64,000 bases of DNA. It comes from Verrucomicrobiia bacterium (lineage in GTDB: Bacteria; Verrucomicrobiota; Verrucomicrobiia; Palsa-1439). The translations under genes and the position numbers were made by a program. Positions 1 through 64,000 of this stretch are shown one piece after another. The DNA is taken from contig JAJVHY010000011.1 of NCBI GenBank assembly GCA_022072455.1, forward strand, positions 1-64,000. Direction: 5' to 3'. The notes beneath the pieces were generated by a model. The model did not search any database, was not told the origin of the DNA, and was given only the letters and a program-made list of their open reading frames with translations. Every line of letters starts with the position of its first letter. Within the stretch, counting starts at the first letter, position 1.

Positions 1-326
1 GTCTCGCTGGCGACTTGCTTAGTTTGAAATTTGGGTTTTATCAGGCTAACGCAATACGCTGTCTTGTAGGCACTTCCAGCAAACCCAAGCTGAATCAAGG
101 TATTTCAAGCTTTTAACTAAGTCTCAGCGCTGCGACTATTCCGGTACGCTGTGGAGTCATAGAATGGCGTCACGGGATGACTCATTGGCGGGATTCTGTC
201 ATTGCTGGGGGAGATTGCACATTGGTGCGCTCGCGGATGTCCGCGGTCACGTCGTAAAGCCGAACGGACGGTAGCTTAGTGGCTCGCCATAGAAGTGTAC
301 GTTGTGATAAACATCAGGGAAGCAAG
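1..326. other. Intergenic stretch upstream of the methyltransferase, no gene seen
   Basis: I find no convincing coding region, tRNA or repeat in this stretch. It has the same lower G+C as the three genes that follow, so it probably belongs to the same acquired island. The left boundary of that island lies outside the window. A promoter for the downstream three-gene unit should lie here, but I cannot point to a clear -35/-10 pair. Confidence 0.5.
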
Positions 327-1466
327 ATGAGCATCTGCAAAACTCGCACGTTAACGGGTGGACGCGGCACAACTCGACGCAATAATGCCGAGTTGAATCT
401 TGACGTGCGGTTGTTTCCCACAACACGATATCAAGGAAGCAAACGGAAAATAACCCCGTGGCTTTGGGACTGCTTTCATAAGTTGGACTTCAGTTCGGCA
501 CTTGATGCTTTTGGCGGTACTGGTTCGGTGAGTTATCTACTCAAGAAAATGGGCAAGAAGGTAACGTACAATGATGTTCTCCGCTTCAATCATCAAGTCG
601 GCTTGGCTCTGATCGAAAATAGTGACGTGACGCTTGGACAAAAGGATATTGATTTCGCACAAATGCCACCGTCCAAGTCCACGCGCAGTTTCGTGAGGGA
701 TACATTTGGCGGTGTCTATTTCACCGACGAGGAGAACAAATGGCTTGATGCCGTCGTAGATAGAATCGACGCATTGGGTTCTGGAGCGGGGAGATCAATC
801 TACAAGCGAGCGCTTTTGTACTACGCCTTATTTCAGAGTTGTTTGATCAAACGTCCTTTCAATCTCTTTCACCGCCGGAATCTTTATCTTAGGTTTGCCA
901 AAGTTGATCGGGAATTCGGCAACAAGGTGAGTTGGGACAAGTCTTTTAGTGACCATTTTGCCTCGTTCTGCGCTGAGGCCAATAAACTTGTATTCAGCGG
1001 GCAAAAACCATGTAGGGCTATTTGTTACGACGTTCTTGAGCTGCCGAAAACTTGTTATGATTTGGTTTACCTTGACCCTCCCTATTTGACGAGGAACAGC
1101 ACGAACGAAAGTTCCAACTATCTGAGGTGTTACCACTTCTTGGAAGGGCTTTGTAACTATGATATTTGGGGTGAGCTGATTGACTACGACACTCCAAATC
1201 TTCGAATGAAGCAGCTACAGGCTAGTGCTTGGGTTGATCGCGAAAGAAACACTAAGGCATTCGACGCGCTTTTTGAGAAGTTCGCCGATAGCATTATAGT
1301 TATCTCATACAAGAAATTTGGTGTGCCGAGCATTGAGACATTGATTAAGATGCTGAAGAGACATGGCAGGAAAGTGAGAACGCATAGCCGTCACTACAAG
1401 TATGCGTTGAATCATCAAAACGGAGATGCCCAGTATAATCGGGAAGTATTGTTAATTGCGGAATAG
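327..1466 (+). CDS. D12-class (Dam-like) N6-adenine DNA methyltransferase
   Basis: Predicted to transfer a methyl group from S-adenosylmethionine to adenine N6 in a short DNA target. Visible motifs, numbered from this start: YQGSK at about 35 (motif X), DAFGGTGS at 60 (SAM-binding motif I) and DPPY at 250-253 (catalytic motif IV). This X-I-IV order is that of the alpha/D12 class. The protein is 379 aa, longer than E. coli Dam (about 278). I chose ATG 327 because AGGGA lies six bases upstream; a GTG at 279 would add 16 residues. It is the first of three same-strand genes with short gaps, beside a GHKL ATPase and an ABC ATPase, in low-G+C DNA. No cognate nuclease is recognisable, so it is either a solitary methylase or the self-marking part of a defence unit (inference). 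Confidence 0.88.
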   Translation: MSICKTRTLTGGRGTTRRNNAELNLDVRLFPTTRYQGSKRKITPWLWDCFHKLDFSSALDAFGGTGSVSYLLKKMGKKVTYNDVLRFNHQVGLALIENSDVTLGQKDIDFAQMPPSKSTRSFVRDTFGGVYFTDEENKWLDAVVDRIDALGSGAGRSIYKRALLYYALFQSCLIKRPFNLFHRRNLYLRFAKVDREFGNKVSWDKSFSDHFASFCAEANKLVFSGQKPCRAICYDVLELPKTCYDLVYLDPPYLTRNSTNESSNYLRCYHFLEGLCNYDIWGELIDYDTPNLRMKQLQASAWVDRERNTKAFDALFEKFADSIIVISYKKFGVPSIETLIKMLKRHGRKVRTHSRHYKYALNHQNGDAQYNREVLLIAE

Positions 1467-1481
1467 CCGCTGCACGTTTGT

Positions 1482-3044
1482 ATGCCAGAACAATTTGAAA
1501 CACGCTTGACGGTGGATAAGAGCATTGTGGAATTGCTCAGCAAATCCACTTATCAGAGACATCTTTCCCATGCCCTTCGAGAAATGGTCAGCAACGCTTA
1601 CGATGCCGATGCGGCCAAAGTCAATATCGACATCGACCGCAACGCCAACAACATCGTAATTCACGATACTGGCAGCGGTATGACGCAGCACGACTTCAAT
1701 TACTATCTTCGAATTGCTGGGAAGCGCCGCGGGAAGGAAAGAACAGCCAAGTTTAATCGAATACGTATAGGTCAGTTTGGCGTTGGATTCTTATCAATAT
1801 TTCCCTTCTGTAAGGCCATTAAAATCACGACGACCACAGAGAACTCTGACGTGGTTCTATCAGCACAGATTCCGGCAATCGACTTTTTTAAGCGTGGTGA
1901 AGCGATCGATGTTGAAAAGGTGCCTGTGACGGGAGTGATTTACAGCGACAGAAGCAAACTTTCCGAGCATTTTACCACCATTACTCTTCATGGACTCACC
2001 GATGTTGCAAAAGCTTCAATATCGACAGCAGTCCCTCCAATTGGAAAGCGCCGTGCTGTAAGTATCGTCGATTGGTCGCCTCTGGAGCGGTTGAAGTGGG
2101 AGCTTCAAGATGAATTACCTTTGCCGTTCCAAAAGTCTTCACCGTATGCACATTTTTTCAACTACTCGGAATCCGATCTAATCCAAGTGTTCGTGAACGA
2201 AGAGCCGTTGTATCGAAATGACTTAGGAGGCGATCTAATCGATACCGGCACTTACGATCAAGACGGTGTCAAAGCTCGCTACGCAATCTGCACTCCATGG
2301 AAAGCAATCACTCCGATAGAAATGAGACACGTTAAGCTCCGCCTTAATAACGTGGGTGTTGGCTCCCGTAGCGATTTTGATATCGCACGCATCCGTCCAT
2401 ATGGCCACCTTTCATGGGTGAGCGGCGAACTGCATATCATCGATGGCTTGTCAGATTCAATCAGCCTCAGTCGAGACTCGTTTGTAGAAAGTCCACCGCT
2501 GGAAAAGCTAAAAGCGCATATGGACAAAGTGCTCCGTCGACAGGCTACTTATATCGAGAATGTCGAGAACAGCAGAAAGACGATCACCAAACATGTATCT
2601 CGTCAAAAACAGCGGCAAGTTGCACCAACTAAAGAGATAGTGGCCGACAACCTCAAGAAATTAGAGGATAAAGGCTTTACTGTCCTAAAAGTCCAATCCA
2701 AAGCGGGGGCCTCGGGCGATGCGGTTACAATTAATCGTTCTAAAAAGTTGGTCACGGTTATTGAAAACCACCCGTCTTTTCACGATACCGTGAAGATTGC
2801 TGGGCGCGAGTATGGTGTTATTTACAAGGAATCAAATCCGCCCAATGGTGAACCCTGCGTTTTTCTCAACGACAAAACCTTAGAAGTGTTTAGCCGTTTC
2901 CCGCTTTTTCGCTCTAAACGCTACGGGCAATTATTCCAGCGAATATGCATCTTGATGGCAATCGCAGAGAGGGAATGCAATACAGCGCAGCAGATGCACG
3001 CATTTGTATTGGAGCATATGCCGGAAACATTTGAGGACTACTAA
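1482..3044 (+). CDS. GHKL (Hsp90/MORC-like) ATPase
   Basis: The N-terminal 180 residues form a GHKL ATP-binding fold of the HSP90/MORC type. The N-box is EMVSNAYDAD (E34, N38), the G1 box DTGSGM starts at 62 and the lid motif GQFGVGF at 97. Conserved Glu and Asn suggest active ATP hydrolysis and ATP-driven dimer closure (family knowledge). Residues 180-370 look like the transducer half. The 150-residue C-terminal part, after a basic stretch near 365-385, is not recognised. It starts 15 bases after the methyltransferase stop and is followed 21 bases later by an ABC ATPase, which implies one transcript. I do not recognise it as MutL, topoisomerase or HtpG. Its function is unknown; a role in DNA sensing or defence is inference. 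Confidence 0.8.
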   Translation: MPEQFETRLTVDKSIVELLSKSTYQRHLSHALREMVSNAYDADAAKVNIDIDRNANNIVIHDTGSGMTQHDFNYYLRIAGKRRGKERTAKFNRIRIGQFGVGFLSIFPFCKAIKITTTTENSDVVLSAQIPAIDFFKRGEAIDVEKVPVTGVIYSDRSKLSEHFTTITLHGLTDVAKASISTAVPPIGKRRAVSIVDWSPLERLKWELQDELPLPFQKSSPYAHFFNYSESDLIQVFVNEEPLYRNDLGGDLIDTGTYDQDGVKARYAICTPWKAITPIEMRHVKLRLNNVGVGSRSDFDIARIRPYGHLSWVSGELHIIDGLSDSISLSRDSFVESPPLEKLKAHMDKVLRRQATYIENVENSRKTITKHVSRQKQRQVAPTKEIVADNLKKLEDKGFTVLKVQSKAGASGDAVTINRSKKLVTVIENHPSFHDTVKIAGREYGVIYKESNPPNGEPCVFLNDKTLEVFSRFPLFRSKRYGQLFQRICILMAIAERECNTAQQMHAFVLEHMPETFEDY

Positions 3045-3065
3045 GGTTGAAAGAGCACTGACACC

Positions 3066-4265
3066 ATGTTTATCAAATCACTCGAGATAACAAATTTCCG
3101 CAGCTTGAAAAAGGTTCGCATTGACGGCATGCAGCCTATTTGCATTTTTCATGGGCTGAATAATTCAGGAAAATCCAACATCTTCGCAGCTCTTGATTTG
3201 ATCCTGAAGAGCAAGTTTATCGTCGACGCACCAGTGGTAGAACTTGGGACGGAAAAAAAAGAGTTTACTCGAAAGGACACAAGCTTCTACACCGGCCGGT
3301 TAGACGGATTTGAGGACAACTTTTACATGAATCGGCGCGATCCGATTGAGTTTAAGTTGCGTGTTGAATTCCAGCCAGAGGAATTGAAGCGTCATAAGGA
3401 TATTCTCGAAATGATAAAGCCCGAGGGTCCTGGTTCGGGCAATCGGCGAACCCTACGCCTGAGCGATGGTCACGCAAACGTTCTAATTGTTTCAGGGGCG
3501 TTCGTCTATGTTGATGATCAATCATGTGATGTTGTGACCAAACAAGTATCGTTGAATGAAAACTACATTCTTTATCGCAAAACCGGTGAGAAATTGGACT
3601 ATCTTCCATCGCTTCATGACTCGCCTAAAGCTGACTTAGACGCGCGAGTCCAAGTGTTTGAAAATCTAATGCGCCAATTGACTGACTCGTTCCAAGTGAT
3701 TGGAGCCGACAGATTCTTGGGAACCGAAAAACTATCTCTAGATCTTGAAACTCAGAAGCTAACATCTGAATCGTTTAAGCGGTTCCTGTTCTGGCTATCG
3801 ACCCACAAAACAAGACACCAGCAGTTCAAAGAGATTTGTGATCATTTTGGAAAGAAGCCATTTCCGTTTGGCGAAGTGAGTTTCTTCGTGGACCGCAAAA
3901 CGAACGAGATCGAGGTAATGATTGAGCGTTCGAAGCTACGGCTGCCGTTAGGACGACTAGGATCAGGGGTTCAGCAAATTCTTTTTCTCATCGCGAGCGT
4001 ATTGTCGAATCAAAAGAAGATTATCGCTATCGAAGAGATAGAGTTAAATCTATCAAAGGAAGCCCAAAGAGAGGTTTTCGAGATGTTGAAGGCGATGGTT
4101 AAAAGCGGGAAAATACTTCAACAGGTTATCGTTACAAGCCATAGTCCATATTTCCAAGATCGTGCGGATGTTAAGTATTATGAGGTCATGTACGATCATT
4201 CGGCTCTAGAAACAAATGTGAAACCAGCGACTAAGGGGCGATTGAAGATCTATCACAGGCTGTAG
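3066..4265 (+). CDS. ABC-type (OLD/RecF/AAA15-like) ATPase, no nuclease domain seen
   Basis: A 399-residue SMC/RecF-like ATPase. It starts with the typical ITNFRSL strand. Walker A GLNNSGKS is at 30-37, a signature-like LGSGVQQ near 300, Walker B IIAIEEIE near 319 and a switch histidine in TSHSPYF near 358. This is the single-chain ATPase layout of OLD nucleases, PtuA and AriA. Unlike OLD proteins it ends about 40 residues after the switch histidine, so there is no room for a TOPRIM nuclease. The effector would have to be another protein, perhaps the adjacent GHKL ATPase. It is the last gene of the low-G+C three-gene unit and is followed by a repeat tract, not by an obvious fourth gene. Confidence 0.85.
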   Translation: MFIKSLEITNFRSLKKVRIDGMQPICIFHGLNNSGKSNIFAALDLILKSKFIVDAPVVELGTEKKEFTRKDTSFYTGRLDGFEDNFYMNRRDPIEFKLRVEFQPEELKRHKDILEMIKPEGPGSGNRRTLRLSDGHANVLIVSGAFVYVDDQSCDVVTKQVSLNENYILYRKTGEKLDYLPSLHDSPKADLDARVQVFENLMRQLTDSFQVIGADRFLGTEKLSLDLETQKLTSESFKRFLFWLSTHKTRHQQFKEICDHFGKKPFPFGEVSFFVDRKTNEIEVMIERSKLRLPLGRLGSGVQQILFLIASVLSNQKKIIAIEEIELNLSKEAQREVFEMLKAMVKSGKILQQVIVTSHSPYFQDRADVKYYEVMYDHSALETNVKPATKGRLKIYHRL

Positions 4266-4299
4266 AATCTGATCGCGAGTTTGCACCCCAGACAGTTTT

Positions 4300-4462
4300 C
4301 CCGGCTCCCCCAAAGGCAGACCGGGCTACCCGCAGGATTTTTCGGGTTCCCCCAGACTTTTTGCCGTCACTTGTCGACGCGGACCGGGCTTCCCGTGCTC
4401 TAAACCGGGCTCCCCGCGAAGCCGACCGGGCTCCCCGCGGATTCGGCGCGGGCTCCCCGCGG
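4300..4462. repeat. Degenerate 21-bp-period tandem repeat
   Basis: Copies related to CCGGGCTCCCCGCG start near 4301, 4321, 4342, 4383, 4404, 4425 and 4447. The spacings are 20, 21, 41 (two periods, one unit decayed), 21, 21 and 22. The best copies are the last four. The stretch 4266-4544 contains nothing else that I recognise. It separates the low-G+C island from the high-G+C chromosome and lies downstream of both the ABC ATPase and the convergent GreA/GreB-like gene. There are no unique spacers of CRISPR size. It could be a protein-binding or recombination tract, or a slippage product. Confidence 0.7.
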
Positions 4463-4544
4463 AGTTGGGGGAACTACCGAGAGATCTCGGCGGAGGACGA
4501 GGGGTGTTCAAGCTGCATCCGCAAGTGTACCGGTGCGGGCCTCT

Positions 4545-4925
4545 CTACCGGTAACTGACGGAAATGATTTCCAACTCGGCGTTGCGGAACTTCACGCATT
4601 GGCCGACGCGGGCGTTGAGGAGCGCTTTCGCGAGAGGCGAAATCCAACTGATCCAGTTCTGGTCCGTGTCGGTTTCGTCAACGCCGACGAGCCGGTAGGT
4701 GGTCTCGCCGTCGGCATCTTTGACGGTGACAGTGGCGCCGAAGCGGACTTGGTCGGTTGGCTCCGTCGGCGGGGGGACGATGACGGCATCGGACGGAAGC
4801 TGTTTGCCCAGCCGGCGCGCGCCGGCGGGCGTGATGTAGTTGGGGACGCCGGGCGGCAATGGGGACGAACGGACCGGTGGACGTTCCGGTGTGTCATCAG
4901 ATTCGCGGACGAAGGCGCGGCTCAT
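4545..4925 (-). CDS. GreA/GreB C-terminal domain protein lacking the coiled coil
   Basis: A 126-aa protein starting MSRAFVRESDD. It has the leader seen in GreB proteins (RAFVRESDD, then PNYITPAGARRL). It then passes within about 15 residues into the FKBP-like C-terminal domain (VRFGATVTVKDADGETTYRLVGVDE, split here by my reading only). The usual 70-residue N-terminal helical hairpin, which carries the acidic tip that stimulates RNA polymerase cleavage, is absent. It probably binds RNA polymerase near the secondary channel but cannot act as a classical cleavage factor; Rnk is a precedent for short Gre-like proteins. ATG 4925 was preferred over an upstream start at 4988 because the leader motif begins there. 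It diverges from the gene at 4982. Confidence 0.78.
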   Translation of the reverse strand: MSRAFVRESDDTPERPPVRSSPLPPGVPNYITPAGARRLGKQLPSDAVIVPPPTEPTDQVRFGATVTVKDADGETTYRLVGVDETDTDQNWISWISPLAKALLNARVGQCVKFRNAELEIISVSYR

Positions 4926-4981
4926 GCCGGGAGTGTAGCATGGACACCCGGGAGGGGCTTCTCTATATTCCGCGCAACGTG

Positions 4982-6262
4982 ATGACACCGATTGAACGTG
5001 CGACGCAGATTCGCGACCAGATACCGGCGGGCGGATTGTTTGCCGGGATGACTTGGCGGATTGCGCCGGAGGCTTTTCCGTTGCCGGCCGAACTGGTGGC
5101 CAAACTCGAAGCGCTGGGGCCGATGTTGTTGGCGTTCTACCGCGCCGGCAACACGCTGTACCGGCATTCGCTCGCCGGTAAGCAGCCGAAATGGGTCGCG
5201 GATTATCTCGACGCCGGTAAACCGCCGCGGTTGTTGGAGATTTCGCGGAGTGACCGGATCAAGTCGCATGTGCCACGGGTGATCCGGCCGGATGTGATTT
5301 TGAACGACGAGCATTTTTTCATCACCGAACTCGATAGTGTGCCGGGCGGGATTGGTCTGACAGGGTGGCTGGGGAAAACTTACGCGGAGCTCGGTGATGA
5401 CGTCATCGGTGGCGCGACGGGGATGATGGAAGGTTTTTCTCAGGCGATGCAGATCGAGAAGCATCCGTTGTCGGTGATCGTGAGCGACGAGTCGGCGACG
5501 TACCGGCCCGAGATGGAGTGGTTGGGCCGGCAGTGCGGGTTTCGGGTGATGCGGCCGGAGGAGTGGACGGAAACGCGGGCGACGGTATACCGGTTTTTTG
5601 AGTTGTTTGATTTGCCAAATGTCGCGAATGCCTACGAGATTCTAGCCGGGAATGTGACGCCGCCGCCGAAGCCGCAGTTGGAGGAGAAGGCGTTGTTTGC
5701 GTTGTTGTGGATGGAACAACTCCGGCCGTTCTGGAAGGAGATGCTGGGCGAGGGGACGTTGCGGGCGTTGCAGGAGCACATGCCGCAGACGTGGATCGTG
5801 GATGCGACGCCGTTGCCGCCGCACGCAGTGGTGGCCGGGTTGAATATCAATGATTGGCGCGAGATGGCTTCTTTCTCCCAGAAGCAACGGGAGTTGGTGT
5901 TGAAGATTTCCGGGTTTCACGAGCAGGCATGGGGCAGCCGGGGGGTGTATGTGGGACATGATTTGCCGGCGAAAGAGTGGGCGGAGGCGATTGAGCGGGC
6001 GTTGGCGTCGTTTCCAGAGCATCCGTTCATCCTCCAGAAATTTGAAAAGTCGAAGCTGATGGAGGCGACGTACGTCGAGGGCGATGAGGTGAAGACGTTT
6101 CCCGGTCGGGTCCGGTTGTGTCCGTACTATTTTGTTGCCGGCGATACGGCGACGCTCGGGGGAATCCTGGCGACGATCGTGCCGGCGAACAAAAAGATCA
6201 TTCACGGGATGGCCGACGCCGTGTTGGCCCCTTGCCGGCGAGAGGCGGAATCGGGTAAATAA
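4982..6262 (+). CDS. Conserved protein, possibly ATP-grasp-like
   Basis: A 426-residue soluble protein without signal peptide. I do not recognise a named family. Some stretches recall circularly permuted ATP-grasp ligases of the glutathionylspermidine synthase type: ITELDSVPGGIGLTG near 112, VIVSDESATYRPEME near 163, and FILQKFEKSKLMEATY near 350. That would suggest an ATP-dependent carboxylate-amine ligase, but I cannot verify the metal and nucleotide ligands, so this stays a weak inference. ATG 4982 starts 56 bases from the divergent GreA/GreB-like gene; an earlier in-frame start at 4859 would run through that gene. The MscS gene follows after five bases, so the two are likely co-transcribed. 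Confidence 0.6.
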   Translation: MTPIERATQIRDQIPAGGLFAGMTWRIAPEAFPLPAELVAKLEALGPMLLAFYRAGNTLYRHSLAGKQPKWVADYLDAGKPPRLLEISRSDRIKSHVPRVIRPDVILNDEHFFITELDSVPGGIGLTGWLGKTYAELGDDVIGGATGMMEGFSQAMQIEKHPLSVIVSDESATYRPEMEWLGRQCGFRVMRPEEWTETRATVYRFFELFDLPNVANAYEILAGNVTPPPKPQLEEKALFALLWMEQLRPFWKEMLGEGTLRALQEHMPQTWIVDATPLPPHAVVAGLNINDWREMASFSQKQRELVLKISGFHEQAWGSRGVYVGHDLPAKEWAEAIERALASFPEHPFILQKFEKSKLMEATYVEGDEVKTFPGRVRLCPYYFVAGDTATLGGILATIVPANKKIIHGMADAVLAPCRREAESGK

Positions 6263-6267
6263 ATTTC

Positions 6268-7440
6268 ATGAAACAAATCTTCTTTTGGCTGACATTGTTG
6301 GCGGTCGCGCCGGGGGTGTTTGGGCAGGAGGTGGCGGCGGGACGGATGTTGCAGCCGACGTTTGGGTTGAATCATGTGGCCATGTTGCAGCGGGAGGTGG
6401 CGGGGTTTCCGCTGTGGCAGTATGTGGCGTCGCTGGTTTGGGTGTTGCTGGCGTTTTTGGTGGCGGCCATCCTTGACAAGGTGGTTTCGCAGCAGTTGCG
6501 CCGATTGACGGCCAAGACGCAGACGAAGCTGGATGACAAGCTGATTGATGTGGTGCACATGCCGGTCAAGATCATCATCACAATGGTGATGCTCAATGCC
6601 GGCATTCACATGTTTCAATGGCCGGAGTGGACGGAGAAAATGTTGTCCACGGTCTTCGCGCTGACCATGGCGGGGACGGCGGTCTATCTGGCGTTGCAGT
6701 TGGTGGGACTGGCGCTCGAGTTTGCGGAGGAACGATATTTTGCGGACGATGCGCAGATGGCGAAGTTGATGATGCCGGTGGTGTCGAAGAGCATCAAGGT
6801 GTTCGTGATCATCATCGGGGCGTTGACGACGGCGCAGTACATGGGGTTGCCGATCACGAGTGTGATTGCTGGGTTGGGCATCGGCGGTATCGCGGTGGCA
6901 CTGGCGGCGCAGAACACGTTGGCGAATTTGTTCGGGACGATCACGTTGTTGGCGGACCGGCCGTTTCGGGTTGGCGACCGCGTGAACATTGACAAATATG
7001 ACGGCACCGTTGAGACGATTGGGTTGCGAAGCACGCGGATTCGGACGCTGGAAGGGCATCTGGTCACGCTGCCAAACAAGATCGTCGCCGACAGCGGGAT
7101 CACGAACATCTCGTTGCGGCCGAATATCCGGCAGTTGTTCACAATCAACCTGACCTATGACACCACGCCCGCCAAAATGCGCGAGGCATTGGAGATCGTC
7201 CGCGAAATTTTGCGGGCGCATCCGTTGACGCACGACTTCATCGTGAACTGGAAGGACTACGGGCCGCATTCGCTGGATATTTTTGTGGTGTATTGGGCGA
7301 AGACGACGGATTTTAAACTGTTTCTCAACGCGCTGGAAGAGATCAACCTGAGTATCAAACAACGGTTTGATGCCGCGGGTCTGGACTTCGCCTTCCCGAC
7401 GCAGACAATTCAGGTGCAGCAGGTCGATCCGAAGTCGTAA
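6268..7440 (+). CDS. Mechanosensitive channel of the MscS family
   Basis: A 390-aa inner-membrane channel predicted to open under membrane tension and release solutes. Residues 1-19 look like a cleavable signal peptide (VFGQ end). Hydrophobic segments lie near 50-70, 100-115, 125-150 and 170-190. The pore helix GLGIGGIAVALAAQNTLANL (about 203-222) has the Gly/Ala-rich pattern typical of MscS TM3. It is followed by the beta domain start RPFRVGDRV near 231 and the C-terminal alpha/beta domain. It is larger than E. coli MscS (286) because of the extra N-terminal segments. It follows the ATP-grasp-like gene after 5 bases. Confidence 0.93.
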   Translation: MKQIFFWLTLLAVAPGVFGQEVAAGRMLQPTFGLNHVAMLQREVAGFPLWQYVASLVWVLLAFLVAAILDKVVSQQLRRLTAKTQTKLDDKLIDVVHMPVKIIITMVMLNAGIHMFQWPEWTEKMLSTVFALTMAGTAVYLALQLVGLALEFAEERYFADDAQMAKLMMPVVSKSIKVFVIIIGALTTAQYMGLPITSVIAGLGIGGIAVALAAQNTLANLFGTITLLADRPFRVGDRVNIDKYDGTVETIGLRSTRIRTLEGHLVTLPNKIVADSGITNISLRPNIRQLFTINLTYDTTPAKMREALEIVREILRAHPLTHDFIVNWKDYGPHSLDIFVVYWAKTTDFKLFLNALEEINLSIKQRFDAAGLDFAFPTQTIQVQQVDPKS

Positions 7441-7469
7441 CTCACACTCTGGTTTCGTCAGCGCCAGAG

Positions 7470-8666
7470 TCAGCCAACGAGTTGGCTGATTATTTTCAAC
7501 GCGTGATTGAGCTGCCGGTCGGTGATGGTCAACGGCGGAGTGAGACCCAGCGCATCGCCTTCCGGTAAGGCAAGAATTCCGTGTTGCAGCAGTTGCTCGC
7601 AAAGTTGCGATGCGTTACGCACCGGCAAGCCGAGCATCAGGCCGCGGCCCCGGCATGGCATGCGTGCGGCGATGAGTACGCCGAGCGCGAGGGCGCGGTC
7701 AGCGAGATTGAGGCGTTTCATTTCGGCGATGTGCGCCAAGGCGGCGGCGCAACCGAGCGGGTGGCCGAGAAACGTGCTGGTGTGAATCGCTTCGCCGGTG
7801 GAGGCCGGCCAACTATCCATGACGGCAGCGCGTCCAACACAAGCCGCCAGGGGGAAGCCGCCGGTCAGTCCCTTACCCAGGCAGATGAGATCCGGTAGCA
7901 CGTTCCAATGTTCGTAAGCGAACCACCGTCCGGTCCGACAAAAGCCGGTATAGATTTCATCGAAGATGAGAACCAAACCGTGCCGGTCACAGAAGCGGCG
8001 GAGGTCCGGCAGAAAATCGGCCGGTGGGACAATAATACCGGCGCGGCCTTGAATCGGCTCGACGAGAACGGCGCCGTATTTATTCCGGTACTTGGGGATT
8101 TCACCGAAAGGAAAGTGGTCGACGAAGTGCCCGAGTTGTCTGGTGAAGGGTCGGCGGAAATGTTGGCGATGCGTGGCGTCGAGCGCACCATAGGTCAGTC
8201 CGTGATACGCGCCGGTAAAAGCGATCACGCCGGGACATTTTGTATGAATCGCGGCGGTCTTGAGCGCGATCTCGACGGCTTCGGCTCCAGAATTGCCGAA
8301 GACGACGCGAGCGTTACGGCGAAAAGTGAGTTTGACGAGCACCCGGGCGAGACGGAGTTTGAGTTCATTCGGGTGGACATCGCCCATCGCGTGGAGAAGT
8401 TGGTTTGCCTGCTGACGAAGTGCTGAGACAACTTGCGGGTTGGTGTGGCCGGCATTGGCGACGCCAAATGCGGCGGTCAGATCAACGTAGCGGTTGCCGT
8501 CAACATCCCAAACATTCGCGCCGGCTGCGCGTTGCCAGAAAATCGGCCAATGCCGGGAGACGTAGGTGACGTTGCGGGATTCGTACCGGTGGAGTTGCAG
8601 GGCGAGAGCGCGGGACTTGGGGCCGGGAACGGTCGTCTTGAGCAGCGGTAGCGCGTCGCCCGCCAT
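7470..8666 (-). CDS. Class III (PLP-dependent) aminotransferase
   Basis: A 398-residue fold type I aminotransferase of the ornithine/GABA aminotransferase class. The N-terminal YVDLTAAFGVANAGH matches the substrate-entry region. LIFDEIYTGFCRTG carries the Asp that contacts the PLP ring nitrogen, and CLGKGLTGGFPLAA the lysine that forms the Schiff base. Exact substrates cannot be read from the sequence; omega-amino acids or a keto acid/glutamate pair are typical. Its ATG shares one base with the stop of the small upstream gene (TGATG), so translation is probably coupled. It is the third gene of the queE unit. Confidence 0.88.
   Translation of the reverse strand: MAGDALPLLKTTVPGPKSRALALQLHRYESRNVTYVSRHWPIFWQRAAGANVWDVDGNRYVDLTAAFGVANAGHTNPQVVSALRQQANQLLHAMGDVHPNELKLRLARVLVKLTFRRNARVVFGNSGAEAVEIALKTAAIHTKCPGVIAFTGAYHGLTYGALDATHRQHFRRPFTRQLGHFVDHFPFGEIPKYRNKYGAVLVEPIQGRAGIIVPPADFLPDLRRFCDRHGLVLIFDEIYTGFCRTGRWFAYEHWNVLPDLICLGKGLTGGFPLAACVGRAAVMDSWPASTGEAIHTSTFLGHPLGCAAALAHIAEMKRLNLADRALALGVLIAARMPCRGRGLMLGLPVRNASQLCEQLLQHGILALPEGDALGLTPPLTITDRQLNHALKIISQLVG
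7471..7497 (+). terminator. Candidate terminator hairpin after mscS
   Basis: CAGCCAAC-GA-GTTGGCTG forms a perfect 8-bp stem (7471-7488) followed by ATTATTTTC on the plus strand. A second weaker pair, ACTCTGG/CCAGAGT, lies just before (7446-7470). It overlaps the last codons of the convergent aminotransferase. The T tract is imperfect. Confidence 0.45.
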
Positions 8667-8908
8667 CAGGAGTGCGCGTAGATTTTGTGAAACGTTTTGC
8701 CGGGTTCTTCGTCGACGAGCATGACGAGGTTGTTGAGTTTGATCCCTTCGAGGAGTTCATCGAGGCTGACCGGCTCAAATTCGGTGACGGTTTCGCCGAA
8801 GAGAATCCGAAAATCCTTGTCGGTGCCGCGGCGGCGGGTGGGAGTGCCGTTGCGGCCGGTGATCCATTGTTCGATCTGTTGTGGTTTGGTGATGATTCGT
8901 AATGACAT
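8666..8908 (-). CDS. Small conserved protein, function unknown
   Basis: An 80-aa protein between queE and the aminotransferase. It is soluble, mixed alpha/beta in appearance, and has no Cys or signal peptide. The stretch WITGRNGTPTRRRGTDKDFR resembles a pattern seen in small bacterial proteins but I cannot name a family. I chose ATG 8908 (MSLRIITKP), nine bases after the queE stop, over an upstream in-frame start that would overlap queE. Its stop overlaps the aminotransferase ATG by one base. Confidence 0.65.
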   Translation of the reverse strand: MSLRIITKPQQIEQWITGRNGTPTRRRGTDKDFRILFGETVTEFEPVSLDELLEGIKLNNLVMLVDEEPGKTFHKIYAHS

Positions 8909-8916
8909 AGTTGCTC

Positions 8917-9558
8917 TTAGACTCCGCGGGCGGCGGCGCCCCAGATGTGTTTGTGCCACTGCGTTTGCATGCGGACGGGGAGTTTATCGGCCAGAATCCA
9001 GTCGGCAAGCTCTTTGAGCGCGAGTTTTTCCCAGACGGGCGCGAACAGGACGGTGCCGGGGATTTTGTGTTCGGCCAGTTTCTGTTTGGCCCACTCGTAG
9101 TCGGCGCGGTCGGCGATGACGAATTTGAGTTCGTCCTTTTTATCGAGGTGCCGGAGGTTCCCGTAGATATTCTTGCCTTCTTCGCCGCTACCGGGGCATT
9201 TCAAATCCATGATTTTCACGACGCGTGGATCGACGCGGGAGACGTCGAGCGAACCGCTGGTTTCGAGGAGGACATGTTTACCGAGGTCGCAAAGGCGGGT
9301 CATGAGTGGCAGGACGTTGGGTTGGAGCAACGGTTCGCCGCCGGTGATTTCGACGAGGGGGCAATCGTATTCAAGCACCTTGACGATCACGTCACCGACA
9401 GTCATCGGTTTGCCTTCGTGGAACGAATAGGTCGTGTCGCACCAAGTACAGCGGAGGTTGCAGGCGGTGAGGCGCACGAAGACACAGGGTAGACCGGCGT
9501 AGGATGACTCGCCTTGAATGCTGTGAAAAATCTCGTTGATGACCAGGGTTTCCGCCAC
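8917..9558 (-). CDS. queE: 7-carboxy-7-deazaguanine synthase (radical SAM)
   Basis: QueE converts 6-carboxy-tetrahydropterin to 7-carboxy-7-deazaguanine in queuosine/7-deazaguanine synthesis. The 213-aa protein begins with the family pattern NEIFHSIQGESSYAGLP. It carries the radical-SAM cluster motif C33-x3-C37-x2-C40 (CNLRCTWC), followed by DTTYSF, and then the SAM-binding ITGGEPLLQ. Length is typical. The start is GTG at 9558. No queC, queD or queF is visible nearby, so the rest of the pathway must be elsewhere. It heads a three-gene minus-strand unit. Confidence 0.93.
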   Translation of the reverse strand: MAETLVINEIFHSIQGESSYAGLPCVFVRLTACNLRCTWCDTTYSFHEGKPMTVGDVIVKVLEYDCPLVEITGGEPLLQPNVLPLMTRLCDLGKHVLLETSGSLDVSRVDPRVVKIMDLKCPGSGEEGKNIYGNLRHLDKKDELKFVIADRADYEWAKQKLAEHKIPGTVLFAPVWEKLALKELADWILADKLPVRMQTQWHKHIWGAAARGV

Positions 9559-9615
9559 GAGCCGAAATTATCAAATGGGCTTGCGGTTTGCAAACGTGCG
9601 GACAAGATACGCCGC

Positions 9616-10521
9616 GTGACCCAACTTACCGCTGAACAATTTGCGATCGTCGTGCGCGAGGTCAGCGCGATGCTGGCCACCGATGAACTCGATGAAGCGT
9701 GGCGTGTGATGAAGATGTTCGAGGATGACCGATTCAACTTCCGGTTGGCCGACTTCCCGGCGGAATGCCGGCAACACAGTGCCGGTGAGCGGGCGAAATC
9801 ATACCGGGATTTATTGCGGCAAGTGGAAGAGTTGGCCGGGACGTTTGCGGTGGTGAAGATCGGGAGTGCGCATGGGCATGAGTTGGTGAAGCTCGTGAGC
9901 CGGTCACCAGCGGAGGCGATTCCAGTATGTCTCGTTGCCGGGATTCATGGGGATGAGCAAGACGGGATTTTGGCGGCGTTGGATTTTGGGCGACGGTTTG
10001 TTCAGGACACTTACCGGTTGACGATTTATCCGTGCGTGAATCCGACCGGCTATGAGCGGATGACACGCGAGAACGTGAACGGGAAAGATTTGAACCGGGA
10101 GTTCTTCCGGGCGAGCGGGGAAGAGGAAGTGCGCATCATGGAACGCGAGCTTTCGTCCCAAGAGTTTATCGGCTTCATCGGCGGCCATAGCGATTATGAG
10201 TCATTCGGTTTGTACGCGTATGCGACCGGTGCGGTGTTGAGTGAACGGCTGGCGAAGCCGGCCTTGTTTCAGGCCAGCGGGATCATTCCGATCAATACCG
10301 ACCCAGTGATTGATGGGCACCCGGCAACGGATGGCATTATTCAGGAAAAATTCCCCGGCTCGCTGGGGCCGTTGACGAAGGGGACGATGGAGCCGTTTGA
10401 GATTACAATCGAGACGCCCAATCTGTTTGCGTTGCGCAAACGCGTCGAGGCGCAGGCGCTGGCGTTCGAAACAATTTTGCAGGAGTACCGGGCGGTTAGT
10501 TCGGAGGCGATGTATCTATAG
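9616..10521 (+). CDS. M14-like zinc carboxypeptidase / succinylglutamate desuccinylase family
   Basis: A 301-aa cytosolic metallopeptidase-like protein. Zinc ligands are visible as H111 and E114 in AGIHGDEQDG, and H191 in GGHSDY. NPTGYER and DLNREF supply the substrate-binding Asn-Arg region typical of the M14 and AstE/AspA branch. The substrate is unknown; candidates are an N-acyl amino acid or a short peptide. I used GTG 9616 because the earlier start at 9514 would overlap the divergent queE start; ATG 9670 is another option. It converges with the GNAT gene and overlaps it by six bases. Confidence 0.8.
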   Translation: MTQLTAEQFAIVVREVSAMLATDELDEAWRVMKMFEDDRFNFRLADFPAECRQHSAGERAKSYRDLLRQVEELAGTFAVVKIGSAHGHELVKLVSRSPAEAIPVCLVAGIHGDEQDGILAALDFGRRFVQDTYRLTIYPCVNPTGYERMTRENVNGKDLNREFFRASGEEEVRIMERELSSQEFIGFIGGHSDYESFGLYAYATGAVLSERLAKPALFQASGIIPINTDPVIDGHPATDGIIQEKFPGSLGPLTKGTMEPFEITIETPNLFALRKRVEAQALAFETILQEYRAVSSEAMYL

Positions 10522-10923
10522 CCGGTATTCGAGGATAATATATTCGCCGTCGGCCGAAGTTCCGCGACTGATTTCGCGCCAACCGTGTTTGGTGTAGAAG
10601 GCGCGGGCGAGTTCGTTTTTGGCGACGCACTTGAGTTGGTAGGGAAGGGGAAGCCACTGGCGGAGACTGTCGAGTAACTGTTTTCCGATGCCGCAGCGTT
10701 GGTGTTGCGGGGCGACGTAAAGATGGTGAATAAAACGGTCCGGTTCCCAAATGGAGATGAAGCCGACCGGCTTTTTCTCGACGGCGACGTAGATGATTTC
10801 GCCGGCAGTCTGTTGCTCGAAGTCGCTGAGTACCGGGATTTGCCAGGGGAAAACTTGCCGGCGGGCGTCGAGAAAGATTTGCGCCAATTGCGGGTAGTCA
10901 GCCGGTTGGGCTTTGCGGATCAT
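10516..10923 (-). CDS. GNAT family N-acetyltransferase
   Basis: A 135-aa single-domain acetyltransferase. It begins MIRKAQPADYPQL, the usual first strand and helix. HHLYVAPQHQRCGIGKQLLD contains the acetyl-CoA pyrophosphate loop Q-R-x-G-x-G. FYTKHGW near the C-terminus is the common last motif. The acceptor (amine, protein or antibiotic) cannot be told. ATG 10923 was chosen because the domain begins there. An upstream start would add 32 residues without domain character. Confidence 0.87.
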   Translation of the reverse strand: MIRKAQPADYPQLAQIFLDARRQVFPWQIPVLSDFEQQTAGEIIYVAVEKKPVGFISIWEPDRFIHHLYVAPQHQRCGIGKQLLDSLRQWLPLPYQLKCVAKNELARAFYTKHGWREISRGTSADGEYIILEYRL

Positions 10924-11047
10924 TCGTGTCGGGAGGATACCATACGACGGAGTTTCACCAGAAGCGTTGACGCTGTTTTGTTCCGATGATATTTTTCGAT
11001 TAAATTCAGGATTAGTCAACGAGTCGCCAACTCATGGAGTTCCCATT

Positions 11048-11845
11048 ATGAAATTTCAATCAATTCTTTCCATCGGCCTTCTGTCAGCATTCCTCGGCGG
11101 TGGGGGATGGACAGCGGCGCATGCCGATCGGGCTGAACTCCAAGCCCGAATTGTCGCCATTGATAAGGAACTGGCCGACTTTCAGAAACTCGCAGTTCAG
11201 GATCCGGATGTCCAAACGGCGCAAGCGGCGGTCAACGAAACCTACACCCACTATAATAAAGCGCAGGATGACTGTGCGGGTTTTCGGGAAGCCCAGGCAG
11301 CAGTCAATGCAGCCTATCAAAAGTACAATGAAGCAGTCGCGGCTTGTCCAGGCTACCAAGCAGCACTCACCGCCATGCAGACGGCCTACGAAAAATATAA
11401 CCGCGCGCGGGCAGCCTGCCCGGGGGTTACCGCGGCGTTGGCGGATTTGCAGAAGGCATTTGCGGATCACAGTCGGGCACCGGATGACAACACACAGGCG
11501 GCGATCTCCGCAGCCCAACTGAAGATCACCGAAGCGCAAGCCGTTTGTCCGGAAATTAAAGCAGGCGCCGATGAAATTCAGGAGACTCAGGCGCAAGTCA
11601 ACAAAGTGAAGGACGGGTGTCTCGACATTCAGATGTACCGCGATGCCATCGGGCCCGCGCAGGAGAAAAGCGCCGCAGTCCAAGCCGCGTGCCCGAACCT
11701 GAAAACCACCCGCGAAGCCACGACTGCCGCGCAGACCAGGCGACACGAGGCACTTCAGGCCGCAATGTTAAAAGTAGATCCGAAGGTTGGCGGGTTGTTG
11801 GCTGAAAAGAATAAGCTCCTCGCTGAACTAGCAGAGACCAAATAG
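11048..11845 (+). CDS. Exported helical protein built of 24-residue Cys repeats
   Basis: A 265-aa protein with a signal peptide (about 1-26, ending AAHA-D). From residue 53 to 239 it is made of eight units: 53-76, 77-100, 101-124, 125-148, 149-167 (shortened), 168-191, 192-215 and 216-239. A typical unit begins PG or PD, has a Q-A-A-x-x-x-A-Y-x-K-Y-N core, and ends A-A-C or D-D-C. The Cys recurs every 24 residues, with N in unit 4 and A in unit 8. A Lys/Glu-rich tail follows. The units are strongly helical. I do not recognise a family. Stacked helical hairpins or a long coiled coil linked by disulfides in the periplasm is inference. ATG 11048 has GGAG seven bases upstream. Confidence 0.8.
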   Translation: MKFQSILSIGLLSAFLGGGGWTAAHADRAELQARIVAIDKELADFQKLAVQDPDVQTAQAAVNETYTHYNKAQDDCAGFREAQAAVNAAYQKYNEAVAACPGYQAALTAMQTAYEKYNRARAACPGVTAALADLQKAFADHSRAPDDNTQAAISAAQLKITEAQAVCPEIKAGADEIQETQAQVNKVKDGCLDIQMYRDAIGPAQEKSAAVQAACPNLKTTREATTAAQTRRHEALQAAMLKVDPKVGGLLAEKNKLLAELAETK

Positions 11846-11906
11846 CTCGCGGCACACGCCGGCTGACGGATACGGAGAGGAGTTTTGCCGGGCATTTTCG
11901 AGCCTG

Positions 11907-11935
11907 TTGACAACTTTCGGCAATCTTGTTAGGAA
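11907..11935 (+). promoter_or_regulatory. Possible promoter of the nuo operon
   Basis: A perfect TTGACA lies at 11907-11912, followed after 17 bases by TAGGAA, a poor -10 match. It sits 46 bases before nuoA, in the only gap over 100 bases ahead of the 15-gene run. The position and perfect -35 box are the only support. Confidence 0.35.
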
Positions 11936-11980
11936 GTTTGTGAAATTTGGAACAAGGTTGGTGTGGTGCTGGTTCCGTTC

Positions 11981-12349
11981 ATGACTGATTTATACACGAA
12001 GCATTATTTATTCGTCGTGGTGTTTCTAGCGGTCGCGGTGGGTTTCCCGCTCGCACCGCTCGTGCTCGCACGTATTCTCGCCCCCCGCAAATCCGGGCAG
12101 ACCAAAAACGATATTTATGAGTGCGGTCTGACGGCCAAAGGCGATGCGTGGGTCCAATTCCGGGTTGGCTACTATATATATGCATTGGTCTACGTCATCT
12201 TCGCAGTCGAAACCGTGTTCCTTTACCCGTGGGCGGTGGCGTTCCTCGGTCTCGGTGTCGGGGCATTTGTCGCGATGATGATTTTCGTGGTGTTGTTACT
12301 CGAAGGATTGTTGTACGCGTGGTCGAAGGGCGCGTTGGACTGGAAATAA
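11981..12349 (+). CDS. nuoA: NADH-quinone oxidoreductase subunit A
   Basis: A 122-aa membrane subunit of respiratory complex I. It has three transmembrane helices (about 8-30, 65-85 and 90-110). The loop motif [18 protein letters not shown] contains the Cys near the quinone site (equivalent of Cys39 of mitochondrial ND3), and VFLYPWAV the conserved third segment. The start could also be GTG 11963; neither has a clear ribosome site. It opens the operon and is separated from nuoB by one base. Confidence 0.93.
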
Positions 12350-12350
12350 G

Positions 12351-12989
12351 ATGGCATACGACGAGGGTCTCAAGAGCGAATTGCAGAAGAGCGGGATTTT
12401 TGTTCTCCCGTTCGAGCAGCTTTATAATTGGGGCCGAAAGAACTCCATCTGGCCACTCCAATTTGGTCTCGCCTGTTGCGCTATCGAAATGATCGCCAGC
12501 GCCGCGTCCCGGTATGACTTGGCTCGCTTTGGTGCGGAGGTTTTTCGGGCGACACCCCGGCAAGCCGACTTGATGATTGTGGCCGGCACGGTGACGAAGA
12601 AAATGTTGCCACAAGTCGTCCGGCTCTTTAATCAGATGCCCGAGCCCAAATATGTCATCGCGATGGGCGCGTGTGCGATTTCCGGCGGACCGTTCAAGGA
12701 CGGCTATAATGTCTTGAAGGGTGTGGATCGCTTCATCCCGGTGGATGTGCATATTCCCGGTTGCCCGCCACGGCCGGAGGCGTTGATTCACGCCATTATG
12801 ACGCTCCAGCGCAAGATTGCCGGCCAGACTCTTGGTCAGGACCAACGGTGGTACGAGAAATCGGCTACGACGGAATTCCCGATTCCGGCCTTTGGTGCGC
12901 ACGATCTCGAACCGCCAGCCAACCGCGAAGTCTGGCAACCCCCGCGCAATTACACTGATGTCACCATCGCTGAGGTGCTCAAGAAATGA
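12351..12989 (+). CDS. nuoB: NADH-quinone oxidoreductase subunit B (cluster N2)
   Basis: A 212-aa hydrophilic subunit that binds the [4Fe-4S] cluster N2, the last electron donor to quinone. The ligands appear as the tandem C42-C43 in LACCAIEM, then the Cys in [10 protein letters not shown] and the Cys in [17 protein letters not shown] and PKYVIAMG are family hallmarks. The C-terminus is extended by about 30 residues beyond the core and ends in a predicted helix. Its last four bases overlap the nuoC start. Confidence 0.96.
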
Positions 12990-13558
12990 TCGAGCAACTT
13001 CGCGAGACCATCGCCCAAGCTGTGCCTGGTGTGACTCTGGAAATTATCCAGTCCACACCCGCCGCACAGCAACCGGCCTTGCTCGTGGATCGCGACCACG
13101 CGTTTGCCACAGCGAAATTCCTCAAAGAAAACCAGCAGTTGGATTTCTGCTCCTGCGTGACCGGCGTGGATTATCCGAAGTTGGGGCAAATTGAAGTCGT
13201 TTATCACCTCTACAGCGTGGCCAAAAAAACGGGGCCGGTGGTATTGAAAGTCCGCGCGCCGCGCGAACTTGAACAATGTCGCGTGCCGTCGCTGACGCCG
13301 CTCTGGCGGGGTTGTGAATTTCAAGAACGGGAAGCCTACGATTTATTCGGTGTAAAGTTTGACGGTCACCCCGATTTGCGCCGCATTTTGATGTGGGACG
13401 AATTCACCGATCATCCGATGCGGAAAGATTACGTTCCACCGAAGGATTATGAGTGGGAGCCCACACCGCACGATGACACGTTGACACGCGCGGTTGAAGT
13501 TGCCGGGATCATCCCGCCGTCCGCGCGGGAAGAACTGGAAAAGGCGAAAAAGAAATGA
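12986..13558 (+). CDS. nuoC: NADH-quinone oxidoreductase subunit C
   Basis: A 190-aa peripheral-arm subunit of complex I. The 30-kDa-subunit signature is present as [27 protein letters not shown] (read in parts), followed by DHPMRKDY. It is separate from NuoD, unlike the E. coli NuoCD fusion. It overlaps nuoB and nuoD by four bases each, so translation is coupled. Confidence 0.94.
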
Positions 13559-14697
13559 TCCAGCAAATTTCGCCCATCCCGACCGGCATGATCGAGACCC
13601 AGACGATTGAGGTTTCGATTGGTCCACAGCATCCGAGCACACATGGCGTGTTCCGCATGGACGCCGTGCTCGACGGTGAAACGGTTGTGGGACTGAAGCC
13701 GGTCATGGGCTATCTCCATCGCAACCACGAGCAGTTGGCCGAGAGGATGACCTGGCTCGCCTCGATTCCGTACACTGACCGGCTCGACTATTTCAATTCG
13801 ATGACGAACAACTGGGCGCTCTGCCTCAGCGTCGAGAAACTGGCCGGCATCAAAGTGCCGGAGCGGGCCGAGTACATTCGTGTCATCGTCAGCGAACTGA
13901 CCCGCATCCTGAATCACTCGTGCGTCATCGGCTTCATGCTCCAAGACCTCGGTGCGTGGGGCACTCCCTTGTTGTATGCGTTCCGTGAACGCGAAAAGAT
14001 CCTCGACCTTTTCGAGTCGTTGAGTGGCGCGCGGATGATGTGCAACTATATGCGCTTCGGTGGCGTTCGCGTGGATATGACAGATGCGATGGTTGCCCAA
14101 GCCAAGGACATCGTCGCAAAATTCCCACGCTTCCTTGACGAGTTTGAGCAGTTGCTTTCGAACAACGAAGTATTGCTCGCGCGCTGTCAAAAGGTCGGCA
14201 TCCTTCCGAAAGAGCTCGCGATCAACGCCAGCATCAGCGGCCCGATGGCGCGGGCGTCCGGTGTCGATTACGACATCCGCAAGGTGGACAAGTACGGCGT
14301 TTATGGCCGGTTCGACTTCCGCGTACCGCTCGGCGAAGTCGGCGATGTGTACGACCGGTATTACATCCGCGTGCTCGAAATGCGCGAGAGTATCAAAATT
14401 CTGAATCAAGCTCTTCGCGATTTACCGGCGGGGGCGTTCGTGGCGCCGGAAGTGAAGCTGCGTAACTTCAAGATTCCGCCCGGCGACGGTTACGGCCGCG
14501 TCGAAGCCCCGAAGGGCGAACTCGGTTTCTATCTCGTTTCCGACGAAGGCGGCAAGATGCCGTACCGGTATCATTGCCGTCCGCCAAGCTTCATCAACCT
14601 CACGACGCTGGAAGACATGTGTCTCGGACACAAAGTTGCCGACGTCGTCATCATTCTCGGCAGCGTGGACATCGTGCTTGGGGAGGTGGATCGCTAA
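13555..14697 (+). CDS. nuoD: NADH-quinone oxidoreductase subunit D
   Basis: A 380-aa 49-kDa-type subunit that forms the quinone-binding cavity with Nuo[13 protein letters not shown] near the N-terminus carries the quinone-contacting His. [29 protein letters not shown] and the C-terminal [12 protein letters not shown] are family signatures. As usual, the NiFe-hydrogenase metal-binding cysteines of its ancestors are missing. Its TAA shares one base with the ATG of nuoI. Confidence 0.96.
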
Positions 14698-15746
14698 TGG
14701 GCTTCCTCGGTAAAGGTCTGTTCCAAGGCATGGCGGTCACCGCCCGGAATTTCGTCGGCACCTACTTCGACCGGGGCACGCGCGAAAAACTCGTGACGTA
14801 CCAGTATCCGGAAGAAAAGCCACCGCTGCCGGAGAACTCCCGAAGTTTCCCATTTCTCGTCTATGATGGCACCCCTGACGCCATGCGCTGTGTCGCGTGC
14901 AAGATTTGTGAGACGGAATGTCCGCCGCAATGCATCTACATCGTCATGGATCGTGACGAGAAGGGCAAACCGCAGCAGCGCCCGAAGGTGTTCGACATCG
15001 ACATCAGCGTCTGTATGCAGTGCCAGATTTGTGTGGAAGTCTGTCCATTCGAGGCGATCAAGATGGACAACGATTACGAGAAGTCCCAGTATGGCCGGTT
15101 CGACGACTTGATCGAACACTTGCCGGACTTGCTGAAGTCGAACGAATACTACAACGAGATCAAGCCGACTGAAGCCAAGGCTGTGGATGCGAAGCTGAAG
15201 GCTGAAGCGGAGAAGAAAGCGAAGAAAGGTACCTCCAAGCCAGCCGCTGCAGCGCCGGCCAAGCCGGCGGCGCCCGCGCCCGCTCCGAAACCCGCCACAG
15301 CACCTGCCGGCAAAATTACGATACCGGAAGACGCACCGTTTACCGCCGAACAACGCGCGTGGCTGGCCGGTTTCTTGAGTGCAGGTGGAGTGGCGACTAG
15401 TGGCACGGGCGTCTCGCCCGTGGCAGTTGCAGAGACAACGGGCGAGACGCCCGTGCCACTACCTGAGGCCACACCAGCAGCCGAAGCGCCCGCCGGTGGT
15501 TGGCCGTGGCACGATCCCGGGCTCGGTATGTCGCAGCGCATGGATTTGGTGAAAGCGGCACCGCTCGCCGATAAACTCATGGCCGCAATGGCGCAGACCG
15601 ATTGTCATGCGTGCGGATATGATTGCCGGGGGTATGCGGACGCGATCGCGGCCGGCTCGGAAACGGATTTGTCCTTGTGTCTGCCGGGTGAAGCGGAGAC
15701 GGCGAAGAAACTCGAAGAACTGATGAAGGAAGCCGGCAAACTCTAA
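14697..15746 (+). CDS. nuoI: NuoI-type 2x[4Fe-4S] subunit fused to a C-terminal Fe-S domain
   Basis: Residues 1-155 are a normal NuoI. CVACKICETECPP and CMQCQICVEVCPF are two ferredoxin-type motifs that would hold clusters N6a and N6b. The protein is 349 aa, twice the usual length. A Lys/Ala/Pro-rich linker (about 160-213) leads to FTAEQRAWLAGFLS at 215, a second linker, GGWPWHDPGLGMSQRM near 268, and a Cys motif C303-x2-C306-x3-C310 with C328 in LCLPGE. The FTAEQRAWL plus CxxCGYxC arrangement resembles the linker of CysJ-like sulfite reductase flavoproteins of this bacterial group (from memory). The linker at about 235-255 is encoded by a palindromic repeat. An additional electron entry or docking role is inference. 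Confidence 0.9.
   Translation: MGFLGKGLFQGMAVTARNFVGTYFDRGTREKLVTYQYPEEKPPLPENSRSFPFLVYDGTPDAMRCVACKICETECPPQCIYIVMDRDEKGKPQQRPKVFDIDISVCMQCQICVEVCPFEAIKMDNDYEKSQYGRFDDLIEHLPDLLKSNEYYNEIKPTEAKAVDAKLKAEAEKKAKKGTSKPAAAAPAKPAAPAPAPKPATAPAGKITIPEDAPFTAEQRAWLAGFLSAGGVATSGTGVSPVAVAETTGETPVPLPEATPAAEAPAGGWPWHDPGLGMSQRMDLVKAAPLADKLMAAMAQTDCHACGYDCRGYADAIAAGSETDLSLCLPGEAETAKKLEELMKEAGKL
15399..15460. repeat. Palindromic repeat inside the nuoI reading frame
   Basis: Two 23-base arms (15399-15421 and 15438-15460) are perfect inverted copies around a 16-base loop. Each arm contains its own palindrome ACGGGCG-TCT-CGCCCGT, so single or double hairpins can form. The arms are translated as SGTGVSPV and TGETPVPL in the linker of the fused NuoI. 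The form resembles REP/MITE-like elements scattered in planctomycete and verrucomicrobial genomes, from memory and not checked. It keeps the frame open. Confidence 0.85.
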
Positions 15747-16912
15747 TGGAGACGATCTACCAACTCATTGCCGGCTGGTTCGCCGGTAAGCCCGAGTGGT
15801 TGCCCTTGGCCATCGCCATCGCGGTGCCGATCCTCTTTATCGTGGGTGTCTATCCGGCCATCTTCGCGTACACGACGCTTGTGGAACGCAAGGCGCTGGG
15901 ACGCGTGCAGAACCGGTACGGCCCAAACCGGGTCGGCCGGTGGGGTATTCTCCAACCGCTCGCCGACGGCTTGAAGCTGCTGACGAAGGAAGACATCGTG
16001 CCGCGTGATGCGGACAAGTTCACGCATTTCCTCGCGCCGGTCATTGCGGTGATTCCGTCGGTCTTGCTGTTCGCGATTGTGCCGATTGCGCCGGGACTCG
16101 TGCCGGTGAACTTAAACATCGGGATCCTGTTTGCGTTCGCGATCAGCACCGCCAGCGTGCTCGCATTATTCATGGGCGGCTGGGCGTCGCGGAACAAGTT
16201 CTCGCTCCTCGGCGCGATGCGCGCGGTGGCGCAGGTAGTTTCGTATGAGGTGCCGATGGTCTTGGCGGCGGTTGCTGTGGTGATGGCGGCCGGGTCACTG
16301 TCGACGCTTGACATCGTCAAGGCGCAGACGCGTGGTGGATTGGAGATTGCCGGCTGGTTTGTTTTCCAGCCGTGGGGTTTTGTCGGCTTCGTCCTTTTCG
16401 CGATTGGCGCGATGGCGGAATCGGCGCGCACACCGTTCGACATCCCGGAAGCCGAATCGGAAATCATTGCCGGTTATCATACGGAGTACAGCGGATTCAA
16501 ATTTGCATTGTTCCAACTCGGCGAATATCTCGCCGCGATCGCGATGGCCGGGATCACGGTGACGATGTTCTTGGGCGGCTACCTTGGGCCGGGAATTCAC
16601 ATCCCGTACATCGGCGGCTTCATCGCGGCGTTTTGGTTTTTCCTGAAACTTGGTTGCATGATCCTGCTCAACATCTGGATTCGCGGTACCTGGCCCCGCG
16701 TACGCGTGGATCAACTGATGGGTTTTGCGTGGAAGGTGCTGCTACCAATGTCCATTTTGAATATTGCGGTGGTCGGCCTCTGGCATTTCATGGGCAACAA
16801 GGTGCTCGCTTGGGGCGTTACCGCCGCTATTCTCGGCCTGGCGTTCGTGATCCTGGCGAAGATCAGCGCGGCCGGCAACATCGAGAAACGAACTTACCGG
16901 TACGCAAACTGA
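15746..16912 (+). CDS. nuoH: NADH-quinone oxidoreductase subunit H
   Basis: A 388-aa membrane subunit that joins the peripheral and membrane arms and closes the quinone chamber. Eight or nine hydrophobic helices are visible. Conserved stretches are LVERKALGRVQNRYGPNRVG (first loop), GILQPLADGLKLLTKED, the Glu-rich loop ESARTPFDIPEAESEIIAGY, and WIRGTWPRVRVDQL near the C-terminus. Slightly longer than the E. coli protein (325). Start overlaps the nuoI stop by one base (TAATG). Confidence 0.96.
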   Translation: METIYQLIAGWFAGKPEWLPLAIAIAVPILFIVGVYPAIFAYTTLVERKALGRVQNRYGPNRVGRWGILQPLADGLKLLTKEDIVPRDADKFTHFLAPVIAVIPSVLLFAIVPIAPGLVPVNLNIGILFAFAISTASVLALFMGGWASRNKFSLLGAMRAVAQVVSYEVPMVLAAVAVVMAAGSLSTLDIVKAQTRGGLEIAGWFVFQPWGFVGFVLFAIGAMAESARTPFDIPEAESEIIAGYHTEYSGFKFALFQLGEYLAAIAMAGITVTMFLGGYLGPGIHIPYIGGFIAAFWFFLKLGCMILLNIWIRGTWPRVRVDQLMGFAWKVLLPMSILNIAVVGLWHFMGNKVLAWGVTAAILGLAFVILAKISAAGNIEKRTYRYAN

Positions 16913-16913
16913 C

Positions 16914-17423
16914 ATGGACTACGCCTTCTGGACCATCTCCGGTATCACGGTGCTCGGCGCGCTGCTCGCCGTGACGCTGCGCAATCTCGTGCATTGCGTG
17001 TTGTCGTTGATTCTGTTTTTCCTCGGCATCGCGGCGCATTATTTTCTGCTGCGGGCGGACTTCATTGGCGCGGTGCAAATCCTGATTTATATCGGCGCCG
17101 TCGCAGTCTTGATATTGTTTGCGATCATGCTCACGCGCAACGTGACCGGGGAGGCCGGTCCGCAAGAGGTGGTTGGGGTGAAGTGGTGGATCGGGTCGCT
17201 CTGCGCGGCGTTGACGGCCGGGTTGATTTCGTTCGCGGTTCGCGCGGATTCGGTGGCGGAGACACTGTCGCCCGGTCCGAAAGCAACCGTGGCGGTGGCG
17301 GACATCGGTAAGGGTTTTGTGGGGAATTGGATCGTGCCGTTTGAGGCGATGGCGGTTTTGCTGACGGCAGCTTTGATCGGTGCGGTCGTGATCGCGTTGG
17401 AGGAGGTTCGCAACCGGCGATGA
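16914..17423 (+). CDS. nuoJ: NADH-quinone oxidoreductase subunit J
   Basis: A 169-aa subunit with five hydrophobic segments. The segment DFIGAVQILIYIGAVAVLILFAIML is the conserved pi-bulge helix (TM3, read in parts) that takes part in coupling. The loop between TM4 and TM5 is short and acidic. One base after nuoH; overlaps nuoK by four bases. Confidence 0.94.
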   Translation: MDYAFWTISGITVLGALLAVTLRNLVHCVLSLILFFLGIAAHYFLLRADFIGAVQILIYIGAVAVLILFAIMLTRNVTGEAGPQEVVGVKWWIGSLCAALTAGLISFAVRADSVAETLSPGPKATVAVADIGKGFVGNWIVPFEAMAVLLTAALIGAVVIALEEVRNRR

Positions 17424-17731
17424 CCATTCCCTTGGGACATTATTTGATATTGGCCGGCATTATCTTCGCCATTGGTTTGGCGGGCGCATTAACACGGAAG
17501 AATGCCATCATCGTCTTGATCGCCATCGAGCTGATGTTCAACGCGGCGATTCTGAATCTGATCGCGTTCTGGCATTACAAACAGTTTGCCGCGTTGACCG
17601 GGCAGATGTTTGCCATTTTCGCGATTTCGATTGCAGCGGCGGAGTCGGCCATCGGCTTGGCGCTCGTGATCGCGATTTACCGGCATTACAAGTCCGTGGA
17701 CGTGGATGATATCAAGAGTTTGAAGGGCTAA
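17420..17731 (+). CDS. nuoK: NADH-quinone oxidoreductase subunit K
   Basis: A 103-aa three-helix subunit, homologous to MrpC. IVLIAIELMFNAAILN contains the membrane Glu of TM2 and AAESAIGLALVIAIYRHYKS the Glu of TM3, both needed for proton translocation in E. coli. Usual length. Directly abuts nuoL. Confidence 0.95.
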   Translation: MTIPLGHYLILAGIIFAIGLAGALTRKNAIIVLIAIELMFNAAILNLIAFWHYKQFAALTGQMFAIFAISIAAAESAIGLALVIAIYRHYKSVDVDDIKSLKG

Positions 17732-19795
17732 ATGGAACACCTCGACCATCTCGCCAAACAACAATGGCTCATTCCGCTGCTGCCACTCGTGGCGGCTGGT
17801 ATTCAGTCATTGTTGCCGCGTGGCAAGCGGAAGCTGTCGGCCGGTATCTGTTTGCTGGCGATGGGCGGCGCCTGTGCGCTCGCGTTGCGGGCCTTCTTCG
17901 CAACGCTTGGGCATCATGGTGACGAGCCGGTCCGAGCAGTGTGGAATTTTACCTGGTTTGCCTTCGGCAACACGTCCTTGGACATGGGTTTCATCCTCGA
18001 CCCGTTGACCGCCGGGATGGCGGCGATGGTGTCGTTTGTCGGGTTCTGGATTTTCGTCAACGCGACCGGGTACATGCACGATGATGAGAATTTTACGCGG
18101 TTCTTCTGTTTCCTGTCGTTGTTCGCAGCGGCGATGCTGGGAATGGTCATTTCCAACAATCTGCTGTTGATGTTCATGTGCTGGGAACTCGTCGGGTTGT
18201 GTTCGTATCTGCTGATCGGGTTCTGGTACTTCAAACCGAGCGCGGCGGCGGCGATGAAGAAAGCGTTTATTACAACGCGCGTTGGTGACGTTGGTTTCTT
18301 CATCGGGATTTTGTTGCTGTACTGGAAGACCGGCACGCTGAATCTCTACACGCCCGACGGCACGGGTGCGCTGCAACAGGAAGCCATCGCCAAGCTGATT
18401 ACCGAGCCGTATTTCTGGGGATTGACTGTGGCTGGCTTCATTGCCTTGATGCTGTTCATTGGCGCGATGGGCAAGAGCGCGCAGTTCCCGCTGCACGTGT
18501 GGTTGCCGGATGCGATGGAAGGTCCGACGCCGGTTTCGGCCCTCATCCATGCTGCGACGATGGTGGCGGCAGGCGTCTTCATGGTGGGCCGGATGTTCCC
18601 GGTCTTTACGGCGAGCAGCGCGGACTGGGTGATGGATTTCGTGATGTGGGTCGGTTGCATTACGGCCGTATTCTCGGCGACGATTGCGGTCGCGCAATTC
18701 GACATCAAGCGGGTACTCGCGTACTCGACCTGTTCGCAGCTTGGGTTCATGGTCATGGCGCTCGGTGCGGGTGGATTGTCGGCCGGCCAGTTTCATTTGC
18801 TGACGCATGCCTTCTTCAAGGCGTTGCTATTCCTCGGCTCCGGTTGCGTGATCATCGGCACCCATCACGAACAAGACATGCGCAAGATGGGCGGCTTGAA
18901 GAAGTACATGCCGATCACATTTTGGTGTTATTTCATCGGCTATCTTGCGCTCTCCGGTTTCCCACTGACGGCTGGCTTCTTCAGCAAGGACGAAGTGTTG
19001 TTGCAGACTTTCTATAAAAACAAACTTGTCTGGGGTTTGGCGACGTTCGCGGCATTTCTGACGGCGTTCTACATGACCCGTCAAATGTACATGGTCTTTG
19101 CCGGCATGTGGCGCGGGGGCGACCACGGGCGCGGTCATGGCCATGACGATCATGGACACGGACACCACGGTGGACACGAACCGCATGAGGTACCGTGGAA
19201 CATGTGGCTGCCGATTGCAGTTTTGTCGGTGTTTGCATTGTTGATGGGCTGGCTCGGAACTCCGTGGCTGAAGGGGAACCTGTTCCATCATTATGTTGCG
19301 CCGCATGAAGAGGCGCCGCATCACAGCAACTTGGTGTTGTGGCTGTCCATCGGGGTCGGACTCATTGGGATTTTCCTCGGTTGGCTGATTTACGGACGCA
19401 ACACGATGGTCCGGGCGACCGACGCAGATCCATTGCAGGCGAAACTCGGCGGCCTGTTCACGGCGCTGAATCGGAAGTGGTATGTAGACGAAATCTACGA
19501 AGCGACAATTATTCGACTGACGATGGCCTGCGGGACTCTGTTCCGCGTGTTCGACAAACTGGTGATCGACGGCGTACTCCATGCCATTGCCGGTCTTACC
19601 AAAGCACTCTCACAAGTTTGCCGCTGGATCGGCGATGAGTTGCTTATCAACGGCGGGTTTGATGCCAGTTGCGAAGGTGTCCGCGGCTCCGGCAGTCTTC
19701 TGAGCAAACTCCAAAGTGGCAAGGTGCAGAATTATTTCGCGTTTCTCAGTGTCGGAACAATCATTTTGGTCGTCGTCTATTTCTTCAAACAATGA
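17732..19795 (+). CDS. nuoL: NADH-quinone oxidoreductase subunit L (antiporter-like)
   Basis: A 687-aa proton-pumping subunit with 15 or 16 helices and a long C-terminal lateral helix region. Key features are WELVGLCSYLLIGFW (TM5 Glu), the Lys region GKSAQFPLHVWLPDAMEGPTPVSALIHAATMV (TM7, read in parts), and LTHAFFKALLFLGSG (TM12 Lys). A His-rich cytoplasmic or periplasmic loop of about 25 residues (near 460-487) is unusual and could bind metal ions. It overlaps the first nuoM by four bases (ATGA). Confidence 0.96.
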   Translation: MEHLDHLAKQQWLIPLLPLVAAGIQSLLPRGKRKLSAGICLLAMGGACALALRAFFATLGHHGDEPVRAVWNFTWFAFGNTSLDMGFILDPLTAGMAAMVSFVGFWIFVNATGYMHDDENFTRFFCFLSLFAAAMLGMVISNNLLLMFMCWELVGLCSYLLIGFWYFKPSAAAAMKKAFITTRVGDVGFFIGILLLYWKTGTLNLYTPDGTGALQQEAIAKLITEPYFWGLTVAGFIALMLFIGAMGKSAQFPLHVWLPDAMEGPTPVSALIHAATMVAAGVFMVGRMFPVFTASSADWVMDFVMWVGCITAVFSATIAVAQFDIKRVLAYSTCSQLGFMVMALGAGGLSAGQFHLLTHAFFKALLFLGSGCVIIGTHHEQDMRKMGGLKKYMPITFWCYFIGYLALSGFPLTAGFFSKDEVLLQTFYKNKLVWGLATFAAFLTAFYMTRQMYMVFAGMWRGGDHGRGHGHDDHGHGHHGGHEPHEVPWNMWLPIAVLSVFALLMGWLGTPWLKGNLFHHYVAPHEEAPHHSNLVLWLSIGVGLIGIFLGWLIYGRNTMVRATDADPLQAKLGGLFTALNRKWYVDEIYEATIIRLTMACGTLFRVFDKLVIDGVLHAIAGLTKALSQVCRWIGDELLINGGFDASCEGVRGSGSLLSKLQSGKVQNYFAFLSVGTIILVVVYFFKQ

Positions 19796-21342
19796 TCTGC
19801 GGAAATCACATTTTAAGTTGGATGACCTTCGTGCCGTTGATCGGCGCGGCACTCATCGGCGTTGCCGGCAAAAGCAGCGCCCGGTTGATTGCGCTGGCAA
19901 CCAGTTTGGTGTCGCTGGCCTGTGCCGTAGCGGTGTGGGCAGGGTTTGATCCGGGAGCGGGTCTGCAGTTCGAGGAACGGTTTCAGTGGATCAGCATCCT
20001 CAACATTGATTACCACCTCGGCGTGGACGGGTTGAGTGTGACGATGGTGCTCTTGACCGCGATCATCACGCCGCTGGCGTTGCTCGCGCATTGGAATCAA
20101 GACCGCGATGAGAAGCTGTTTTTCTTCCTGTTTTTGTTGCTCCAAACCGGCATGTTCGGCGTTTTCACTGCACTGAACTTTTTCCACTGGTTCATCTTTT
20201 GGGAACTCGGGTTGATCCCGATGTTTTTCCTCATCAAGATTTGGGGCGCGGAAGACCGGACGTATGCGTCGTTCAAGTTCTTCATCTACACGCTGGCCGG
20301 CAGCATCGGGATGTTGCTGGCATTTTCATTCCTCTATTTCGCCACTGGCACATTTGACATGGTGGAGTTGCGACAATTGGCGACGAGTGGTGAACTCAAA
20401 GCGAAGGTTGCCGAGTTTGTTGTGGGGCTGAACGAGCGGACTGGCCTGGGGCTGACCGCAGCCGGGTTCACCACGGCGCTGTTCTGGGGAACGTTTCTCG
20501 GGCTGGCGATCAAGGTGCCGCTCTGGCCGTTCCACACTTGGTTGCCGGACGCCCACACGCAGGCGCCGACTGGTGGCTCCATGGTGCTGGCGGCAATCCT
20601 ATTGAAAATGGGTGTGTATGGCTTCCTCCGAATCGTATTGCCCATCTTCCCAGCACAGATCACCGATAACATCCAGATCCTCATGGGGCTATCGGTTGCG
20701 AGCATCGTACTCGGGGCATTTGCTGCGCTCGCGCAAACCGACTTCAAACGGCTCGTCGCTTACTCGTCAGTCAACCACATGGGCTACGCCATGCTCGGAA
20801 TCTTTGCAACCGCGGCAGTGGCGGGACCAGAATACTTTGACGAAAAATCCGCCGCACTTGGCGGGGCGATGCTGCAAATGTTCAATCACGGGATCAGCTC
20901 GGCAGCCTTGTTCTTCATGGTCGGCTGCATCTACGAGCGCACCCACACGCGCAACCTCGCAGAGTTTGGCGGACTACGGAAAATCATGCCAATCTATGCC
21001 GGCATTTTGGGTGTCTCGATGTTCTCCTCGTTGGGCTTGCCGGGACTGAATGGGTTTGTTGGGGAATTCATGGTTTTCAAAGGTGTGTTTCCGATCTCGC
21101 TGTTTTGGGCGTGTCTTTCGATGATCGGGCTGGTGGTGACCGGCGTGTTTCTGTTGAGCATGATGCAGAAAGTCTGCTTTGAGAATCTCAACGAGAAATG
21201 GAAGAGCCTGCCGGACTTGAACTGCCGGGAAATTTTCATCGGCGCTGTACTGATGTTTTTCATGTTCGCCCTCGGCGTCTATCCCTCGCCGTTGTTGGAC
21301 GCGTCGAATTCGGCGGTCAAAGGCTTGGTAGGACTGTTCTGA
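19792..21342 (+). CDS. nuoM: NADH-quinone oxidoreductase subunit M, first copy
   Basis: A 516-aa antiporter-like subunit. Signature stretches are FIFWELGLIPMFFLIKIWG (TM5 Glu), KVPLWPFHTWLPDAHTQAPT (TM7/8 Lys and His) and MLQMFNHGISSAALFFMVG (TM12). I chose ATG 19792, which overlaps the nuoL stop; an upstream in-frame start at 19669 lies within nuoL. It is followed at once by a second NuoM, so this complex may contain one extra antiporter module or two alternative ones. Confidence 0.94.
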   Translation: MICGNHILSWMTFVPLIGAALIGVAGKSSARLIALATSLVSLACAVAVWAGFDPGAGLQFEERFQWISILNIDYHLGVDGLSVTMVLLTAIITPLALLAHWNQDRDEKLFFFLFLLLQTGMFGVFTALNFFHWFIFWELGLIPMFFLIKIWGAEDRTYASFKFFIYTLAGSIGMLLAFSFLYFATGTFDMVELRQLATSGELKAKVAEFVVGLNERTGLGLTAAGFTTALFWGTFLGLAIKVPLWPFHTWLPDAHTQAPTGGSMVLAAILLKMGVYGFLRIVLPIFPAQITDNIQILMGLSVASIVLGAFAALAQTDFKRLVAYSSVNHMGYAMLGIFATAAVAGPEYFDEKSAALGGAMLQMFNHGISSAALFFMVGCIYERTHTRNLAEFGGLRKIMPIYAGILGVSMFSSLGLPGLNGFVGEFMVFKGVFPISLFWACLSMIGLVVTGVFLLSMMQKVCFENLNEKWKSLPDLNCREIFIGAVLMFFMFALGVYPSPLLDASNSAVKGLVGLF

Positions 21343-21343
21343 T

Positions 21344-22858
21344 ATGCAAGTTGATTGGACAATTTATTCGACGTTCATCGGTGCCGCGCTGGTGATGCTG
21401 TTGCCGCGGGAGTCGAAAACGCTGATTCGCTGGGTTTCGCTCCTGACCGGAGTGATCAGTCTGTGGATCGGTTTGACCGCGTACTTTGAATACAATACTT
21501 GGATTCACGCGGGCAATGCCGGCTTCTGGCACATCAAAGACCTCGCGTGGATCCCCTCGCTCGGAGCGAAATATCATCTGGCGGTGGACGGCATCAATTT
21601 ACCGCTGATCATCCTCAATGGATTCGTCTGCGTGACCGGGGTGCTCTTTAGTTGGAACATCGAAGAACGTGTGAAAGAGTTTTTTGCATTCTATCTCACG
21701 CTGATTGCCGGCGTGTATGGCGTGTTCATGGCAATGGACATTTTCCTGCTGTTCGTGTTCTACGAGTTGGCCATCATTCCGAAATATTTCATCATCGCGA
21801 TGTGGGGTTCGACCCGGAAAGAATACGGCGCGATGAAACTGGTGCTGTATTCGTTCCTCGGCAGCGCACTGGTGTTTGTCGGTGTGTTGGCGCTGGTGTA
21901 CGGCGCCGGCGGCAAGACATTCGATATTCTCGAGTTGGCGAAGAATCCGCTGTCGCCGGATTTACAACGCTGGATTTTCCCGTTGTTGTTTGTCGGTTTC
22001 GCCGTCCTCGCCGGTATGTGGCCGTTCCACACTTGGGCGCCGACCGGTCACGTTGCAGCGCCGACCGCGGCTTCCATGCTGCTGGCCGGCGTGGTCATGA
22101 AACTTGGCTCGTATGCCTGCCTGCGAGCCGGCATGCTGGTCTGTCCGGCAGGGTTTGAGGAATGGAAATGGTGGGTGGCGTGGATTGCCGTGATTGGGAT
22201 TGTGTACGGCGCAGCCGTGGCGCTGGTTCAGAAAGACTTTAAATTCATCATTGGCTATTCGAGCGTGAGTCACATGGGCTTCGTAATCCTCGGTCTCGCG
22301 ACACTGAATCTGCGGGGGATGTCGGGGGCAATTCTGCAGATGTTCTCGCATGGTATCATCGCCAGTCTTTTGTTTGCCGTCGTCGGGCGCATGGTTTACG
22401 ACCGGACTCATACCCGGCAACTCGACGAACTGGGCGGGCTGCGAAAAGTCATGCCGTTTGCGTTTTGGACGTTTGTCATCGGCGGAGCCGCCTCGATGGG
22501 CTTGCCGGGCTTCAGTGGATTTGTCGCGGAGATCAACATCTTGATCGGGGCGTTCGCGATGAGTCCGTGGCTCGCGCTCGGAGCCGGCCTTAGCATCGCC
22601 ATCACGGCGGCGTACATTTTGAATGCGCTCCATAAAGTCTTCTTTGCGGAAGAGGAGCACGCCGGCAGCGGCGGGCACGGTCATGGACACGGTGGAACGG
22701 GGGAGTCGCGCTGGCACTTGCCGCCGATTACGCTACCGGAAATCATCGCCAGCGTAATACTGATGGCGTTGCTGGTCATTATCGGTTTGTATCCGTCGAT
22801 TATGCTCGACATGATTTCGGCGAATGTTGAGCTCTTCTTGAAGGGGTTGCCGCAATGA
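21344..22858 (+). CDS. nuoM: NADH-quinone oxidoreductase subunit M, second copy
   Basis: A 504-aa second NuoM-type subunit, clearly diverged from the first. The conserved elements are FVFYELAIIPKYFIIAMWG (TM5 Glu), GMWPFHTWAPTGHVAAPTAAS (TM7/8) and MFSHGIIASLLFAVVGRMVYDRTHTR. Where NuoM1 has LPDAHTQAPT, this copy has APTGHVAAPT, so the pump channel is not identical. There is a short Gly/His-rich loop near 440-455 (GSGGHGHGHGG), echoing the one in NuoL. It overlaps nuoN by four bases. Confidence 0.9.
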   Translation: MQVDWTIYSTFIGAALVMLLPRESKTLIRWVSLLTGVISLWIGLTAYFEYNTWIHAGNAGFWHIKDLAWIPSLGAKYHLAVDGINLPLIILNGFVCVTGVLFSWNIEERVKEFFAFYLTLIAGVYGVFMAMDIFLLFVFYELAIIPKYFIIAMWGSTRKEYGAMKLVLYSFLGSALVFVGVLALVYGAGGKTFDILELAKNPLSPDLQRWIFPLLFVGFAVLAGMWPFHTWAPTGHVAAPTAASMLLAGVVMKLGSYACLRAGMLVCPAGFEEWKWWVAWIAVIGIVYGAAVALVQKDFKFIIGYSSVSHMGFVILGLATLNLRGMSGAILQMFSHGIIASLLFAVVGRMVYDRTHTRQLDELGGLRKVMPFAFWTFVIGGAASMGLPGFSGFVAEINILIGAFAMSPWLALGAGLSIAITAAYILNALHKVFFAEEEHAGSGGHGHGHGGTGESRWHLPPITLPEIIASVILMALLVIIGLYPSIMLDMISANVELFLKGLPQ

Positions 22859-24342
22859 CGCCGGTTCCTTATTGCTCCATCTTCACGGCGCTCACGCCGG
22901 TGTTGATTTTGGTGATTGGCGCGTTCGTAGCCTTGACTCTCGACATCGTCCGGCTTCGCCGCAGCACCATGACGGTTCGAAACCGCACACTCGGTATGGT
23001 TTCCATTTTGGCGTTGCTCGGGGCGGCAGTTGCGCTAACCCGCCAATTCGGATTGCCTGGACCAGTCACATTGCTGGGGCAGACTTTGGTCGTTAATCAT
23101 CTAACGAGCCTTTTCAACCTCGTCATCGTTGGCCTGACGATTCTAACAATTGTGATTTCGATGGAGGGTGATGTTGGCCGGCATGTTGGCGAGTATTACG
23201 CGACTCTTCTCTTTGGATCGATTGGCATGCTGCTGCTGGTCAGCACGGAAGAACTCATCACAATCTTTGTTGCGTTGGAGTTGACGAGCATTTGCCTCTA
23301 TATCTTGACAGCGTTCCACAAGGGCGCGCTCCGGTCGCAGGAAGCGGCGGTGAAGTATTTCATGTTTGGCGCGATTTCATCGGCGTTTCTGTTGTTCGGT
23401 TTGAGCTACGTGTACGGCATTACCGGGACGACTAACATCCGGGAGATCGCCGCCCAAACGACCAGCAGCACGTTGCTGTCGGTCGGGCTGTTGTTCACGG
23501 TGGTTGGTTTTGGCTTTAAGGTGGCGGTGGTGCCGTTTCACCTTTGGGCGCCGGACGCGTATGAAGGCGCGCCGACACCGGTCGCCGCGTTCATTGCGAC
23601 CGGCTCGAAAGTCGCCAGTTTCTTTGTCTTGGTGAAATTGTTGTTCATCGGCTTTGCCGGAATGCAGGGGACGGCGTTTTGTTATAAGTTCAGTTCCGGT
23701 TGGACGATGTTGCTGGCCAGCACCGGGGCGGCGAGCATGATTCTCGGTAACGTCGTGGCCATTACGCAGCGCAACATTAAACGGCTGCTCGCGTATTCGA
23801 GTATCGCCCATGCCGGCTATGTTTTCATTGGCTTCGTCGCCGCGACGGAATTTGGCGCGACCTCGGTTCTGTTTTACGTGATCGTCTATGCGCTGACCAA
23901 CCTCGGGGCCTTCGGCGTTCTCGCGGCATTGGCGAATCGCGCGGGCGGGGACGACATGGAACATTTCGCGGGCATGGCGCGGCGCGCGCCGTTCCTATCC
24001 GTGTTAATGCTGATCTTCTTTCTCTCGCTCGCCGGTATCCCGCCGTTAGGTGGATTCTTTGGCAAGTTCTATCTGTTTGCGGCGGCTGTACAGAGTGAGT
24101 CGACCAAGTTTGGTTTGCTGTGGCTGGTGATTCTCGGAATCGCAATGAGTGCGGTGTCGCTCTACTATTATTTGATTGTCCTGAAACATTTCTACATCAT
24201 CGACGGGAAAGACAAGTCGCGAATACAAACACCGGTCTATCTCAATACCGCGTTGGCGGCAGTGGCTGTGGCGGTCGTCCTCCTCGGCCTATTCCCTGAG
24301 CAAGTTCTTGCGCTTCTCAAAGGGCTGGTCGCGCAGCTATAA
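22855..24342 (+). CDS. nuoN: NADH-quinone oxidoreductase subunit N
   Basis: A 495-aa antiporter-like subunit. VALELTSICLYILTAF contains the TM5 Glu, KVAVVPFHLWAPDAYEGAPTPVAAF (read in parts) the TM7/8 Lys, and LSLAGIPPLGGFFGKFYLF the late conserved segment. It is the last complex I gene; the hydrophilic NADH-oxidising genes nuoE, nuoF and nuoG are not in this run. Nine bases separate it from aroE. Confidence 0.95.
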   Translation: MTPVPYCSIFTALTPVLILVIGAFVALTLDIVRLRRSTMTVRNRTLGMVSILALLGAAVALTRQFGLPGPVTLLGQTLVVNHLTSLFNLVIVGLTILTIVISMEGDVGRHVGEYYATLLFGSIGMLLLVSTEELITIFVALELTSICLYILTAFHKGALRSQEAAVKYFMFGAISSAFLLFGLSYVYGITGTTNIREIAAQTTSSTLLSVGLLFTVVGFGFKVAVVPFHLWAPDAYEGAPTPVAAFIATGSKVASFFVLVKLLFIGFAGMQGTAFCYKFSSGWTMLLASTGAASMILGNVVAITQRNIKRLLAYSSIAHAGYVFIGFVAATEFGATSVLFYVIVYALTNLGAFGVLAALANRAGGDDMEHFAGMARRAPFLSVLMLIFFLSLAGIPPLGGFFGKFYLFAAAVQSESTKFGLLWLVILGIAMSAVSLYYYLIVLKHFYIIDGKDKSRIQTPVYLNTALAAVAVAVVLLGLFPEQVLALLKGLVAQL

Positions 24343-24351
24343 TGGCTGCCA

Positions 24352-25209
24352 ATGCAAATTGACGGCTCAACGCAGATCGTCGGCGTTTTTGGCGCACCCA
24401 TTACGCACACGGCTTCACCGGCCATGCATAACGCCGCCTTTGCCGCGCTGGAAATGAATTGGACTTATCTGGCGTTCCACGTTGAACCGCCGAATCTCCG
24501 CCAGGCATTGTTCGGGGTACGGGATATGAACTTCCGTGGCGTCAACCTGACGATTCCCCACAAGATTCTTGCACTCGACATCGTGGACGAGGTGGATGCC
24601 GAAGCGCGCCGACTGGGCGCGGTCAACACCGTAACCGTAGCTGCTGGCAAGTTACGGGGTTTCAACACAGACGGCTACGGATTCGCGAAGGCGTTGAAAG
24701 AGGAATTCGACTTGTCGCTGAAAGGCAAGCGGGTACTGGTTATGGGAGCGGGTGGGGCCGGGCGGGCGATTGCCATCAAGTGCGCGATTGACGGCGCAGC
24801 AAAAATCGTCGTCGCCAACCGGACCTCGGCAAAACTGTCCCCGATTGCGCACGAAATCGGCAAAACCAAGACTGCTTTTGAGTCCATCAAGCTGAATGAA
24901 GTCGCAGCGGCCTTGGCCAACGTGGATCTTCTGGTGAACGCCACTGCGGTTGGGTTGAATGAAGGAGAAGGGTTCGACTTGCCGGACGCGGTGTTCACAC
25001 CGGCCTTGGCCGTCTACGACACAATCTACCGCCCCGCCGAAACGGCCTTGCTCCGGCAAGCTGCCCGTGCCGGCGCCAAGACGAGCAATGGATTGAGCAT
25101 GTTACTGCATCAGGGGGCGAAGGCATTTGAGATTTGGACCGGACTCAAAGCGCCATTGCCGGTCATGCGCCGGGCGTTGCGCGCCGCCGTGTATGGAGAG
25201 ACAACGTGA
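24352..25209 (+). CDS. aroE: Shikimate dehydrogenase
   Basis: Reduces 3-dehydroshikimate to shikimate with NADPH. The 285-aa protein has GAPITHTASPAMHN (substrate loop), NLTIPHK with the catalytic Lys, GFNTDGYGF with the paired Asp, and GAGGAGRAIAIKCA as the nucleotide-binding Rossmann loop, with ANRT after it supporting NADPH use. The start at 24352 lies nine bases behind nuoN, so it is probably co-transcribed with the nuo genes. Another shikimate gene, aroC, is two genes downstream. Confidence 0.94.
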   Translation: MQIDGSTQIVGVFGAPITHTASPAMHNAAFAALEMNWTYLAFHVEPPNLRQALFGVRDMNFRGVNLTIPHKILALDIVDEVDAEARRLGAVNTVTVAAGKLRGFNTDGYGFAKALKEEFDLSLKGKRVLVMGAGGAGRAIAIKCAIDGAAKIVVANRTSAKLSPIAHEIGKTKTAFESIKLNEVAAALANVDLLVNATAVGLNEGEGFDLPDAVFTPALAVYDTIYRPAETALLRQAARAGAKTSNGLSMLLHQGAKAFEIWTGLKAPLPVMRRALRAAVYGETT

Positions 25210-26282
25210 GCGACTTTCTGCTGCTGTACATTGACACTATGGTTTTTGTTTTCGGCGCAGTGGTCGGAAGTTTTCTGAACGTCTGCATTTACCGAATGCC
25301 GTTGGGGCTATCCGTTGTCACGCCACCGTCGGCTTGTCCCCACTGCAAAACACAGATCAAATGGTACCACAACATTCCCCTGTTCACCTATCTGGCCATC
25401 GGCGGCAAATGCCGGTATTGCGGTGTCAAGATCACGCTTCGCTATTTCCTTGTCGAGTTGCTCACCGCACTGGCGTTTCTGACGGTTTGGAAATGCTTTG
25501 ATGGTTGGTTGCCGGCGATTTATTGGTTGTTGTTGGCCGGGTTCATCATCGCGACTTTTATCGATTTTGAGCACTTCATTATTCCCAACGAAATCACACT
25601 CGGCGGTGTAGTGGTTGGGTTGATTGTGAGTGCGCTGTACCCGCCCTTGCATCAGCAAACCAGCAGCGGCTTGGCACTCGTGTATTCGGCACTGGGAATT
25701 CTTTGCGGCGGCGGCGCGCTGTTTCTGGTCGTGGAAATCGGCAAGTTGCTGTTTGGAAAGCGCAAGGTACCCCTCGAGCCAGGCACACAAGTCGTCATCG
25801 CAGACCAAACGGTGAAGGTTGATGATGAGGTGGTGACTTGGGAGGATTTATTCGCCCGCGATTCCGACCGGATCACCTTTCAAGCGGCGACGTTGAAATT
25901 TGGCGAACAAACATTTGAAAATGCCACGGTCATCGTCAACGAGACAAAGCTCCTGGTAAATGACCAAACATTCGATCTCGCGACTACTGGCCGCATCGAA
26001 GCAACGACTGATTTGATCATCCTTCCCCGCGAAGCGATGGGGCTTGGCGACGTAAAACTACTGGCGGCCATCGGTGCCTTTCTCGGGTGGAAGGCCACGT
26101 TATTCACCGTGTTTACCTCATCCCTGCTGGGCGGTTTGGTGGGGTTGCTTTTGATCGTTTTCCGGCAAACAAACTGGCAAGGGCGGATTCCGTACGGCCC
26201 GTACATCGTCGTGGGGGCAACTCTGTGGATTTTCTTTGGACAGGAAATCCTCCACTGGTATATGAACTTGCTGCAAGGTTGA
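25206..26282 (+). CDS. pilD: Prepilin peptidase (A24) with a large cytoplasmic insert
   Basis: Cleaves and probably N-methylates type IV prepilin-like signal peptides. The N-terminal Zn-type cysteines are C44, C47, C69 and C72. The two catalytic aspartates are D120 (FIDFEH) and D282 (GLGDVK). The protein is 358 aa, about 80-90 longer than usual. The extra length is a beta-rich, hydrophilic insert at about 187-276, directly before the second catalytic Asp. Start is GTG 25206, overlapping the aroE stop; an earlier start would lie within aroE. A PilB/GspE ATPase at 53227-54924 is a possible user of its products. Confidence 0.9.
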   Translation: MSDFLLLYIDTMVFVFGAVVGSFLNVCIYRMPLGLSVVTPPSACPHCKTQIKWYHNIPLFTYLAIGGKCRYCGVKITLRYFLVELLTALAFLTVWKCFDGWLPAIYWLLLAGFIIATFIDFEHFIIPNEITLGGVVVGLIVSALYPPLHQQTSSGLALVYSALGILCGGGALFLVVEIGKLLFGKRKVPLEPGTQVVIADQTVKVDDEVVTWEDLFARDSDRITFQAATLKFGEQTFENATVIVNETKLLVNDQTFDLATTGRIEATTDLIILPREAMGLGDVKLLAAIGAFLGWKATLFTVFTSSLLGGLVGLLLIVFRQTNWQGRIPYGPYIVVGATLWIFFGQEILHWYMNLLQG

Positions 26283-26288
26283 TATCCG

Positions 26289-27419
26289 ATGCCACAATTA
26301 CGCTATTTCACTGCCGGCGAATCCCATGGGCAATGCCTGATCGGGGTTATTGAAGGATTACCGGCGGGCTTGAAGCTTGATACCGACGCCATCAACCGCG
26401 AATTGGCCCGTCGGCAAAAGGGCTATGGACGGGGCGGCCGGATGAAGATCGAAACCGATACCGTCGAGATTCTCTCCGGTATGCGTCGTGGTGAAACGAT
26501 TGGTGCGCCGGTCACCTTGATGGTGAAGAATCGCGATTTTAAGATCAACGAACTACCGCCGGTAACCAAACCGCGCCCCGGCCATGCGGACCTCACTGGC
26601 GTCATCAAGTACGACCGGCAAGATGCGCGCGATATTCTTGAACGCTCCAGCGCGCGTGAGACAACGATGCGGGTGGCGATCGGTGGAGTTTGTAAGCACT
26701 TACTGTCGACCATCGGGGTGGATGTAGTCGGCCATATCGTTGAGTTGGGACCGGTCAAGGCCAAGGTGGATGGATCGAGCTTCCAGCAAATTCGCGAGCG
26801 GAGTGAAATCAGTGAGGTCCGGTGCGCCGATGCTGACGCGGAAAAGCAGATGATCGAGGCCATTGATGAAGCAAAATCCAATGGCGATACGCTCGGTGGT
26901 ATTTTTGAAATCATTGCCGTTGGCGTGCCGATTGGTTTGGGTAGTCATGTCCAGTGGGACCGGAAACTCGATGCCAACATTGCACGGGCGTTGATGAGCA
27001 TTCAGGCCATCAAAGGCGTGGAAACCGGCATGGGATTCGAGGTTGGCCGCCGGTTTGGCTCGCAGGTGCATGACGAGATTTTACCGGCGCAGGCGGGGCT
27101 GTTTACGCGATCCAGTAACAATGCCGGCGGTTTCGAGGGCGGCATGACAAACGGGCAACCGATCGTGGTTCGAGCCGCGATGAAGCCGTTATCGACGTTG
27201 ATGAAGCCAATGCGCTCGGTGGACATCACTACGAAGGAGGAAGTTAAGGCGACTGTCGAGCGTTCTGACGTTTGCGCCACGCCGGCAGCAGCCGTGATTG
27301 GTGAGGCGGTAGTGGCGATTGAGCTGGCGGCGGCAGTACTCGAAAAGTTTGGCGGCGACAGTATCCGGGAACTTACACGGAATGTTGCCAGTTACCGGGA
27401 AGCATGCAAGCGGTGGTAG
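26289..27419 (+). CDS. aroC: Chorismate synthase
   Basis: Converts EPSP to chorismate with reduced FMN. The 376-aa protein begins with the signature AGESHGQCLIGVIEGLPAG. It has RQKGYGRGGRMKIETD, the conserved DARDILERSSARETTMRVA and the C-terminal FEGGMTNGQPIVVR. Usual length for the type without extra oxidoreductase. Six bases after the prepilin peptidase; last gene of the run that begins at nuoA. Confidence 0.96.
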   Translation: MPQLRYFTAGESHGQCLIGVIEGLPAGLKLDTDAINRELARRQKGYGRGGRMKIETDTVEILSGMRRGETIGAPVTLMVKNRDFKINELPPVTKPRPGHADLTGVIKYDRQDARDILERSSARETTMRVAIGGVCKHLLSTIGVDVVGHIVELGPVKAKVDGSSFQQIRERSEISEVRCADADAEKQMIEAIDEAKSNGDTLGGIFEIIAVGVPIGLGSHVQWDRKLDANIARALMSIQAIKGVETGMGFEVGRRFGSQVHDEILPAQAGLFTRSSNNAGGFEGGMTNGQPIVVRAAMKPLSTLMKPMRSVDITTKEEVKATVERSDVCATPAAAVIGEAVVAIELAAAVLEKFGGDSIRELTRNVASYREACKRW

Positions 27420-27425
27420 CGCATC

Positions 27426-28904
27426 CTACAAGAGCTTTTTAAGCTCCAACTTGGCGATCTTGCCGGTGGCAGTACGGGGGAGTTTATCCACAATGCGGAT
27501 CTCGCGCGGCAGTTTGTAATCGGCTAACCGCTCCCGGCAATACTTCAGAACGGAGGCTGTATCCACCGTTGTGCCTTCATTGGTGCTGATAAATGCCACG
27601 GCGGATTCTCCGCGTTTGTCGTCGCGACGGGCGATGACCGCCGCCTCGTGGACGTTGGGGAAGGTATAGAGCACTTCTTCGATTTCACGCGGGTAGACGT
27701 TCATTCCGCGCACCAAGAACATCTCTTTACGCCGGTCAACGATGTAGATGTAGCCGTCCGAATCTTTTTTCCCCATGTCGCCAGTGTGCAGCCAACCGTT
27801 GCGGAGGGCGGCGGACGATTCGTCGGGCTGGTTGTAATAGCCCAACATTACGTTTGGACCGCGGACGACGATTTCACCGACTTCACCGGTGGGAACTTCC
27901 CGACCATTGTCGCCAAAGATTTTGACTTCGATGCCACTTAACGGCAAGCCAACCGAACCGGCCTTGCGTGTGCCGTGGAGCGGATTGAAGGAGACGACCG
28001 GCGCGGCTTCGCTCAAACCGTAGCCCTCCAGAAGTGGGAACCGGTATTTGCGCTCGAAAACATCGAGGGTTTCGCGGGGCAGGGGAGCTGCCCCGGAGAT
28101 GGCCAGCCGGATCTTCAACACCCACGGCAACCAGAAGGGCAATTTGGCCTGGGCCATGGCTTGAAAAAGTTGCGGGATGCCGACGAGGATCGTGGCTCGG
28201 TTGCGGATCATTTCGCGCAGGGCGAGCTTGAACGGCTGCACTGATTTTATCAGCACAATGCCGGCGCCTACCGCCAGCGACGTAAAGATACAAACCGTCA
28301 GCATGAAACTATGGAACATCGGGAGGAGCAGCGTGATCCGGTCGCGGTGGGTTTCGTCGAGGGCGGCAATACAACTCTGGACGTTGGCAGTGAAGTTGCC
28401 GTAGGTCAGCAGCGCACCTTTGGATTTGCCGGTGGTGCCGGACGTGTAGATGATTACCGCCAAGTCCGAAGCCGCAACCGGTGGGCGAGCCGGTGTGCCT
28501 TCCCGCGGGTGGCTCAGATGCTGGACATCCACCAATGACACGCGCTGCAAACCCGCCGTGCTGTCCCGGAGCGAGTGTTCCGTCACCAGGCACGTAAGCC
28601 GGCAATCATCCACGATGTGCTGGATTTCTGGCGTCTTGAGAAATGTATTGATCGGGACGACGGTCGCTCCCGATTCGAGTGCGGCATAGAGCGCGTAGAT
28701 GAATTGCGGACTGTTCTTCAGCAGGAGACCGACCCGGTCACCCTTGGCGAGTCCTTGCCGGTGTTGAAGATTCAGGGCGTACCGGTCAATTTGTTCGCGC
28801 AACTGCCGGTAGGTGATCCGGTCAGTGCCCCAGAAAATGGCGACCTTGCGTGGATGGGTGGCGGCCACTTGGGCGAATTGTGCGAGGAAGGTGGGCGGGT
28901 GCAT
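27426..28904 (-). CDS. Long-chain acyl-CoA ligase (AMP-forming)
   Basis: A 492-aa ANL-superfamily enzyme that activates a carboxylic acid as acyl-AMP and then as a CoA thioester. Motif A5-like YTSGTTGKSKGALLTY binds ATP phosphate. GYGLSEAAPVVSF, GWLHTGDMGKKDSDGYIYIVDR and GMNVYPREIEEVLY are the later core motifs. The catalytic Lys is in LPRTATGKIAKLELKKLL at the end. The hydrophobic pattern fits medium or long fatty acids, but specificity is inferred only. It lies 14 bases behind the lipoprotein gene and converges with aroC. Confidence 0.88.
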   Translation of the reverse strand: MHPPTFLAQFAQVAATHPRKVAIFWGTDRITYRQLREQIDRYALNLQHRQGLAKGDRVGLLLKNSPQFIYALYAALESGATVVPINTFLKTPEIQHIVDDCRLTCLVTEHSLRDSTAGLQRVSLVDVQHLSHPREGTPARPPVAASDLAVIIYTSGTTGKSKGALLTYGNFTANVQSCIAALDETHRDRITLLLPMFHSFMLTVCIFTSLAVGAGIVLIKSVQPFKLALREMIRNRATILVGIPQLFQAMAQAKLPFWLPWVLKIRLAISGAAPLPRETLDVFERKYRFPLLEGYGLSEAAPVVSFNPLHGTRKAGSVGLPLSGIEVKIFGDNGREVPTGEVGEIVVRGPNVMLGYYNQPDESSAALRNGWLHTGDMGKKDSDGYIYIVDRRKEMFLVRGMNVYPREIEEVLYTFPNVHEAAVIARRDDKRGESAVAFISTNEGTTVDTASVLKYCRERLADYKLPREIRIVDKLPRTATGKIAKLELKKLL

Positions 28905-28918
28905 GGGCGAATTCTGGC

Positions 28919-29407
28919 TTACCAGAGCGCCGAGGTTTTTGCCGCTAACATTTCAGTACCATTCCACAAGGTGACGCGCCAAGCTGAGATCGGACCGGCT
29001 TTGAGATAGTCCTCACCGCGAATCCAAAATGTCGTGGTGTGGCGATTCCCAGTTTTGAAGTCGAGAATGCTGATTTTGTCGGGCGCGTTGACTTGTCGGT
29101 ACTCCATCTGGACGGTCGTGACGTTGCGACCCGACCAACTCACTCGAAACGATTCCCCTTGTTCTGCCGCCGGCAGGGGACGTGATTCGGCACGAATTCG
29201 TGAGGCGCGATCCGTTAAGAAGAAATCTTGATCAACGCGGCTGATTGTTTCCCGGTGATTGGTCGACCAGACGGCGCGGACGGAGGGACTGGATTGGCAA
29301 CCGAGGGTGGCGAGCAAAAGGGGGAACACGAAAAGAGGAAGGCTGAAACCTGAAACTCGAAATTCGAAACGTCGGCGGCTACAGCGATTATGGAAGTCAG
29401 TCATCAT
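28919..29407 (-). CDS. Predicted lipoprotein, function unknown
   Basis: A 162-aa protein with an N-terminal basic stretch, a hydrophobic helix and a lipobox ending LATLGC at about Cys 37. It would be lipidated and sorted to the inner or outer membrane. The remaining 125 residues are hydrophilic and appear beta-rich; I recognise no domain. The start overlaps the rsmI stop by four bases (ATGA), so the gene belongs to the rsmI-lipoprotein-ligase unit. Confidence 0.7.
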   Translation of the reverse strand: MMTDFHNRCSRRRFEFRVSGFSLPLFVFPLLLATLGCQSSPSVRAVWSTNHRETISRVDQDFFLTDRASRIRAESRPLPAAEQGESFRVSWSGRNVTTVQMEYRQVNAPDKISILDFKTGNRHTTTFWIRGEDYLKAGPISAWRVTLWNGTEMLAAKTSALW

Positions 29408-30084
29408 GCGCGATTTCCTTCAACTACCACCGTAATTTCCCCTTTGATGGTGCGCGGCTCAAGCCTTTTCAGCACGGATTCCACGTCGCCACGGATGACT
29501 TCCTCGAATTTCTTGGTCAACTCACGGGCGACAGCGATTTGCCGGTTGCCGAGGACGGCACGAATGTCGGCGAGACATTTCATCAGCCGGTATGGGGACT
29601 CGAAGAAAACAAGGGCGCAGGGTAGGGGGGCAAGACTCGCCAAGGCTTTCCGTCGTTGAGTGGATTTGTAGGGCAGAAAGCCGTGAAACAAGAATGGCTC
29701 GGGATTGATCCCGGCAACTGTCAGGGCTGCGGTGATTGCGGACACCCCCGGGATGACTTCCACAGGAACACCGTTTTCCACGGCCGCACGGATCAATCTG
29801 TAGCCGGGATCTGAGAGGGTTGGCATTCCAGCATCGGAGGTCAAGGCCAGTCGGAGGCCGGACTGCAGCTTACCAATAAGCTCCGCTGTGCGTTTTGCCT
29901 CGTTGAATTCATGGTAACTCAGCAGTGGCTTATGGATGCTATAGCGACCCAGAAGTAAGCCCGTATGCCGGGTGTCCTCAGCGGCAATCAGGTCAGCTTC
30001 CCGGAGAGTTCGCAGTGCACGAAGAGTAATGTCCTCCATATTGCCAATCGGTGTACCGACGATAGAAAGTTGGCCAGTGGACAT
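29404..30084 (-). CDS. rsmI: 16S rRNA (cytidine-1402 2'-O)-methyltransferase
   Basis: A 226-aa tetrapyrrole-methylase-fold enzyme that methylates C1402 of 16S rRNA at the 2'-O. Signatures are VGTPIGNMEDITLRALRTL, EDTRHTGLLL, LTSDAGMPTLSDPGYRLI, VIPGVSAITAALTVAG and FFESPYRLMKCLADI. Slightly shorter than the E. coli protein (286) because the small C-terminal domain is missing. ATG 30084 was preferred because the conserved domain begins MSTGQLSIVGTPIG. It heads a minus-strand unit behind a terminator. Confidence 0.94.
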   Translation of the reverse strand: MSTGQLSIVGTPIGNMEDITLRALRTLREADLIAAEDTRHTGLLLGRYSIHKPLLSYHEFNEAKRTAELIGKLQSGLRLALTSDAGMPTLSDPGYRLIRAAVENGVPVEVIPGVSAITAALTVAGINPEPFLFHGFLPYKSTQRRKALASLAPLPCALVFFESPYRLMKCLADIRAVLGNRQIAVARELTKKFEEVIRGDVESVLKRLEPRTIKGEITVVVEGNRA

Positions 30085-30118
30085 AAGCGCGACTTTAGGG
30101 AGGCACCGGCAGAAAAAC

Positions 30119-30146
30119 AAGCGGCCAGTCTTTCGACTGGCCGCTT
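30119..30146 (-). terminator. Rho-independent terminator after the PEP-CTERM gene
   Basis: AAGCGGCCAGTC and GACTGGCCGCTT pair as a perfect 12-bp stem with a four-base loop. Read on the minus strand, the hairpin is followed by GTTTTTCTG, a U tract. It sits 26 bases after the PEP-CTERM stop and ends that transcript before rsmI. Confidence 0.85.
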
Positions 30147-30171
30147 GTGTGTACGAAATGTTTGTAACTGA

Positions 30172-30816
30172 TTACGACTTCTTCCGCCGGCGGACAAACC
30201 AAGCGCCTACTACACCCATGCCGACAAGCACCATGGTTGAGGGTTCAGGAATGACGATGAGTGTGTCGGTGTAGAAGCCAGGCCCGAACAACTCGCTGCC
30301 GCCAGTTGTACGTGCGCCCAAAAACGAAGCCAAACTAAACTCAACGCCGAAGTCTGTTGCAGTTGGAGGAGCTCCCGGAAAATTCGGACTAGGAACTAGA
30401 ATCGTGGCGTTTGATACAATTCCATATGCTGTAGCATTCTGAATGATCGAACTATTATAAAACTTCACCCCGAGCGGAGACCCAACGGCACCCGCTAGTA
30501 TATTGCTTGCAACTGCCGGAGACCCAATACCAAAAAAACCAGCCGTGTCAACAGAGGTATCACCAATTGTCCCGGTAGCCAGAACGAAATTTGTTCCACC
30601 TTGAAGCGCAATAAGTTGGATGACGGCTCCATCGCCCTGTGCGCCCGTTCCGGCAGTGAGAGGGGTAAGACCGAGAGCATCAGCGTAAAAAGGAGCAATT
30701 TCGCCACTTCCAACCGATCCGTCATTTGCCCAATTAATAAAAATATCGCCGCCTGCAAATGAGTACGTCGATGTCAATAATGCGGTTGTGATAGCCAATA
30801 AGGAGTGTTTTTTCAT
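30172..30816 (-). CDS. PEP-CTERM sorting domain protein
   Basis: A 214-aa secreted protein. Residues 1-21 are a signal peptide. The C-terminus, VIPEPSTMVLVGMG followed by a hydrophobic helix and RRRKKS, is the PEP-CTERM signal recognised by an exosortase; no exosortase gene is seen in the window. The middle part is Gly/Ala/Thr-rich and beta-like, with no catalytic motif. It starts 25 bases after the stop of the 30842-31927 gene, so the two are likely one operon, and a strong terminator follows. G+C is lower than in flanking housekeeping genes. Confidence 0.88.
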   Translation of the reverse strand: MKKHSLLAITTALLTSTYSFAGGDIFINWANDGSVGSGEIAPFYADALGLTPLTAGTGAQGDGAVIQLIALQGGTNFVLATGTIGDTSVDTAGFFGIGSPAVASNILAGAVGSPLGVKFYNSSIIQNATAYGIVSNATILVPSPNFPGAPPTATDFGVEFSLASFLGARTTGGSELFGPGFYTDTLIVIPEPSTMVLVGMGVVGAWFVRRRKKS

Positions 30817-30841
30817 AGTCAGTTCTCTCTAGTCCACAAAT

Positions 30842-31927
30842 TTACGGCGTATACGGCACTGGACGGTTCCACAACCCTCCAGAGGTTTTATTGTAAATCA
30901 AATAACCGGTTCCAGGCTCGAGTACGAGATTATTAGTTACACCAGGGCCTACTATAAACCAGTTTGTTTGAACAGGAGGTGGGACTGACTGAATGCGGTA
31001 GAACATTGTACGCCATGCTCCCGCCGCGCTATCCCAAACGAATACATTATCGGCTGAACCCGATCCTGCTCCAGGATTAAAACCGGTTCCTGGAGAAGCC
31101 AAAAGGCTGTTCGATATAGTTACACCTGCAGGAAAGGCATTCGCAACAAAGTTATACCCTGTCTCCAGAACTGTTACCCCATTAGTGATTGCAACATCAC
31201 CAATTAATACGAGATTTGTTAGGTTGGCTGAACGCCTTAGGACAAACAGCGCTTCATCAGGCATAATCGGAAGGTCGTCTACGTTCCCAATTCCGACTTG
31301 AAACCAGTTCGTTACGAAACTTGGTGCGCCACTCTTTCGAGGAAAGATCGTAACGAAAGCCCCATTGTTCATGAGATAAAGGTTATCTGCTGAACCAGTC
31401 GCAGCTCCTGCCTGGAGTGGTGTATTTGTAACATCGCCGAATATGTCACGTATCCGCCAGAATGGGCGCACACAGTACCGGTCGTTTGCAAGAACGGGTC
31501 CAGCAGAAAGAGCGGTAAGATTTTCACCGCCGGTTAAAAGTGTCAGTGTTGTTGAAGTGTTTGTTTGAATCGCAAAATAGCGCCCGACCGCATTACCTGT
31601 TAAAAATTGAACATAATACTGCGGGTTTGTAAGCGTTCCAGTTATTTTCGTTGCATAGTTAGCAGTGCCGCAAGTGGCGCATCCTCCTGAGATCGTGTCC
31701 GAAGTAACCGATGTCACAAGTCCTTGATCAGCCTTCATTCGTTGAAGAGGAAGGCCAATTGGAGTGAAAGTATTCCCTGAAAGGGTATTTGTGATCGTAG
31801 ATTTCACAAACCCGACGGGATCGGTGTAAACATCAACAGCGAGGACCGAGGTGGTGGAAAGAAGCCCGAGTGAGAGCAGGGCAAAAATAGAAAGAGCCAA
31901 CAACTGGCGGCAAAATCGATTTGTCAT
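30842..31927 (-). CDS. Secreted protein, resembles the TIGR02597 family
   Basis: A 361-aa protein. Residues 1-30 from ATG 31927 form a signal peptide (LSLGLLSTTSVLA). After it comes VYTDPVGFVKSTI, a start I associate, from memory, with a paralogous secreted family of Verrucomicrobia (TIGR02597). Two related halves are visible, each with a DNxxxxxGAFV or DNVFVWDSAAG piece, a W-F-x-V-G segment (TNWFQVGIG, TNWFIVGPG) and an ending PDEALFVLRR or LEPGTGYLIYNK. There is no PEP-CTERM tail. It is expressed with the PEP-CTERM gene that follows. Longer in-frame starts to 32059 lack signal-peptide character. Sampled rows are near 42% G+C. Confidence 0.72.
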   Translation of the reverse strand: MTNRFCRQLLALSIFALLSLGLLSTTSVLAVDVYTDPVGFVKSTITNTLSGNTFTPIGLPLQRMKADQGLVTSVTSDTISGGCATCGTANYATKITGTLTNPQYYVQFLTGNAVGRYFAIQTNTSTTLTLLTGGENLTALSAGPVLANDRYCVRPFWRIRDIFGDVTNTPLQAGAATGSADNLYLMNNGAFVTIFPRKSGAPSFVTNWFQVGIGNVDDLPIMPDEALFVLRRSANLTNLVLIGDVAITNGVTVLETGYNFVANAFPAGVTISNSLLASPGTGFNPGAGSGSADNVFVWDSAAGAWRTMFYRIQSVPPPVQTNWFIVGPGVTNNLVLEPGTGYLIYNKTSGGLWNRPVPYTP

Positions 31928-32405
31928 GACGATGTCATCTCCAGACGCTTTGAGTATTTCCATGTTCACAGTCTTGATGAACGAACCCCAACTCATATGT
32001 TCACCGCATGGTGAACTATCAATGTGCGAGAAAGTAGCAGCACCACAGGAGGGTGTCAACGATTATTTCGTCTTTAGTGAAACGGTTTACGTACCTTATT
32101 GAGCGCACCTTAGGGTTTGCAATATTATCGCAAAAACGTGTCGAATTTGGCGCAAATGATCCTATCTCATAGTGGAGGTGGCGGCAACCCAAAGCGATAT
32201 TCACCACGAAATGCTCGAAAGTACACGAAAACGAAATGAGGAAGACGAGATGGTGAAACCACGGAATGCACGGAACTGCACGGAAGATCTCGGCAACTTC
32301 ATCACAAATGCGTCATTTACCTGTTCACTGAAGAATTTGCGCCTTGCCGGAGGACGGGCATCTGTGGTTTGAACTGGTGTGGTAACCAACTAGGAAAATT
32401 ACGCC
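31928..32405. other. Divergent intergenic region between the secreted pair and galT
   Basis: No gene is supported here. The stretch is A+T-rich and contains a perfect palindrome at 31999-32016 and two short runs of 10-11-base repeats (32203-32233 and 32259-32288, unit like CCACGGAATG/CACGGAACTG). It should hold promoters for both the minus-strand secreted pair and plus-strand galT, but no convincing -35/-10 pair was found. Confidence 0.5.
31999..32016. promoter_or_regulatory. Perfect inverted repeat, possible operator
   Basis: GTTCACC-GCAT-GGTGAAC is a perfect 7-4-7 inverted repeat, 72 bases upstream of the ATG of the minus-strand secreted protein. The size and symmetry fit a dimeric repressor site. 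The regulator is unknown and no T tract follows. Confidence 0.4.
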
Positions 32406-33428
32406 ATGCCAGAATTACGCAAAGATCCGATCATCGGCCGCTGGGTCATCATCGCAACGGAACGCGGGAAGCGCCCAAGCGATTACGTGACCGCATCAGC
32501 GGAAGCACTCGACCCCGGCAAGAACCCATTTGCCGAAGGCAACGAGCATTTGACTCCGCCAGAAGTTTTCGCCTTCCGCGATCCCAAGAGCAAACCGAAC
32601 TCGACTGGGTGGCAGGTGCGGGTGGTGCCGAATAAGTTTCCGGCGTTGCGCATCGAGGGCGAATTGGAAAAGGAGGGGCAGGGGATCTATGACATGATGA
32701 ACGGAATCGGCGCGCATGAGGTCGTCATCGAATCGCCGAATCCAGATATCCAATTAGAACAGCAGCCGGTCGAGGGCGTGGCGAGGGTATTGGAGGCGTA
32801 CAAGGTGCGCATGCAAGACCTGCTCCGCGATGCGCGCTTTCGCTACATTCTAATTTTCAAAAACTTTGGCCGGCAAGCGGGCGCATCCATCGCGCATCCT
32901 CACTCACAATTAATCGCCACGCCAGTGACACCCAAGCGCGTGAAGGAAAAGCTCGCGGGCGCGATGCATTACTTTGCCTTCAAAGATCGCTGCATCTTTG
33001 AAGACATTCTCAAACAGGAGATCCGCGAGGGGGCGCGGTTGGTATACGAGAATGCCGGGTTTGTCGCGTTCTGTCCATTTGCGGCACGCTTTCCGTTCGA
33101 GATCACGATTCTGCCGCGCCGGCAGTCTGCGTACTTCTCGGATATCCATCCCGACGAGATTTTATTGTTGGCGGATATGTTGAAGGTAACATTGCAGAAA
33201 TTAAGCAAAGCATTAAATCAACCGCAGTACAACTTCATCATCCACACCGCACCAGCGCGGTATGCGCATCATGGGTATTGGTCAACCATTGACCAGGATT
33301 ACCGGTGGCATATTGAGATTCTTCCGCGTCTGACTTTGATTGCTGGGTTTGAGGTGGGGACAGGGTTTTATATTAATCCAACGCCTCCGGAAGAGTCGGC
33401 GAAGTATTTACGCGAGATTCCGGTCTAA
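32406..33428 (+). CDS. galT: Galactose-1-phosphate uridylyltransferase
   Basis: A 340-aa HIT-superfamily enzyme that exchanges UMP between UDP-glucose and galactose-1-phosphate (Leloir pathway) or acts as a related nucleotidyl transferase. It begins PELRKDPIIGRWVIIA, the family N-terminus. The active site reads GASIAHPHSQLIATP, with the His of the H-P-H triad that becomes uridylylated. A second conserved part, PEEILLLADML-like with YNFIIHTAP, supplies metal-binding residues. Near-typical length. No galK or galE is adjacent. Confidence 0.9.
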   Translation: MPELRKDPIIGRWVIIATERGKRPSDYVTASAEALDPGKNPFAEGNEHLTPPEVFAFRDPKSKPNSTGWQVRVVPNKFPALRIEGELEKEGQGIYDMMNGIGAHEVVIESPNPDIQLEQQPVEGVARVLEAYKVRMQDLLRDARFRYILIFKNFGRQAGASIAHPHSQLIATPVTPKRVKEKLAGAMHYFAFKDRCIFEDILKQEIREGARLVYENAGFVAFCPFAARFPFEITILPRRQSAYFSDIHPDEILLLADMLKVTLQKLSKALNQPQYNFIIHTAPARYAHHGYWSTIDQDYRWHIEILPRLTLIAGFEVGTGFYINPTPPEESAKYLREIPV

Positions 33429-33439
33429 AACCTCATCCT

Positions 33440-33517
33440 GTAGCGGCGGTCTATGACCGTCGCTGTTAGTAGGATATATGGCAATCCAAATTCGGCGGTC
33501 ATAGGCCCGCCGCTGCA
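33440..33517. repeat. Imperfect palindromic repeat element
   Basis: Arms at 33440-33465 (GTAGCGGCGGTCTATGACCG and on) and 33493-33517 are inverted near-copies that differ by a few bases and one gap. The 27-base loop is A+T-rich. Each arm also has a self-complementary core (CGGCGGTC/GACCG). The element lies in the 190-base gap between galT and lepB, which are convergent, so it may also act as a bidirectional terminator. Its design resembles the hairpin in nuoI, but the sequence differs. Confidence 0.7.
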
Positions 33518-33619
33518 TAAGTTCGATTAAAGCCTACATATGTTATTAGATATAACATAGATTGTGCGACGTTTCAGATTCGTGAGTTTTGTTGGAATCA
33601 TTTGGTGTTTAAGCATCTT

Positions 33620-34570
33620 TCAATCAACCAAGCCAAAACGCTTGGTAAATGGCCAATAGACAAAGACCGCCCGCCCTACCAGTGCCTTCTCCTGAACTGC
33701 CCCCCAATAGCGACCGTCCAGACTGCTCGCACTGTTATCACCAAGCACAAACAATCCCTTCGGCGGTACCTCGAAAACCGCGTGGTCGCTGGGTATGTAC
33801 TTGGGCGGTGGAAAACTTCTTGGAATGAGATACCCGGTATAGCCATCTTCGCGTGAGTAAATCCGCGAGAAACTCGAACGTTCATCAAGTATTGCACCAT
33901 TGACAAGGACGTGTGGCGGCTTAATCTGGACCGTATCACCGCCGAGGCCGATCAATCTCTTGATGTAAAACTTTCCACGCGACGCCTCCGGTATGTCGAC
34001 AATTTCGCTCGTATCGAAGACGATAACCTCACCGCGAGTCGGTTTGCGAAAATGGTATGTGAACCGATCGACAAAAATATGATCCCCCCGACTCCGGTAC
34101 CCGTATTCCTGATAGATCTTCCCTTGAAAAAACACCCCGAACAAAATCTCCGGCAGTGCGGGTTTCTGATTCTGCGGATACGGTTTCAGATCAGGCGCGG
34201 GTGGATAAATTCCAAACAGCGTTGGCTGCATTGAGCCAGTGGGAATCTTGAATGGTTGGATGAAAAAAGTACGCACCGCCATGGCGACGATGGCTGCGAC
34301 CAGAAAAACCTCCACGTTTTCCCGCAAGCTCGCGAAAGATTGGCGGGGAAAAGTACGTTCGAGCTGGCGCTCTAATTTTTCCACCAAGCCGGGCACGGCC
34401 GGGGCCTGCCGCGACTGGACAGCGATCGCGAGCGCATCGGCGGCGCTAGCCGTCTCGGTGACGCGTTGCGGATCGAGAATATCGCGTTGCATTCGCAACA
34501 GTTTGCGAGTGCCTTTGACCAGATGGCGAGCTTGCTTGAGCAGCGAATGATTTCTCCACCAATTCAACAT
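33620..34570 (-). CDS. lepB: Signal peptidase I
   Basis: A 316-aa membrane-anchored peptidase that removes signal peptides of exported proteins. The catalytic Ser113 is in KIPTGSMQPTL and the general base Lys204 in YIKRLIGLGGDTVQI. LGDNSASSLDGRYWG is the conserved box E. One transmembrane helix lies at about 86-104. The first 80 residues, basic and amphipathic, are an unusual extension. It follows lepA by seven bases on the same strand, the classic lepA-lepB order. Confidence 0.93.
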   Translation of the reverse strand: MLNWWRNHSLLKQARHLVKGTRKLLRMQRDILDPQRVTETASAADALAIAVQSRQAPAVPGLVEKLERQLERTFPRQSFASLRENVEVFLVAAIVAMAVRTFFIQPFKIPTGSMQPTLFGIYPPAPDLKPYPQNQKPALPEILFGVFFQGKIYQEYGYRSRGDHIFVDRFTYHFRKPTRGEVIVFDTSEIVDIPEASRGKFYIKRLIGLGGDTVQIKPPHVLVNGAILDERSSFSRIYSREDGYTGYLIPRSFPPPKYIPSDHAVFEVPPKGLFVLGDNSASSLDGRYWGAVQEKALVGRAVFVYWPFTKRFGLVD

Positions 34571-34577
34571 GGTCGCC

Positions 34578-36374
34578 CTACCCGGATTTCAAAACGGAAA
34601 TGAAGGCCTCTTGCGGGATGTTGACCTTGCCGACTTGCTTCATCCGCTTTTTGCCTTCCTTTTGTTTTTCCCACAGCTTGCGTTTCCGGGAAATGTCGCC
34701 GCCGTAACATTTCGCCGTTACATTTTTCGACAAAGCCTTGACCGTTTCGCGGGCGATAATTTTCCCGCCAATCGCGGCTTGGATGGCGATCTGGAACATC
34801 TGTTGCGGTATGACTTCCTGCAACTTCAACGCCAAAGCGCGCCCGCGTGCCTCCGCCTTCGTGCGGTGAACGATACTGGAGAACGCGTCCACGGGTTCGC
34901 CGTTGACGAGGATATCGAGCTTAATCAAATCGCCTTCGCGGAAGCCGGCATGCTCGTAGTCTAGTGAGCCGTACCCGCGAGTCACACTCTTGATCTTGTC
35001 ATGAAAGTCCACGACGATTTCATTGAGCGGCATCTCCGCCGTCAACATCACCCGGTGCGAATCAATCGAATCCGTCTTCTTCATCTCCCCGCGTTTTTCC
35101 ATGACCAACTGCATCATGTCCCCGATGTACTCATTCGGGCAGATGATGAACGCCTTGACGTATGGCTCCTCGATATGATCCACCACCGATAAATCCGGCA
35201 AATGCACCGGGTTGTCCACTTCGAGTATCTCGCCATCTGTCTTTAACACGTGATACACCACGCTCGGATACGTCGCGATGATGTCCATGTCGAACTGCCG
35301 GCGCAACCGCTCTTGGACAATTTCCAAATGCAGCAATCCCAAAAAACCGCACCGGAACCCAAACCCCAACGCGACTGAACTCTCCGCTTGGTACATGAAG
35401 GCCGAGTCGTTCAAATGCAATTTCCCCAACGCCGCTTTCAAATGTTCGTAGTCCGCGGAGTTGACCGGATAAATCCCCGAAAAAACCATCGGATGCACTT
35501 GCTGAAAACCCGGCAACATCTTCGAGGCTGGCCGCTTCGCATCGGTGATCGTCTCGCCGATCTTTACATCAGCCGTGCTCTTTATATTCGCGATCACATA
35601 GCCAACATCGCCAGCCTCCAACCGGTCGCGCTTCTGCGGTTTCGGGTCGAACACGCCAACATCCTTCACCTCAAATTTCGCCCCTGAACTCATCAACTGA
35701 ATCATCATCCCCGGCTGAATCGCGCCGGCAAAGAGCCGCACATACGTCACCACACCGCGGTATGTGTCGAACATTGAATCAAACACCAGCGCCTGCAATG
35801 CCTCCTCGCCGGTCGCCTGCGGTGGCGGAACATGCGCAATGACCGCCTCCAAAATATCTACGATCCCGATTCCGGTCTTCGCGCTCGCCAACACCGCCGA
35901 CTCCCCCGGTATCGCGAGAATCTCCTCCAACTGCCGGCGCGCCTCCTCGATGTTGGCGTTCGGCAAATCAATCTTGTTAATCACCGGCACCAGCGTCAGC
36001 TTCTGTTTGGTCGCGAGATGCACATTGGCGACCGTCTGCGCTTCGACCCCTTGCGCCGCGTCCACGATCAACACCGCGCCCTCGCATGCTGCCAAACTCC
36101 GCGAAACTTCATAGGCAAAGTCCACATGCCCGGGCGTGTCGATCAAGTTCAACACATACGTCTTCCCGTCCTTCGCGTGATAACTCATCGTCACCGGGTG
36201 GGCTTTGATCGTGATCCCGCGTTCGCGTTCGAGGTCCATCGAATCGAGCACCTGATCGCGCATCTCGCGTTTCTCCAGCGCGCCGGTCGTTTCGAGTAAC
36301 CGGTCCGACAAAGTCGTCTTGCCGTGGTCGATATGCGCGATGATGCAAAAATTCCGTATTAAACTGGCGTCCAT
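34578..36374 (-). CDS. lepA: Elongation factor 4 (back-translocating GTPase)
   Basis: A 598-aa translational GTPase. GTP-binding motifs are [14 protein letters not shown] (G1), [10 protein letters not shown] (G2), DTPGHVDF (G3), NKIDLPNA (G4) and SAKTGIGI (G5). The family-specific C-terminal domain is present, ending [22 protein letters not shown]. Full length for LepA. I chose ATG 36374 (MDASLIRNF), since the seven residues upstream are not conserved in kind. First gene of lepA-lepB. Confidence 0.95.
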
Positions 36375-36497
36375 TGAAGCCGCGCACTCTAGCATCCTTC
36401 CCGGAAAACTGACAAACTTTTTACAAACTCCTTACCGCTTTCTGACCACTCTTCCGGTAATCTCGTGTCAGATGAGGCAGAAAGGAAACCAAACCAA

Positions 36498-37814
36498 ATG
36501 AAACCCACCCTCCCCCTCATCGCCGCCCTCGCGTTGGCAACACTCGTGTCTGCCCACGCCGCCCCCGAAGTCAAAGTCATCGCCGGCCTCGGCCGTCCCG
36601 TCTTGCCGGCGGACGAAAAAGGCACGACTTACCTCAAAGTCGCGCTGACCGGCTTCTCCAGCACCCGCATGGAACGCCGCACCCCCGTCAACGTCGCCAT
36701 CGTCCTCGACCGGTCGGGCTCGATGTCCGGCGAAAAAATCCGCAAAGCCAAGGAAGCCGCGATCATGGCCATTGACCGGCTTAACTCCGACGACATCGTC
36801 TCCGTCATCGCGTTCGACGACAAAGTCCAAGTACTCGTCCCGGCCACCAAAGTCTCCGACCGCGCCGGCATCCAGGCCGCCATCGAACGCCTCCAACCCG
36901 GTGGTTCGACCGCGATCTTTGCCGGCGTCAGCAAAGGTGCCGCCGAAGTCCGCAAGTTCCTCAGCCGGGAACGCATGAACCGCGTCATCCTGCTCTCCGA
37001 CGGCCTCGCCAATGTCGGCCCCAGTTCTCCCGGCGAGCTCGGCGAGCTCGGCGCGTCGCTCATCAAAGAACGCATCTCGGTCACCACCATCGGCCTCGGC
37101 GACGGCTTCAATGAAGACCTGATGACCCAACTTGCCCGGCAAAGCGACGGCAATCACGGTTTCGCCGAAAATGCCGGCGACCTCGCGCGCATCTTCAACG
37201 CCGAATTCGGCGACATCCTCTCCGTCGTCGCCCAGGAAGTCTGCGTGAAGATCCGTTGCGCTGAAGGTTTCCGGCCCGTCCGCGTCCTCGGCCGCGATGC
37301 CGACATTACCGGCCAACAAGTCGTTGTCCGGTTGAACCAACTTTACGCCGACCAGGAAAAGTACGTCATCCTCGAAGTTGAAACCCCGGCCACCGCCAGC
37401 GGCCGCACCCGGCAACTCGCGTCCGTCGAAGTCACCTACGCCAACATGGCCACGCGCAACAGCGCCTCCCACTCGCTGTCCGTTACGGCGTCATTCAACG
37501 CCTCCCGACGGATGGTCGAGGAACGCGAAGATCGTTCGATCATGGCCAGCGCCATCGAATTGATCGGCGTCGAAAACAACAAACGCGCCCTCGCCCTCCG
37601 CGATGCCGGCAAAATCGAGGAAGCCAAGTCCGCGCTCGTTGGCAACAGGGACTTCCTCACTGAAAACGCTGCACGCTATGATGCGCCAAAACTCAAAGAG
37701 TATGGTGTTTCCAACGATGCGCAATCCAAGCAACTCGACGAATCGAGCTGGAATCTGAATCGCAAGAGCATGAAAAAAGATCAGTATTCGCGCGAAGCGC
37801 AACAATCCTACTGA
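36498..37814 (+). CDS. Exported von Willebrand factor A domain protein
   Basis: A 438-aa protein with a signal peptide (about 1-22, ending AHAA). It carries a VWA domain with a complete metal-ion site: DRSGS, the Thr of GGSTAIF, and LLSDG. The C-terminal 190 residues look like a beta-rich segment followed by a charged helical tail. Such proteins (YfbK/batA-like) assemble complexes in the periplasm (family knowledge, role here unknown). AAAGGA lies about ten bases before ATG 36498. The histidine kinase begins on the next base after its stop, which implies co-expression. Confidence 0.86.
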   Translation: MKPTLPLIAALALATLVSAHAAPEVKVIAGLGRPVLPADEKGTTYLKVALTGFSSTRMERRTPVNVAIVLDRSGSMSGEKIRKAKEAAIMAIDRLNSDDIVSVIAFDDKVQVLVPATKVSDRAGIQAAIERLQPGGSTAIFAGVSKGAAEVRKFLSRERMNRVILLSDGLANVGPSSPGELGELGASLIKERISVTTIGLGDGFNEDLMTQLARQSDGNHGFAENAGDLARIFNAEFGDILSVVAQEVCVKIRCAEGFRPVRVLGRDADITGQQVVVRLNQLYADQEKYVILEVETPATASGRTRQLASVEVTYANMATRNSASHSLSVTASFNASRRMVEEREDRSIMASAIELIGVENNKRALALRDAGKIEEAKSALVGNRDFLTENAARYDAPKLKEYGVSNDAQSKQLDESSWNLNRKSMKKDQYSREAQQSY

Positions 37815-39293
37815 GTGAAACCGAAACTGCTCATCATCTATCTGCTCCTCGTGCTCGTGCCGTTGGCCCTGCTGGCTGGACTTGGTGTCCGCATGGCGCA
37901 CGATGAGCAGACGATGATGCGGCAGCGGTTCCGAGAAATCCTCACCGACCAACTCCGTGAAATTGACGCCACCATTGCCGGCCTTGTCGCCGCCCGCGAA
38001 CGCGACCTCCAGCAAACACTCGAACTCCCGGACTTCGATCCCTCCCGGCTCCGCGAACTCATCCGCGACAACCCGTTCATCCGGCAACTCTTCGTCCTCG
38101 ATAAAACCGGCCAACGTCTCTACCCGCCAGCCGCCGGCCCTTACACCACCGCTGAACGTGACTTCCTCGAACGCGCCGGCCAAATCTGGAAAGACCAACA
38201 ACAGTTCTACCGCAACAGCGAAGGTGCCGCCGATCACGGCTGGTACGTCTGGTTCTGGGGCAATGGTTTCAACCTCGCCTACTGGCGCCGCGACGCCGCC
38301 GGCAACATCCGCGGCGCCGAAGTCGAACGCACCCGCCTCATGGCCGACATCATCGCCGCGTTACCGGAAGCCGAATCCATCGGCGGACGTATCACCCTCG
38401 CCGACTCCGCCGGCAACCCCGTCTACCAATGGGGTGCTCACACCCCCTCCCCCACCGAACTCCCCCAAGCCACCCTCCCCCTCGCGACCCCATTGAATAC
38501 GTGGCACTTAGCCTATTACGCACCCGTGACCGGCTTCGGTCAGTCGCTCCGTTCTTCGCTCTTCATTGGCCTTGCCGGCATCGCGCTCGCGTTGACGTTG
38601 TTGGCGATATACTTCTACCGGGAAAACACCCGGCAACTCCGCGAAGCCACCCAACGCGTCAGCTTTGTCAACCAAGTCTCCCACGAACTCAAAACCCCGC
38701 TCACGAACATCCGCCTGTACGCCGAACTTCTCGAAAAGGATTTGCCCGAAACGAACCGGCACGTCGGCATCATCGTCGCCGAAAGCCAACGCCTCAGCCG
38801 GCTGATCGCCAACGTCCTCCGGTTCGCCCGGCCGCGCACGTTGCACAAAACTGCCGGCACCGTGGATGAGACCGTGCGTTCGGTCATCGAAGATTTCACC
38901 CCGGCCCTCGCCGCAAAAGACATCGTAGTGAATTTCACCGGCAACGCTCCGCGACCGGTCGAGTTCGATGCCGACGCCCTCGAACAAATTCTCGGCAACC
39001 TCCTCAGCAACGTCGAGAAATACGCTCCCGGCAAGCCCGTCACCGTCACCACCGTCCAAACCGACCGGGAAACATTGATCACCGTCACCGATGGTGGCCC
39101 CGGTATTCCCGCCGGTCAGCGTGACGACATTTTCAAGCCGTTCTATCGACTCAGCAACAAACTCAGCGACGGCGTCACCGGCACCGGTATTGGCCTCACA
39201 ATTGCCCGCGACCTCGCCCGGCAACACGGCGGCGATCTCGTTCTGTTACCGGCGGATGTGGGCGCAAGTTTTCAAGTCAAACTAACCGCATGA
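37815..39293 (+). CDS. Membrane sensor histidine kinase
   Basis: A 492-aa kinase. TM1 lies at 5-25, a periplasmic sensor of about 220 residues follows, and TM2 is at 248-267. The HisKA helix FVNQVSHELKTPLTNIR has the phosphorylated His at 290. The ATP-binding domain shows NLLSNVEKYA (N box), DGGPGIP (G1), FKPFYR (F box) and GTGIGLTIARDLARQHGG (G2). It starts with GTG directly after the VWA gene. The response regulator is two genes downstream, behind the DUF4139-like protein, and is the likely partner. Confidence 0.93.
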   Translation: MKPKLLIIYLLLVLVPLALLAGLGVRMAHDEQTMMRQRFREILTDQLREIDATIAGLVAARERDLQQTLELPDFDPSRLRELIRDNPFIRQLFVLDKTGQRLYPPAAGPYTTAERDFLERAGQIWKDQQQFYRNSEGAADHGWYVWFWGNGFNLAYWRRDAAGNIRGAEVERTRLMADIIAALPEAESIGGRITLADSAGNPVYQWGAHTPSPTELPQATLPLATPLNTWHLAYYAPVTGFGQSLRSSLFIGLAGIALALTLLAIYFYRENTRQLREATQRVSFVNQVSHELKTPLTNIRLYAELLEKDLPETNRHVGIIVAESQRLSRLIANVLRFARPRTLHKTAGTVDETVRSVIEDFTPALAAKDIVVNFTGNAPRPVEFDADALEQILGNLLSNVEKYAPGKPVTVTTVQTDRETLITVTDGGPGIPAGQRDDIFKPFYRLSNKLSDGVTGTGIGLTIARDLARQHGGDLVLLPADVGASFQVKLTA

Positions 39294-39306
39294 AAGGAGC
39301 ACTCCG

Positions 39307-41061
39307 ATGAACTGTTTTCGTTTTACGTTCGTCTTGACAATCAGTGCCGTGACGTTTGCACACGCCGATGAAGATGCACCGGCATTGAGCGCGCTGGCGC
39401 GGATGCCGGTCCGGGAAGTCACGGTGTTCAAGGACGGACATGCCTTCGTTTCCCATCAAGGAAAACTGCCGACAGACGCCGCCGGTAATGTGTTGATGGA
39501 TTATCTCCCCGCGCCGGTCTTTGGCACGTTTTGGCCGTCCAGCATGACCAAGAACGCCAAACTCACCGCCGTGACCGCCGGGCAGCGTCGTGTCACGGTT
39601 ACCCGCACGCCGCTGAGCATTCGTGAGTTGATCGAAGCCAACGTCGGCGCGGAAGTCATGATTTCCGAAACAACCCGTTACGAGGCGACGATTCTCGGGA
39701 TGACGGAGCGCAGCGCCGCGGAATTGGAGGCCATCGCACCGCCGAATGCCGGCGAGATGCTTCCGCAAAAAGGCAACGTCGTTCTACTGAAAACGATCGA
39801 AGGCACGAAGGCTGTCAACATCGAGCGCATCGTGGATGTGACCTTCAAAACGCCCCCAAAAACCGGCGGCGGTAATGTTGAATTCCGCAATTTGCTGACC
39901 TTGAAACTCGACTGGAGTGGCCGTAAACCCGAGGCAACTGCCGAGGTCGGTTTGATGTATGTCCAGCGCGGGATCCGTTGGATTCCCAACTACAAGGTGA
40001 CGATTGACGGCGCCGGCAAAGCCACCGTCAAACTCCAGGCGACCTTGCTCAATGAGTTGACCGATTTGGAGGACGTGACCTGTCATCTCGTGATTGGAGT
40101 GCCGACGTTTCAGTTCAAGGATACGCCCGACCCGATGGCCTTGCAGGGCGCGTTGGCGCAACTCTCGCAATACTTCCGCGAAGCCGATCCGCGGACCGGT
40201 CAGTATCAGATGCTCTCCAACGCTCTGATGACGCAAGCCCCGCGAATGTCGGAATACCGGGCGAGCCAACCCGCGCCCACCGATCTCGGCCCCGAAGTCA
40301 CCGGCGGTGAAGCGTCGGAAGACCTCTACATGTTCACGGTGAAAAATGTGACCTTGAAAAAAGGCCAACGCATGGTGTTGCCGGTGACGGAGTTTACCGT
40401 GCCGTACCGGGACGTTTACACGCTCGAGTTGCCATTCGCGCCGCCGCCGGAAGTGTGGCGGAATTTCAACAACCAACAGCAAGGCGAACTGGCCCGGTTG
40501 CTCTCCGCGCCGAAAGTGATGCACAAGATCCGGCTCGAGAATAAGAGCGAGCATCCGTTCACGACCGCGCCGGCGTTGATCGTCCAGAACGACCGAGTCC
40601 TCGGTCAGGGGATGATGACCTACACCTCGAAAGGCGGTCAGTCGGACTTGCCGATCACTGCGGCCGTGGACATTCAGGTGAAAAAAACAGACACCGAAAC
40701 CAAACGGACGCCGAACGCGGTCAACTGGGACGGCAACAGTTACGCGCGCATTGATCTGACCGGCGCCGTGCGCTTGACCAACTACGGCAGCAAACCGGTG
40801 GACTTGGAAGTGACCCGGTACGTTCTCGGCAACATCACCGAAGCCGGCAACGACGGGAAAATTGAGATGGTCAACGTGTTCGAAGATTCGAGCTTTGCGC
40901 CAAGCGGCGGCGCGGATTACCGGCCGTATTGGTGGAGTTGGTGGAACTGGCCGTACTGGTGGAGCCGCTTCAACGGCATCGGACGCGCGGATTGGAAACT
41001 GACCATCGCCGCCGGCAAGTCCGAATCACTCAATTACACTTGGCACTACTTCTGGCGTTAA
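39307..41061 (+). CDS. Exported DUF4139-like protein
   Basis: A 584-aa protein with a signal peptide (ending FAHA-D near 20). Residues about 210-290 (VGLMYVQRGIRWIPNYKVTI and LNELTDLEDVTCHLVIGVP) match the DUF4139 pattern of beta-rich periplasmic proteins. Near the C-terminus a Trp/Tyr/Pro cluster, YWWSWWNWPYWWSR (about 540-555), is very unusual and followed by 25 residues ending HYFWR. ATG 39307 has an AAAGGAG site. It lies between the histidine kinase and its regulator, so it is probably an auxiliary or target of that system (inference). Confidence 0.82.
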   Translation: MNCFRFTFVLTISAVTFAHADEDAPALSALARMPVREVTVFKDGHAFVSHQGKLPTDAAGNVLMDYLPAPVFGTFWPSSMTKNAKLTAVTAGQRRVTVTRTPLSIRELIEANVGAEVMISETTRYEATILGMTERSAAELEAIAPPNAGEMLPQKGNVVLLKTIEGTKAVNIERIVDVTFKTPPKTGGGNVEFRNLLTLKLDWSGRKPEATAEVGLMYVQRGIRWIPNYKVTIDGAGKATVKLQATLLNELTDLEDVTCHLVIGVPTFQFKDTPDPMALQGALAQLSQYFREADPRTGQYQMLSNALMTQAPRMSEYRASQPAPTDLGPEVTGGEASEDLYMFTVKNVTLKKGQRMVLPVTEFTVPYRDVYTLELPFAPPPEVWRNFNNQQQGELARLLSAPKVMHKIRLENKSEHPFTTAPALIVQNDRVLGQGMMTYTSKGGQSDLPITAAVDIQVKKTDTETKRTPNAVNWDGNSYARIDLTGAVRLTNYGSKPVDLEVTRYVLGNITEAGNDGKIEMVNVFEDSSFAPSGGADYRPYWWSWWNWPYWWSRFNGIGRADWKLTIAAGKSESLNYTWHYFWR

Positions 41062-41062
41062 C

Positions 41063-41740
41063 ATGAAAGTCCTCATCGCCGAAGACGATCAACACACCCG
41101 GCGCGGCTTGGCGGAAATTCTCGACGCCGAGGGTTACCGGACTATTGCCGCCAAGGATGGCCGGGAAGCCGTGGCGCTCGTTGAACGCGAAAAACCGGAC
41201 TTCATCTGCCTCGACATCATGATGCCGGGAATCAACGGCTATGATGTTTGCCGGGAGATCCGCAAAAAGAATCCGACGGTGCCGATCATCTTCATCAGCG
41301 CGAAGTCGGAGGAAATCGACAAGATTCTCGGCCTCGAACTCGGCGCGGACGACTTCATCGTGAAACCGTTCGGCGTGAAGGAAGTTGTCGCTCGAATCCG
41401 TGCTGTTACGCGCCGGTGTCTGGCGCGCCCGGCGCAAGCAGTGAGCTTTGTGATGGGTGGGTTGACCGTGTTACCGGACGAACTCCGCGCCCGCCGCGGT
41501 CAGGCCGTGATTGATCTCAGTCTCCGCGACATAAAAATCCTCACCCTCCTCCACGCCAACGCCGGTAAGGTCGTGACGCGCGATGCGTTCTTCAATGAAT
41601 GCTGGGGTCTGGACCACATCCCCAATAGTCGGACGCTTGACCAGCACATCGCCCAACTCCGCAAACGCATTGAGCTCGACCCGAAGACCCCGGTCATCAT
41701 CCAAACCGTCCACGGCCTCGGTTACCGCTACGATAAATAG
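41063..41740 (+). CDS. OmpR-type response regulator
   Basis: A 225-aa transcription factor. The receiver has the acidic pair E7 and D8, phosphorylated D51 in CLDIMMPG and K101 in VKPFG. The effector is a winged helix (about 130-222) of the OmpR/PhoB type: LSLRDIKILTLLHANAGKVVTRD, then RTLDQHIAQLRKRIE. It starts one base after the DUF4139-like gene stop. The kinase at 37815 is the obvious partner. Confidence 0.94.
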   Translation: MKVLIAEDDQHTRRGLAEILDAEGYRTIAAKDGREAVALVEREKPDFICLDIMMPGINGYDVCREIRKKNPTVPIIFISAKSEEIDKILGLELGADDFIVKPFGVKEVVARIRAVTRRCLARPAQAVSFVMGGLTVLPDELRARRGQAVIDLSLRDIKILTLLHANAGKVVTRDAFFNECWGLDHIPNSRTLDQHIAQLRKRIELDPKTPVIIQTVHGLGYRYDK

Positions 41741-41776
41741 GGTAAATGTTGGCCCAAAAGCTGCAATTTAGCGGCC

Positions 41777-42508
41777 ATGCGCCTGTTTCTTTTCAGCCTG
41801 CTAATCGCGACGAGTGCGCCGGCGGATAACATCCAACTCGCAACCGGTAAATACCTCAGCGGCTGGGTCACGGAGTTTCGCAACGACAGTTTTGTCATCG
41901 CGACATCAGCCGACAAAAGCACCACGATTCCCGCCACGCAGGTGGCCGGGATTGATTTCACCGGTGGCTCGACACGGGCGCACGTCGTGACCCGCGAACA
42001 GAAAGCGTTCAGTGGCGTCATTTGGCTTTACACGCGGGGGGCCTTCAATTTCCAGGACGCCAATGGCGAGACGACCCGGTTGCCGATGGCCAAGGTGGCG
42101 ATAATCCGCTTTGGTGATACGCCGCCCGCGCCAGCCGGCGCACCACCAGCACCGCCGGTGGCCAAGCCGGCCACGACTGAGAAGATCAAACTCATCGCCC
42201 GTGGCGACCGGGTGGACATCGACAAACACCTCGTCCGTGGCAAGGTCACGATTGTGGATTTCTACGCCGACTGGTGCGGCCCCTGTCGGCAGGTCGCGCC
42301 AATTCTCGAACGCTACGTCCGCAGCGATGGCGATCTGGTGTTGCGCAAAATTGACATCGTCAACTGGGGGACTGCCGTCACCCAACAACATCAGGTGCGC
42401 AGTGTTCCGTTCATCCGCATCTACGACCGCACTGGCAAACTCGTTGAACAATTCACCGGCTTCAATGAATTGAAGTTTCAAAGGGCCATTCAAAAAGCCA
42501 AGGGCTGA
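41777..42508 (+). CDS. Exported thioredoxin-like protein with N-terminal SH3-like beta repeats
   Basis: A 243-aa protein. Residues 1-17 are a signal peptide. Residues 20-115 form two beta-rich repeats, with IQLATGKYLSGWV and ARIDFTG-type pieces, and then a Pro/Ala linker (115-135). The thioredoxin fold spans 140-240 with WCGPC at 166-170 and the cis-Pro in SVPFIRI. It would act in the periplasm on disulfides, perhaps as a reductant or chaperone. It is the first of two tandem paralogues. Confidence 0.86.
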   Translation: MRLFLFSLLIATSAPADNIQLATGKYLSGWVTEFRNDSFVIATSADKSTTIPATQVAGIDFTGGSTRAHVVTREQKAFSGVIWLYTRGAFNFQDANGETTRLPMAKVAIIRFGDTPPAPAGAPPAPPVAKPATTEKIKLIARGDRVDIDKHLVRGKVTIVDFYADWCGPCRQVAPILERYVRSDGDLVLRKIDIVNWGTAVTQQHQVRSVPFIRIYDRTGKLVEQFTGFNELKFQRAIQKAKG

Positions 42509-42557
42509 GCACACGTCGCATTTGAATTCTCCGGCACTCTGCGGTACAAGAGCCGGC

Positions 42558-43238
42558 ATGCGATTCACTGTTTTCCTCCTGCTGCTCGGTGCCAGCGTCG
42601 TTCGCGCCGATACAATCCACTTCACCTCCGGTAAGGCCCTTACCGGCCGGGTCGTGGGTTTCACCAACGGCACCTTCGAGTACGAAGATGACAAACGCGC
42701 CACGCAACGGCTGGCTGCAGGCATGATCCAGCGCATCGAATTTGACAACGTCACCGGGACCCTCGACACGCGCACCCAAGGCAAAATTACCGCCACCATC
42801 CGCCGCTACGACAAAGCCGCCTTTGAGTTCCAGGATGCCACCGGCAAAGACCGGTCGGTGCCCGCGCTCATGGTCAACTCGGTCAATTTCGGCAGTGGCG
42901 GTGGGAGCACCAAATCAGTTGACCACATCACCGGGGGCGATCTGGAGAAGCAACTCGTCGCCGGTAAAGTCACCATCGTGGATTTCTACGCCGATTGGTG
43001 CGGCCCGTGCCGGCGGCTCGCGCCCGAATTGGAAAAACTCGCCAACAACGACGGCGAAGTGGCACTCCGCAAAGTCAATGTGGACAAGAACAAACAACTC
43101 GCCGCCAAATACGGCGTGCGCGGCATTCCGCATGTCATCGTCTTCGACAAGGCGGGCAAAAACCGCGGCACCGTTGTCGGCGCGAATATCGCCGGCATTA
43201 AAGAACTCGTGACCAAAGCCAAAGGAAAATCCAGCTAG
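42558..43238 (+). CDS. Exported thioredoxin-like protein, second tandem copy
   Basis: A 226-aa paralogue of the preceding protein, with the same order: signal peptide (1-17), two beta repeats (TIHFTSGKALTGRVVGF, then QGKITATIRRYDKAAFEFQD), short Gly/Ser linker, and a thioredoxin domain with WCGPC at 147-151 and cis-Pro in RGIPHVIVF. The linker is shorter and lacks the Pro-rich stretch. ATG 42558 is preferred over 42522 because the signal peptide begins there. It ends two bases before the M29 aminopeptidase. Confidence 0.86.
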   Translation: MRFTVFLLLLGASVVRADTIHFTSGKALTGRVVGFTNGTFEYEDDKRATQRLAAGMIQRIEFDNVTGTLDTRTQGKITATIRRYDKAAFEFQDATGKDRSVPALMVNSVNFGSGGGSTKSVDHITGGDLEKQLVAGKVTIVDFYADWCGPCRRLAPELEKLANNDGEVALRKVNVDKNKQLAAKYGVRGIPHVIVFDKAGKNRGTVVGANIAGIKELVTKAKGKSS

Positions 43239-43240
43239 CC

Positions 43241-44362
43241 ATGTCTGACCCGCGCCTCGTCAAACTCGCCCGTCTTCTCACTGAATACTCCGTCAACCTC
43301 AAACCCGGTGACATCGTCGCCATCAACGGTGAAGCCATCGCCGCGCCGGCGATTCGCGAAGTCTATCGCGCTGCGATCAAACGCGGCGCATTCGTCATCA
43401 CCGACATCGCCCTCGATGGTTTGCCGGAGATTTTCTATGCGGAAGCCAACAAGGACCAACTCAGGTGGGTTTCGCCATTCGCCAAGTTCAAAATCAAAAA
43501 CATTGATGCCTCCATCGGGTTCTGGGCCGACGAAAATACCAAGTCGCTCACCAACGTCGACCCGCAGCGCCTTGCCGCCGCCAGTGCCGCGCGCAAACCG
43601 TTGAGCAAGATTTTCATGGATCGCAGCGCGCAGAAAAGCCTCCGCTGGGTCGGCACACAATGGCCCTGCCAAGCCAGCGCGCAGGACGCCGAAATGTCGT
43701 TAGAAGAATATGAAAATTTCGTCTACGGTGCCGGTCACCTTGACGACCCCGATCCGATCCAAACGTGGAAACGGATCTCAAAATCGCAACAAGCGTTGAC
43801 CGATTTCCTGAACAAAGCCCGCGAGATCCGCATCATCGCCGAAGACACCGACCTGCGCTATTCCTGCCGGGGCCGCAAGTGGGTCAACTGCGATGGCCAC
43901 TACAATTTTCCCGACGGCGAAGTCTTTACCGGCCCGGTTGAAACGAGTGTGACCGGGCATGTGAAATACAGTTTCCCGGCCGTCCACAATGGCCGGGAAG
44001 TCCACGGGGCACGCCTGACTTTCGACGCCGGCAAAGTCGTCAAAGCTGAAGCTGACAAGGGGCAGGATTTTCTCCGCGCGATGATTGCGATGGACAAAGG
44101 CGCGTGTTACCTCGGCGAAGCGGCCATCGGCACCAACTACAACATTCAGCGCTACACGAAAAACACTCTGTTCGACGAAAAGATCGGCGGCACCATCCAT
44201 CTCGCCCTCGGTGCCGGCTATCCCGAAACCGGCAACAAGAATCGCAGTGGCCTGCACTGGGATATGGTTTGTGACTTGCGTCAAGGCGGCGCGATTTATG
44301 CCGATGGCGAGCTGATCCAGAAGAACGGTCACTTCCTCAACAATAAGTTTCCGCAACCATAA
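43241..44362 (+). CDS. M29 (thermophilic) aminopeptidase family metallopeptidase
   Basis: A 373-aa cytosolic peptidase of the AmpS/PepS type that removes N-terminal residues, usually with Zn or Co. Metal-binding parts are visible as NFPDGEVFTGPV, LGEAAIGTNYN, FDEKIGGTIHLALG and SGLHWDMVCDL. Usual family length is about 410; this is a shorter member. No signal peptide. It starts two bases after the thioredoxin gene and precedes the aldo-keto reductase by 27 bases. Confidence 0.9.
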   Translation: MSDPRLVKLARLLTEYSVNLKPGDIVAINGEAIAAPAIREVYRAAIKRGAFVITDIALDGLPEIFYAEANKDQLRWVSPFAKFKIKNIDASIGFWADENTKSLTNVDPQRLAAASAARKPLSKIFMDRSAQKSLRWVGTQWPCQASAQDAEMSLEEYENFVYGAGHLDDPDPIQTWKRISKSQQALTDFLNKAREIRIIAEDTDLRYSCRGRKWVNCDGHYNFPDGEVFTGPVETSVTGHVKYSFPAVHNGREVHGARLTFDAGKVVKAEADKGQDFLRAMIAMDKGACYLGEAAIGTNYNIQRYTKNTLFDEKIGGTIHLALGAGYPETGNKNRSGLHWDMVCDLRQGGAIYADGELIQKNGHFLNNKFPQP

Positions 44363-44389
44363 AATCCGTGAACCGCCAAGGAGTCAATC

Positions 44390-45592
44390 ATGAGCGAACA
44401 CGAAAGCATGAATCGCCGGGAGTTCTTCCAGAAATCCGTTTACAAGGCCGGTAGTGTTGCCCTGACCGGCGGCGTTTTGGGCGCCGCGATTCACAACAGC
44501 CACGCCGAGCCGCCAGCCACGCCGGTCGCCCCACCCCAGCCACCGGCTGAAATGCCTGCCGTGAAGCATCGGCGGCTCGGACGGACCGGCATCGAAATCT
44601 CCGAAATCGCGGCACCGGGCGATAGTTTACGCGACCCGCTCATGTTCAGCCTCGCCGTCAAAGCCGGCGTAAACTACTTTCACAAAGCTGACGGCAGCCT
44701 GAGCAATCCACGCAACCGGGAGCTTATCACCAAGGAACGCGACCGTTTTTACCTCGACGTTGTCATTGACGCACTCGAAGAAGACCGCGCCTACGAAGAG
44801 TTCGAGCGCCGCCGCCAGAAGACCGGCTGCGACTACATTGACTTCTTCAAGGTCCATTCGACATGGAACTCAGTCGAAGATTTTCAGACCAAACGCGGCG
44901 TCCTCGCCGCCTACGACCGCCTGAAAAAAGAGAAGAAAGTCCGCTGGCTGGCCTTGTCAAAACACAATCCGCGCACCAACGAAGTCCTCACCGCGGCGCT
45001 TGAATCCGACCTGTTCGACGCCATCCAGCCGGCGGTTTCGCAAATTGGCGAATTCCAAAAACTTCTCGCGCTCGCCAAGAAAAAAGATTGTGGAGTCATC
45101 TGCATGAAAACCGGTGCGGCGGGGGTCGGTAAGAAGCCTGAATTAGCCAAGTTCGGCGACCCCGAGCAACCGTACCGCACGTACTTCCGGTATTTACTCA
45201 GTCTTGATGGCGTCACCTCGGTTGTCTCCAACTTCAAGAACTTCGAGCAGATGCGCGAAAACCTCGGCGCCTCCGGTGTTCCCATGAGCAAAACCGAAGT
45301 CGAAGCCATCACGCTCGCGCTGCTCAACGCCCCGCGCAATTACCGGGATTGCATCACTTGCGGCGAATGCCGCGCAGCCTGTCCCGGCGGCCTGGCGGTG
45401 GACGAGATAATGCGTTACCGGATGTACGCCGAAGATTACGGCGACTACCACGCCGCCCGCCAACAATACGCCGACTTGCCGGCGGCGTGGCAGGAACTCG
45501 TCGCGTCCGGCCGTGACATCCCGGCAGATGCGTGCCCGTATGGCCTCTCCGTCGCGGCGGAGCTGAAGCAGGCACACCGGTGGCTGGCTTGA
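44390..45592 (+). CDS. Tat-exported aldo/keto reductase-like protein with C-terminal Fe-S motif
   Basis: A 400-aa protein. NRREFFQKS at 8-16 followed by a hydrophobic stretch is a likely twin-arginine signal. An aldo/keto reductase barrel starts RRLGRTGIEISEIA near 62 and includes DYIDFFKVHS. The usual catalytic D-T-A-x-x-Y stretch reads YFHKADGSL, so part of the tetrad is missing or changed. The C-terminal Cys cluster C321-x2-C324-x2-C327-x3-C331 with C382 further down resembles a [4Fe-4S] ferredoxin motif. Such AKR-ferredoxin proteins are known; the redox partner and substrate are not. AAGGAG precedes ATG 44390. Confidence 0.84.
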   Translation: MSEHESMNRREFFQKSVYKAGSVALTGGVLGAAIHNSHAEPPATPVAPPQPPAEMPAVKHRRLGRTGIEISEIAAPGDSLRDPLMFSLAVKAGVNYFHKADGSLSNPRNRELITKERDRFYLDVVIDALEEDRAYEEFERRRQKTGCDYIDFFKVHSTWNSVEDFQTKRGVLAAYDRLKKEKKVRWLALSKHNPRTNEVLTAALESDLFDAIQPAVSQIGEFQKLLALAKKKDCGVICMKTGAAGVGKKPELAKFGDPEQPYRTYFRYLLSLDGVTSVVSNFKNFEQMRENLGASGVPMSKTEVEAITLALLNAPRNYRDCITCGECRAACPGGLAVDEIMRYRMYAEDYGDYHAARQQYADLPAAWQELVASGRDIPADACPYGLSVAAELKQAHRWLA

Positions 45593-45867
45593 AGCTCCGG
45601 GAACTGAAAGCGCGGGGCCAACTGCTGGAACCAGTCGTGCGCGTTGGGAAATTGGGCCTGACCCCGGCAGTGTTGGCCGAAACCGAGCGGGCGTTGACGG
45701 ATCACGAACTAATCAAAATCCGCCTCGACCATGAGCGCAACATGCGCGCTGAGTTGGCCGGTAAAATTGCCGAGGTAACCGGCGCGGCAGTGGTCATGCA
45801 AGTCGGCAAAGTAGCCGTCTTTTACCGCCCCAAGCCGGCCACTACCCCGCCAGCCGTTTCAGACTGA
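45580..45867 (+). CDS. YhbY/CRS1-like RNA-binding protein
   Basis: A 95-aa CRM-domain protein associated with pre-50S ribosome maturation in its family. It shows LKARGQLLEPVVRVGKLGLTPAVL (the GxxG RNA-binding loop), then ELIKIRLDHER and VVMQVGKVAVFY. The start is GTG 45580 or TTG 45589, inside the end of the aldo-keto reductase gene, so the N-terminus is uncertain. The end overlaps the convergent MFS transporter by 26 bases. Confidence 0.78.
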   Translation: MAGLKLRELKARGQLLEPVVRVGKLGLTPAVLAETERALTDHELIKIRLDHERNMRAELAGKIAEVTGAAVVMQVGKVAVFYRPKPATTPPAVSD

Positions 45868-47119
45868 CGCGCGGCACAACATTGTGTTGATCGCCGGCCG
45901 TACCGGGGTCTTGCAGCCGGGACCACACGATCACCAGACCGAAGGTCATCAATCCTCCCGACACCCCGAATGGCACCGCGTAGTTGTCGCCGGTAATTTT
46001 CAAAAGCCAGCTCCCCAGCAGCGGACAGACCAGCACAAACGGCGCGCCGATCGCGCTGGTGAGCGCGAAGTACTTGGTGCGTTCCGCAGGTTGCGCCAGA
46101 CCGGCAACAAAATGGAACAGGTAATTGACTCGGAAAATCATCGCCGCCCCAATCAGTCCGATGGACAGCAACGCGCCCCACCGCGCGAACGGGAGAATCA
46201 TCAAGGCAAACGCCACGAGAACGCAGACGTAGTACACGAGCATGGCACCGCGAGCTTTCCAATGGATCACCAAATAATGCGCCACCGGCACAGCCGCCAA
46301 CGCGAGGATGTAGCGGCTGAGATTGCAGTGGGCGGCGATACCTTCACCATAGCGCTGGACGGCGGCAAACGTGAGAAACGGCGCGCCAATACTCGATAGC
46401 CACGCAAAACACTCACTGCCAAGGAACCACTGGAGATTCCGATCAGCGCGCAGCACGCCCATGTATTCCTTCAGAAAGCTGGTGAGCGGTCGAATTTCCA
46501 TTGCCACTGCCGGCACCGGCTGCGAATCCCGCAGGAAAATGTAGCAGACGGTGGACAACACAAATAGCGCCACGGCCAACCCGAAACAGAGCAGATAGTT
46601 GTGGTGGGTCGGCCCCCCGCTGGCATTCAGAAGCGGTACACACAAGATCGCCCCGAGTATCCCGGCGACTTGCGAACTGAAAAGCACAGTGGAGTAACTC
46701 CTCGACAGCGTCTGTGGCGGAAACAGCCGGAGGCGCACATGTTGATAATACGGATAGTTGAGCGCGGCCGCGATACCGATGACCGCCTCCGCCACGACGA
46801 TGACCAACAATAATGTCCATGAGGTGCTGGTGAGCGCCAGCGTCAACGCTATCGCCCCCCACCCCGCCACCATGATGAGCTGACTCCAAGCCGCGCCGCG
46901 AATCGGATGCGCGATCCGTTGTTCGAGATACGGGACGACCAGTTGCGGGGCGCTGGCGAAAACCCCGGTGCAGATCGTCAAGACCGCCATCATCGTCGGT
47001 CCCCCGCCGTTGGCATAAATAAGCGCCGCGATGATGTCGCCAGAGATGAAGGCCGCGCCAAACGCCCAAAGAACTTCGAGCGCGATGAGGACGATGGCGT
47101 TACGGCGGTCGGTGGTCAT
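45842..47119 (-). CDS. MFS-type transporter
   Basis: A 425-aa inner-membrane protein with 12 predicted transmembrane helices in two sets of six. The central loop near 205-225 (RPLTSFLKEYMGVLRADRN) is charged and short. There is no classical A-motif, so the substrate is unknown; a nutrient or peptidoglycan-fragment carrier is only a guess. It lies 27 bases from the HMGL-like gene on the same strand. Confidence 0.82.
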   Translation of the reverse strand: MTTDRRNAIVLIALEVLWAFGAAFISGDIIAALIYANGGGPTMMAVLTICTGVFASAPQLVVPYLEQRIAHPIRGAAWSQLIMVAGWGAIALTLALTSTSWTLLLVIVVAEAVIGIAAALNYPYYQHVRLRLFPPQTLSRSYSTVLFSSQVAGILGAILCVPLLNASGGPTHHNYLLCFGLAVALFVLSTVCYIFLRDSQPVPAVAMEIRPLTSFLKEYMGVLRADRNLQWFLGSECFAWLSSIGAPFLTFAAVQRYGEGIAAHCNLSRYILALAAVPVAHYLVIHWKARGAMLVYYVCVLVAFALMILPFARWGALLSIGLIGAAMIFRVNYLFHFVAGLAQPAERTKYFALTSAIGAPFVLVCPLLGSWLLKITGDNYAVPFGVSGGLMTFGLVIVWSRLQDPGTAGDQHNVVPRVSLKRLAG

Positions 47120-47146
47120 GGGGCGCGACTCAAGCGCGACCCGGCA

Positions 47147-48136
47147 TCACTGCTCTTCGATGACTTGATCGTAGAACTTGATGATCTCGCGGAAGTCGTC
47201 GCCTTCCATGAAATCCATCGCCGCTTTTGGATGCCGGTTCAAACAGCCGGTAATCATGTACGGAATCGCAAACCCCCAGCGCAATTTCTCGCGCATCGGC
47301 TCGACGGTGTCCTGCAGACAGTGAAGAATCGGGCGGAGCTTGAACTTCGGATTATGCAGGAAGCTCATGATCAATTCCATCTGACAGTTGCCGGCGCCGC
47401 GGCCCAGACCGCCAATGCTGGCGTCCACGTAATTCGCGCCGAGGATGATCGCTTCGATGGCGTTGGCGAAGCCGAGTTGGAGATTGTTGTGGGTGTGGAT
47501 ACCGACTTCCTTGCCGGCGGGTTTACAGTGGTGCAGGAATTTCTTCACGTAATACTCGATGTGTTCGCCGTACATGTTGCCGAAACTGTCCACGACGTAC
47601 ATCACGTCCACCGGTGATTGGGCGAGCAATTCGAGTGCGCCTTCGAGTTCCGCGTCGGCCACGGTCGAGAGCGCCATGATGTTGATCGTGGTCTCGTAAC
47701 CCTTGTCGTGCGCGTCCTTGATCATGTCCAGCGCGGTGGGAATTTGGTGAATGTAGGTGGCGACACGAATGAGGTCCACGACGCTCTTGTCCCGCGGCGG
47801 AATGTCCTCCCGGTAATCCGTCCGTTCCGCATCGGCCATCAGTGAAACCTTTGTCCCGGGTTTCTTTTCACCAACGATGCGGCGCATGTCGGCCTCATCG
47901 CAAAACTTCCAAGCCCCGTGTTCGCCGCGCTTGAACATGGTTTTCGACGCCTTGTAACCAATCTCCATGTAATCCACGCCGCCCGCCGCGTCGGCGTCAT
48001 AGATTGCCTTGACGAATTCGTGCGAAAAATTGTGATCGTTCATCAATCCGCCGTCGCGGACGGTGCAATCGAGAACTTTGATTTCAGGTCGGAATCCAAT
48101 CCAGCCTTTCAGGCCGGTCGCAGCTTGCTTGGTCAT
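47147..48136 (-). CDS. HMGL-like aldolase TIM-barrel enzyme
   Basis: A 329-aa protein of the HMG-CoA lyase / 4-hydroxy-2-oxovalerate aldolase superfamily. The N-terminal LDCTVRDGG has the metal-binding Asp and catalytic Arg. EVGIHTHNNLQLGFANAI has the two metal-binding His. Then VDASIGGLGRGAGNCQME is the conserved loop. The reaction could be retro-aldol or acyl transfer, and specificity cannot be assigned. It precedes an MFS transporter by 27 bases and may be linked to it. Confidence 0.84.
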   Translation of the reverse strand: MTKQAATGLKGWIGFRPEIKVLDCTVRDGGLMNDHNFSHEFVKAIYDADAAGGVDYMEIGYKASKTMFKRGEHGAWKFCDEADMRRIVGEKKPGTKVSLMADAERTDYREDIPPRDKSVVDLIRVATYIHQIPTALDMIKDAHDKGYETTINIMALSTVADAELEGALELLAQSPVDVMYVVDSFGNMYGEHIEYYVKKFLHHCKPAGKEVGIHTHNNLQLGFANAIEAIILGANYVDASIGGLGRGAGNCQMELIMSFLHNPKFKLRPILHCLQDTVEPMREKLRWGFAIPYMITGCLNRHPKAAMDFMEGDDFREIIKFYDQVIEEQ

Positions 48137-48240
48137 GGGGCCGCGAACCTACGCGGACACCCTCGGCAAGGCAACGATATTTCTTCATGGGAATTGCCCT
48201 TTGCCACTCGCCACACTACCCTGCCTGACTGGAATTTCAC

Positions 48241-50328
48241 ATGTATTGTCTGTTGCTCATTACTTTGACCACAGCCCTCATCCACGGAGCGAATATGCCC
48301 ACCCCCCAACCTCACCCATTTTTACTCTGCACCCGTGAGCAATTCCCGGAACTCCAAGCCCGCGCGGAACGCGAACCGTGGCGCGCCATGCGCGCTGACG
48401 CCTTGGCCCGCGCCGCCACCGGCCCCGCGTCCGCGAGCGCGATGGATTTGCATCAGTATCTTGGTGCCGTCGCGCTCGCGTACATTCTCGATGAACCCCA
48501 CCGGGCAACCCACCGCGAACGCGTCGTGACCGCAATTGTGAACCGGTTGGAAAAAGTCGTTTTCGATGAGACCCAGGCCCACGCCGGTGTTGTGCCGCCG
48601 CTGGGCGCGGCATTTGTCGCCATCCTCGCGTTAGACATTGTGTACCCCGACCTGACACCTGAGGCCATCGCCGCGTGCGAAGCGGTCATCGAGAAGCAGA
48701 TCACGAAGATCGCGCGGACCGGCGGGTGGGCCAGTGGCCGGTATGGCACGCATGGCACTTGGGACATTTACCGGGGGATTCGCCGCGAGCCGGATGATCG
48801 CTATTTTCAGGACTTTACCAACCAGATGACGGATGACGGTTTTAGCACTGTCTCGCCGGCTTATGCGTTTGCCCGGTTGGGCGCGGGACAAGATCGGCCG
48901 CAAAAATGCGCCTATGCCGACGTGCTGGAATTTACCGGCATTGACCGCCGTTATTACAACAATGACCGGTTGAAAAAGTTCTTCCGCTGGTTGAACAGCG
49001 CCAGCGTGACGCCGGCCCGGCAATTCCATCTCTTTGGTGATGTCTCCCCGCACTGGTCCGTCCCTCGCAGCCCGCTCCTGTGGCGCGTGGGTCGCTTTGA
49101 CCGGCAAGCCGCCGCGTCTGCCGCATGGCTCCTCGCCGGTCAGAAACCACCGGGACACATCCTGAGTTACATCTTGATGACCGAGCCCTTGCCGGAGCCC
49201 GTTGTGCCCCGCAGCCAACTGTTCAAGGACGGTGGCGCCGTCTTCCGCGAAACTCCCGATTCCTCGGACAGCCTCGGCGGGTTGCTCTACAACATCACCG
49301 AACGCGACGAATGGCATACCCACGAGGAAGTCAACGGCCTCTCGCTTGCAGCTTATGGCAACCGCCTGTTGGTCAATGGCGGCTGGTTGGATGACCCCAC
49401 GCGGCCGCCTTTCATGAACAACACCGTCGCCCTCAATGGTCACCGGCACGCGAAACGCACCGGCGCCGGTATTGTCGAAGGACTCTTGGCCGACGGCTTC
49501 GATTACGCGTGTGGGGATTCCGGCGCTGCGCTCGCCGCCGGCACGTTCTTCCGCAGTTTCATCCTCGTCCACGGCCGACCGGGATTGCCGGGCTATTTTT
49601 TGGTCTGTGATGAAATCACCGCCCCGCCGGACATGAAGACGCATGTCTACTGGCAAACCGCCTCAACCAACGAACCAACGGTGGTCGCTGACCGGCGGGA
49701 ATACCGGTCCGCCGTCAATCACCATGCGCGTGTTCCCGGCGTGTCGTTGACGACTTTCTTCGGCACCGAACCGGTTCAAGTGACGACGGCGAAACTTCCC
49801 TCAGGCTTGCTGGACCGGGATCCACAAGCCGGCCACCACTTCCGGCTCGAAGCTGTTTATGCAACCGGGCCGGCACCGATTTTAACCGTGTTGTTTCCGC
49901 ACACCGTGCAGCAGCCGCTGCCGGGTGCGCTGGCGCGAATTGCCGGCGCGGGGTGTCACGGAGCGCGCGTCGGTGCGGATGACGTGCTGGTGTCCGATGG
50001 CATCACGGCCGCGCGGCGCGACGAGATGCAATTCGTCGCGCGCTTGGTGGTGAGCCGAGCGGATGGGTTTTATTTTGCGCGGGCCGGCCGCACTTTTCGG
50101 CGTTCAACCGTGGGCTTTGAATCGGCAAAGCCGGTCTCGATCTTCATGGATGGAACCACGGGGGCCGCCACGACGCCAGCCGCTAGCCAAGTCACAGTTT
50201 ACCATCCGCACGTGACTGGTGTGCGACTGGACAAGGCCGCCCTGAACCCCCGCGAAACCGGGGCGGGCTGGATGCGTTTCGACCTCCCGCCCGGCACTCA
50301 CAGCATCGAACTGCTGACCGAGCGCTGA
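48241..50328 (+). CDS. Heparinase II/III-like polysaccharide lyase
   Basis: A 695-aa protein with a weak signal peptide (1-17). The first 300 residues are helical, as in an alpha/alpha toroid. The heparinase II/III C-terminal beta domain begins near 330 with GGAVFRETPDSSD. RDEWHTHEEVNGLSLAAYGNRLLVNGGWLDDP (read in parts) holds the conserved His and Gly-rich face. The end shows PPGTHSIELLTE. It would degrade uronic-acid polysaccharides (family knowledge). The linkage is unknown. Confidence 0.85.
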   Translation: MYCLLLITLTTALIHGANMPTPQPHPFLLCTREQFPELQARAEREPWRAMRADALARAATGPASASAMDLHQYLGAVALAYILDEPHRATHRERVVTAIVNRLEKVVFDETQAHAGVVPPLGAAFVAILALDIVYPDLTPEAIAACEAVIEKQITKIARTGGWASGRYGTHGTWDIYRGIRREPDDRYFQDFTNQMTDDGFSTVSPAYAFARLGAGQDRPQKCAYADVLEFTGIDRRYYNNDRLKKFFRWLNSASVTPARQFHLFGDVSPHWSVPRSPLLWRVGRFDRQAAASAAWLLAGQKPPGHILSYILMTEPLPEPVVPRSQLFKDGGAVFRETPDSSDSLGGLLYNITERDEWHTHEEVNGLSLAAYGNRLLVNGGWLDDPTRPPFMNNTVALNGHRHAKRTGAGIVEGLLADGFDYACGDSGAALAAGTFFRSFILVHGRPGLPGYFLVCDEITAPPDMKTHVYWQTASTNEPTVVADRREYRSAVNHHARVPGVSLTTFFGTEPVQVTTAKLPSGLLDRDPQAGHHFRLEAVYATGPAPILTVLFPHTVQQPLPGALARIAGAGCHGARVGADDVLVSDGITAARRDEMQFVARLVVSRADGFYFARAGRTFRRSTVGFESAKPVSIFMDGTTGAATTPAASQVTVYHPHVTGVRLDKAALNPRETGAGWMRFDLPPGTHSIELLTER

Positions 50329-50379
50329 AGTTGAAGTTTGCATGCCGCGCTCGCGTTTCCTATCATGGCGGCGGCGCGG

Positions 50380-51450
50380 ATGATTGCCCTGCTCATACCG
50401 ACTGGGTCCGACCACGACCGCAACCGCTTGCCGGTGGCGACGCTGACGCTCATCGCCTTGAACGTCATTCTTGATCTCGTCACCAATCTGGCGAACCACC
50501 CGGCGATCACCAAGCAATTCGGCTTCGTCGCGGCTAATCCGCAGTGGTACCAGTTCATCACCCACATGTTTCTGCATGCCGGTTTGCCACAGGGGCCGGA
50601 CACTTCCATCATGAACTATTTCATCTGCCTGCTCCACATCGCCGGCAATATGACGTACCTGTGGTTTGCCGGCAGTGATCTCGAAGACGTCCTCGGGCCG
50701 GTCAAGTTTCTCGGTTTATATTTCATTGGCGGGATTGCATCCGCCGCGCTGTTCTGGGCGACCGCCGTGGCTGGGCAGTTTCCCAATCTGGATGAGCCGG
50801 CGGTCGGCGCGTCGGGCGCAGTATCGGCGTTGCTTGGGTTTTATCTGGTGCGCTTTCCCCGATTCAAGATCCGGTTGTGGTTTGGCGCGTTCATCCCCTT
50901 CCCTTTGATCATGCGGCAAGGCATCACCCGGATCAGTTCGCTGGCGTTCATCGGTTTTTGGATTGGGCTGCAACTGGTGTTGGGGGTTCAATCCCTGAAA
51001 GCCGGCGGAGCGCAAGTTGCCTACTGGGGGCATATCGGCGGTTTCATTCTGGGGTTTGTGGTCGCCCTTTTAACTCGGCAATGGCGACACGGCGGAGAAG
51101 AATTTTATCTCAAGGAAGCTGACTACCAGTTCACCAAGCAGAACTGGTATCCGGCGATGGAATATTACCGGCGGGTGGCAGAACGGTACCCACGCTGTGT
51201 GATCGCCGTCACCAAATGGGCGGTCTGTTGGGAATGTCTCGGGCTGCCGAAGCGCGCGGAGAAAGTCCTGACCGACGCGTTGCAGTCCTACCGGGAACGT
51301 GGCTGGACGACGGAAGCGGCCGCAGTGGAATCGGAAATCCAGTCGCTGTCGCGCCAAGAGCCAGTCGAGTCACCCGCGGCGCCGGTCGCACCGGCACATC
51401 CGAATTTGATGTTCCGCAAAGAATTCAAGTGGAAGGAGAAGAAGTCATGA
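50380..51450 (+). CDS. Rhomboid family intramembrane protease with TPR-like tail
   Basis: A 356-aa protein. The rhomboid core has six helices. Ser145 in VGASGAVSALLGFY and His218 in WGHIGGFILG form the catalytic dyad, and HIAGNMTYLW is the conserved TM2 motif. It cleaves transmembrane substrates in the membrane. After helix 6, residues 230-330 form TPR-like helices (YRRVAERYPRC, KRAEKVLTDALQSYRERGW) on the cytoplasmic side. Starts at 50338 (TTG) or 50365 are possible; 50380 begins with the rhomboid-like MIALLIP. It overlaps the next gene by four bases. Confidence 0.87.
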   Translation: MIALLIPTGSDHDRNRLPVATLTLIALNVILDLVTNLANHPAITKQFGFVAANPQWYQFITHMFLHAGLPQGPDTSIMNYFICLLHIAGNMTYLWFAGSDLEDVLGPVKFLGLYFIGGIASAALFWATAVAGQFPNLDEPAVGASGAVSALLGFYLVRFPRFKIRLWFGAFIPFPLIMRQGITRISSLAFIGFWIGLQLVLGVQSLKAGGAQVAYWGHIGGFILGFVVALLTRQWRHGGEEFYLKEADYQFTKQNWYPAMEYYRRVAERYPRCVIAVTKWAVCWECLGLPKRAEKVLTDALQSYRERGWTTEAAAVESEIQSLSRQEPVESPAAPVAPAHPNLMFRKEFKWKEKKS

Positions 51451-53225
51451 TCACCGTCAAATGCACTTGCGGCCAGCAGTATCAGATTGAAAACGAAGCG
51501 GTCGCTGATCAGTTTGGCTGTCCGCAGTGCGGCATCGCGGCGGCGGACGTCTTGACGGCCGCTCAACCACAATTTCAAATTTATTGCAGCACCCATCCCG
51601 ACCAGCCGGCAACTCACAACTGTCTGCATTGCGCCAAACCGCTCTGCATGGAATGTGTCAGCGCCAACGGTTATTACTGCAGCGCCACCTGCAAAGCCGC
51701 GGTCGCTGCCGCCGAGCCGGATGCTGTCAGTCCTGACCAAGAAAAACTCGCCGGCGTCGGCGCCGAAATCGAGCAGCAAATGGAACGCGCCGGCAAGATC
51801 GGGCGGAAGCTCGGACTCGTTGTGCTGATTGCCGGCGCGCTGGTTGCGCTGTGGTTCGTCGGCCGGTGGATTCTCGCGCCCAAAGGGAAGATCATCACCA
51901 GCCTGCCGGTCAGTTCCCAAGTTGCGCGGTTTCGTTTCCTTCCGGCCGGTCCCGGTCAGGTTCTGGTTCAGGACAATGACGAATTATCCCTCATCCGCAT
52001 TCCCGGCTTGGTGAAGACTTGGGCCGTTCCCTTGACGCAATGGCGGTCGCCAGACGACGAGGCGCCCTTGAATCTCAAGCAGGTTCAAGATGACGTGATC
52101 GTGCTACATTCCCACCGGCAAGTGGTGGCACTCGCGAAACCAACTGGTCAGCTCCAGTGGCAAAAGTCGGCGCCCAATCAGTTTCGTGACGACACCATAG
52201 TTCACCCGGCCGGCATCTGGGCTGCCGGTGCCAATCTTTCGCTGGTGACCGGCGAACCGACTTACACGATCACGAACGCCGCCCGCGCCCGCAGCGCCAT
52301 TGCCGGCGGACGTCTCGCCCTGCTCACGGTTGCCGCGCACGACCGGGAAGAGACAGACGATGATTTGACGGCAGGCTCGATCCATAACATTGACGTGAAA
52401 GGCATTCTCGCCCAAGCCCAAGGAAAGAAACGGAGACCGCGGGAATCCCGCCGGCCACATCAGCTGCAAATCTTTTCGGTCACCGATGGACGTTTGCTCG
52501 GTGAGAAAACAATTCGGGTGCCGTATGACGTCAAACTCCAGCCGGTCGGGCATGCCCTCGCCGTGGTGAGTGACACGGAACTCCAGCTATACCGGGAACA
52601 AGCCGAACCAGTCTGGACGGTCGCTTTACCGGCGGAGCCGGAGCATATCGATGTGCACGCGGGGTTGCTGCTGGTCGCGACGGAATCGGGGGTGGTTGCG
52701 TTCGATGCCCAGACCGGTGTGGCCCGTTGGCGACGGCCTGGCTTGCGTGCGACAGCCGCGCGGATCGGCCCTGATGGCGCGGTGTATGTGACGGTGACAA
52801 TGAAGAAAGATGAGGTCAAAGCCGGTGAAGCTGCGAATTTCCGCGTGGCCGGGGTGAAGGTTGGAGTGAGTGGTGCGACGACGGCGTACCGGGTTTTACT
52901 GCGACTTGATCCGCAATCCGGTCAAACGCTCTGGGGGGTGCGCAATATCGGTGACGAAGTGTTGTTCGACGGCGATCAACTCTTTGTCGTGGACCGGGTT
53001 CATGACATGAATTTACTGGCGGATCAAATCATGGTCGGCAGCTACAGCGTTCGCCAACTCGCCCCGCGGACCGGTGAAGATCTGTGGGAATTCCTGAAGG
53101 CCGGTGACCTCTACCATTGTACGGTCGTGGATGGCCATGTGGTGGCGGTGACATCCAGTGATCCGCCAACGGGCCGTTCGAATCCGACTTGTCCGTATGA
53201 GCTGGTCGTGATTGCAGGTCAGTGA
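51447..53225 (+). CDS. Membrane protein with zinc-finger and PQQ-like beta-propeller domains
   Basis: A 592-aa protein. Residues 1-29 hold a small zinc ribbon (CTCG ... CPQCG). Residues 47-83 resemble a B-box-type zinc finger (CSTHPDQPATHNCLHC, CMECVSANGYYCSATC). One transmembrane helix lies at about 128-150. The C-terminal 430 residues are a periplasmic PQQ-like beta-propeller with repeats such as WQKSAPN, VDAQTGVARWRRPG-like and DPQSGQTLWGVRN. ATG 51447 overlaps the rhomboid stop (ATGA) and has GGAGAAG upstream, so it is translationally coupled. It may be a rhomboid substrate or partner, which is inference. Confidence 0.82.
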   Translation: MITVKCTCGQQYQIENEAVADQFGCPQCGIAAADVLTAAQPQFQIYCSTHPDQPATHNCLHCAKPLCMECVSANGYYCSATCKAAVAAAEPDAVSPDQEKLAGVGAEIEQQMERAGKIGRKLGLVVLIAGALVALWFVGRWILAPKGKIITSLPVSSQVARFRFLPAGPGQVLVQDNDELSLIRIPGLVKTWAVPLTQWRSPDDEAPLNLKQVQDDVIVLHSHRQVVALAKPTGQLQWQKSAPNQFRDDTIVHPAGIWAAGANLSLVTGEPTYTITNAARARSAIAGGRLALLTVAAHDREETDDDLTAGSIHNIDVKGILAQAQGKKRRPRESRRPHQLQIFSVTDGRLLGEKTIRVPYDVKLQPVGHALAVVSDTELQLYREQAEPVWTVALPAEPEHIDVHAGLLLVATESGVVAFDAQTGVARWRRPGLRATAARIGPDGAVYVTVTMKKDEVKAGEAANFRVAGVKVGVSGATTAYRVLLRLDPQSGQTLWGVRNIGDEVLFDGDQLFVVDRVHDMNLLADQIMVGSYSVRQLAPRTGEDLWEFLKAGDLYHCTVVDGHVVAVTSSDPPTGRSNPTCPYELVVIAGQ

Positions 53226-53226
53226 G

Positions 53227-54924
53227 CTAGGTGACCGCAAGGTCTTCGTCTTCTTGCGTAACGCGGGCGACTTCTTCGACGGTGGTCAGGCCGGCTTTGA
53301 CTTTAACCCAGCCGTCGTCACGGAGGGTTTTCATGCCGTTGGCGATGGCAGCTTGTTTGAGGACGGTCGAGGAGGTGCGCTCGATGACGAGCGGCCGGAG
53401 ATTTTCCTGCATGACGAGAATTTCGTAGATGCCGGAACGACCCTTGAAACCGGTAAAGCGGCATTCCTCGCAGCCGCGGCCCCGGTAGAACTTCGCCGGA
53501 CCTTCCGGGAAGCCGACCTCTTTGAGAAACTCCGGATCGGGTTTGTATTCTTCTTTGCAGGTTTGGCAAATGGTGCGGATGAGGCGCTGCGCAATGAGGG
53601 CTTCGACGGAGGAACTGACGAGGAACGGTTCGATGCCCATGTCGAGTAACCGGGTCACGGCACCGGCTGAGTCATTCGTGTGGAGCGTTGAAAAAACCAA
53701 GTGACCGGTCAGCGCGGCGCGGATCGCGATCTCCGCGGTTTCCAAGTCGCGTACTTCACCGACCATGATCACATCGGGGTCTTGCCGGAGGATGTGGCGC
53801 AGGCCGCTGGCAAATGTCAGACCGATGTCGGGTTTGACGTTCATCTGGTTGACGCCGGGCAGTTCGTATTCGATCGGCTCTTCGATGGTGATGATGCGTT
53901 GGTCAATCGAGTTGATCGTGCTGAGGAACGCGTAGAGCGAAGTGGATTTACCGGAGCCGGTCGGTCCAGTGACGAGGATGATGCCGTGGGGCAGATCCAC
54001 CAGTTTGCGGACGGTCTTCTCGTCGTCGTGACTGAGGCCAAGGTGTTCGAGTCCGAGGAAGATGCTGCTGCGCGTGAGCAAGCGCAAACTGACGCTTTCG
54101 CCATACGCCGTCGGAATCGTCGAGACGCGCACGTCAATTTCGGCGCCGCCGCTGCGGACGTTGATGCGACCGTCTTGGGGAAGGCGGCGTTCGGCGATGT
54201 CCATGTTGGACATGACTTTGATGCGCGAGATGATGGCGGCTTGGAAACGCTTGAGTTGCGGCGGGACCGGTGTTTGGTGCAAAACGCCGTCCACCCGGTA
54301 GCGGATGCGCAGGTCGTTTTCCATCGGTTCGAGATGGATGTCAGTGGCGCGTTCTTTGAAAGCTTCCCAGATGATCTGGTTGACGAATTTGACGACGCTC
54401 GCTTCCTGATCGCCGCTTTCGAGGTCTTCCTTGGTGATCGCGACCGGCGAGTCGAGATCGAGGACGTTTTTCTGAAGTAATTCGTCGAGGGTTTCAGCGC
54501 CGACGCCGTAGTAACGTTTGAGCGCTTTCGCGATGTCGGCTTCCGGGCAGAGCGCCAAGTTCACCCGGCATTTCGTGACGAGCCGGATGGACTCGATCAT
54601 CGCGAGGTTGAATGGATCGTTGGCGGCGATGAGCAGGGTGCCGTTGTCAGCGCGCATCGGCATGATGTTGTATTGAAAAACGACCTTCGTCGGCACCTTG
54701 GCGCGGGCAGCAGCGTCAATTTCCTTTTCCGTGATGCGCGTGTAGGAAAGGCGGAGAACGCGGGCAAGGGCTTCGAGCAGTTTCTCCTCGCCAACCGCGC
54801 CCGATTTGACGAGGGCGGTAACAAACGACTCACCGGGGGTGCGCGGGGCGGCGAGGAGTTCGGCGACTTGCGCTTCGGTTACCAGTCCGGTTTGGAGGAG
54901 TAGTTCCCGTAAATTGTGCGGCAT
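53227..54924 (-). CDS. Type II secretion / type IV pilus assembly ATPase (GspE/PilB)
   Basis: A 565-aa hexameric ATPase. The N-terminal MshEN-like domain begins LRELLLQTGLVTEAQV and spans about 1-150. Walker A GPTGSGKST is near 320, followed by the Asp box (TIEEPIEYELPGVNQ), Walker B (RQDPDVIMVGEVRD) and the His box (VFSTLHTNDSAG). The Zn tetra-Cys motif of GspE reads CQTCKEE ... GCEECRF. It may power the pilin or pseudopilin pathway served by the prepilin peptidase at 25206. ATG 54924; 63 bases upstream the IS begins. Confidence 0.94.
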   Translation of the reverse strand: MPHNLRELLLQTGLVTEAQVAELLAAPRTPGESFVTALVKSGAVGEEKLLEALARVLRLSYTRITEKEIDAAARAKVPTKVVFQYNIMPMRADNGTLLIAANDPFNLAMIESIRLVTKCRVNLALCPEADIAKALKRYYGVGAETLDELLQKNVLDLDSPVAITKEDLESGDQEASVVKFVNQIIWEAFKERATDIHLEPMENDLRIRYRVDGVLHQTPVPPQLKRFQAAIISRIKVMSNMDIAERRLPQDGRINVRSGGAEIDVRVSTIPTAYGESVSLRLLTRSSIFLGLEHLGLSHDDEKTVRKLVDLPHGIILVTGPTGSGKSTSLYAFLSTINSIDQRIITIEEPIEYELPGVNQMNVKPDIGLTFASGLRHILRQDPDVIMVGEVRDLETAEIAIRAALTGHLVFSTLHTNDSAGAVTRLLDMGIEPFLVSSSVEALIAQRLIRTICQTCKEEYKPDPEFLKEVGFPEGPAKFYRGRGCEECRFTGFKGRSGIYEILVMQENLRPLVIERTSSTVLKQAAIANGMKTLRDDGWVKVKAGLTTVEEVARVTQEDEDLAVT

Positions 54925-54978
54925 CGAATCAGGCACGCGGCGAGGATAAGAGAGGCGACCGGGCATGTCAAGGAAGCC

Positions 54979-54987
54979 GCCCTCGAC
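54979..54987. repeat. 9-bp target-site duplication, left copy
   Basis: GCCCTCGAC lies directly beside the left end of the IS and is repeated exactly beside the right end (56431-56439). Confidence 0.9.
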
Positions 54988-55008
54988 GGGTGCGACCAGA
55001 AGTGGCGG
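54988..55008. repeat. Left terminal inverted repeat of the IS
   Basis: The 21 bases (GGGTGCGACCAGAAGTGGCG and one more G) are the exact reverse complement of 56410-56430. Confidence 0.93.
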
Positions 55009-56055
55009 TCAGTTGAGGGCGGATGGGGCGGGGTGCCAGTAACGCTGCCAGAGGTTGTTGGCCCGGGCGACTCGCAAGCCGAGCATCGCCTCCGCATTTG
55101 GCTCCTTCCACCAACTGCCGGCGAGTTTGAGGCGCTGTTGCACCACGTGCCGATGGGCGCTTTCGATTTCTCCAGAACCAATGTTAAGCCCGTGGGCGCG
55201 CGTGCCGGCGTAATCGAGGTGGGCGCGCCGCTGCTGCAAATAGCGGTGCGCCGTGCGGACGGGAGTGGCCGGCGCCGCCGCCGGCTCCACGTGGGCGGCC
55301 AGGGAGCGTAACACGGCGGGCACACGGTTTTGGAGCAGCCGGTCTTGCTGGCGGTGTAGCCAGCGCTGCGGCTGGCGGGGCTGGATCACGGCGGCGGCCG
55401 CCGCCAGATATTCGCTGACGTGGTAGAAGTCCACCAGATACTTGCCTTGGGTGCCGAACTGTTCCTGAAACTGGGTGAGAATCCACTCGGCCCCGTCGCC
55501 CACGCCATGCACTTGGGTGACGGCATCAAAGCCCGCCGCTTGCGCGGTGTCACGCCACATTGCTCCGCTGCTGGTGACGCTGCCCAGGGTGGCCCCGTAA
55601 CAGGGCGTGGCGGAATCTTTGGGGCGGGCCAGGCACAGGCGTGCCTCGCGCCAGAGCAGTTGTTTGCCGCGCCGACGATCCGCTCCTGTCGCGGCTGGCA
55701 CGACGATGGGGATCATGCTCCCGTCCAGTTGCGTGACCAGCGTCGGGGGCGCGGGTTGGCGCGCCGGGAGTCTCAAGGCGCTGAGCTGCGCGCCGTGGGT
55801 GAGCGTATGTTGGCGGACCACTTCGGCGGCCACGTCCAGCCCGTAGTGTTCCTGCACGCGCGCGGCGGCGCGGGTGAAACTTTCCTCGGCCCCGAAGTCC
55901 ACCAACGCCCGTTGCAATCGGCGCGACCGGCCGCGCGGGCGCACCCCCGCGCGTTCGCAGAAAGGCCGCAGCAGCGCCCCACGCCGCCCCAGCCGCCAGT
56001 GGGTTTCCGTCACGCTCACCCAGCCAAAGATCGTCTGCCACGTCAGGCGTTTTTT
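55009..56055 (-). CDS. tnpB: IS transposase, catalytic frame (reached by -1 frameshift)
   Basis: This frame has the transposase core. A likely start of the fused product is through the slippery site at 56049-56055, giving KKRLTWQTIFGW, then VSVTETHWRLGRRG. A GTG at 56019 could start it alone. Catalytic residues are visible as LDGSMIPIV (Asp), HGVGDGAEWI (Asp) and NIGSGEIESAHRHVVQQR (Glu), with YLVDFYHVSEYL between them. The full frameshifted protein would be 443 aa. The stop overlaps the inner edge of the terminal repeat. The ISKra4 assignment is from motif resemblance. Confidence 0.85.
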   Translation of the reverse strand, partial: KKRLTWQTIFGWVSVTETHWRLGRRGALLRPFCERAGVRPRGRSRRLQRALVDFGAEESFTRAAARVQEHYGLDVAAEVVRQHTLTHGAQLSALRLPARQPAPPTLVTQLDGSMIPIVVPAATGADRRRGKQLLWREARLCLARPKDSATPCYGATLGSVTSSGAMWRDTAQAAGFDAVTQVHGVGDGAEWILTQFQEQFGTQGKYLVDFYHVSEYLAAAAAVIQPRQPQRWLHRQQDRLLQNRVPAVLRSLAAHVEPAAAPATPVRTAHRYLQQRRAHLDYAGTRAHGLNIGSGEIESAHRHVVQQRLKLAGSWWKEPNAEAMLGLRVARANNLWQRYWHPAPSALN

Positions 56056-56339
56056 TTACCGTGGCGAATGGCCGTCGGGTGGCGCGTCGGCACTTGGGAC
56101 TGGGTGTGGGCGTTGGCTTCCTGCGCCCATTGCGTCAAGACTTCCTGGGCCAGTTGCCGCACTTGCTGGCACACCCGCTCCTCGGCTTGGTCGGCGGTAC
56201 AAGCGTCGCCCACGGATTCATCGAGCGTGTCGGCCAGTTGATGGAGTCGCGCGAGCACTTCGGGACGATGCGCCAGACGCTGTTCCAAGGGACGGTGGTG
56301 AGTGGCGGGCTGCGTTGATTTCGGTAGTTCATCATTCAT
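56043..56339 (-). CDS. tnpA: IS transposase, N-terminal frame
   Basis: A 98-aa, mostly helical, acidic/Gln-rich protein ending TAIRHGKKNA. It terminates at a TGA six bases after the A_AAA_AAC heptamer. Ribosomes that slip -1 there would make the fused transposase. ATG 56339 has GGAG about nine bases upstream; a longer start (56441) would lie outside the element. Probably the regulatory or N-terminal domain of the transposase. Confidence 0.8.
   Translation of the reverse strand: MNDELPKSTQPATHHRPLEQRLAHRPEVLARLHQLADTLDESVGDACTADQAEERVCQQVRQLAQEVLTQWAQEANAHTQSQVPTRHPTAIRHGKKNA
56049..56055 (-). other. Programmed -1 frameshift site A_AAA_AAC
   Basis: The eight-base A run followed by C on the minus strand contains the canonical heptamer A AAA AAC in the X XXY YYZ register. 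It sits where the N-terminal frame meets the catalytic frame. The zero frame ends at TGA five bases later. No stem-loop was assessed downstream. Confidence 0.85.
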
Positions 56340-56409
56340 GAACCACTCCACATATACAAAACCCTTCCAAGGAGCCAGGGCTAAATTACTTACACCGATA
56401 AATATCTGC

Positions 56410-56430
56410 CCGCCACTTCTGGTCGCACCC
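56410..56430. repeat. Right terminal inverted repeat of the IS
   Basis: A perfect 21/21 inverted copy of 54988-55008. The outer boundary is CACCC and then the target duplication. Confidence 0.93.
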
Positions 56431-56439
56431 GCCCTCGAC
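56431..56439. repeat. 9-bp target-site duplication, right copy
   Basis: GCCCTCGAC, exact copy of 54979-54987. Confidence 0.9.
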
Positions 56440-56442
56440 AAC

Positions 56443-56823
56443 CTACGCCAACAAATTTCGCAGCGTTCCCAACAAGACCGGCATATCGAGCGGCTTTTCC
56501 ATCAGGGCGCGGACTCCGGCTGTGGCGGCACTGTTGGTCTGGTCGGGGCGGGCGGTGATTCCGACAACCGCCAAGTCTGGTTGCGTTTCGTGGATGCGCT
56601 GGCAAATCGCCAGTCCGTTTTCGTCGCCGAGGTTAATGTCGAGCAACACCAGATCAATCGGCTGGCGGTGGAGCTGGGCGAAGGCATCGGCACTGTTGGC
56701 AACCGCCGCGACTTCGTAGCCTTCAAGGCGCAAAACGCGCTCCAGCGCCTCACGCACGGTTGGCTCGTCGTCAACAACCAACAGCCGCTTCCTGACGACT
56801 GCGGATTTAAGTTTTGCCTTCAA
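56443..56823 (-). CDS. Single-domain response regulator
   Basis: A 126-aa CheY-like receiver without an output domain. RLLVVDDEPTVREAL has the acidic pair, LLDINLG the phosphorylated Asp, GITARPDQ the Thr and LMEKPLD the Lys. The start is TTG 56823, since no in-frame ATG precedes the core; the upstream ATG AGG TAG is closed by a stop. It is divergent from the NtrB/NtrC-type pair and, before the IS, would have been about 67 bases upstream of the PilB/GspE gene on the same strand. Confidence 0.85.
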   Translation of the reverse strand: MKAKLKSAVVRKRLLVVDDEPTVREALERVLRLEGYEVAAVANSADAFAQLHRQPIDLVLLDINLGDENGLAICQRIHETQPDLAVVGITARPDQTNSAATAGVRALMEKPLDMPVLLGTLRNLLA

Positions 56824-56877
56824 CCTACCTCATACCCTGTCACCGCCCCTCGCTAGTCTCGTGCCAACTCCCCGGAA

Positions 56878-56892
56878 TCGCGAAAATCGCGA
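56878..56892. promoter_or_regulatory. Paired TCGCGA boxes, possible operator
   Basis: TCGCGA-AAA-TCGCGA lies in the divergent gap between the response regulator and the histidine kinase. Each half is itself palindromic. The spacing of nine bases and the location suggest a dimer-binding site, but no known consensus fits. Confidence 0.3.
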
Positions 56893-56987
56893 ATTCTTGC
56901 GGATTTCACTGCCGGCTGGTGGAACGGTTCGGCAAATAATCTACCGGCACAGGTAAAACATTTTCCCCTCTCCGCCACCTTTTTGCT

Positions 56988-58412
56988 ATGTTCTCCGCCA
57001 GTCGCCTCGGCGTTATGAAAGCTCTCACTCCACGACGGTTAACCCTGCTCTGGCTGTTGACGCTCCTCGTCATCACGGCCTGCATTTACGTCGCGGCACA
57101 GGCCTTTCGTTCCGTCGAAGACCTGACCCTCCCGCCCACTGAAAACCTCACCCGCGCCCGGCAAGCCTATCGAGAGATCGCCGAACACATCCCGATTGCC
57201 GTCCACCAACTCAACGTCCTGCTTCGCGTCCACGTTGACAACGGCAGCCGCTCCGAACTCGAACGTCACACCCAGCGTTGTGCCGAGTTGAAACAATGGC
57301 TGGAGACCCGCCGCGCCAACTGGCCTCGCAGCACGCTGATTTTCCGGCAACCGGCCAACATCAACCTCACCATTGATGTCGGCTCGATGCTCGACGACCT
57401 CATCATGGTTTTCGACAGCTACACTGACGCCGTCGCGGCCATGACCCGGACCAACCGGGCCCCGCAGGCCTCCCGCGCCAACACCCTCGCCCTGCGCCTG
57501 CTCGAAATCGCCGGCCAAGCCCAAGGCCGCGCCGAGGCCATTGAAGTCTTCCTCTCATTCGCCCGCAACTGGTCGCCAGCATACCGGACGGCCATCTTCG
57601 TCACCATCGGCGTCCTGATCATGTTCGTCATCTGGCTGGGATTCCTCACCTACCGGCTCGGCATCGCACCGCTCCGCCAAAAACTCGTCGAAAGCACCGT
57701 CACCATCGAACAACAAAAGAAACTCGCCCACTTCGGCGAACTCGCCGCCGGTCTCGCCCACGAAATCCGCAACCCGCTCACCGCCATCAACGCCCGCCTT
57801 TACACTCTCCAACGCAGCATCCCCCCCCGTTCCCCCGAAGCCGAAGACGCCGCTGTCATCAATAGCGAAATCACCCGCCTTGACCGCACTGTCAAAGACT
57901 TCCTCAAACTCGCCCGTCCGACTGATCCTCTCTTCGCGCCGCTGACCGCGCAGACCCTCTTTCAAGAAGTTCGCGACCTGCTTGCCGGTGAACTGGCCAA
58001 CCACGCGATTACCCTGACGATTGGCACCACCGCCCCCGACACCTTCCCCGCCGACCGGCAACAACTCAAACAAGTCCTCATCAACCTCGTCCAAAACGCC
58101 GCCGACGCGATTGGCCAGACCGGCACCATCACCCTTTCCGCCCGATGCGCCGACCACCACCTCAATGGCCAACGCCAACCCGTCATCATCCTCGAAGTCA
58201 CCGACACCGGCCCCGGCATCCCCGCCGAAGTGCAGGACCGGCTCTTCGACCCCTTCTTCAGCACCAAAGAACACGGCACCGGCCTCGGCCTCCCCATCTC
58301 AGCGCGAATCGTCGCCAAACACGCCGGCATACTTGAACTCCACAGCCGGCTTGGCCAAGGCGCGAAATTCAGTATAATCTTACCGCTACAAGGCGACCCC
58401 GATGCCCGGTAA
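56988..58412 (+). CDS. NtrB-like sensor histidine kinase
   Basis: A 474-aa kinase. TM1 lies at about 17-40, a helical periplasmic sensor at 40-195, TM2 at 200-222. HisKA reads LAHFGELAAGLAHEIRNPLTAI (phosphorylated His in AHEIRNP, the NtrB class). The ATPase domain has NLVQNAADAI, DTGPGIP, DPFFSTKEHGTGLGL. It overlaps the NtrC-like gene by 11 bases, so they form a pair. Start could be ATG 57015 (MKALTPRR), which fits the membrane topology equally well. Confidence 0.9.
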   Translation: MFSASRLGVMKALTPRRLTLLWLLTLLVITACIYVAAQAFRSVEDLTLPPTENLTRARQAYREIAEHIPIAVHQLNVLLRVHVDNGSRSELERHTQRCAELKQWLETRRANWPRSTLIFRQPANINLTIDVGSMLDDLIMVFDSYTDAVAAMTRTNRAPQASRANTLALRLLEIAGQAQGRAEAIEVFLSFARNWSPAYRTAIFVTIGVLIMFVIWLGFLTYRLGIAPLRQKLVESTVTIEQQKKLAHFGELAAGLAHEIRNPLTAINARLYTLQRSIPPRSPEAEDAAVINSEITRLDRTVKDFLKLARPTDPLFAPLTAQTLFQEVRDLLAGELANHAITLTIGTTAPDTFPADRQQLKQVLINLVQNAADAIGQTGTITLSARCADHHLNGQRQPVIILEVTDTGPGIPAEVQDRLFDPFFSTKEHGTGLGLPISARIVAKHAGILELHSRLGQGAKFSIILPLQGDPDAR

Positions 58413-59838
58413 CATCCTCATCATTGACGACAACACCAGTCTCGCCAGTTCCCTCAAACGGGCGCTCGAACTCGACGGCTACACCGTCCAGACTGCCGGC
58501 AACACCACCGCCGGCCTCGCCGCCGCCCGGCAACACGAATTCGACGTCATCCTCACCGACCTCCAATTCACCGGCCCTACCGGCACCGACTCCCAAGCCG
58601 GTCTGGCCCTGATTCGCGAACTTCATGTCACCCAACCGCGCCTCCCGGTCATCCTCATGACCGCGCATCACACGACCCAAACCGCCATCGAAGCCACCAA
58701 ATTCGGCGCCTACGAATACATCCTCAAACCTTTCACCACACCCGACCTCATCACCCTCATTGTCAAAGCCATTGACGGCAAGCGCCGCATGTCCGCCCCC
58801 GTCGAACTTGGCCCCGCCGCCCCGACCGGCGAGGCCATCATCGGCAACAGCCGGTCCATGCAAAGCGTCTACAAAGAAGTCGGCCGCGTCGCCAACAAGC
58901 CGGTCTCCGTCCTCATCCGCGGCGAAACCGGCACCGGCAAGGAACTCATTGCCCGCGCCATCTACCAGCACAGCAACCGGGCCGACCAACCCTTCATCAT
59001 CGTCAACTGCGCCGCCATCCCCGAAACCCTCCTTGAAAGCGAACTCTTTGGTCACGAACAAGGCGCCTTTACCGGTGCCACCATGCGCCGCATCGGCCGC
59101 TTCGAACAAGCCAACAACGGCACCATCTTCCTCGACGAAATCGGCGACATCAGCCCCGGCACCCAGGCCAAACTCCTCCGCGTGCTGCAGGACAAAACCA
59201 TCCAACGCCTCGGCGGCAAAGAAACCATCCGCGTGGACGTCCGCGTCCTTGCCGCGACCCATCGCGACCTCGAACAAGCCATCCACGAAAAACAATTCCG
59301 GCAAGACCTCTACTACCGGCTCAACGACTCGACCATCTTCCTCCCCCCGCTCCGTGACCGGCCTCAAGACATTCCCCTGCTCGTGGACTACTTCCTCCGC
59401 CGGCATGGCGCGGAACTCGGCCACCCCCACGCCACCATCACCCCCGAAGCCAGCGATTTTCTCAACCACCAACTCTGGCACGGTAATGTCCGCGAACTGG
59501 AAAACGTCATCCGCAAAGCCCTGCTGGCTGCCCACGGCTTCGCCATCAACCTCGACAACGTCCGCTCCGCCCTCGCCACCACCCTCCGCCCCAAACCCAG
59601 CGCCAACCAACCACTCGCCGATTTTATCCACGGCCTGCTCTTGACGGCCGAACATGGCGACCTGAACGATGTGGAAGCCGTCGTCATGGAAGCTGTCGAG
59701 CGCGAACTCTACCGGCAAGCGTTGGACATGGCGCACGGCAATCAAGCCAAAGCCGCCAAATGGCTCGGCATCTCCCGGCCCACGATGCGTGAAAAACTCC
59801 GGTCACTAGGATTGCGCGCACCGCCCGAACCCGCGTAG
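58402..59838 (+). CDS. NtrC-family sigma-54-dependent response regulator
   Basis: A 478-aa bacterial enhancer-binding protein. The receiver starts NILIIDDNTSL and has an Asp in ILTDLQF. The AAA+ domain has Walker A GETGTGKE, the sigma-54-contacting GAFTGA, and the Walker B region GTIFLDEIGD. The C-terminus has a Fis-type helix-turn-helix (GNQAKAAKWLGISRPTMREKL). Together these show activation of sigma-54 promoters after phosphorylation by the kinase encoded just before. No good -24/-12 promoter was found in the gaps I inspected. Confidence 0.94.
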   Translation: MPGNILIIDDNTSLASSLKRALELDGYTVQTAGNTTAGLAAARQHEFDVILTDLQFTGPTGTDSQAGLALIRELHVTQPRLPVILMTAHHTTQTAIEATKFGAYEYILKPFTTPDLITLIVKAIDGKRRMSAPVELGPAAPTGEAIIGNSRSMQSVYKEVGRVANKPVSVLIRGETGTGKELIARAIYQHSNRADQPFIIVNCAAIPETLLESELFGHEQGAFTGATMRRIGRFEQANNGTIFLDEIGDISPGTQAKLLRVLQDKTIQRLGGKETIRVDVRVLAATHRDLEQAIHEKQFRQDLYYRLNDSTIFLPPLRDRPQDIPLLVDYFLRRHGAELGHPHATITPEASDFLNHQLWHGNVRELENVIRKALLAAHGFAINLDNVRSALATTLRPKPSANQPLADFIHGLLLTAEHGDLNDVEAVVMEAVERELYRQALDMAHGNQAKAAKWLGISRPTMREKLRSLGLRAPPEPA

Positions 59839-59840
59839 CG

Positions 59841-61853
59841 CTACCAATTCCCGCCCGCATGCCGGAGCGCCAGTTCTTGGTAATGCTCCTTAGGCAACTC
59901 CGCCACGAAACGTGATGGGCGCTGAAACCCGCCGGTCTCCCCGCCGCTTGCCCGGTAGAGTGGGAACGTCATGAACAACTCGTCCTTCGCACGCGTCACT
60001 GCCACGTAGAACAGCCGGCGTTCTTCCTCTTCGCCTTCGAGGTTGTCGAGTGACCGCGACAAGGGAAACATCCCGTCGCACAACCCGATCACGAACACCA
60101 CTTTCCACTCCTGTCCCTTCGCCTGGTGCACCGTGCTCATCCGTAGATATTCTTGCTCTTCAGTTGCCAGCAACGCCGCATCGTCGGCTTCGAGATTCGT
60201 CAACAACGCGAGCTGACTCAAAAACTCCTCGACCAATTTGAACTGCGTCCCGAATGCCGCCAGTTGATTCAAATCCTCCTGGCGCGCTCGGGCGTTCGGA
60301 TACTTCGCCTTCAGGTAAGTCGCGTAATACCCCTCCACCACGATCTCGATCATCTCGTCGGCCAGCAACGGCGGTTGGAGCGCGCGCAGTTGATTGATGA
60401 CCGCCGCCATCTGCACCCAGTCGCCCGCTGCTTTCTTCGGCACGACCGGCGATTTCTCCGGCAACTCCCGTCCGCCCGGCGCACCGAGATCCGCCCGCAG
60501 CAACGGCTGAAATTCGCGCCACAACTTCTCCGCCGTCGCGCCGCCAACTCCCGGCATTAACCGCAAAATGCGTTTAAACGACAATTCATCGTTCGGATTC
60601 GTCGCCAGTTTCAGGAAAGAACTCACGTCCTTGACGTGCGCCTGCTCGAAAAACCGCAACCCGCTCGTGATCACAAACGGGATATTGCGTCGCGTAAATT
60701 CCATCTGCAATTCCATCGCGTGAAAGTGCGCCCGGTACAGCACCGCCACATCCGTCAACGGCACCCCTTCCTCGCGCAACTCCAAAATCCGCTGCGCGAC
60801 GAATTGCGCCTGCTGATTCGAATCCGCACACGCCACCAACCACGGCTTGCCGCCCCCCTGCCGGACGGGCTGGAGCGACTTGGCGAACTGATTCACGTTC
60901 CCCTTGATAGCATCATTCGCCAGCGTCAACACCGCCGGCACACTCCGGTAATTCACCTCGATCTTGAACGTCTCAGTTTTCGGATATCGCTCCGGGAAAC
61001 TCAGGATGTTCCGGTAATTCGCCCCGCGCCACGAGTAGATGCTCTGGGCATCATCGCCAACCACCATCAAATTTTGGTGTCGCGCCGCGAGGGCGTCAAT
61101 GAGGTCGGCTTGGATCTTGTTCGTATCCTGGTACTCATCCACCAACACATGTACGAACTGCTGCTGGTACCGCTCGCTCACCTCTGGCTGCGTCTTCAAC
61201 AGGTCGAGCGACTTGACCAACAAGTCGTCGTAATCCATCACGTTGCCCGCGCGCTTCCGCGTCTCGTACTGGCGCTGCAACTTCGTGATCTCGCCGGCCA
61301 AATGCGAAAAGTAATCGTACTGTTCAGCGAGCACCCTCTCAATGGAACGCTCCGTGTTGGTCGCCAACGAATAAATCTCCGCCAGCACCTCGCCCTTCGG
61401 AAACCGCTCGCCCTTCGTGTCAATATTCGCGTCGGCCAGACAAGCATCGAGCAGATCCTTCTGATCATCGCGGTCGAGAATCGTAAAGTCCGGTTCGTAC
61501 CCGATCAGCTTGGCATGCCGGCGCAACAACCGGTTGCCAACGTGATGGAACGTCCCACCCCAGATGGCGGAAATGTCCATGGGCAACAATTTCGCCACCC
61601 GCCGCAACATTTCCTTCGCGGCCTTGTTCGTGAAAGTCAGCAGGAGAATCCGGTCAGGCGGAATGCCGTGCTCCACCAACCACGCCACCCGGTAGGTCAA
61701 GGTCCGGGTCTTACCGGACCCCGCGCCGGCAATCACCAACAGCGGGCCATTGCCGGCAGTGACGACGGCGTGTTGCTGCTCGTTGAGTTCCTTCCGGTAA
61801 TCAATGTGCAGATCACGCGGCGCGTGCGCCGGATGCAGGATGTACTCCGGCAT
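59841..61853 (-). CDS. UvrD/PcrA-type DNA helicase
   Basis: A 670-aa superfamily I 3'-5' helicase. Motif I is AGAGSGKTRTL, motif II VDEYQDTN, motif III VGDDAQSIYSWRGA, motif IV NYRSVPAVL, motif V STVHQAKGQEW and motif VI FYVAVTRAKDELF. The full length matches a PcrA-like protein, somewhat short because the C-terminal extension is limited. It acts in repair or replication restart. Its ATG shares a base with the upstream TMEM14-like stop (TAATG). Confidence 0.93.
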   Translation of the reverse strand: MPEYILHPAHAPRDLHIDYRKELNEQQHAVVTAGNGPLLVIAGAGSGKTRTLTYRVAWLVEHGIPPDRILLLTFTNKAAKEMLRRVAKLLPMDISAIWGGTFHHVGNRLLRRHAKLIGYEPDFTILDRDDQKDLLDACLADANIDTKGERFPKGEVLAEIYSLATNTERSIERVLAEQYDYFSHLAGEITKLQRQYETRKRAGNVMDYDDLLVKSLDLLKTQPEVSERYQQQFVHVLVDEYQDTNKIQADLIDALAARHQNLMVVGDDAQSIYSWRGANYRNILSFPERYPKTETFKIEVNYRSVPAVLTLANDAIKGNVNQFAKSLQPVRQGGGKPWLVACADSNQQAQFVAQRILELREEGVPLTDVAVLYRAHFHAMELQMEFTRRNIPFVITSGLRFFEQAHVKDVSSFLKLATNPNDELSFKRILRLMPGVGGATAEKLWREFQPLLRADLGAPGGRELPEKSPVVPKKAAGDWVQMAAVINQLRALQPPLLADEMIEIVVEGYYATYLKAKYPNARARQEDLNQLAAFGTQFKLVEEFLSQLALLTNLEADDAALLATEEQEYLRMSTVHQAKGQEWKVVFVIGLCDGMFPLSRSLDNLEGEEEERRLFYVAVTRAKDELFMTFPLYRASGGETGGFQRPSRFVAELPKEHYQELALRHAGGNW

Positions 61854-62167
61854 TACTTCCCTAGGGCGAGTCCAAACACGACCGCGGCCACCAAACTCAA
61901 GACCGTCACCAAACCCGCCGGCATGAACTTCCGTCCCTTCGCAAAACGAATTCCCATCACGACCAACAAGGCGACCGCCAGCCCAAAGGCCACCTTCAGG
62001 CCAATTCGGTCACCGTGCCACATGTAAAAACCACAGGCGATCAACGCCAGGCCGAAAACCAATCCCGCGACCAACGACGGCGCACTGCGCGCTTTGCGGT
62101 ACCCGAGCAAGCCCCCCGCCAACACCAACAACCCATAGACGATCGCCACTGCTGCTTCATTTTGCAT
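61853..62167 (-). CDS. TMEM14-like small membrane protein
   Basis: A 104-aa protein with four hydrophobic segments. GYRKARSAPSLVAG near 22-35 is the TMEM14/UPF0136 signature, and MGIRFAKGRKFMPAGL holds the basic loop. In eukaryotes relatives carry fatty acids or porphyrins; the bacterial function is unknown. It is translationally coupled to the helicase gene. Confidence 0.8.
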   Translation of the reverse strand: MQNEAAVAIVYGLLVLAGGLLGYRKARSAPSLVAGLVFGLALIACGFYMWHGDRIGLKVAFGLAVALLVVMGIRFAKGRKFMPAGLVTVLSLVAAVVFGLALGK

Positions 62168-62298
62168 GGCCGTACCCTACCCGAAACGGCCGGCTATTGT
62201 CCAGTTACCGTCGGCGTGATCGAATTCCTTGTTTCCATGCTTGAATCCCAACGAATTCAGCCCTATAAAGCTTGCTGTCGCGTAACCAAGGAGCCGCC

Positions 62299-63240
62299 AT
62301 GAGAAATAGTTTAATAATCACCCTCGCCGCTGCCGCGTTTTTCAACACCACCGTCACTTGGTCTCAATTACCACCACCCACCACCGGCATTGCCGCCACG
62401 CAATTCCGCCGCACGGTTGATCCCTCCGATCGGTCCGCCTCCGGCAGCGCCACCTTTCGCATCAACGGCGCCAAGCAAACGGCCACTGTCGAAATCAAGG
62501 GCTTGGGCGAAACCGATTTTGCTGTCTTCGTCGGCGACACCCCGCAGCCGGACGACGAATCCCTGATTGAAATCGTTTCCCCCCTCGATCGCACCAATGA
62601 AAAAACCGGCACCTGGGCCCGCAAATTTGCCTCCAGCAACGGCAGCGCGCCACTCGAATTCCCCGTTGATAGCCTGAGCGACCTAAGCGGCGGCATCATT
62701 CTGATTGGCCGGGCTGATGACCAACTCCTGCTCGAAGGCGTCACAAACATCGTCAATGGCGTGACCAATATCATCGTGGGCATCCCATTGTTCCTGACCG
62801 AAACCAACACGGTCGGGGCCGTTCTCTGGGCGCCGATTCCCGACTTGGTGGTCGCCCCGTCCGTGCTGTCATCCTCCGCCAAAGCCAAGATGGTCTTGCC
62901 GGCACCGCCCGCAGCCAGTCCCAAAGCCAAAGGCACTCTCAAGTCCAAGTTTAATGCCGTCACCGGCCAATCCATCATTGAAATTCGCGCCAGTGGTTTG
63001 CTGCGTGGTCAAACCTACAACGTGCTCATTGGCGATTCCACCAACCAACCTCCGGCCCTCTTGATTCCGGCAGGCGAAATGACGCCGAACAAATCCGGCT
63101 CGCAGATGACTTATGTCCGTGATACGGCCTACGGTGACCCCTTACCGCAACAAGTCCGCAACATCACCGACCTCTCCGGTCGCCGGCTGGATATCCGGGA
63201 CAACTTCGGCAACATCCACCTGTCCGTCGTCATCCCATAA
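62299..63240 (+). CDS. Secreted protein of two similar domains, function unknown
   Basis: A 313-aa protein with a signal peptide (ends TVTWSQ near 25). Two comparable beta-rich domains are visible. The first has ATFRINGAKQTATVEIKGLGETDFAVFVGD, the second GTLKSKFNAVTGQSIIEIRASGLLRGQTYNVLIGD (each read in parts), joined by a Pro/Ala/Lys-rich linker near 205-225. No catalytic residues are recognisable. It has an AAGGAG ribosome site before ATG 62299 and is followed by a terminator, so it is a single-gene unit. Confidence 0.72.
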   Translation: MRNSLIITLAAAAFFNTTVTWSQLPPPTTGIAATQFRRTVDPSDRSASGSATFRINGAKQTATVEIKGLGETDFAVFVGDTPQPDDESLIEIVSPLDRTNEKTGTWARKFASSNGSAPLEFPVDSLSDLSGGIILIGRADDQLLLEGVTNIVNGVTNIIVGIPLFLTETNTVGAVLWAPIPDLVVAPSVLSSSAKAKMVLPAPPAASPKAKGTLKSKFNAVTGQSIIEIRASGLLRGQTYNVLIGDSTNQPPALLIPAGEMTPNKSGSQMTYVRDTAYGDPLPQQVRNITDLSGRRLDIRDNFGNIHLSVVIP

Positions 63241-63258
63241 ATCACTCAAAAGCAACAG

Positions 63259-63290
63259 GGCCGACCGGTCACCCGGTCGGCCTTGTTGTT
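63259..63290 (+). terminator. Rho-independent terminator after the secreted protein
   Basis: GGCCGACCGG and CCGGTCGGCC form a perfect 10-bp stem with loop TCAC (63259-63282), followed by TTGTTGTTTTC. It lies between this gene and the convergent hisA, and may serve both strands. Confidence 0.8.
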
Positions 63291-63296
63291 TTCGGT

Positions 63297-64000
63297 CTAC
63301 GTCACCTGGCGCAAATCCACTCGCCCGTCATACAACGCCTTACCGACAATGACGCCCGTCAGATTCCGGTGTTTCTCGGCGAGCCGCTGCAATGTCTGGA
63401 TGTGCCCGGCATTGCCGACACCACCGCTCGCGATGACAAAACAGCTTACCGCATCGCACAACCCGGTCGTGGCGGCGTAGTTCGGGCCCGTCAACATTCC
63501 GTCCGTCGAAACGTCAGTGAAAATTATGTGTTTCACTCCCAGCCGGTCGATCTGCCGGCCGAACTCAAGCGCCGTCAACCCGGTCTTCTCCGTCCAACCT
63601 TTCACCGCGACAAATCCGTCCCGCGCATCAATTCCAACCGCCACATGCACACCAAACGCCCTGGCCAGATCCGCGACAAACTCCGGCGACTCACACGCCT
63701 TCGTGCCGACCACGCACCGGGTGACACCCATCGCCAACGCCTCTTCCACCTGTCCGCGCGTCCGCATTCCGCCGCCGAGTTGCACCGGAATCTGAATCGC
63801 CTTCAAGATCGCCTGGACACACTCCCAATTCCGCGGCGTCCCCTCAAACGCGCCATCCAAATCCACCACGTGCAAAAAGCGCGCACCCTCGTCCTCCCAC
63901 CGGCGCGCCATTGCGACCGGATCGTCGCTATACGTCGTCTGCGCCTCCGCCGCTCCTTGCCGGAGCCGCACCACCTTGCCGCCGCGCAAATCAATGGCCG
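63297..64000 (-). CDS. hisA: Phosphoribosylformimino-AICAR isomerase (start cut by window)
   Basis: A TIM-barrel enzyme of histidine synthesis. The visible part begins AIDLRGGKVVRLRQG, so the first residues and the start codon lie beyond 64000. LHVVDLDGAF is the first half motif, QLGGGMRT the phosphate loop, and FTDVSTDGMLTGPN contains the catalytic Asp (with the earlier Asp of AIDLRGG). SGGVGN is the second phosphate site. The HisA versus HisF decision rests on AIDLRGGKVVRL and DVSTDG. Neighbouring his genes probably continue to the right. Confidence 0.92.
   Translation of the reverse strand, partial: AIDLRGGKVVRLRQGAAEAQTTYSDDPVAMARRWEDEGARFLHVVDLDGAFEGTPRNWECVQAILKAIQIPVQLGGGMRTRGQVEEALAMGVTRCVVGTKACESPEFVADLARAFGVHVAVGIDARDGFVAVKGWTEKTGLTALEFGRQIDRLGVKHIIFTDVSTDGMLTGPNYAATTGLCDAVSCFVIASGGVGNAGHIQTLQRLAEKHRNLTGVIVGKALYDGRVDLRQVT

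Follow-up and report, generated by a model that had tools for sequence, protein, structure and literature searches.

The repeat gene and its surroundings

The window, a stretch of 64,000 nucleotides from a Verrucomicrobiia bacterium (contig JAJVHY010000011.1), contains at 11048-11845 on the forward strand an open reading frame of 265 amino acids, with an ATG at 11048 and a stop codon at 11843-11845. The gene is flanked by a GNAT gene upstream and by nuoA downstream (start at about 11984). Its G+C content at the three codon positions (0.66, 0.45 and 0.59) is coding-like and close to that of a paralogue described below (0.62, 0.40 and 0.57). The export signal appears ordinary by eye, with Lys, a hydrophobic stretch and AHA ahead of D27. 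The following features were assigned:

10967..10995, + strand: weak sigma-70-like promoter match, TTGACG-17-TATTTT with TG before the second hexamer (consensus scan)
11036..11039, + strand: GGAG, likely ribosome-binding site, 8 nt 5' of the ATG (sequence)
11048..11125, + strand: signal peptide of 26 residues (1-26), probably cleaved after AHA (by eye and paralogue alignment)
11126..11200, + strand: helix 1, residues 27-51, AELQARIVAIDKEL, common to the short family (alignment with the paralogue, model)
11201..11272, + strand: unit 1, residues 52-75, starting with the putatively ancestral Asp-Pro (DPDV; sequence comparison)
11273..11344, + strand: unit 2, residues 76-99, starting with Cys76 (CAGF; helix break in the 122-residue model, none in the full model)
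11345..11416, + strand: unit 3, residues 100-123, starting with Cys100 (CPGY; helix break in both models)
11417..11488, + strand: unit 4, residues 124-147, starting with Cys124 (CPGV; helix break in both models)
11489..11545, + strand: unit 5, shortened, residues 148-166 (19 residues), starting with Asn148 (sequence)
11546..11617, + strand: unit 6, residues 167-190, starting with Cys167 (CPEI; sequence and full model)
11618..11689, + strand: unit 7, residues 191-214, starting with Cys191 (CLDI; sequence and full model)
11690..11776, + strand: unit 8, residues 215-243, starting with Cys215 (CPNL); the next Asp-Pro follows after 29 residues, which is also the paralogue's spacing (sequence)
11777..11842, + strand: C-terminal helix, residues 244-265, DPKVGGLLAEKNKLLAEL, common to the short family (alignments with short relatives)

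The promoter scan, which covered 10900-12050, returned three such sites where 0.4 were expected. An element of the form TTGACA...TTCGGCAATCTTG...GTGAAATTTGGAACAAGG at 11906-11957, upstream of nuoA, is probably the promoter of the nuo operon; inspection by eye showed it in the majority of eight aligned genomes of the same family, L065 and L066 excepted. Because nuoA has this conserved upstream element of its own, the repeat gene probably forms a separate transcript.

Elsewhere in the window, positions 1-4300 have a low G+C content (46-47% versus 55-60% beside them) and carry three consecutive genes, for a D12 adenine methyltransferase, a HATPase_c_3 protein and an AAA_15 ATPase. This stretch resembles an island of the mobile or defence type. 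An open reading frame of 467 residues at 4859-6262, located ahead of an MscS-type channel gene, matched nothing in Pfam at E up to 1e-5.

A cysteine ladder with a period of 24 residues

The mature protein possesses six cysteines, at positions 76, 100, 124, 167, 191 and 215 (spacings 24, 24, 43, 24 and 24), and each of them sits at a joint between units. When six cysteines were placed at random 1,000,000 times, 10 placements had four equal spacings, and none of 20000 shuffles within units brought the six into line. The BLOSUM autocorrelation at lag 24 was 1.09; the best lag of 2000 shuffled sequences averaged -0.18 (sd 0.08, maximum 0.20). A preliminary description had drawn the units so that they close on these joints: 53-76, 77-100 and 101-124 ending in Cys, 125-148 in Asn, 149-167 (19 residues), 168-191 and 192-215 in Cys, and 216-239 in Ala. 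This pattern proved exact. Its summary as eight Cys-ending repeats holds for six of the eight units, Asn and Ala closing the other two.

Among the seven units of full length (without the 19-residue one) Cys is the most conserved of the 24 columns, with identity in 15 of 21 pairwise comparisons. After it come two Ala columns (11 of 21 pairs) and a Pro column (10 of 21). The mean identity of unit pairs is 26%. At the DNA level the pairwise identity between units is 0.29-0.53 and no direct repeat was detected by a search within the gene, which means that the copies are old and represent neither recent DNA duplications nor an assembly artefact.

Single-sequence AlphaFold2 models of the mature protein (239 aa; pLDDT 88.5, pTM 0.48) and of residues 27-148 (122 aa; pLDDT 83.2, pTM 0.58) were computed; both are all-helical. 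The longer model has helix breaks at C100, C124, C167, C191 and C215 and a continuous helix through C76, while the shorter has breaks of three residues at C76 and C100 and of two residues at C124. The breaks in the shorter model are long enough for hairpins, which may form there; the units might be stacked in this way or might make up a kinked rod. Both pTM values are low, so that the models give helices and breaks rather than a settled tertiary fold. The earlier view of an exported, helical protein with regular cysteines is supported by the sequence, by the statistics of the 24-residue period and by both models. A Foldseek search with the models gave no match with E under 0.001. Coiled-coil matches from Foldseek and VIA (SH3BP5, receptor-binding arms of colicins, SMC and RipA) had large rmsd values, mostly 8-30 Å, and no fold is claimed from them.

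Relationship to a family of short exported proteins

The preliminary description did not recognise a family. One does exist, and it comes into view through a Cys-free paralogue and through short proteins spread over the class. The paralogue, P0002 (locus L002), is encoded in the same genome, has 116 residues and lacks the repeats. It matches residues 1-61 of the repeat protein and, separately, residues 219-262, with 41% identity over residues 1-54 (pairwise E 1e-9) and 45% over 219-262. The genus-mate Kiruna2_bin-0915 (G001) has a short form, P0003, which is 34% identical to P0002 over 87 residues. Both short proteins have the two ends in common with the repeat protein, and in both the repeats are absent. 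Adjoining the gene for P0003, at L003 1979-3124 (-), lies an open reading frame with repeated Cys pairs (GSVACSPASGTTF...LVTCT) that resemble HYR-type domains by eye.

A profile (A2) was built from five short stretches, one of them from the repeat protein itself. With an E limit of 0.01 it matched in 69 of the 384 genomes searched within the class, belonging to 28 of 171 genera, as counted by profile E-value rather than by reading each protein. Some of the matched proteins carry two copies. Twenty-eight short members were aligned (A3; L020 and L056, which had no readable family protein, were left out). Their consensus comprises a signal peptide, an LTxxER-type helix, a DPxV helix, an AMxKADP turn and a PILEK helix. 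The central helix connects two Asp-Pro pairs spaced 29 residues apart (DPxV...AMxKxDP). None of the 28 has a Cys after residue 28.

The repeat protein shares with these proteins the signal peptide and N-terminal helix, both like those of the paralogue, the register of the [D/E/R/T]PxV helix, the AMxKxDP turn and the C-terminal LLxEKxKL helix, and its unit 8 runs for 29 residues to DPKV. The A2 score of the stretch from unit 8 to DPKV (6.3e-25) is circular, since this stretch is a row of A2; independent support for the C-terminal part comes from the paralogue match over 219-262 and from the register test described next. The differences are that short members have one or two DPxV helices versus about eight, and no mature Cys in 28 of 28 versus six. 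Because of these six cysteines the repeat protein is, as judged by sequence comparison, a derived relative of the short DPxV family and not a typical member.

For the register test a matrix was built from the six Cys-starting units alone and run over the relatives. In P0002 it picked the 24 residues from DPDV with a score of 25.5 (next best 2.8); shuffles averaged 4.8 (sd 3.0) and none of 3000 reached 25.5. In P0003 it picked DPEV. Among the 28 aligned members it fell exactly on [DNE]P in 16 and on the equivalent EADV, RPEV or TPEV in five more, being four residues off in four and elsewhere in three. Hydrophobic positions 4, 7, 11, 14, 18 and 21 are common to the units and the DPxV helix (18 of 28 members in a column count). 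A comparison of a two-unit profile with the family profile was weak (probability 32.5, E 0.00047, 20 columns) and had the register right; a first two-unit alignment (A4) was out of register and was discarded. Taken together, the register test, the shared hydrophobic positions and the 29-residue unit 8 place Cys where Asp caps the helix in the family.

Expansion of one helix of the small exported family is thus well supported as the origin of the repeat. As the sequence shows, tandem copying has multiplied the first 24 residues of the DPxV helix about sevenfold, the copies lying between the family's N- and C-terminal helices, and the helix-capping Asp has given way to Cys at six joints. Duplication within the family has taken more than one form: proteins at L042, L046, L047, L049 and L055 carry a pair of DPxV-type domains, in most cases joined by a linker rich in Gly, Pro and Ser. 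A short member at L044 1402-1785 (-) has AAYRAYWDSVRAAM in its helix, near AAYQKYNEAVAAC of the window, and is a possible model of the helix before expansion.

The repeat gene is known from one species. Full-protein searches of 39, 11, 384 and 387 genomes (overlapping sets) revealed no second repeat-bearing protein; in the two largest sets six candidates at most per genome were scored, so that misses are possible. No repeat-bearing relative was found in genome contigs, viral contigs or a plasmid collection. Of 13 new loci from the 384-genome search, ten of which were viewed through open reading frames rich in A, E, K, Q and L and three in the scan for Cys ladders, L016 alone looked related. 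A two-unit profile (A5) found the window protein alone in 384 genomes, apart from two chance matches, one Skp/OmpH-like and one TPR-like (labels by eye). A scan for Cys ladders in 1917 open reading frames of 82 loci and the window returned the repeat gene, in the window and in eight further retrievals of the same sequence, and two others, in L052 and L019; the latter are not the matched proteins and seem by eye to be non-coding frames. In a survey of the slot upstream of nuoA in 11 genomes, seven genomes of the family with sufficient sequence ahead of nuoA (L059, L060, L061, L063, L064, L065 and L066) had other genes there, never the repeat gene; the sequence of L062 was short and two genomes gave just a second, more distant nuoA-like match. 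No such cysteine repeat protein was named in the literature searched on 24-residue repeats, helix N-cap cysteine, LTXXQ/ZraP/CnrX, Ric proteins, Verrucomicrobia with Spy/CpxP, disulfide formation in Verrucomicrobia, or the Kiruna2 genomes.

Sequence searches of Pfam, NCBIfam and PDB with the full protein gave only weak coiled-coil noise, and no curated family scored above its own cut-off for the short DPxV proteins among the matches listed. The short members resemble PF13801 (Metal_resist) and PF07813 (LTXXQ), which include CpxP, Spy, ZraP and CnrX, in being small, exported and helical. PF13801 matched 14 of the 28 at E up to 0.01, but every score among the matches listed was below the cut-off of 29.2, and the window protein had no match at E up to 1 or 0.05. 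When the first 28 residues were cut from ten short members, six matched PF13801 at E 0.00067-0.068 and one matched LTXXQ at 0.012. Part of the match had come from the signal peptide, which weakened the case for membership of the short family in Metal_resist. LTAMQ occurs once in the repeat protein, at residues 107-111 within a repeat helix; the LTxxER of the short relatives lies ahead of the DPxV helix in the consensus. CpxP, Spy, ZraP and CnrX are helical proteins of the periplasm with links to metal and envelope stress, and we regard them as a lead for function, not as evidence of membership. The other resemblance is to Com_YlbF/RicA (PF06133), which matched three of the 28 short members at E up to 0.01 and was not among the matches listed for the window protein. 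RicA superposed on the 122-residue model, one half of the protein, with 3.6 Å over 102 residues and Z 7.6, but it stands out by rmsd only, a Z of 7.6 being common for helical bundles according to the tool. RicA also lacks a 24-residue Cys ladder and is cytoplasmic.

Possible roles of the cysteines

The homologues have neither repeats nor mature cysteines, so conservation of Cys is visible only between the units of one protein; from these repeats, in one genome, we infer selection on the cysteines. According to one study, cysteines at helix starts are under-represented in human structures, are predicted to be reactive and have predicted pKa values shifted downwards (PMC5703995). The explanation we prefer, tentatively and at somewhat less than even confidence, is a periplasmic array of helices capped by probably reactive thiols that bind soft metals or oxidants. 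The exported protein is predicted to consist almost entirely of helix and to turn or kink at most Cys joints. Thiols at helix N-termini would have a lowered pKa and would make good nucleophiles and soft-metal ligands. Up to six such sites in the periplasm might bind Cu, Zn, Hg and the like or, alternatively, react with oxidants or electrophiles.

Several observations count against this explanation. C76 lies within a continuous helix in the full-length model, and the repeat gene has no CxxC, His-rich stretch or metal-gene neighbour. Geometry may also be unfavourable. If each unit reverses direction, Cys76, 124, 167 and 215 would lie at one end and Cys100 and 191 at the other, and in such an antiparallel array the distance between cysteines at the same end may be too great for a shared metal. 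Pairing of cysteines or sharing of metal would then probably need a dimer.

The main rival to the thiol array is disulfide stapling, in which the six cysteines would pair within a chain or between two chains to yield a stiff, protease-resistant envelope spacer. Export, the even number and strict regularity of the cysteines and the coiled-coil-like helices would suit such a rod. So would the position of Cys, which continues the 3-4 hydrophobic spacing at a point that allows cross-links in parallel dimers. The genome (completeness 95.57%), however, has no match to VKOR, Thioredoxin_4, DSBA or DsbB, families that were found in 3, 9, 8 and 6, respectively, of 14 control genomes. This leans against an enzyme-made disulfide ladder but does not decide the matter. 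It favours reactive or metal-binding thiols, and we consider the stapled rod rather unlikely.

It might also be thought that Cys is nothing but an inherited helix cap: the founder unit would have had Cys-Pro by chance, and the thiols would serve no redox or metal chemistry. Such an origin would agree with the replacement of a capping Asp by Cys, with the Asn at one joint and with the Asp-Pro at both terminal joints. A helix should be capped equally well by Asp, Asn, Ser or Thr, however, and Cys has been kept at six of seven internal joints while the mean identity of the units dropped to 26%, which makes the inherited cap improbable. An ordinary Ala-rich coiled coil with regularity by chance would account for the weak similarity to coiled coils in the Pfam, NCBIfam and PDB searches but is hardly credible given a 24-residue period far above shuffles, a conserved Cys column and a register homologous to the DPxV helix.

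The reactive-thiol explanation has a stronger form, which is speculative and on balance unlikely: a new kind of periplasmic polythiol, in which a ladder of six low-pKa, helix-capping cysteines would act together as a sponge for metals or oxidants in a bacterium without recognisable Dsb or VKOR. If it is true, thiols could stay reduced outside the cytoplasm without a Dsb or VKOR system. The repeat protein, with six helix-start cysteines set in register by repeat expansion and a Cys-free parent family still present in the same genome, is a clean natural experiment on the way a new chemistry arises in a repeat protein. It also brings to light a family of small exported proteins that is widespread in the class and that the curated models do not cover in the searches made.
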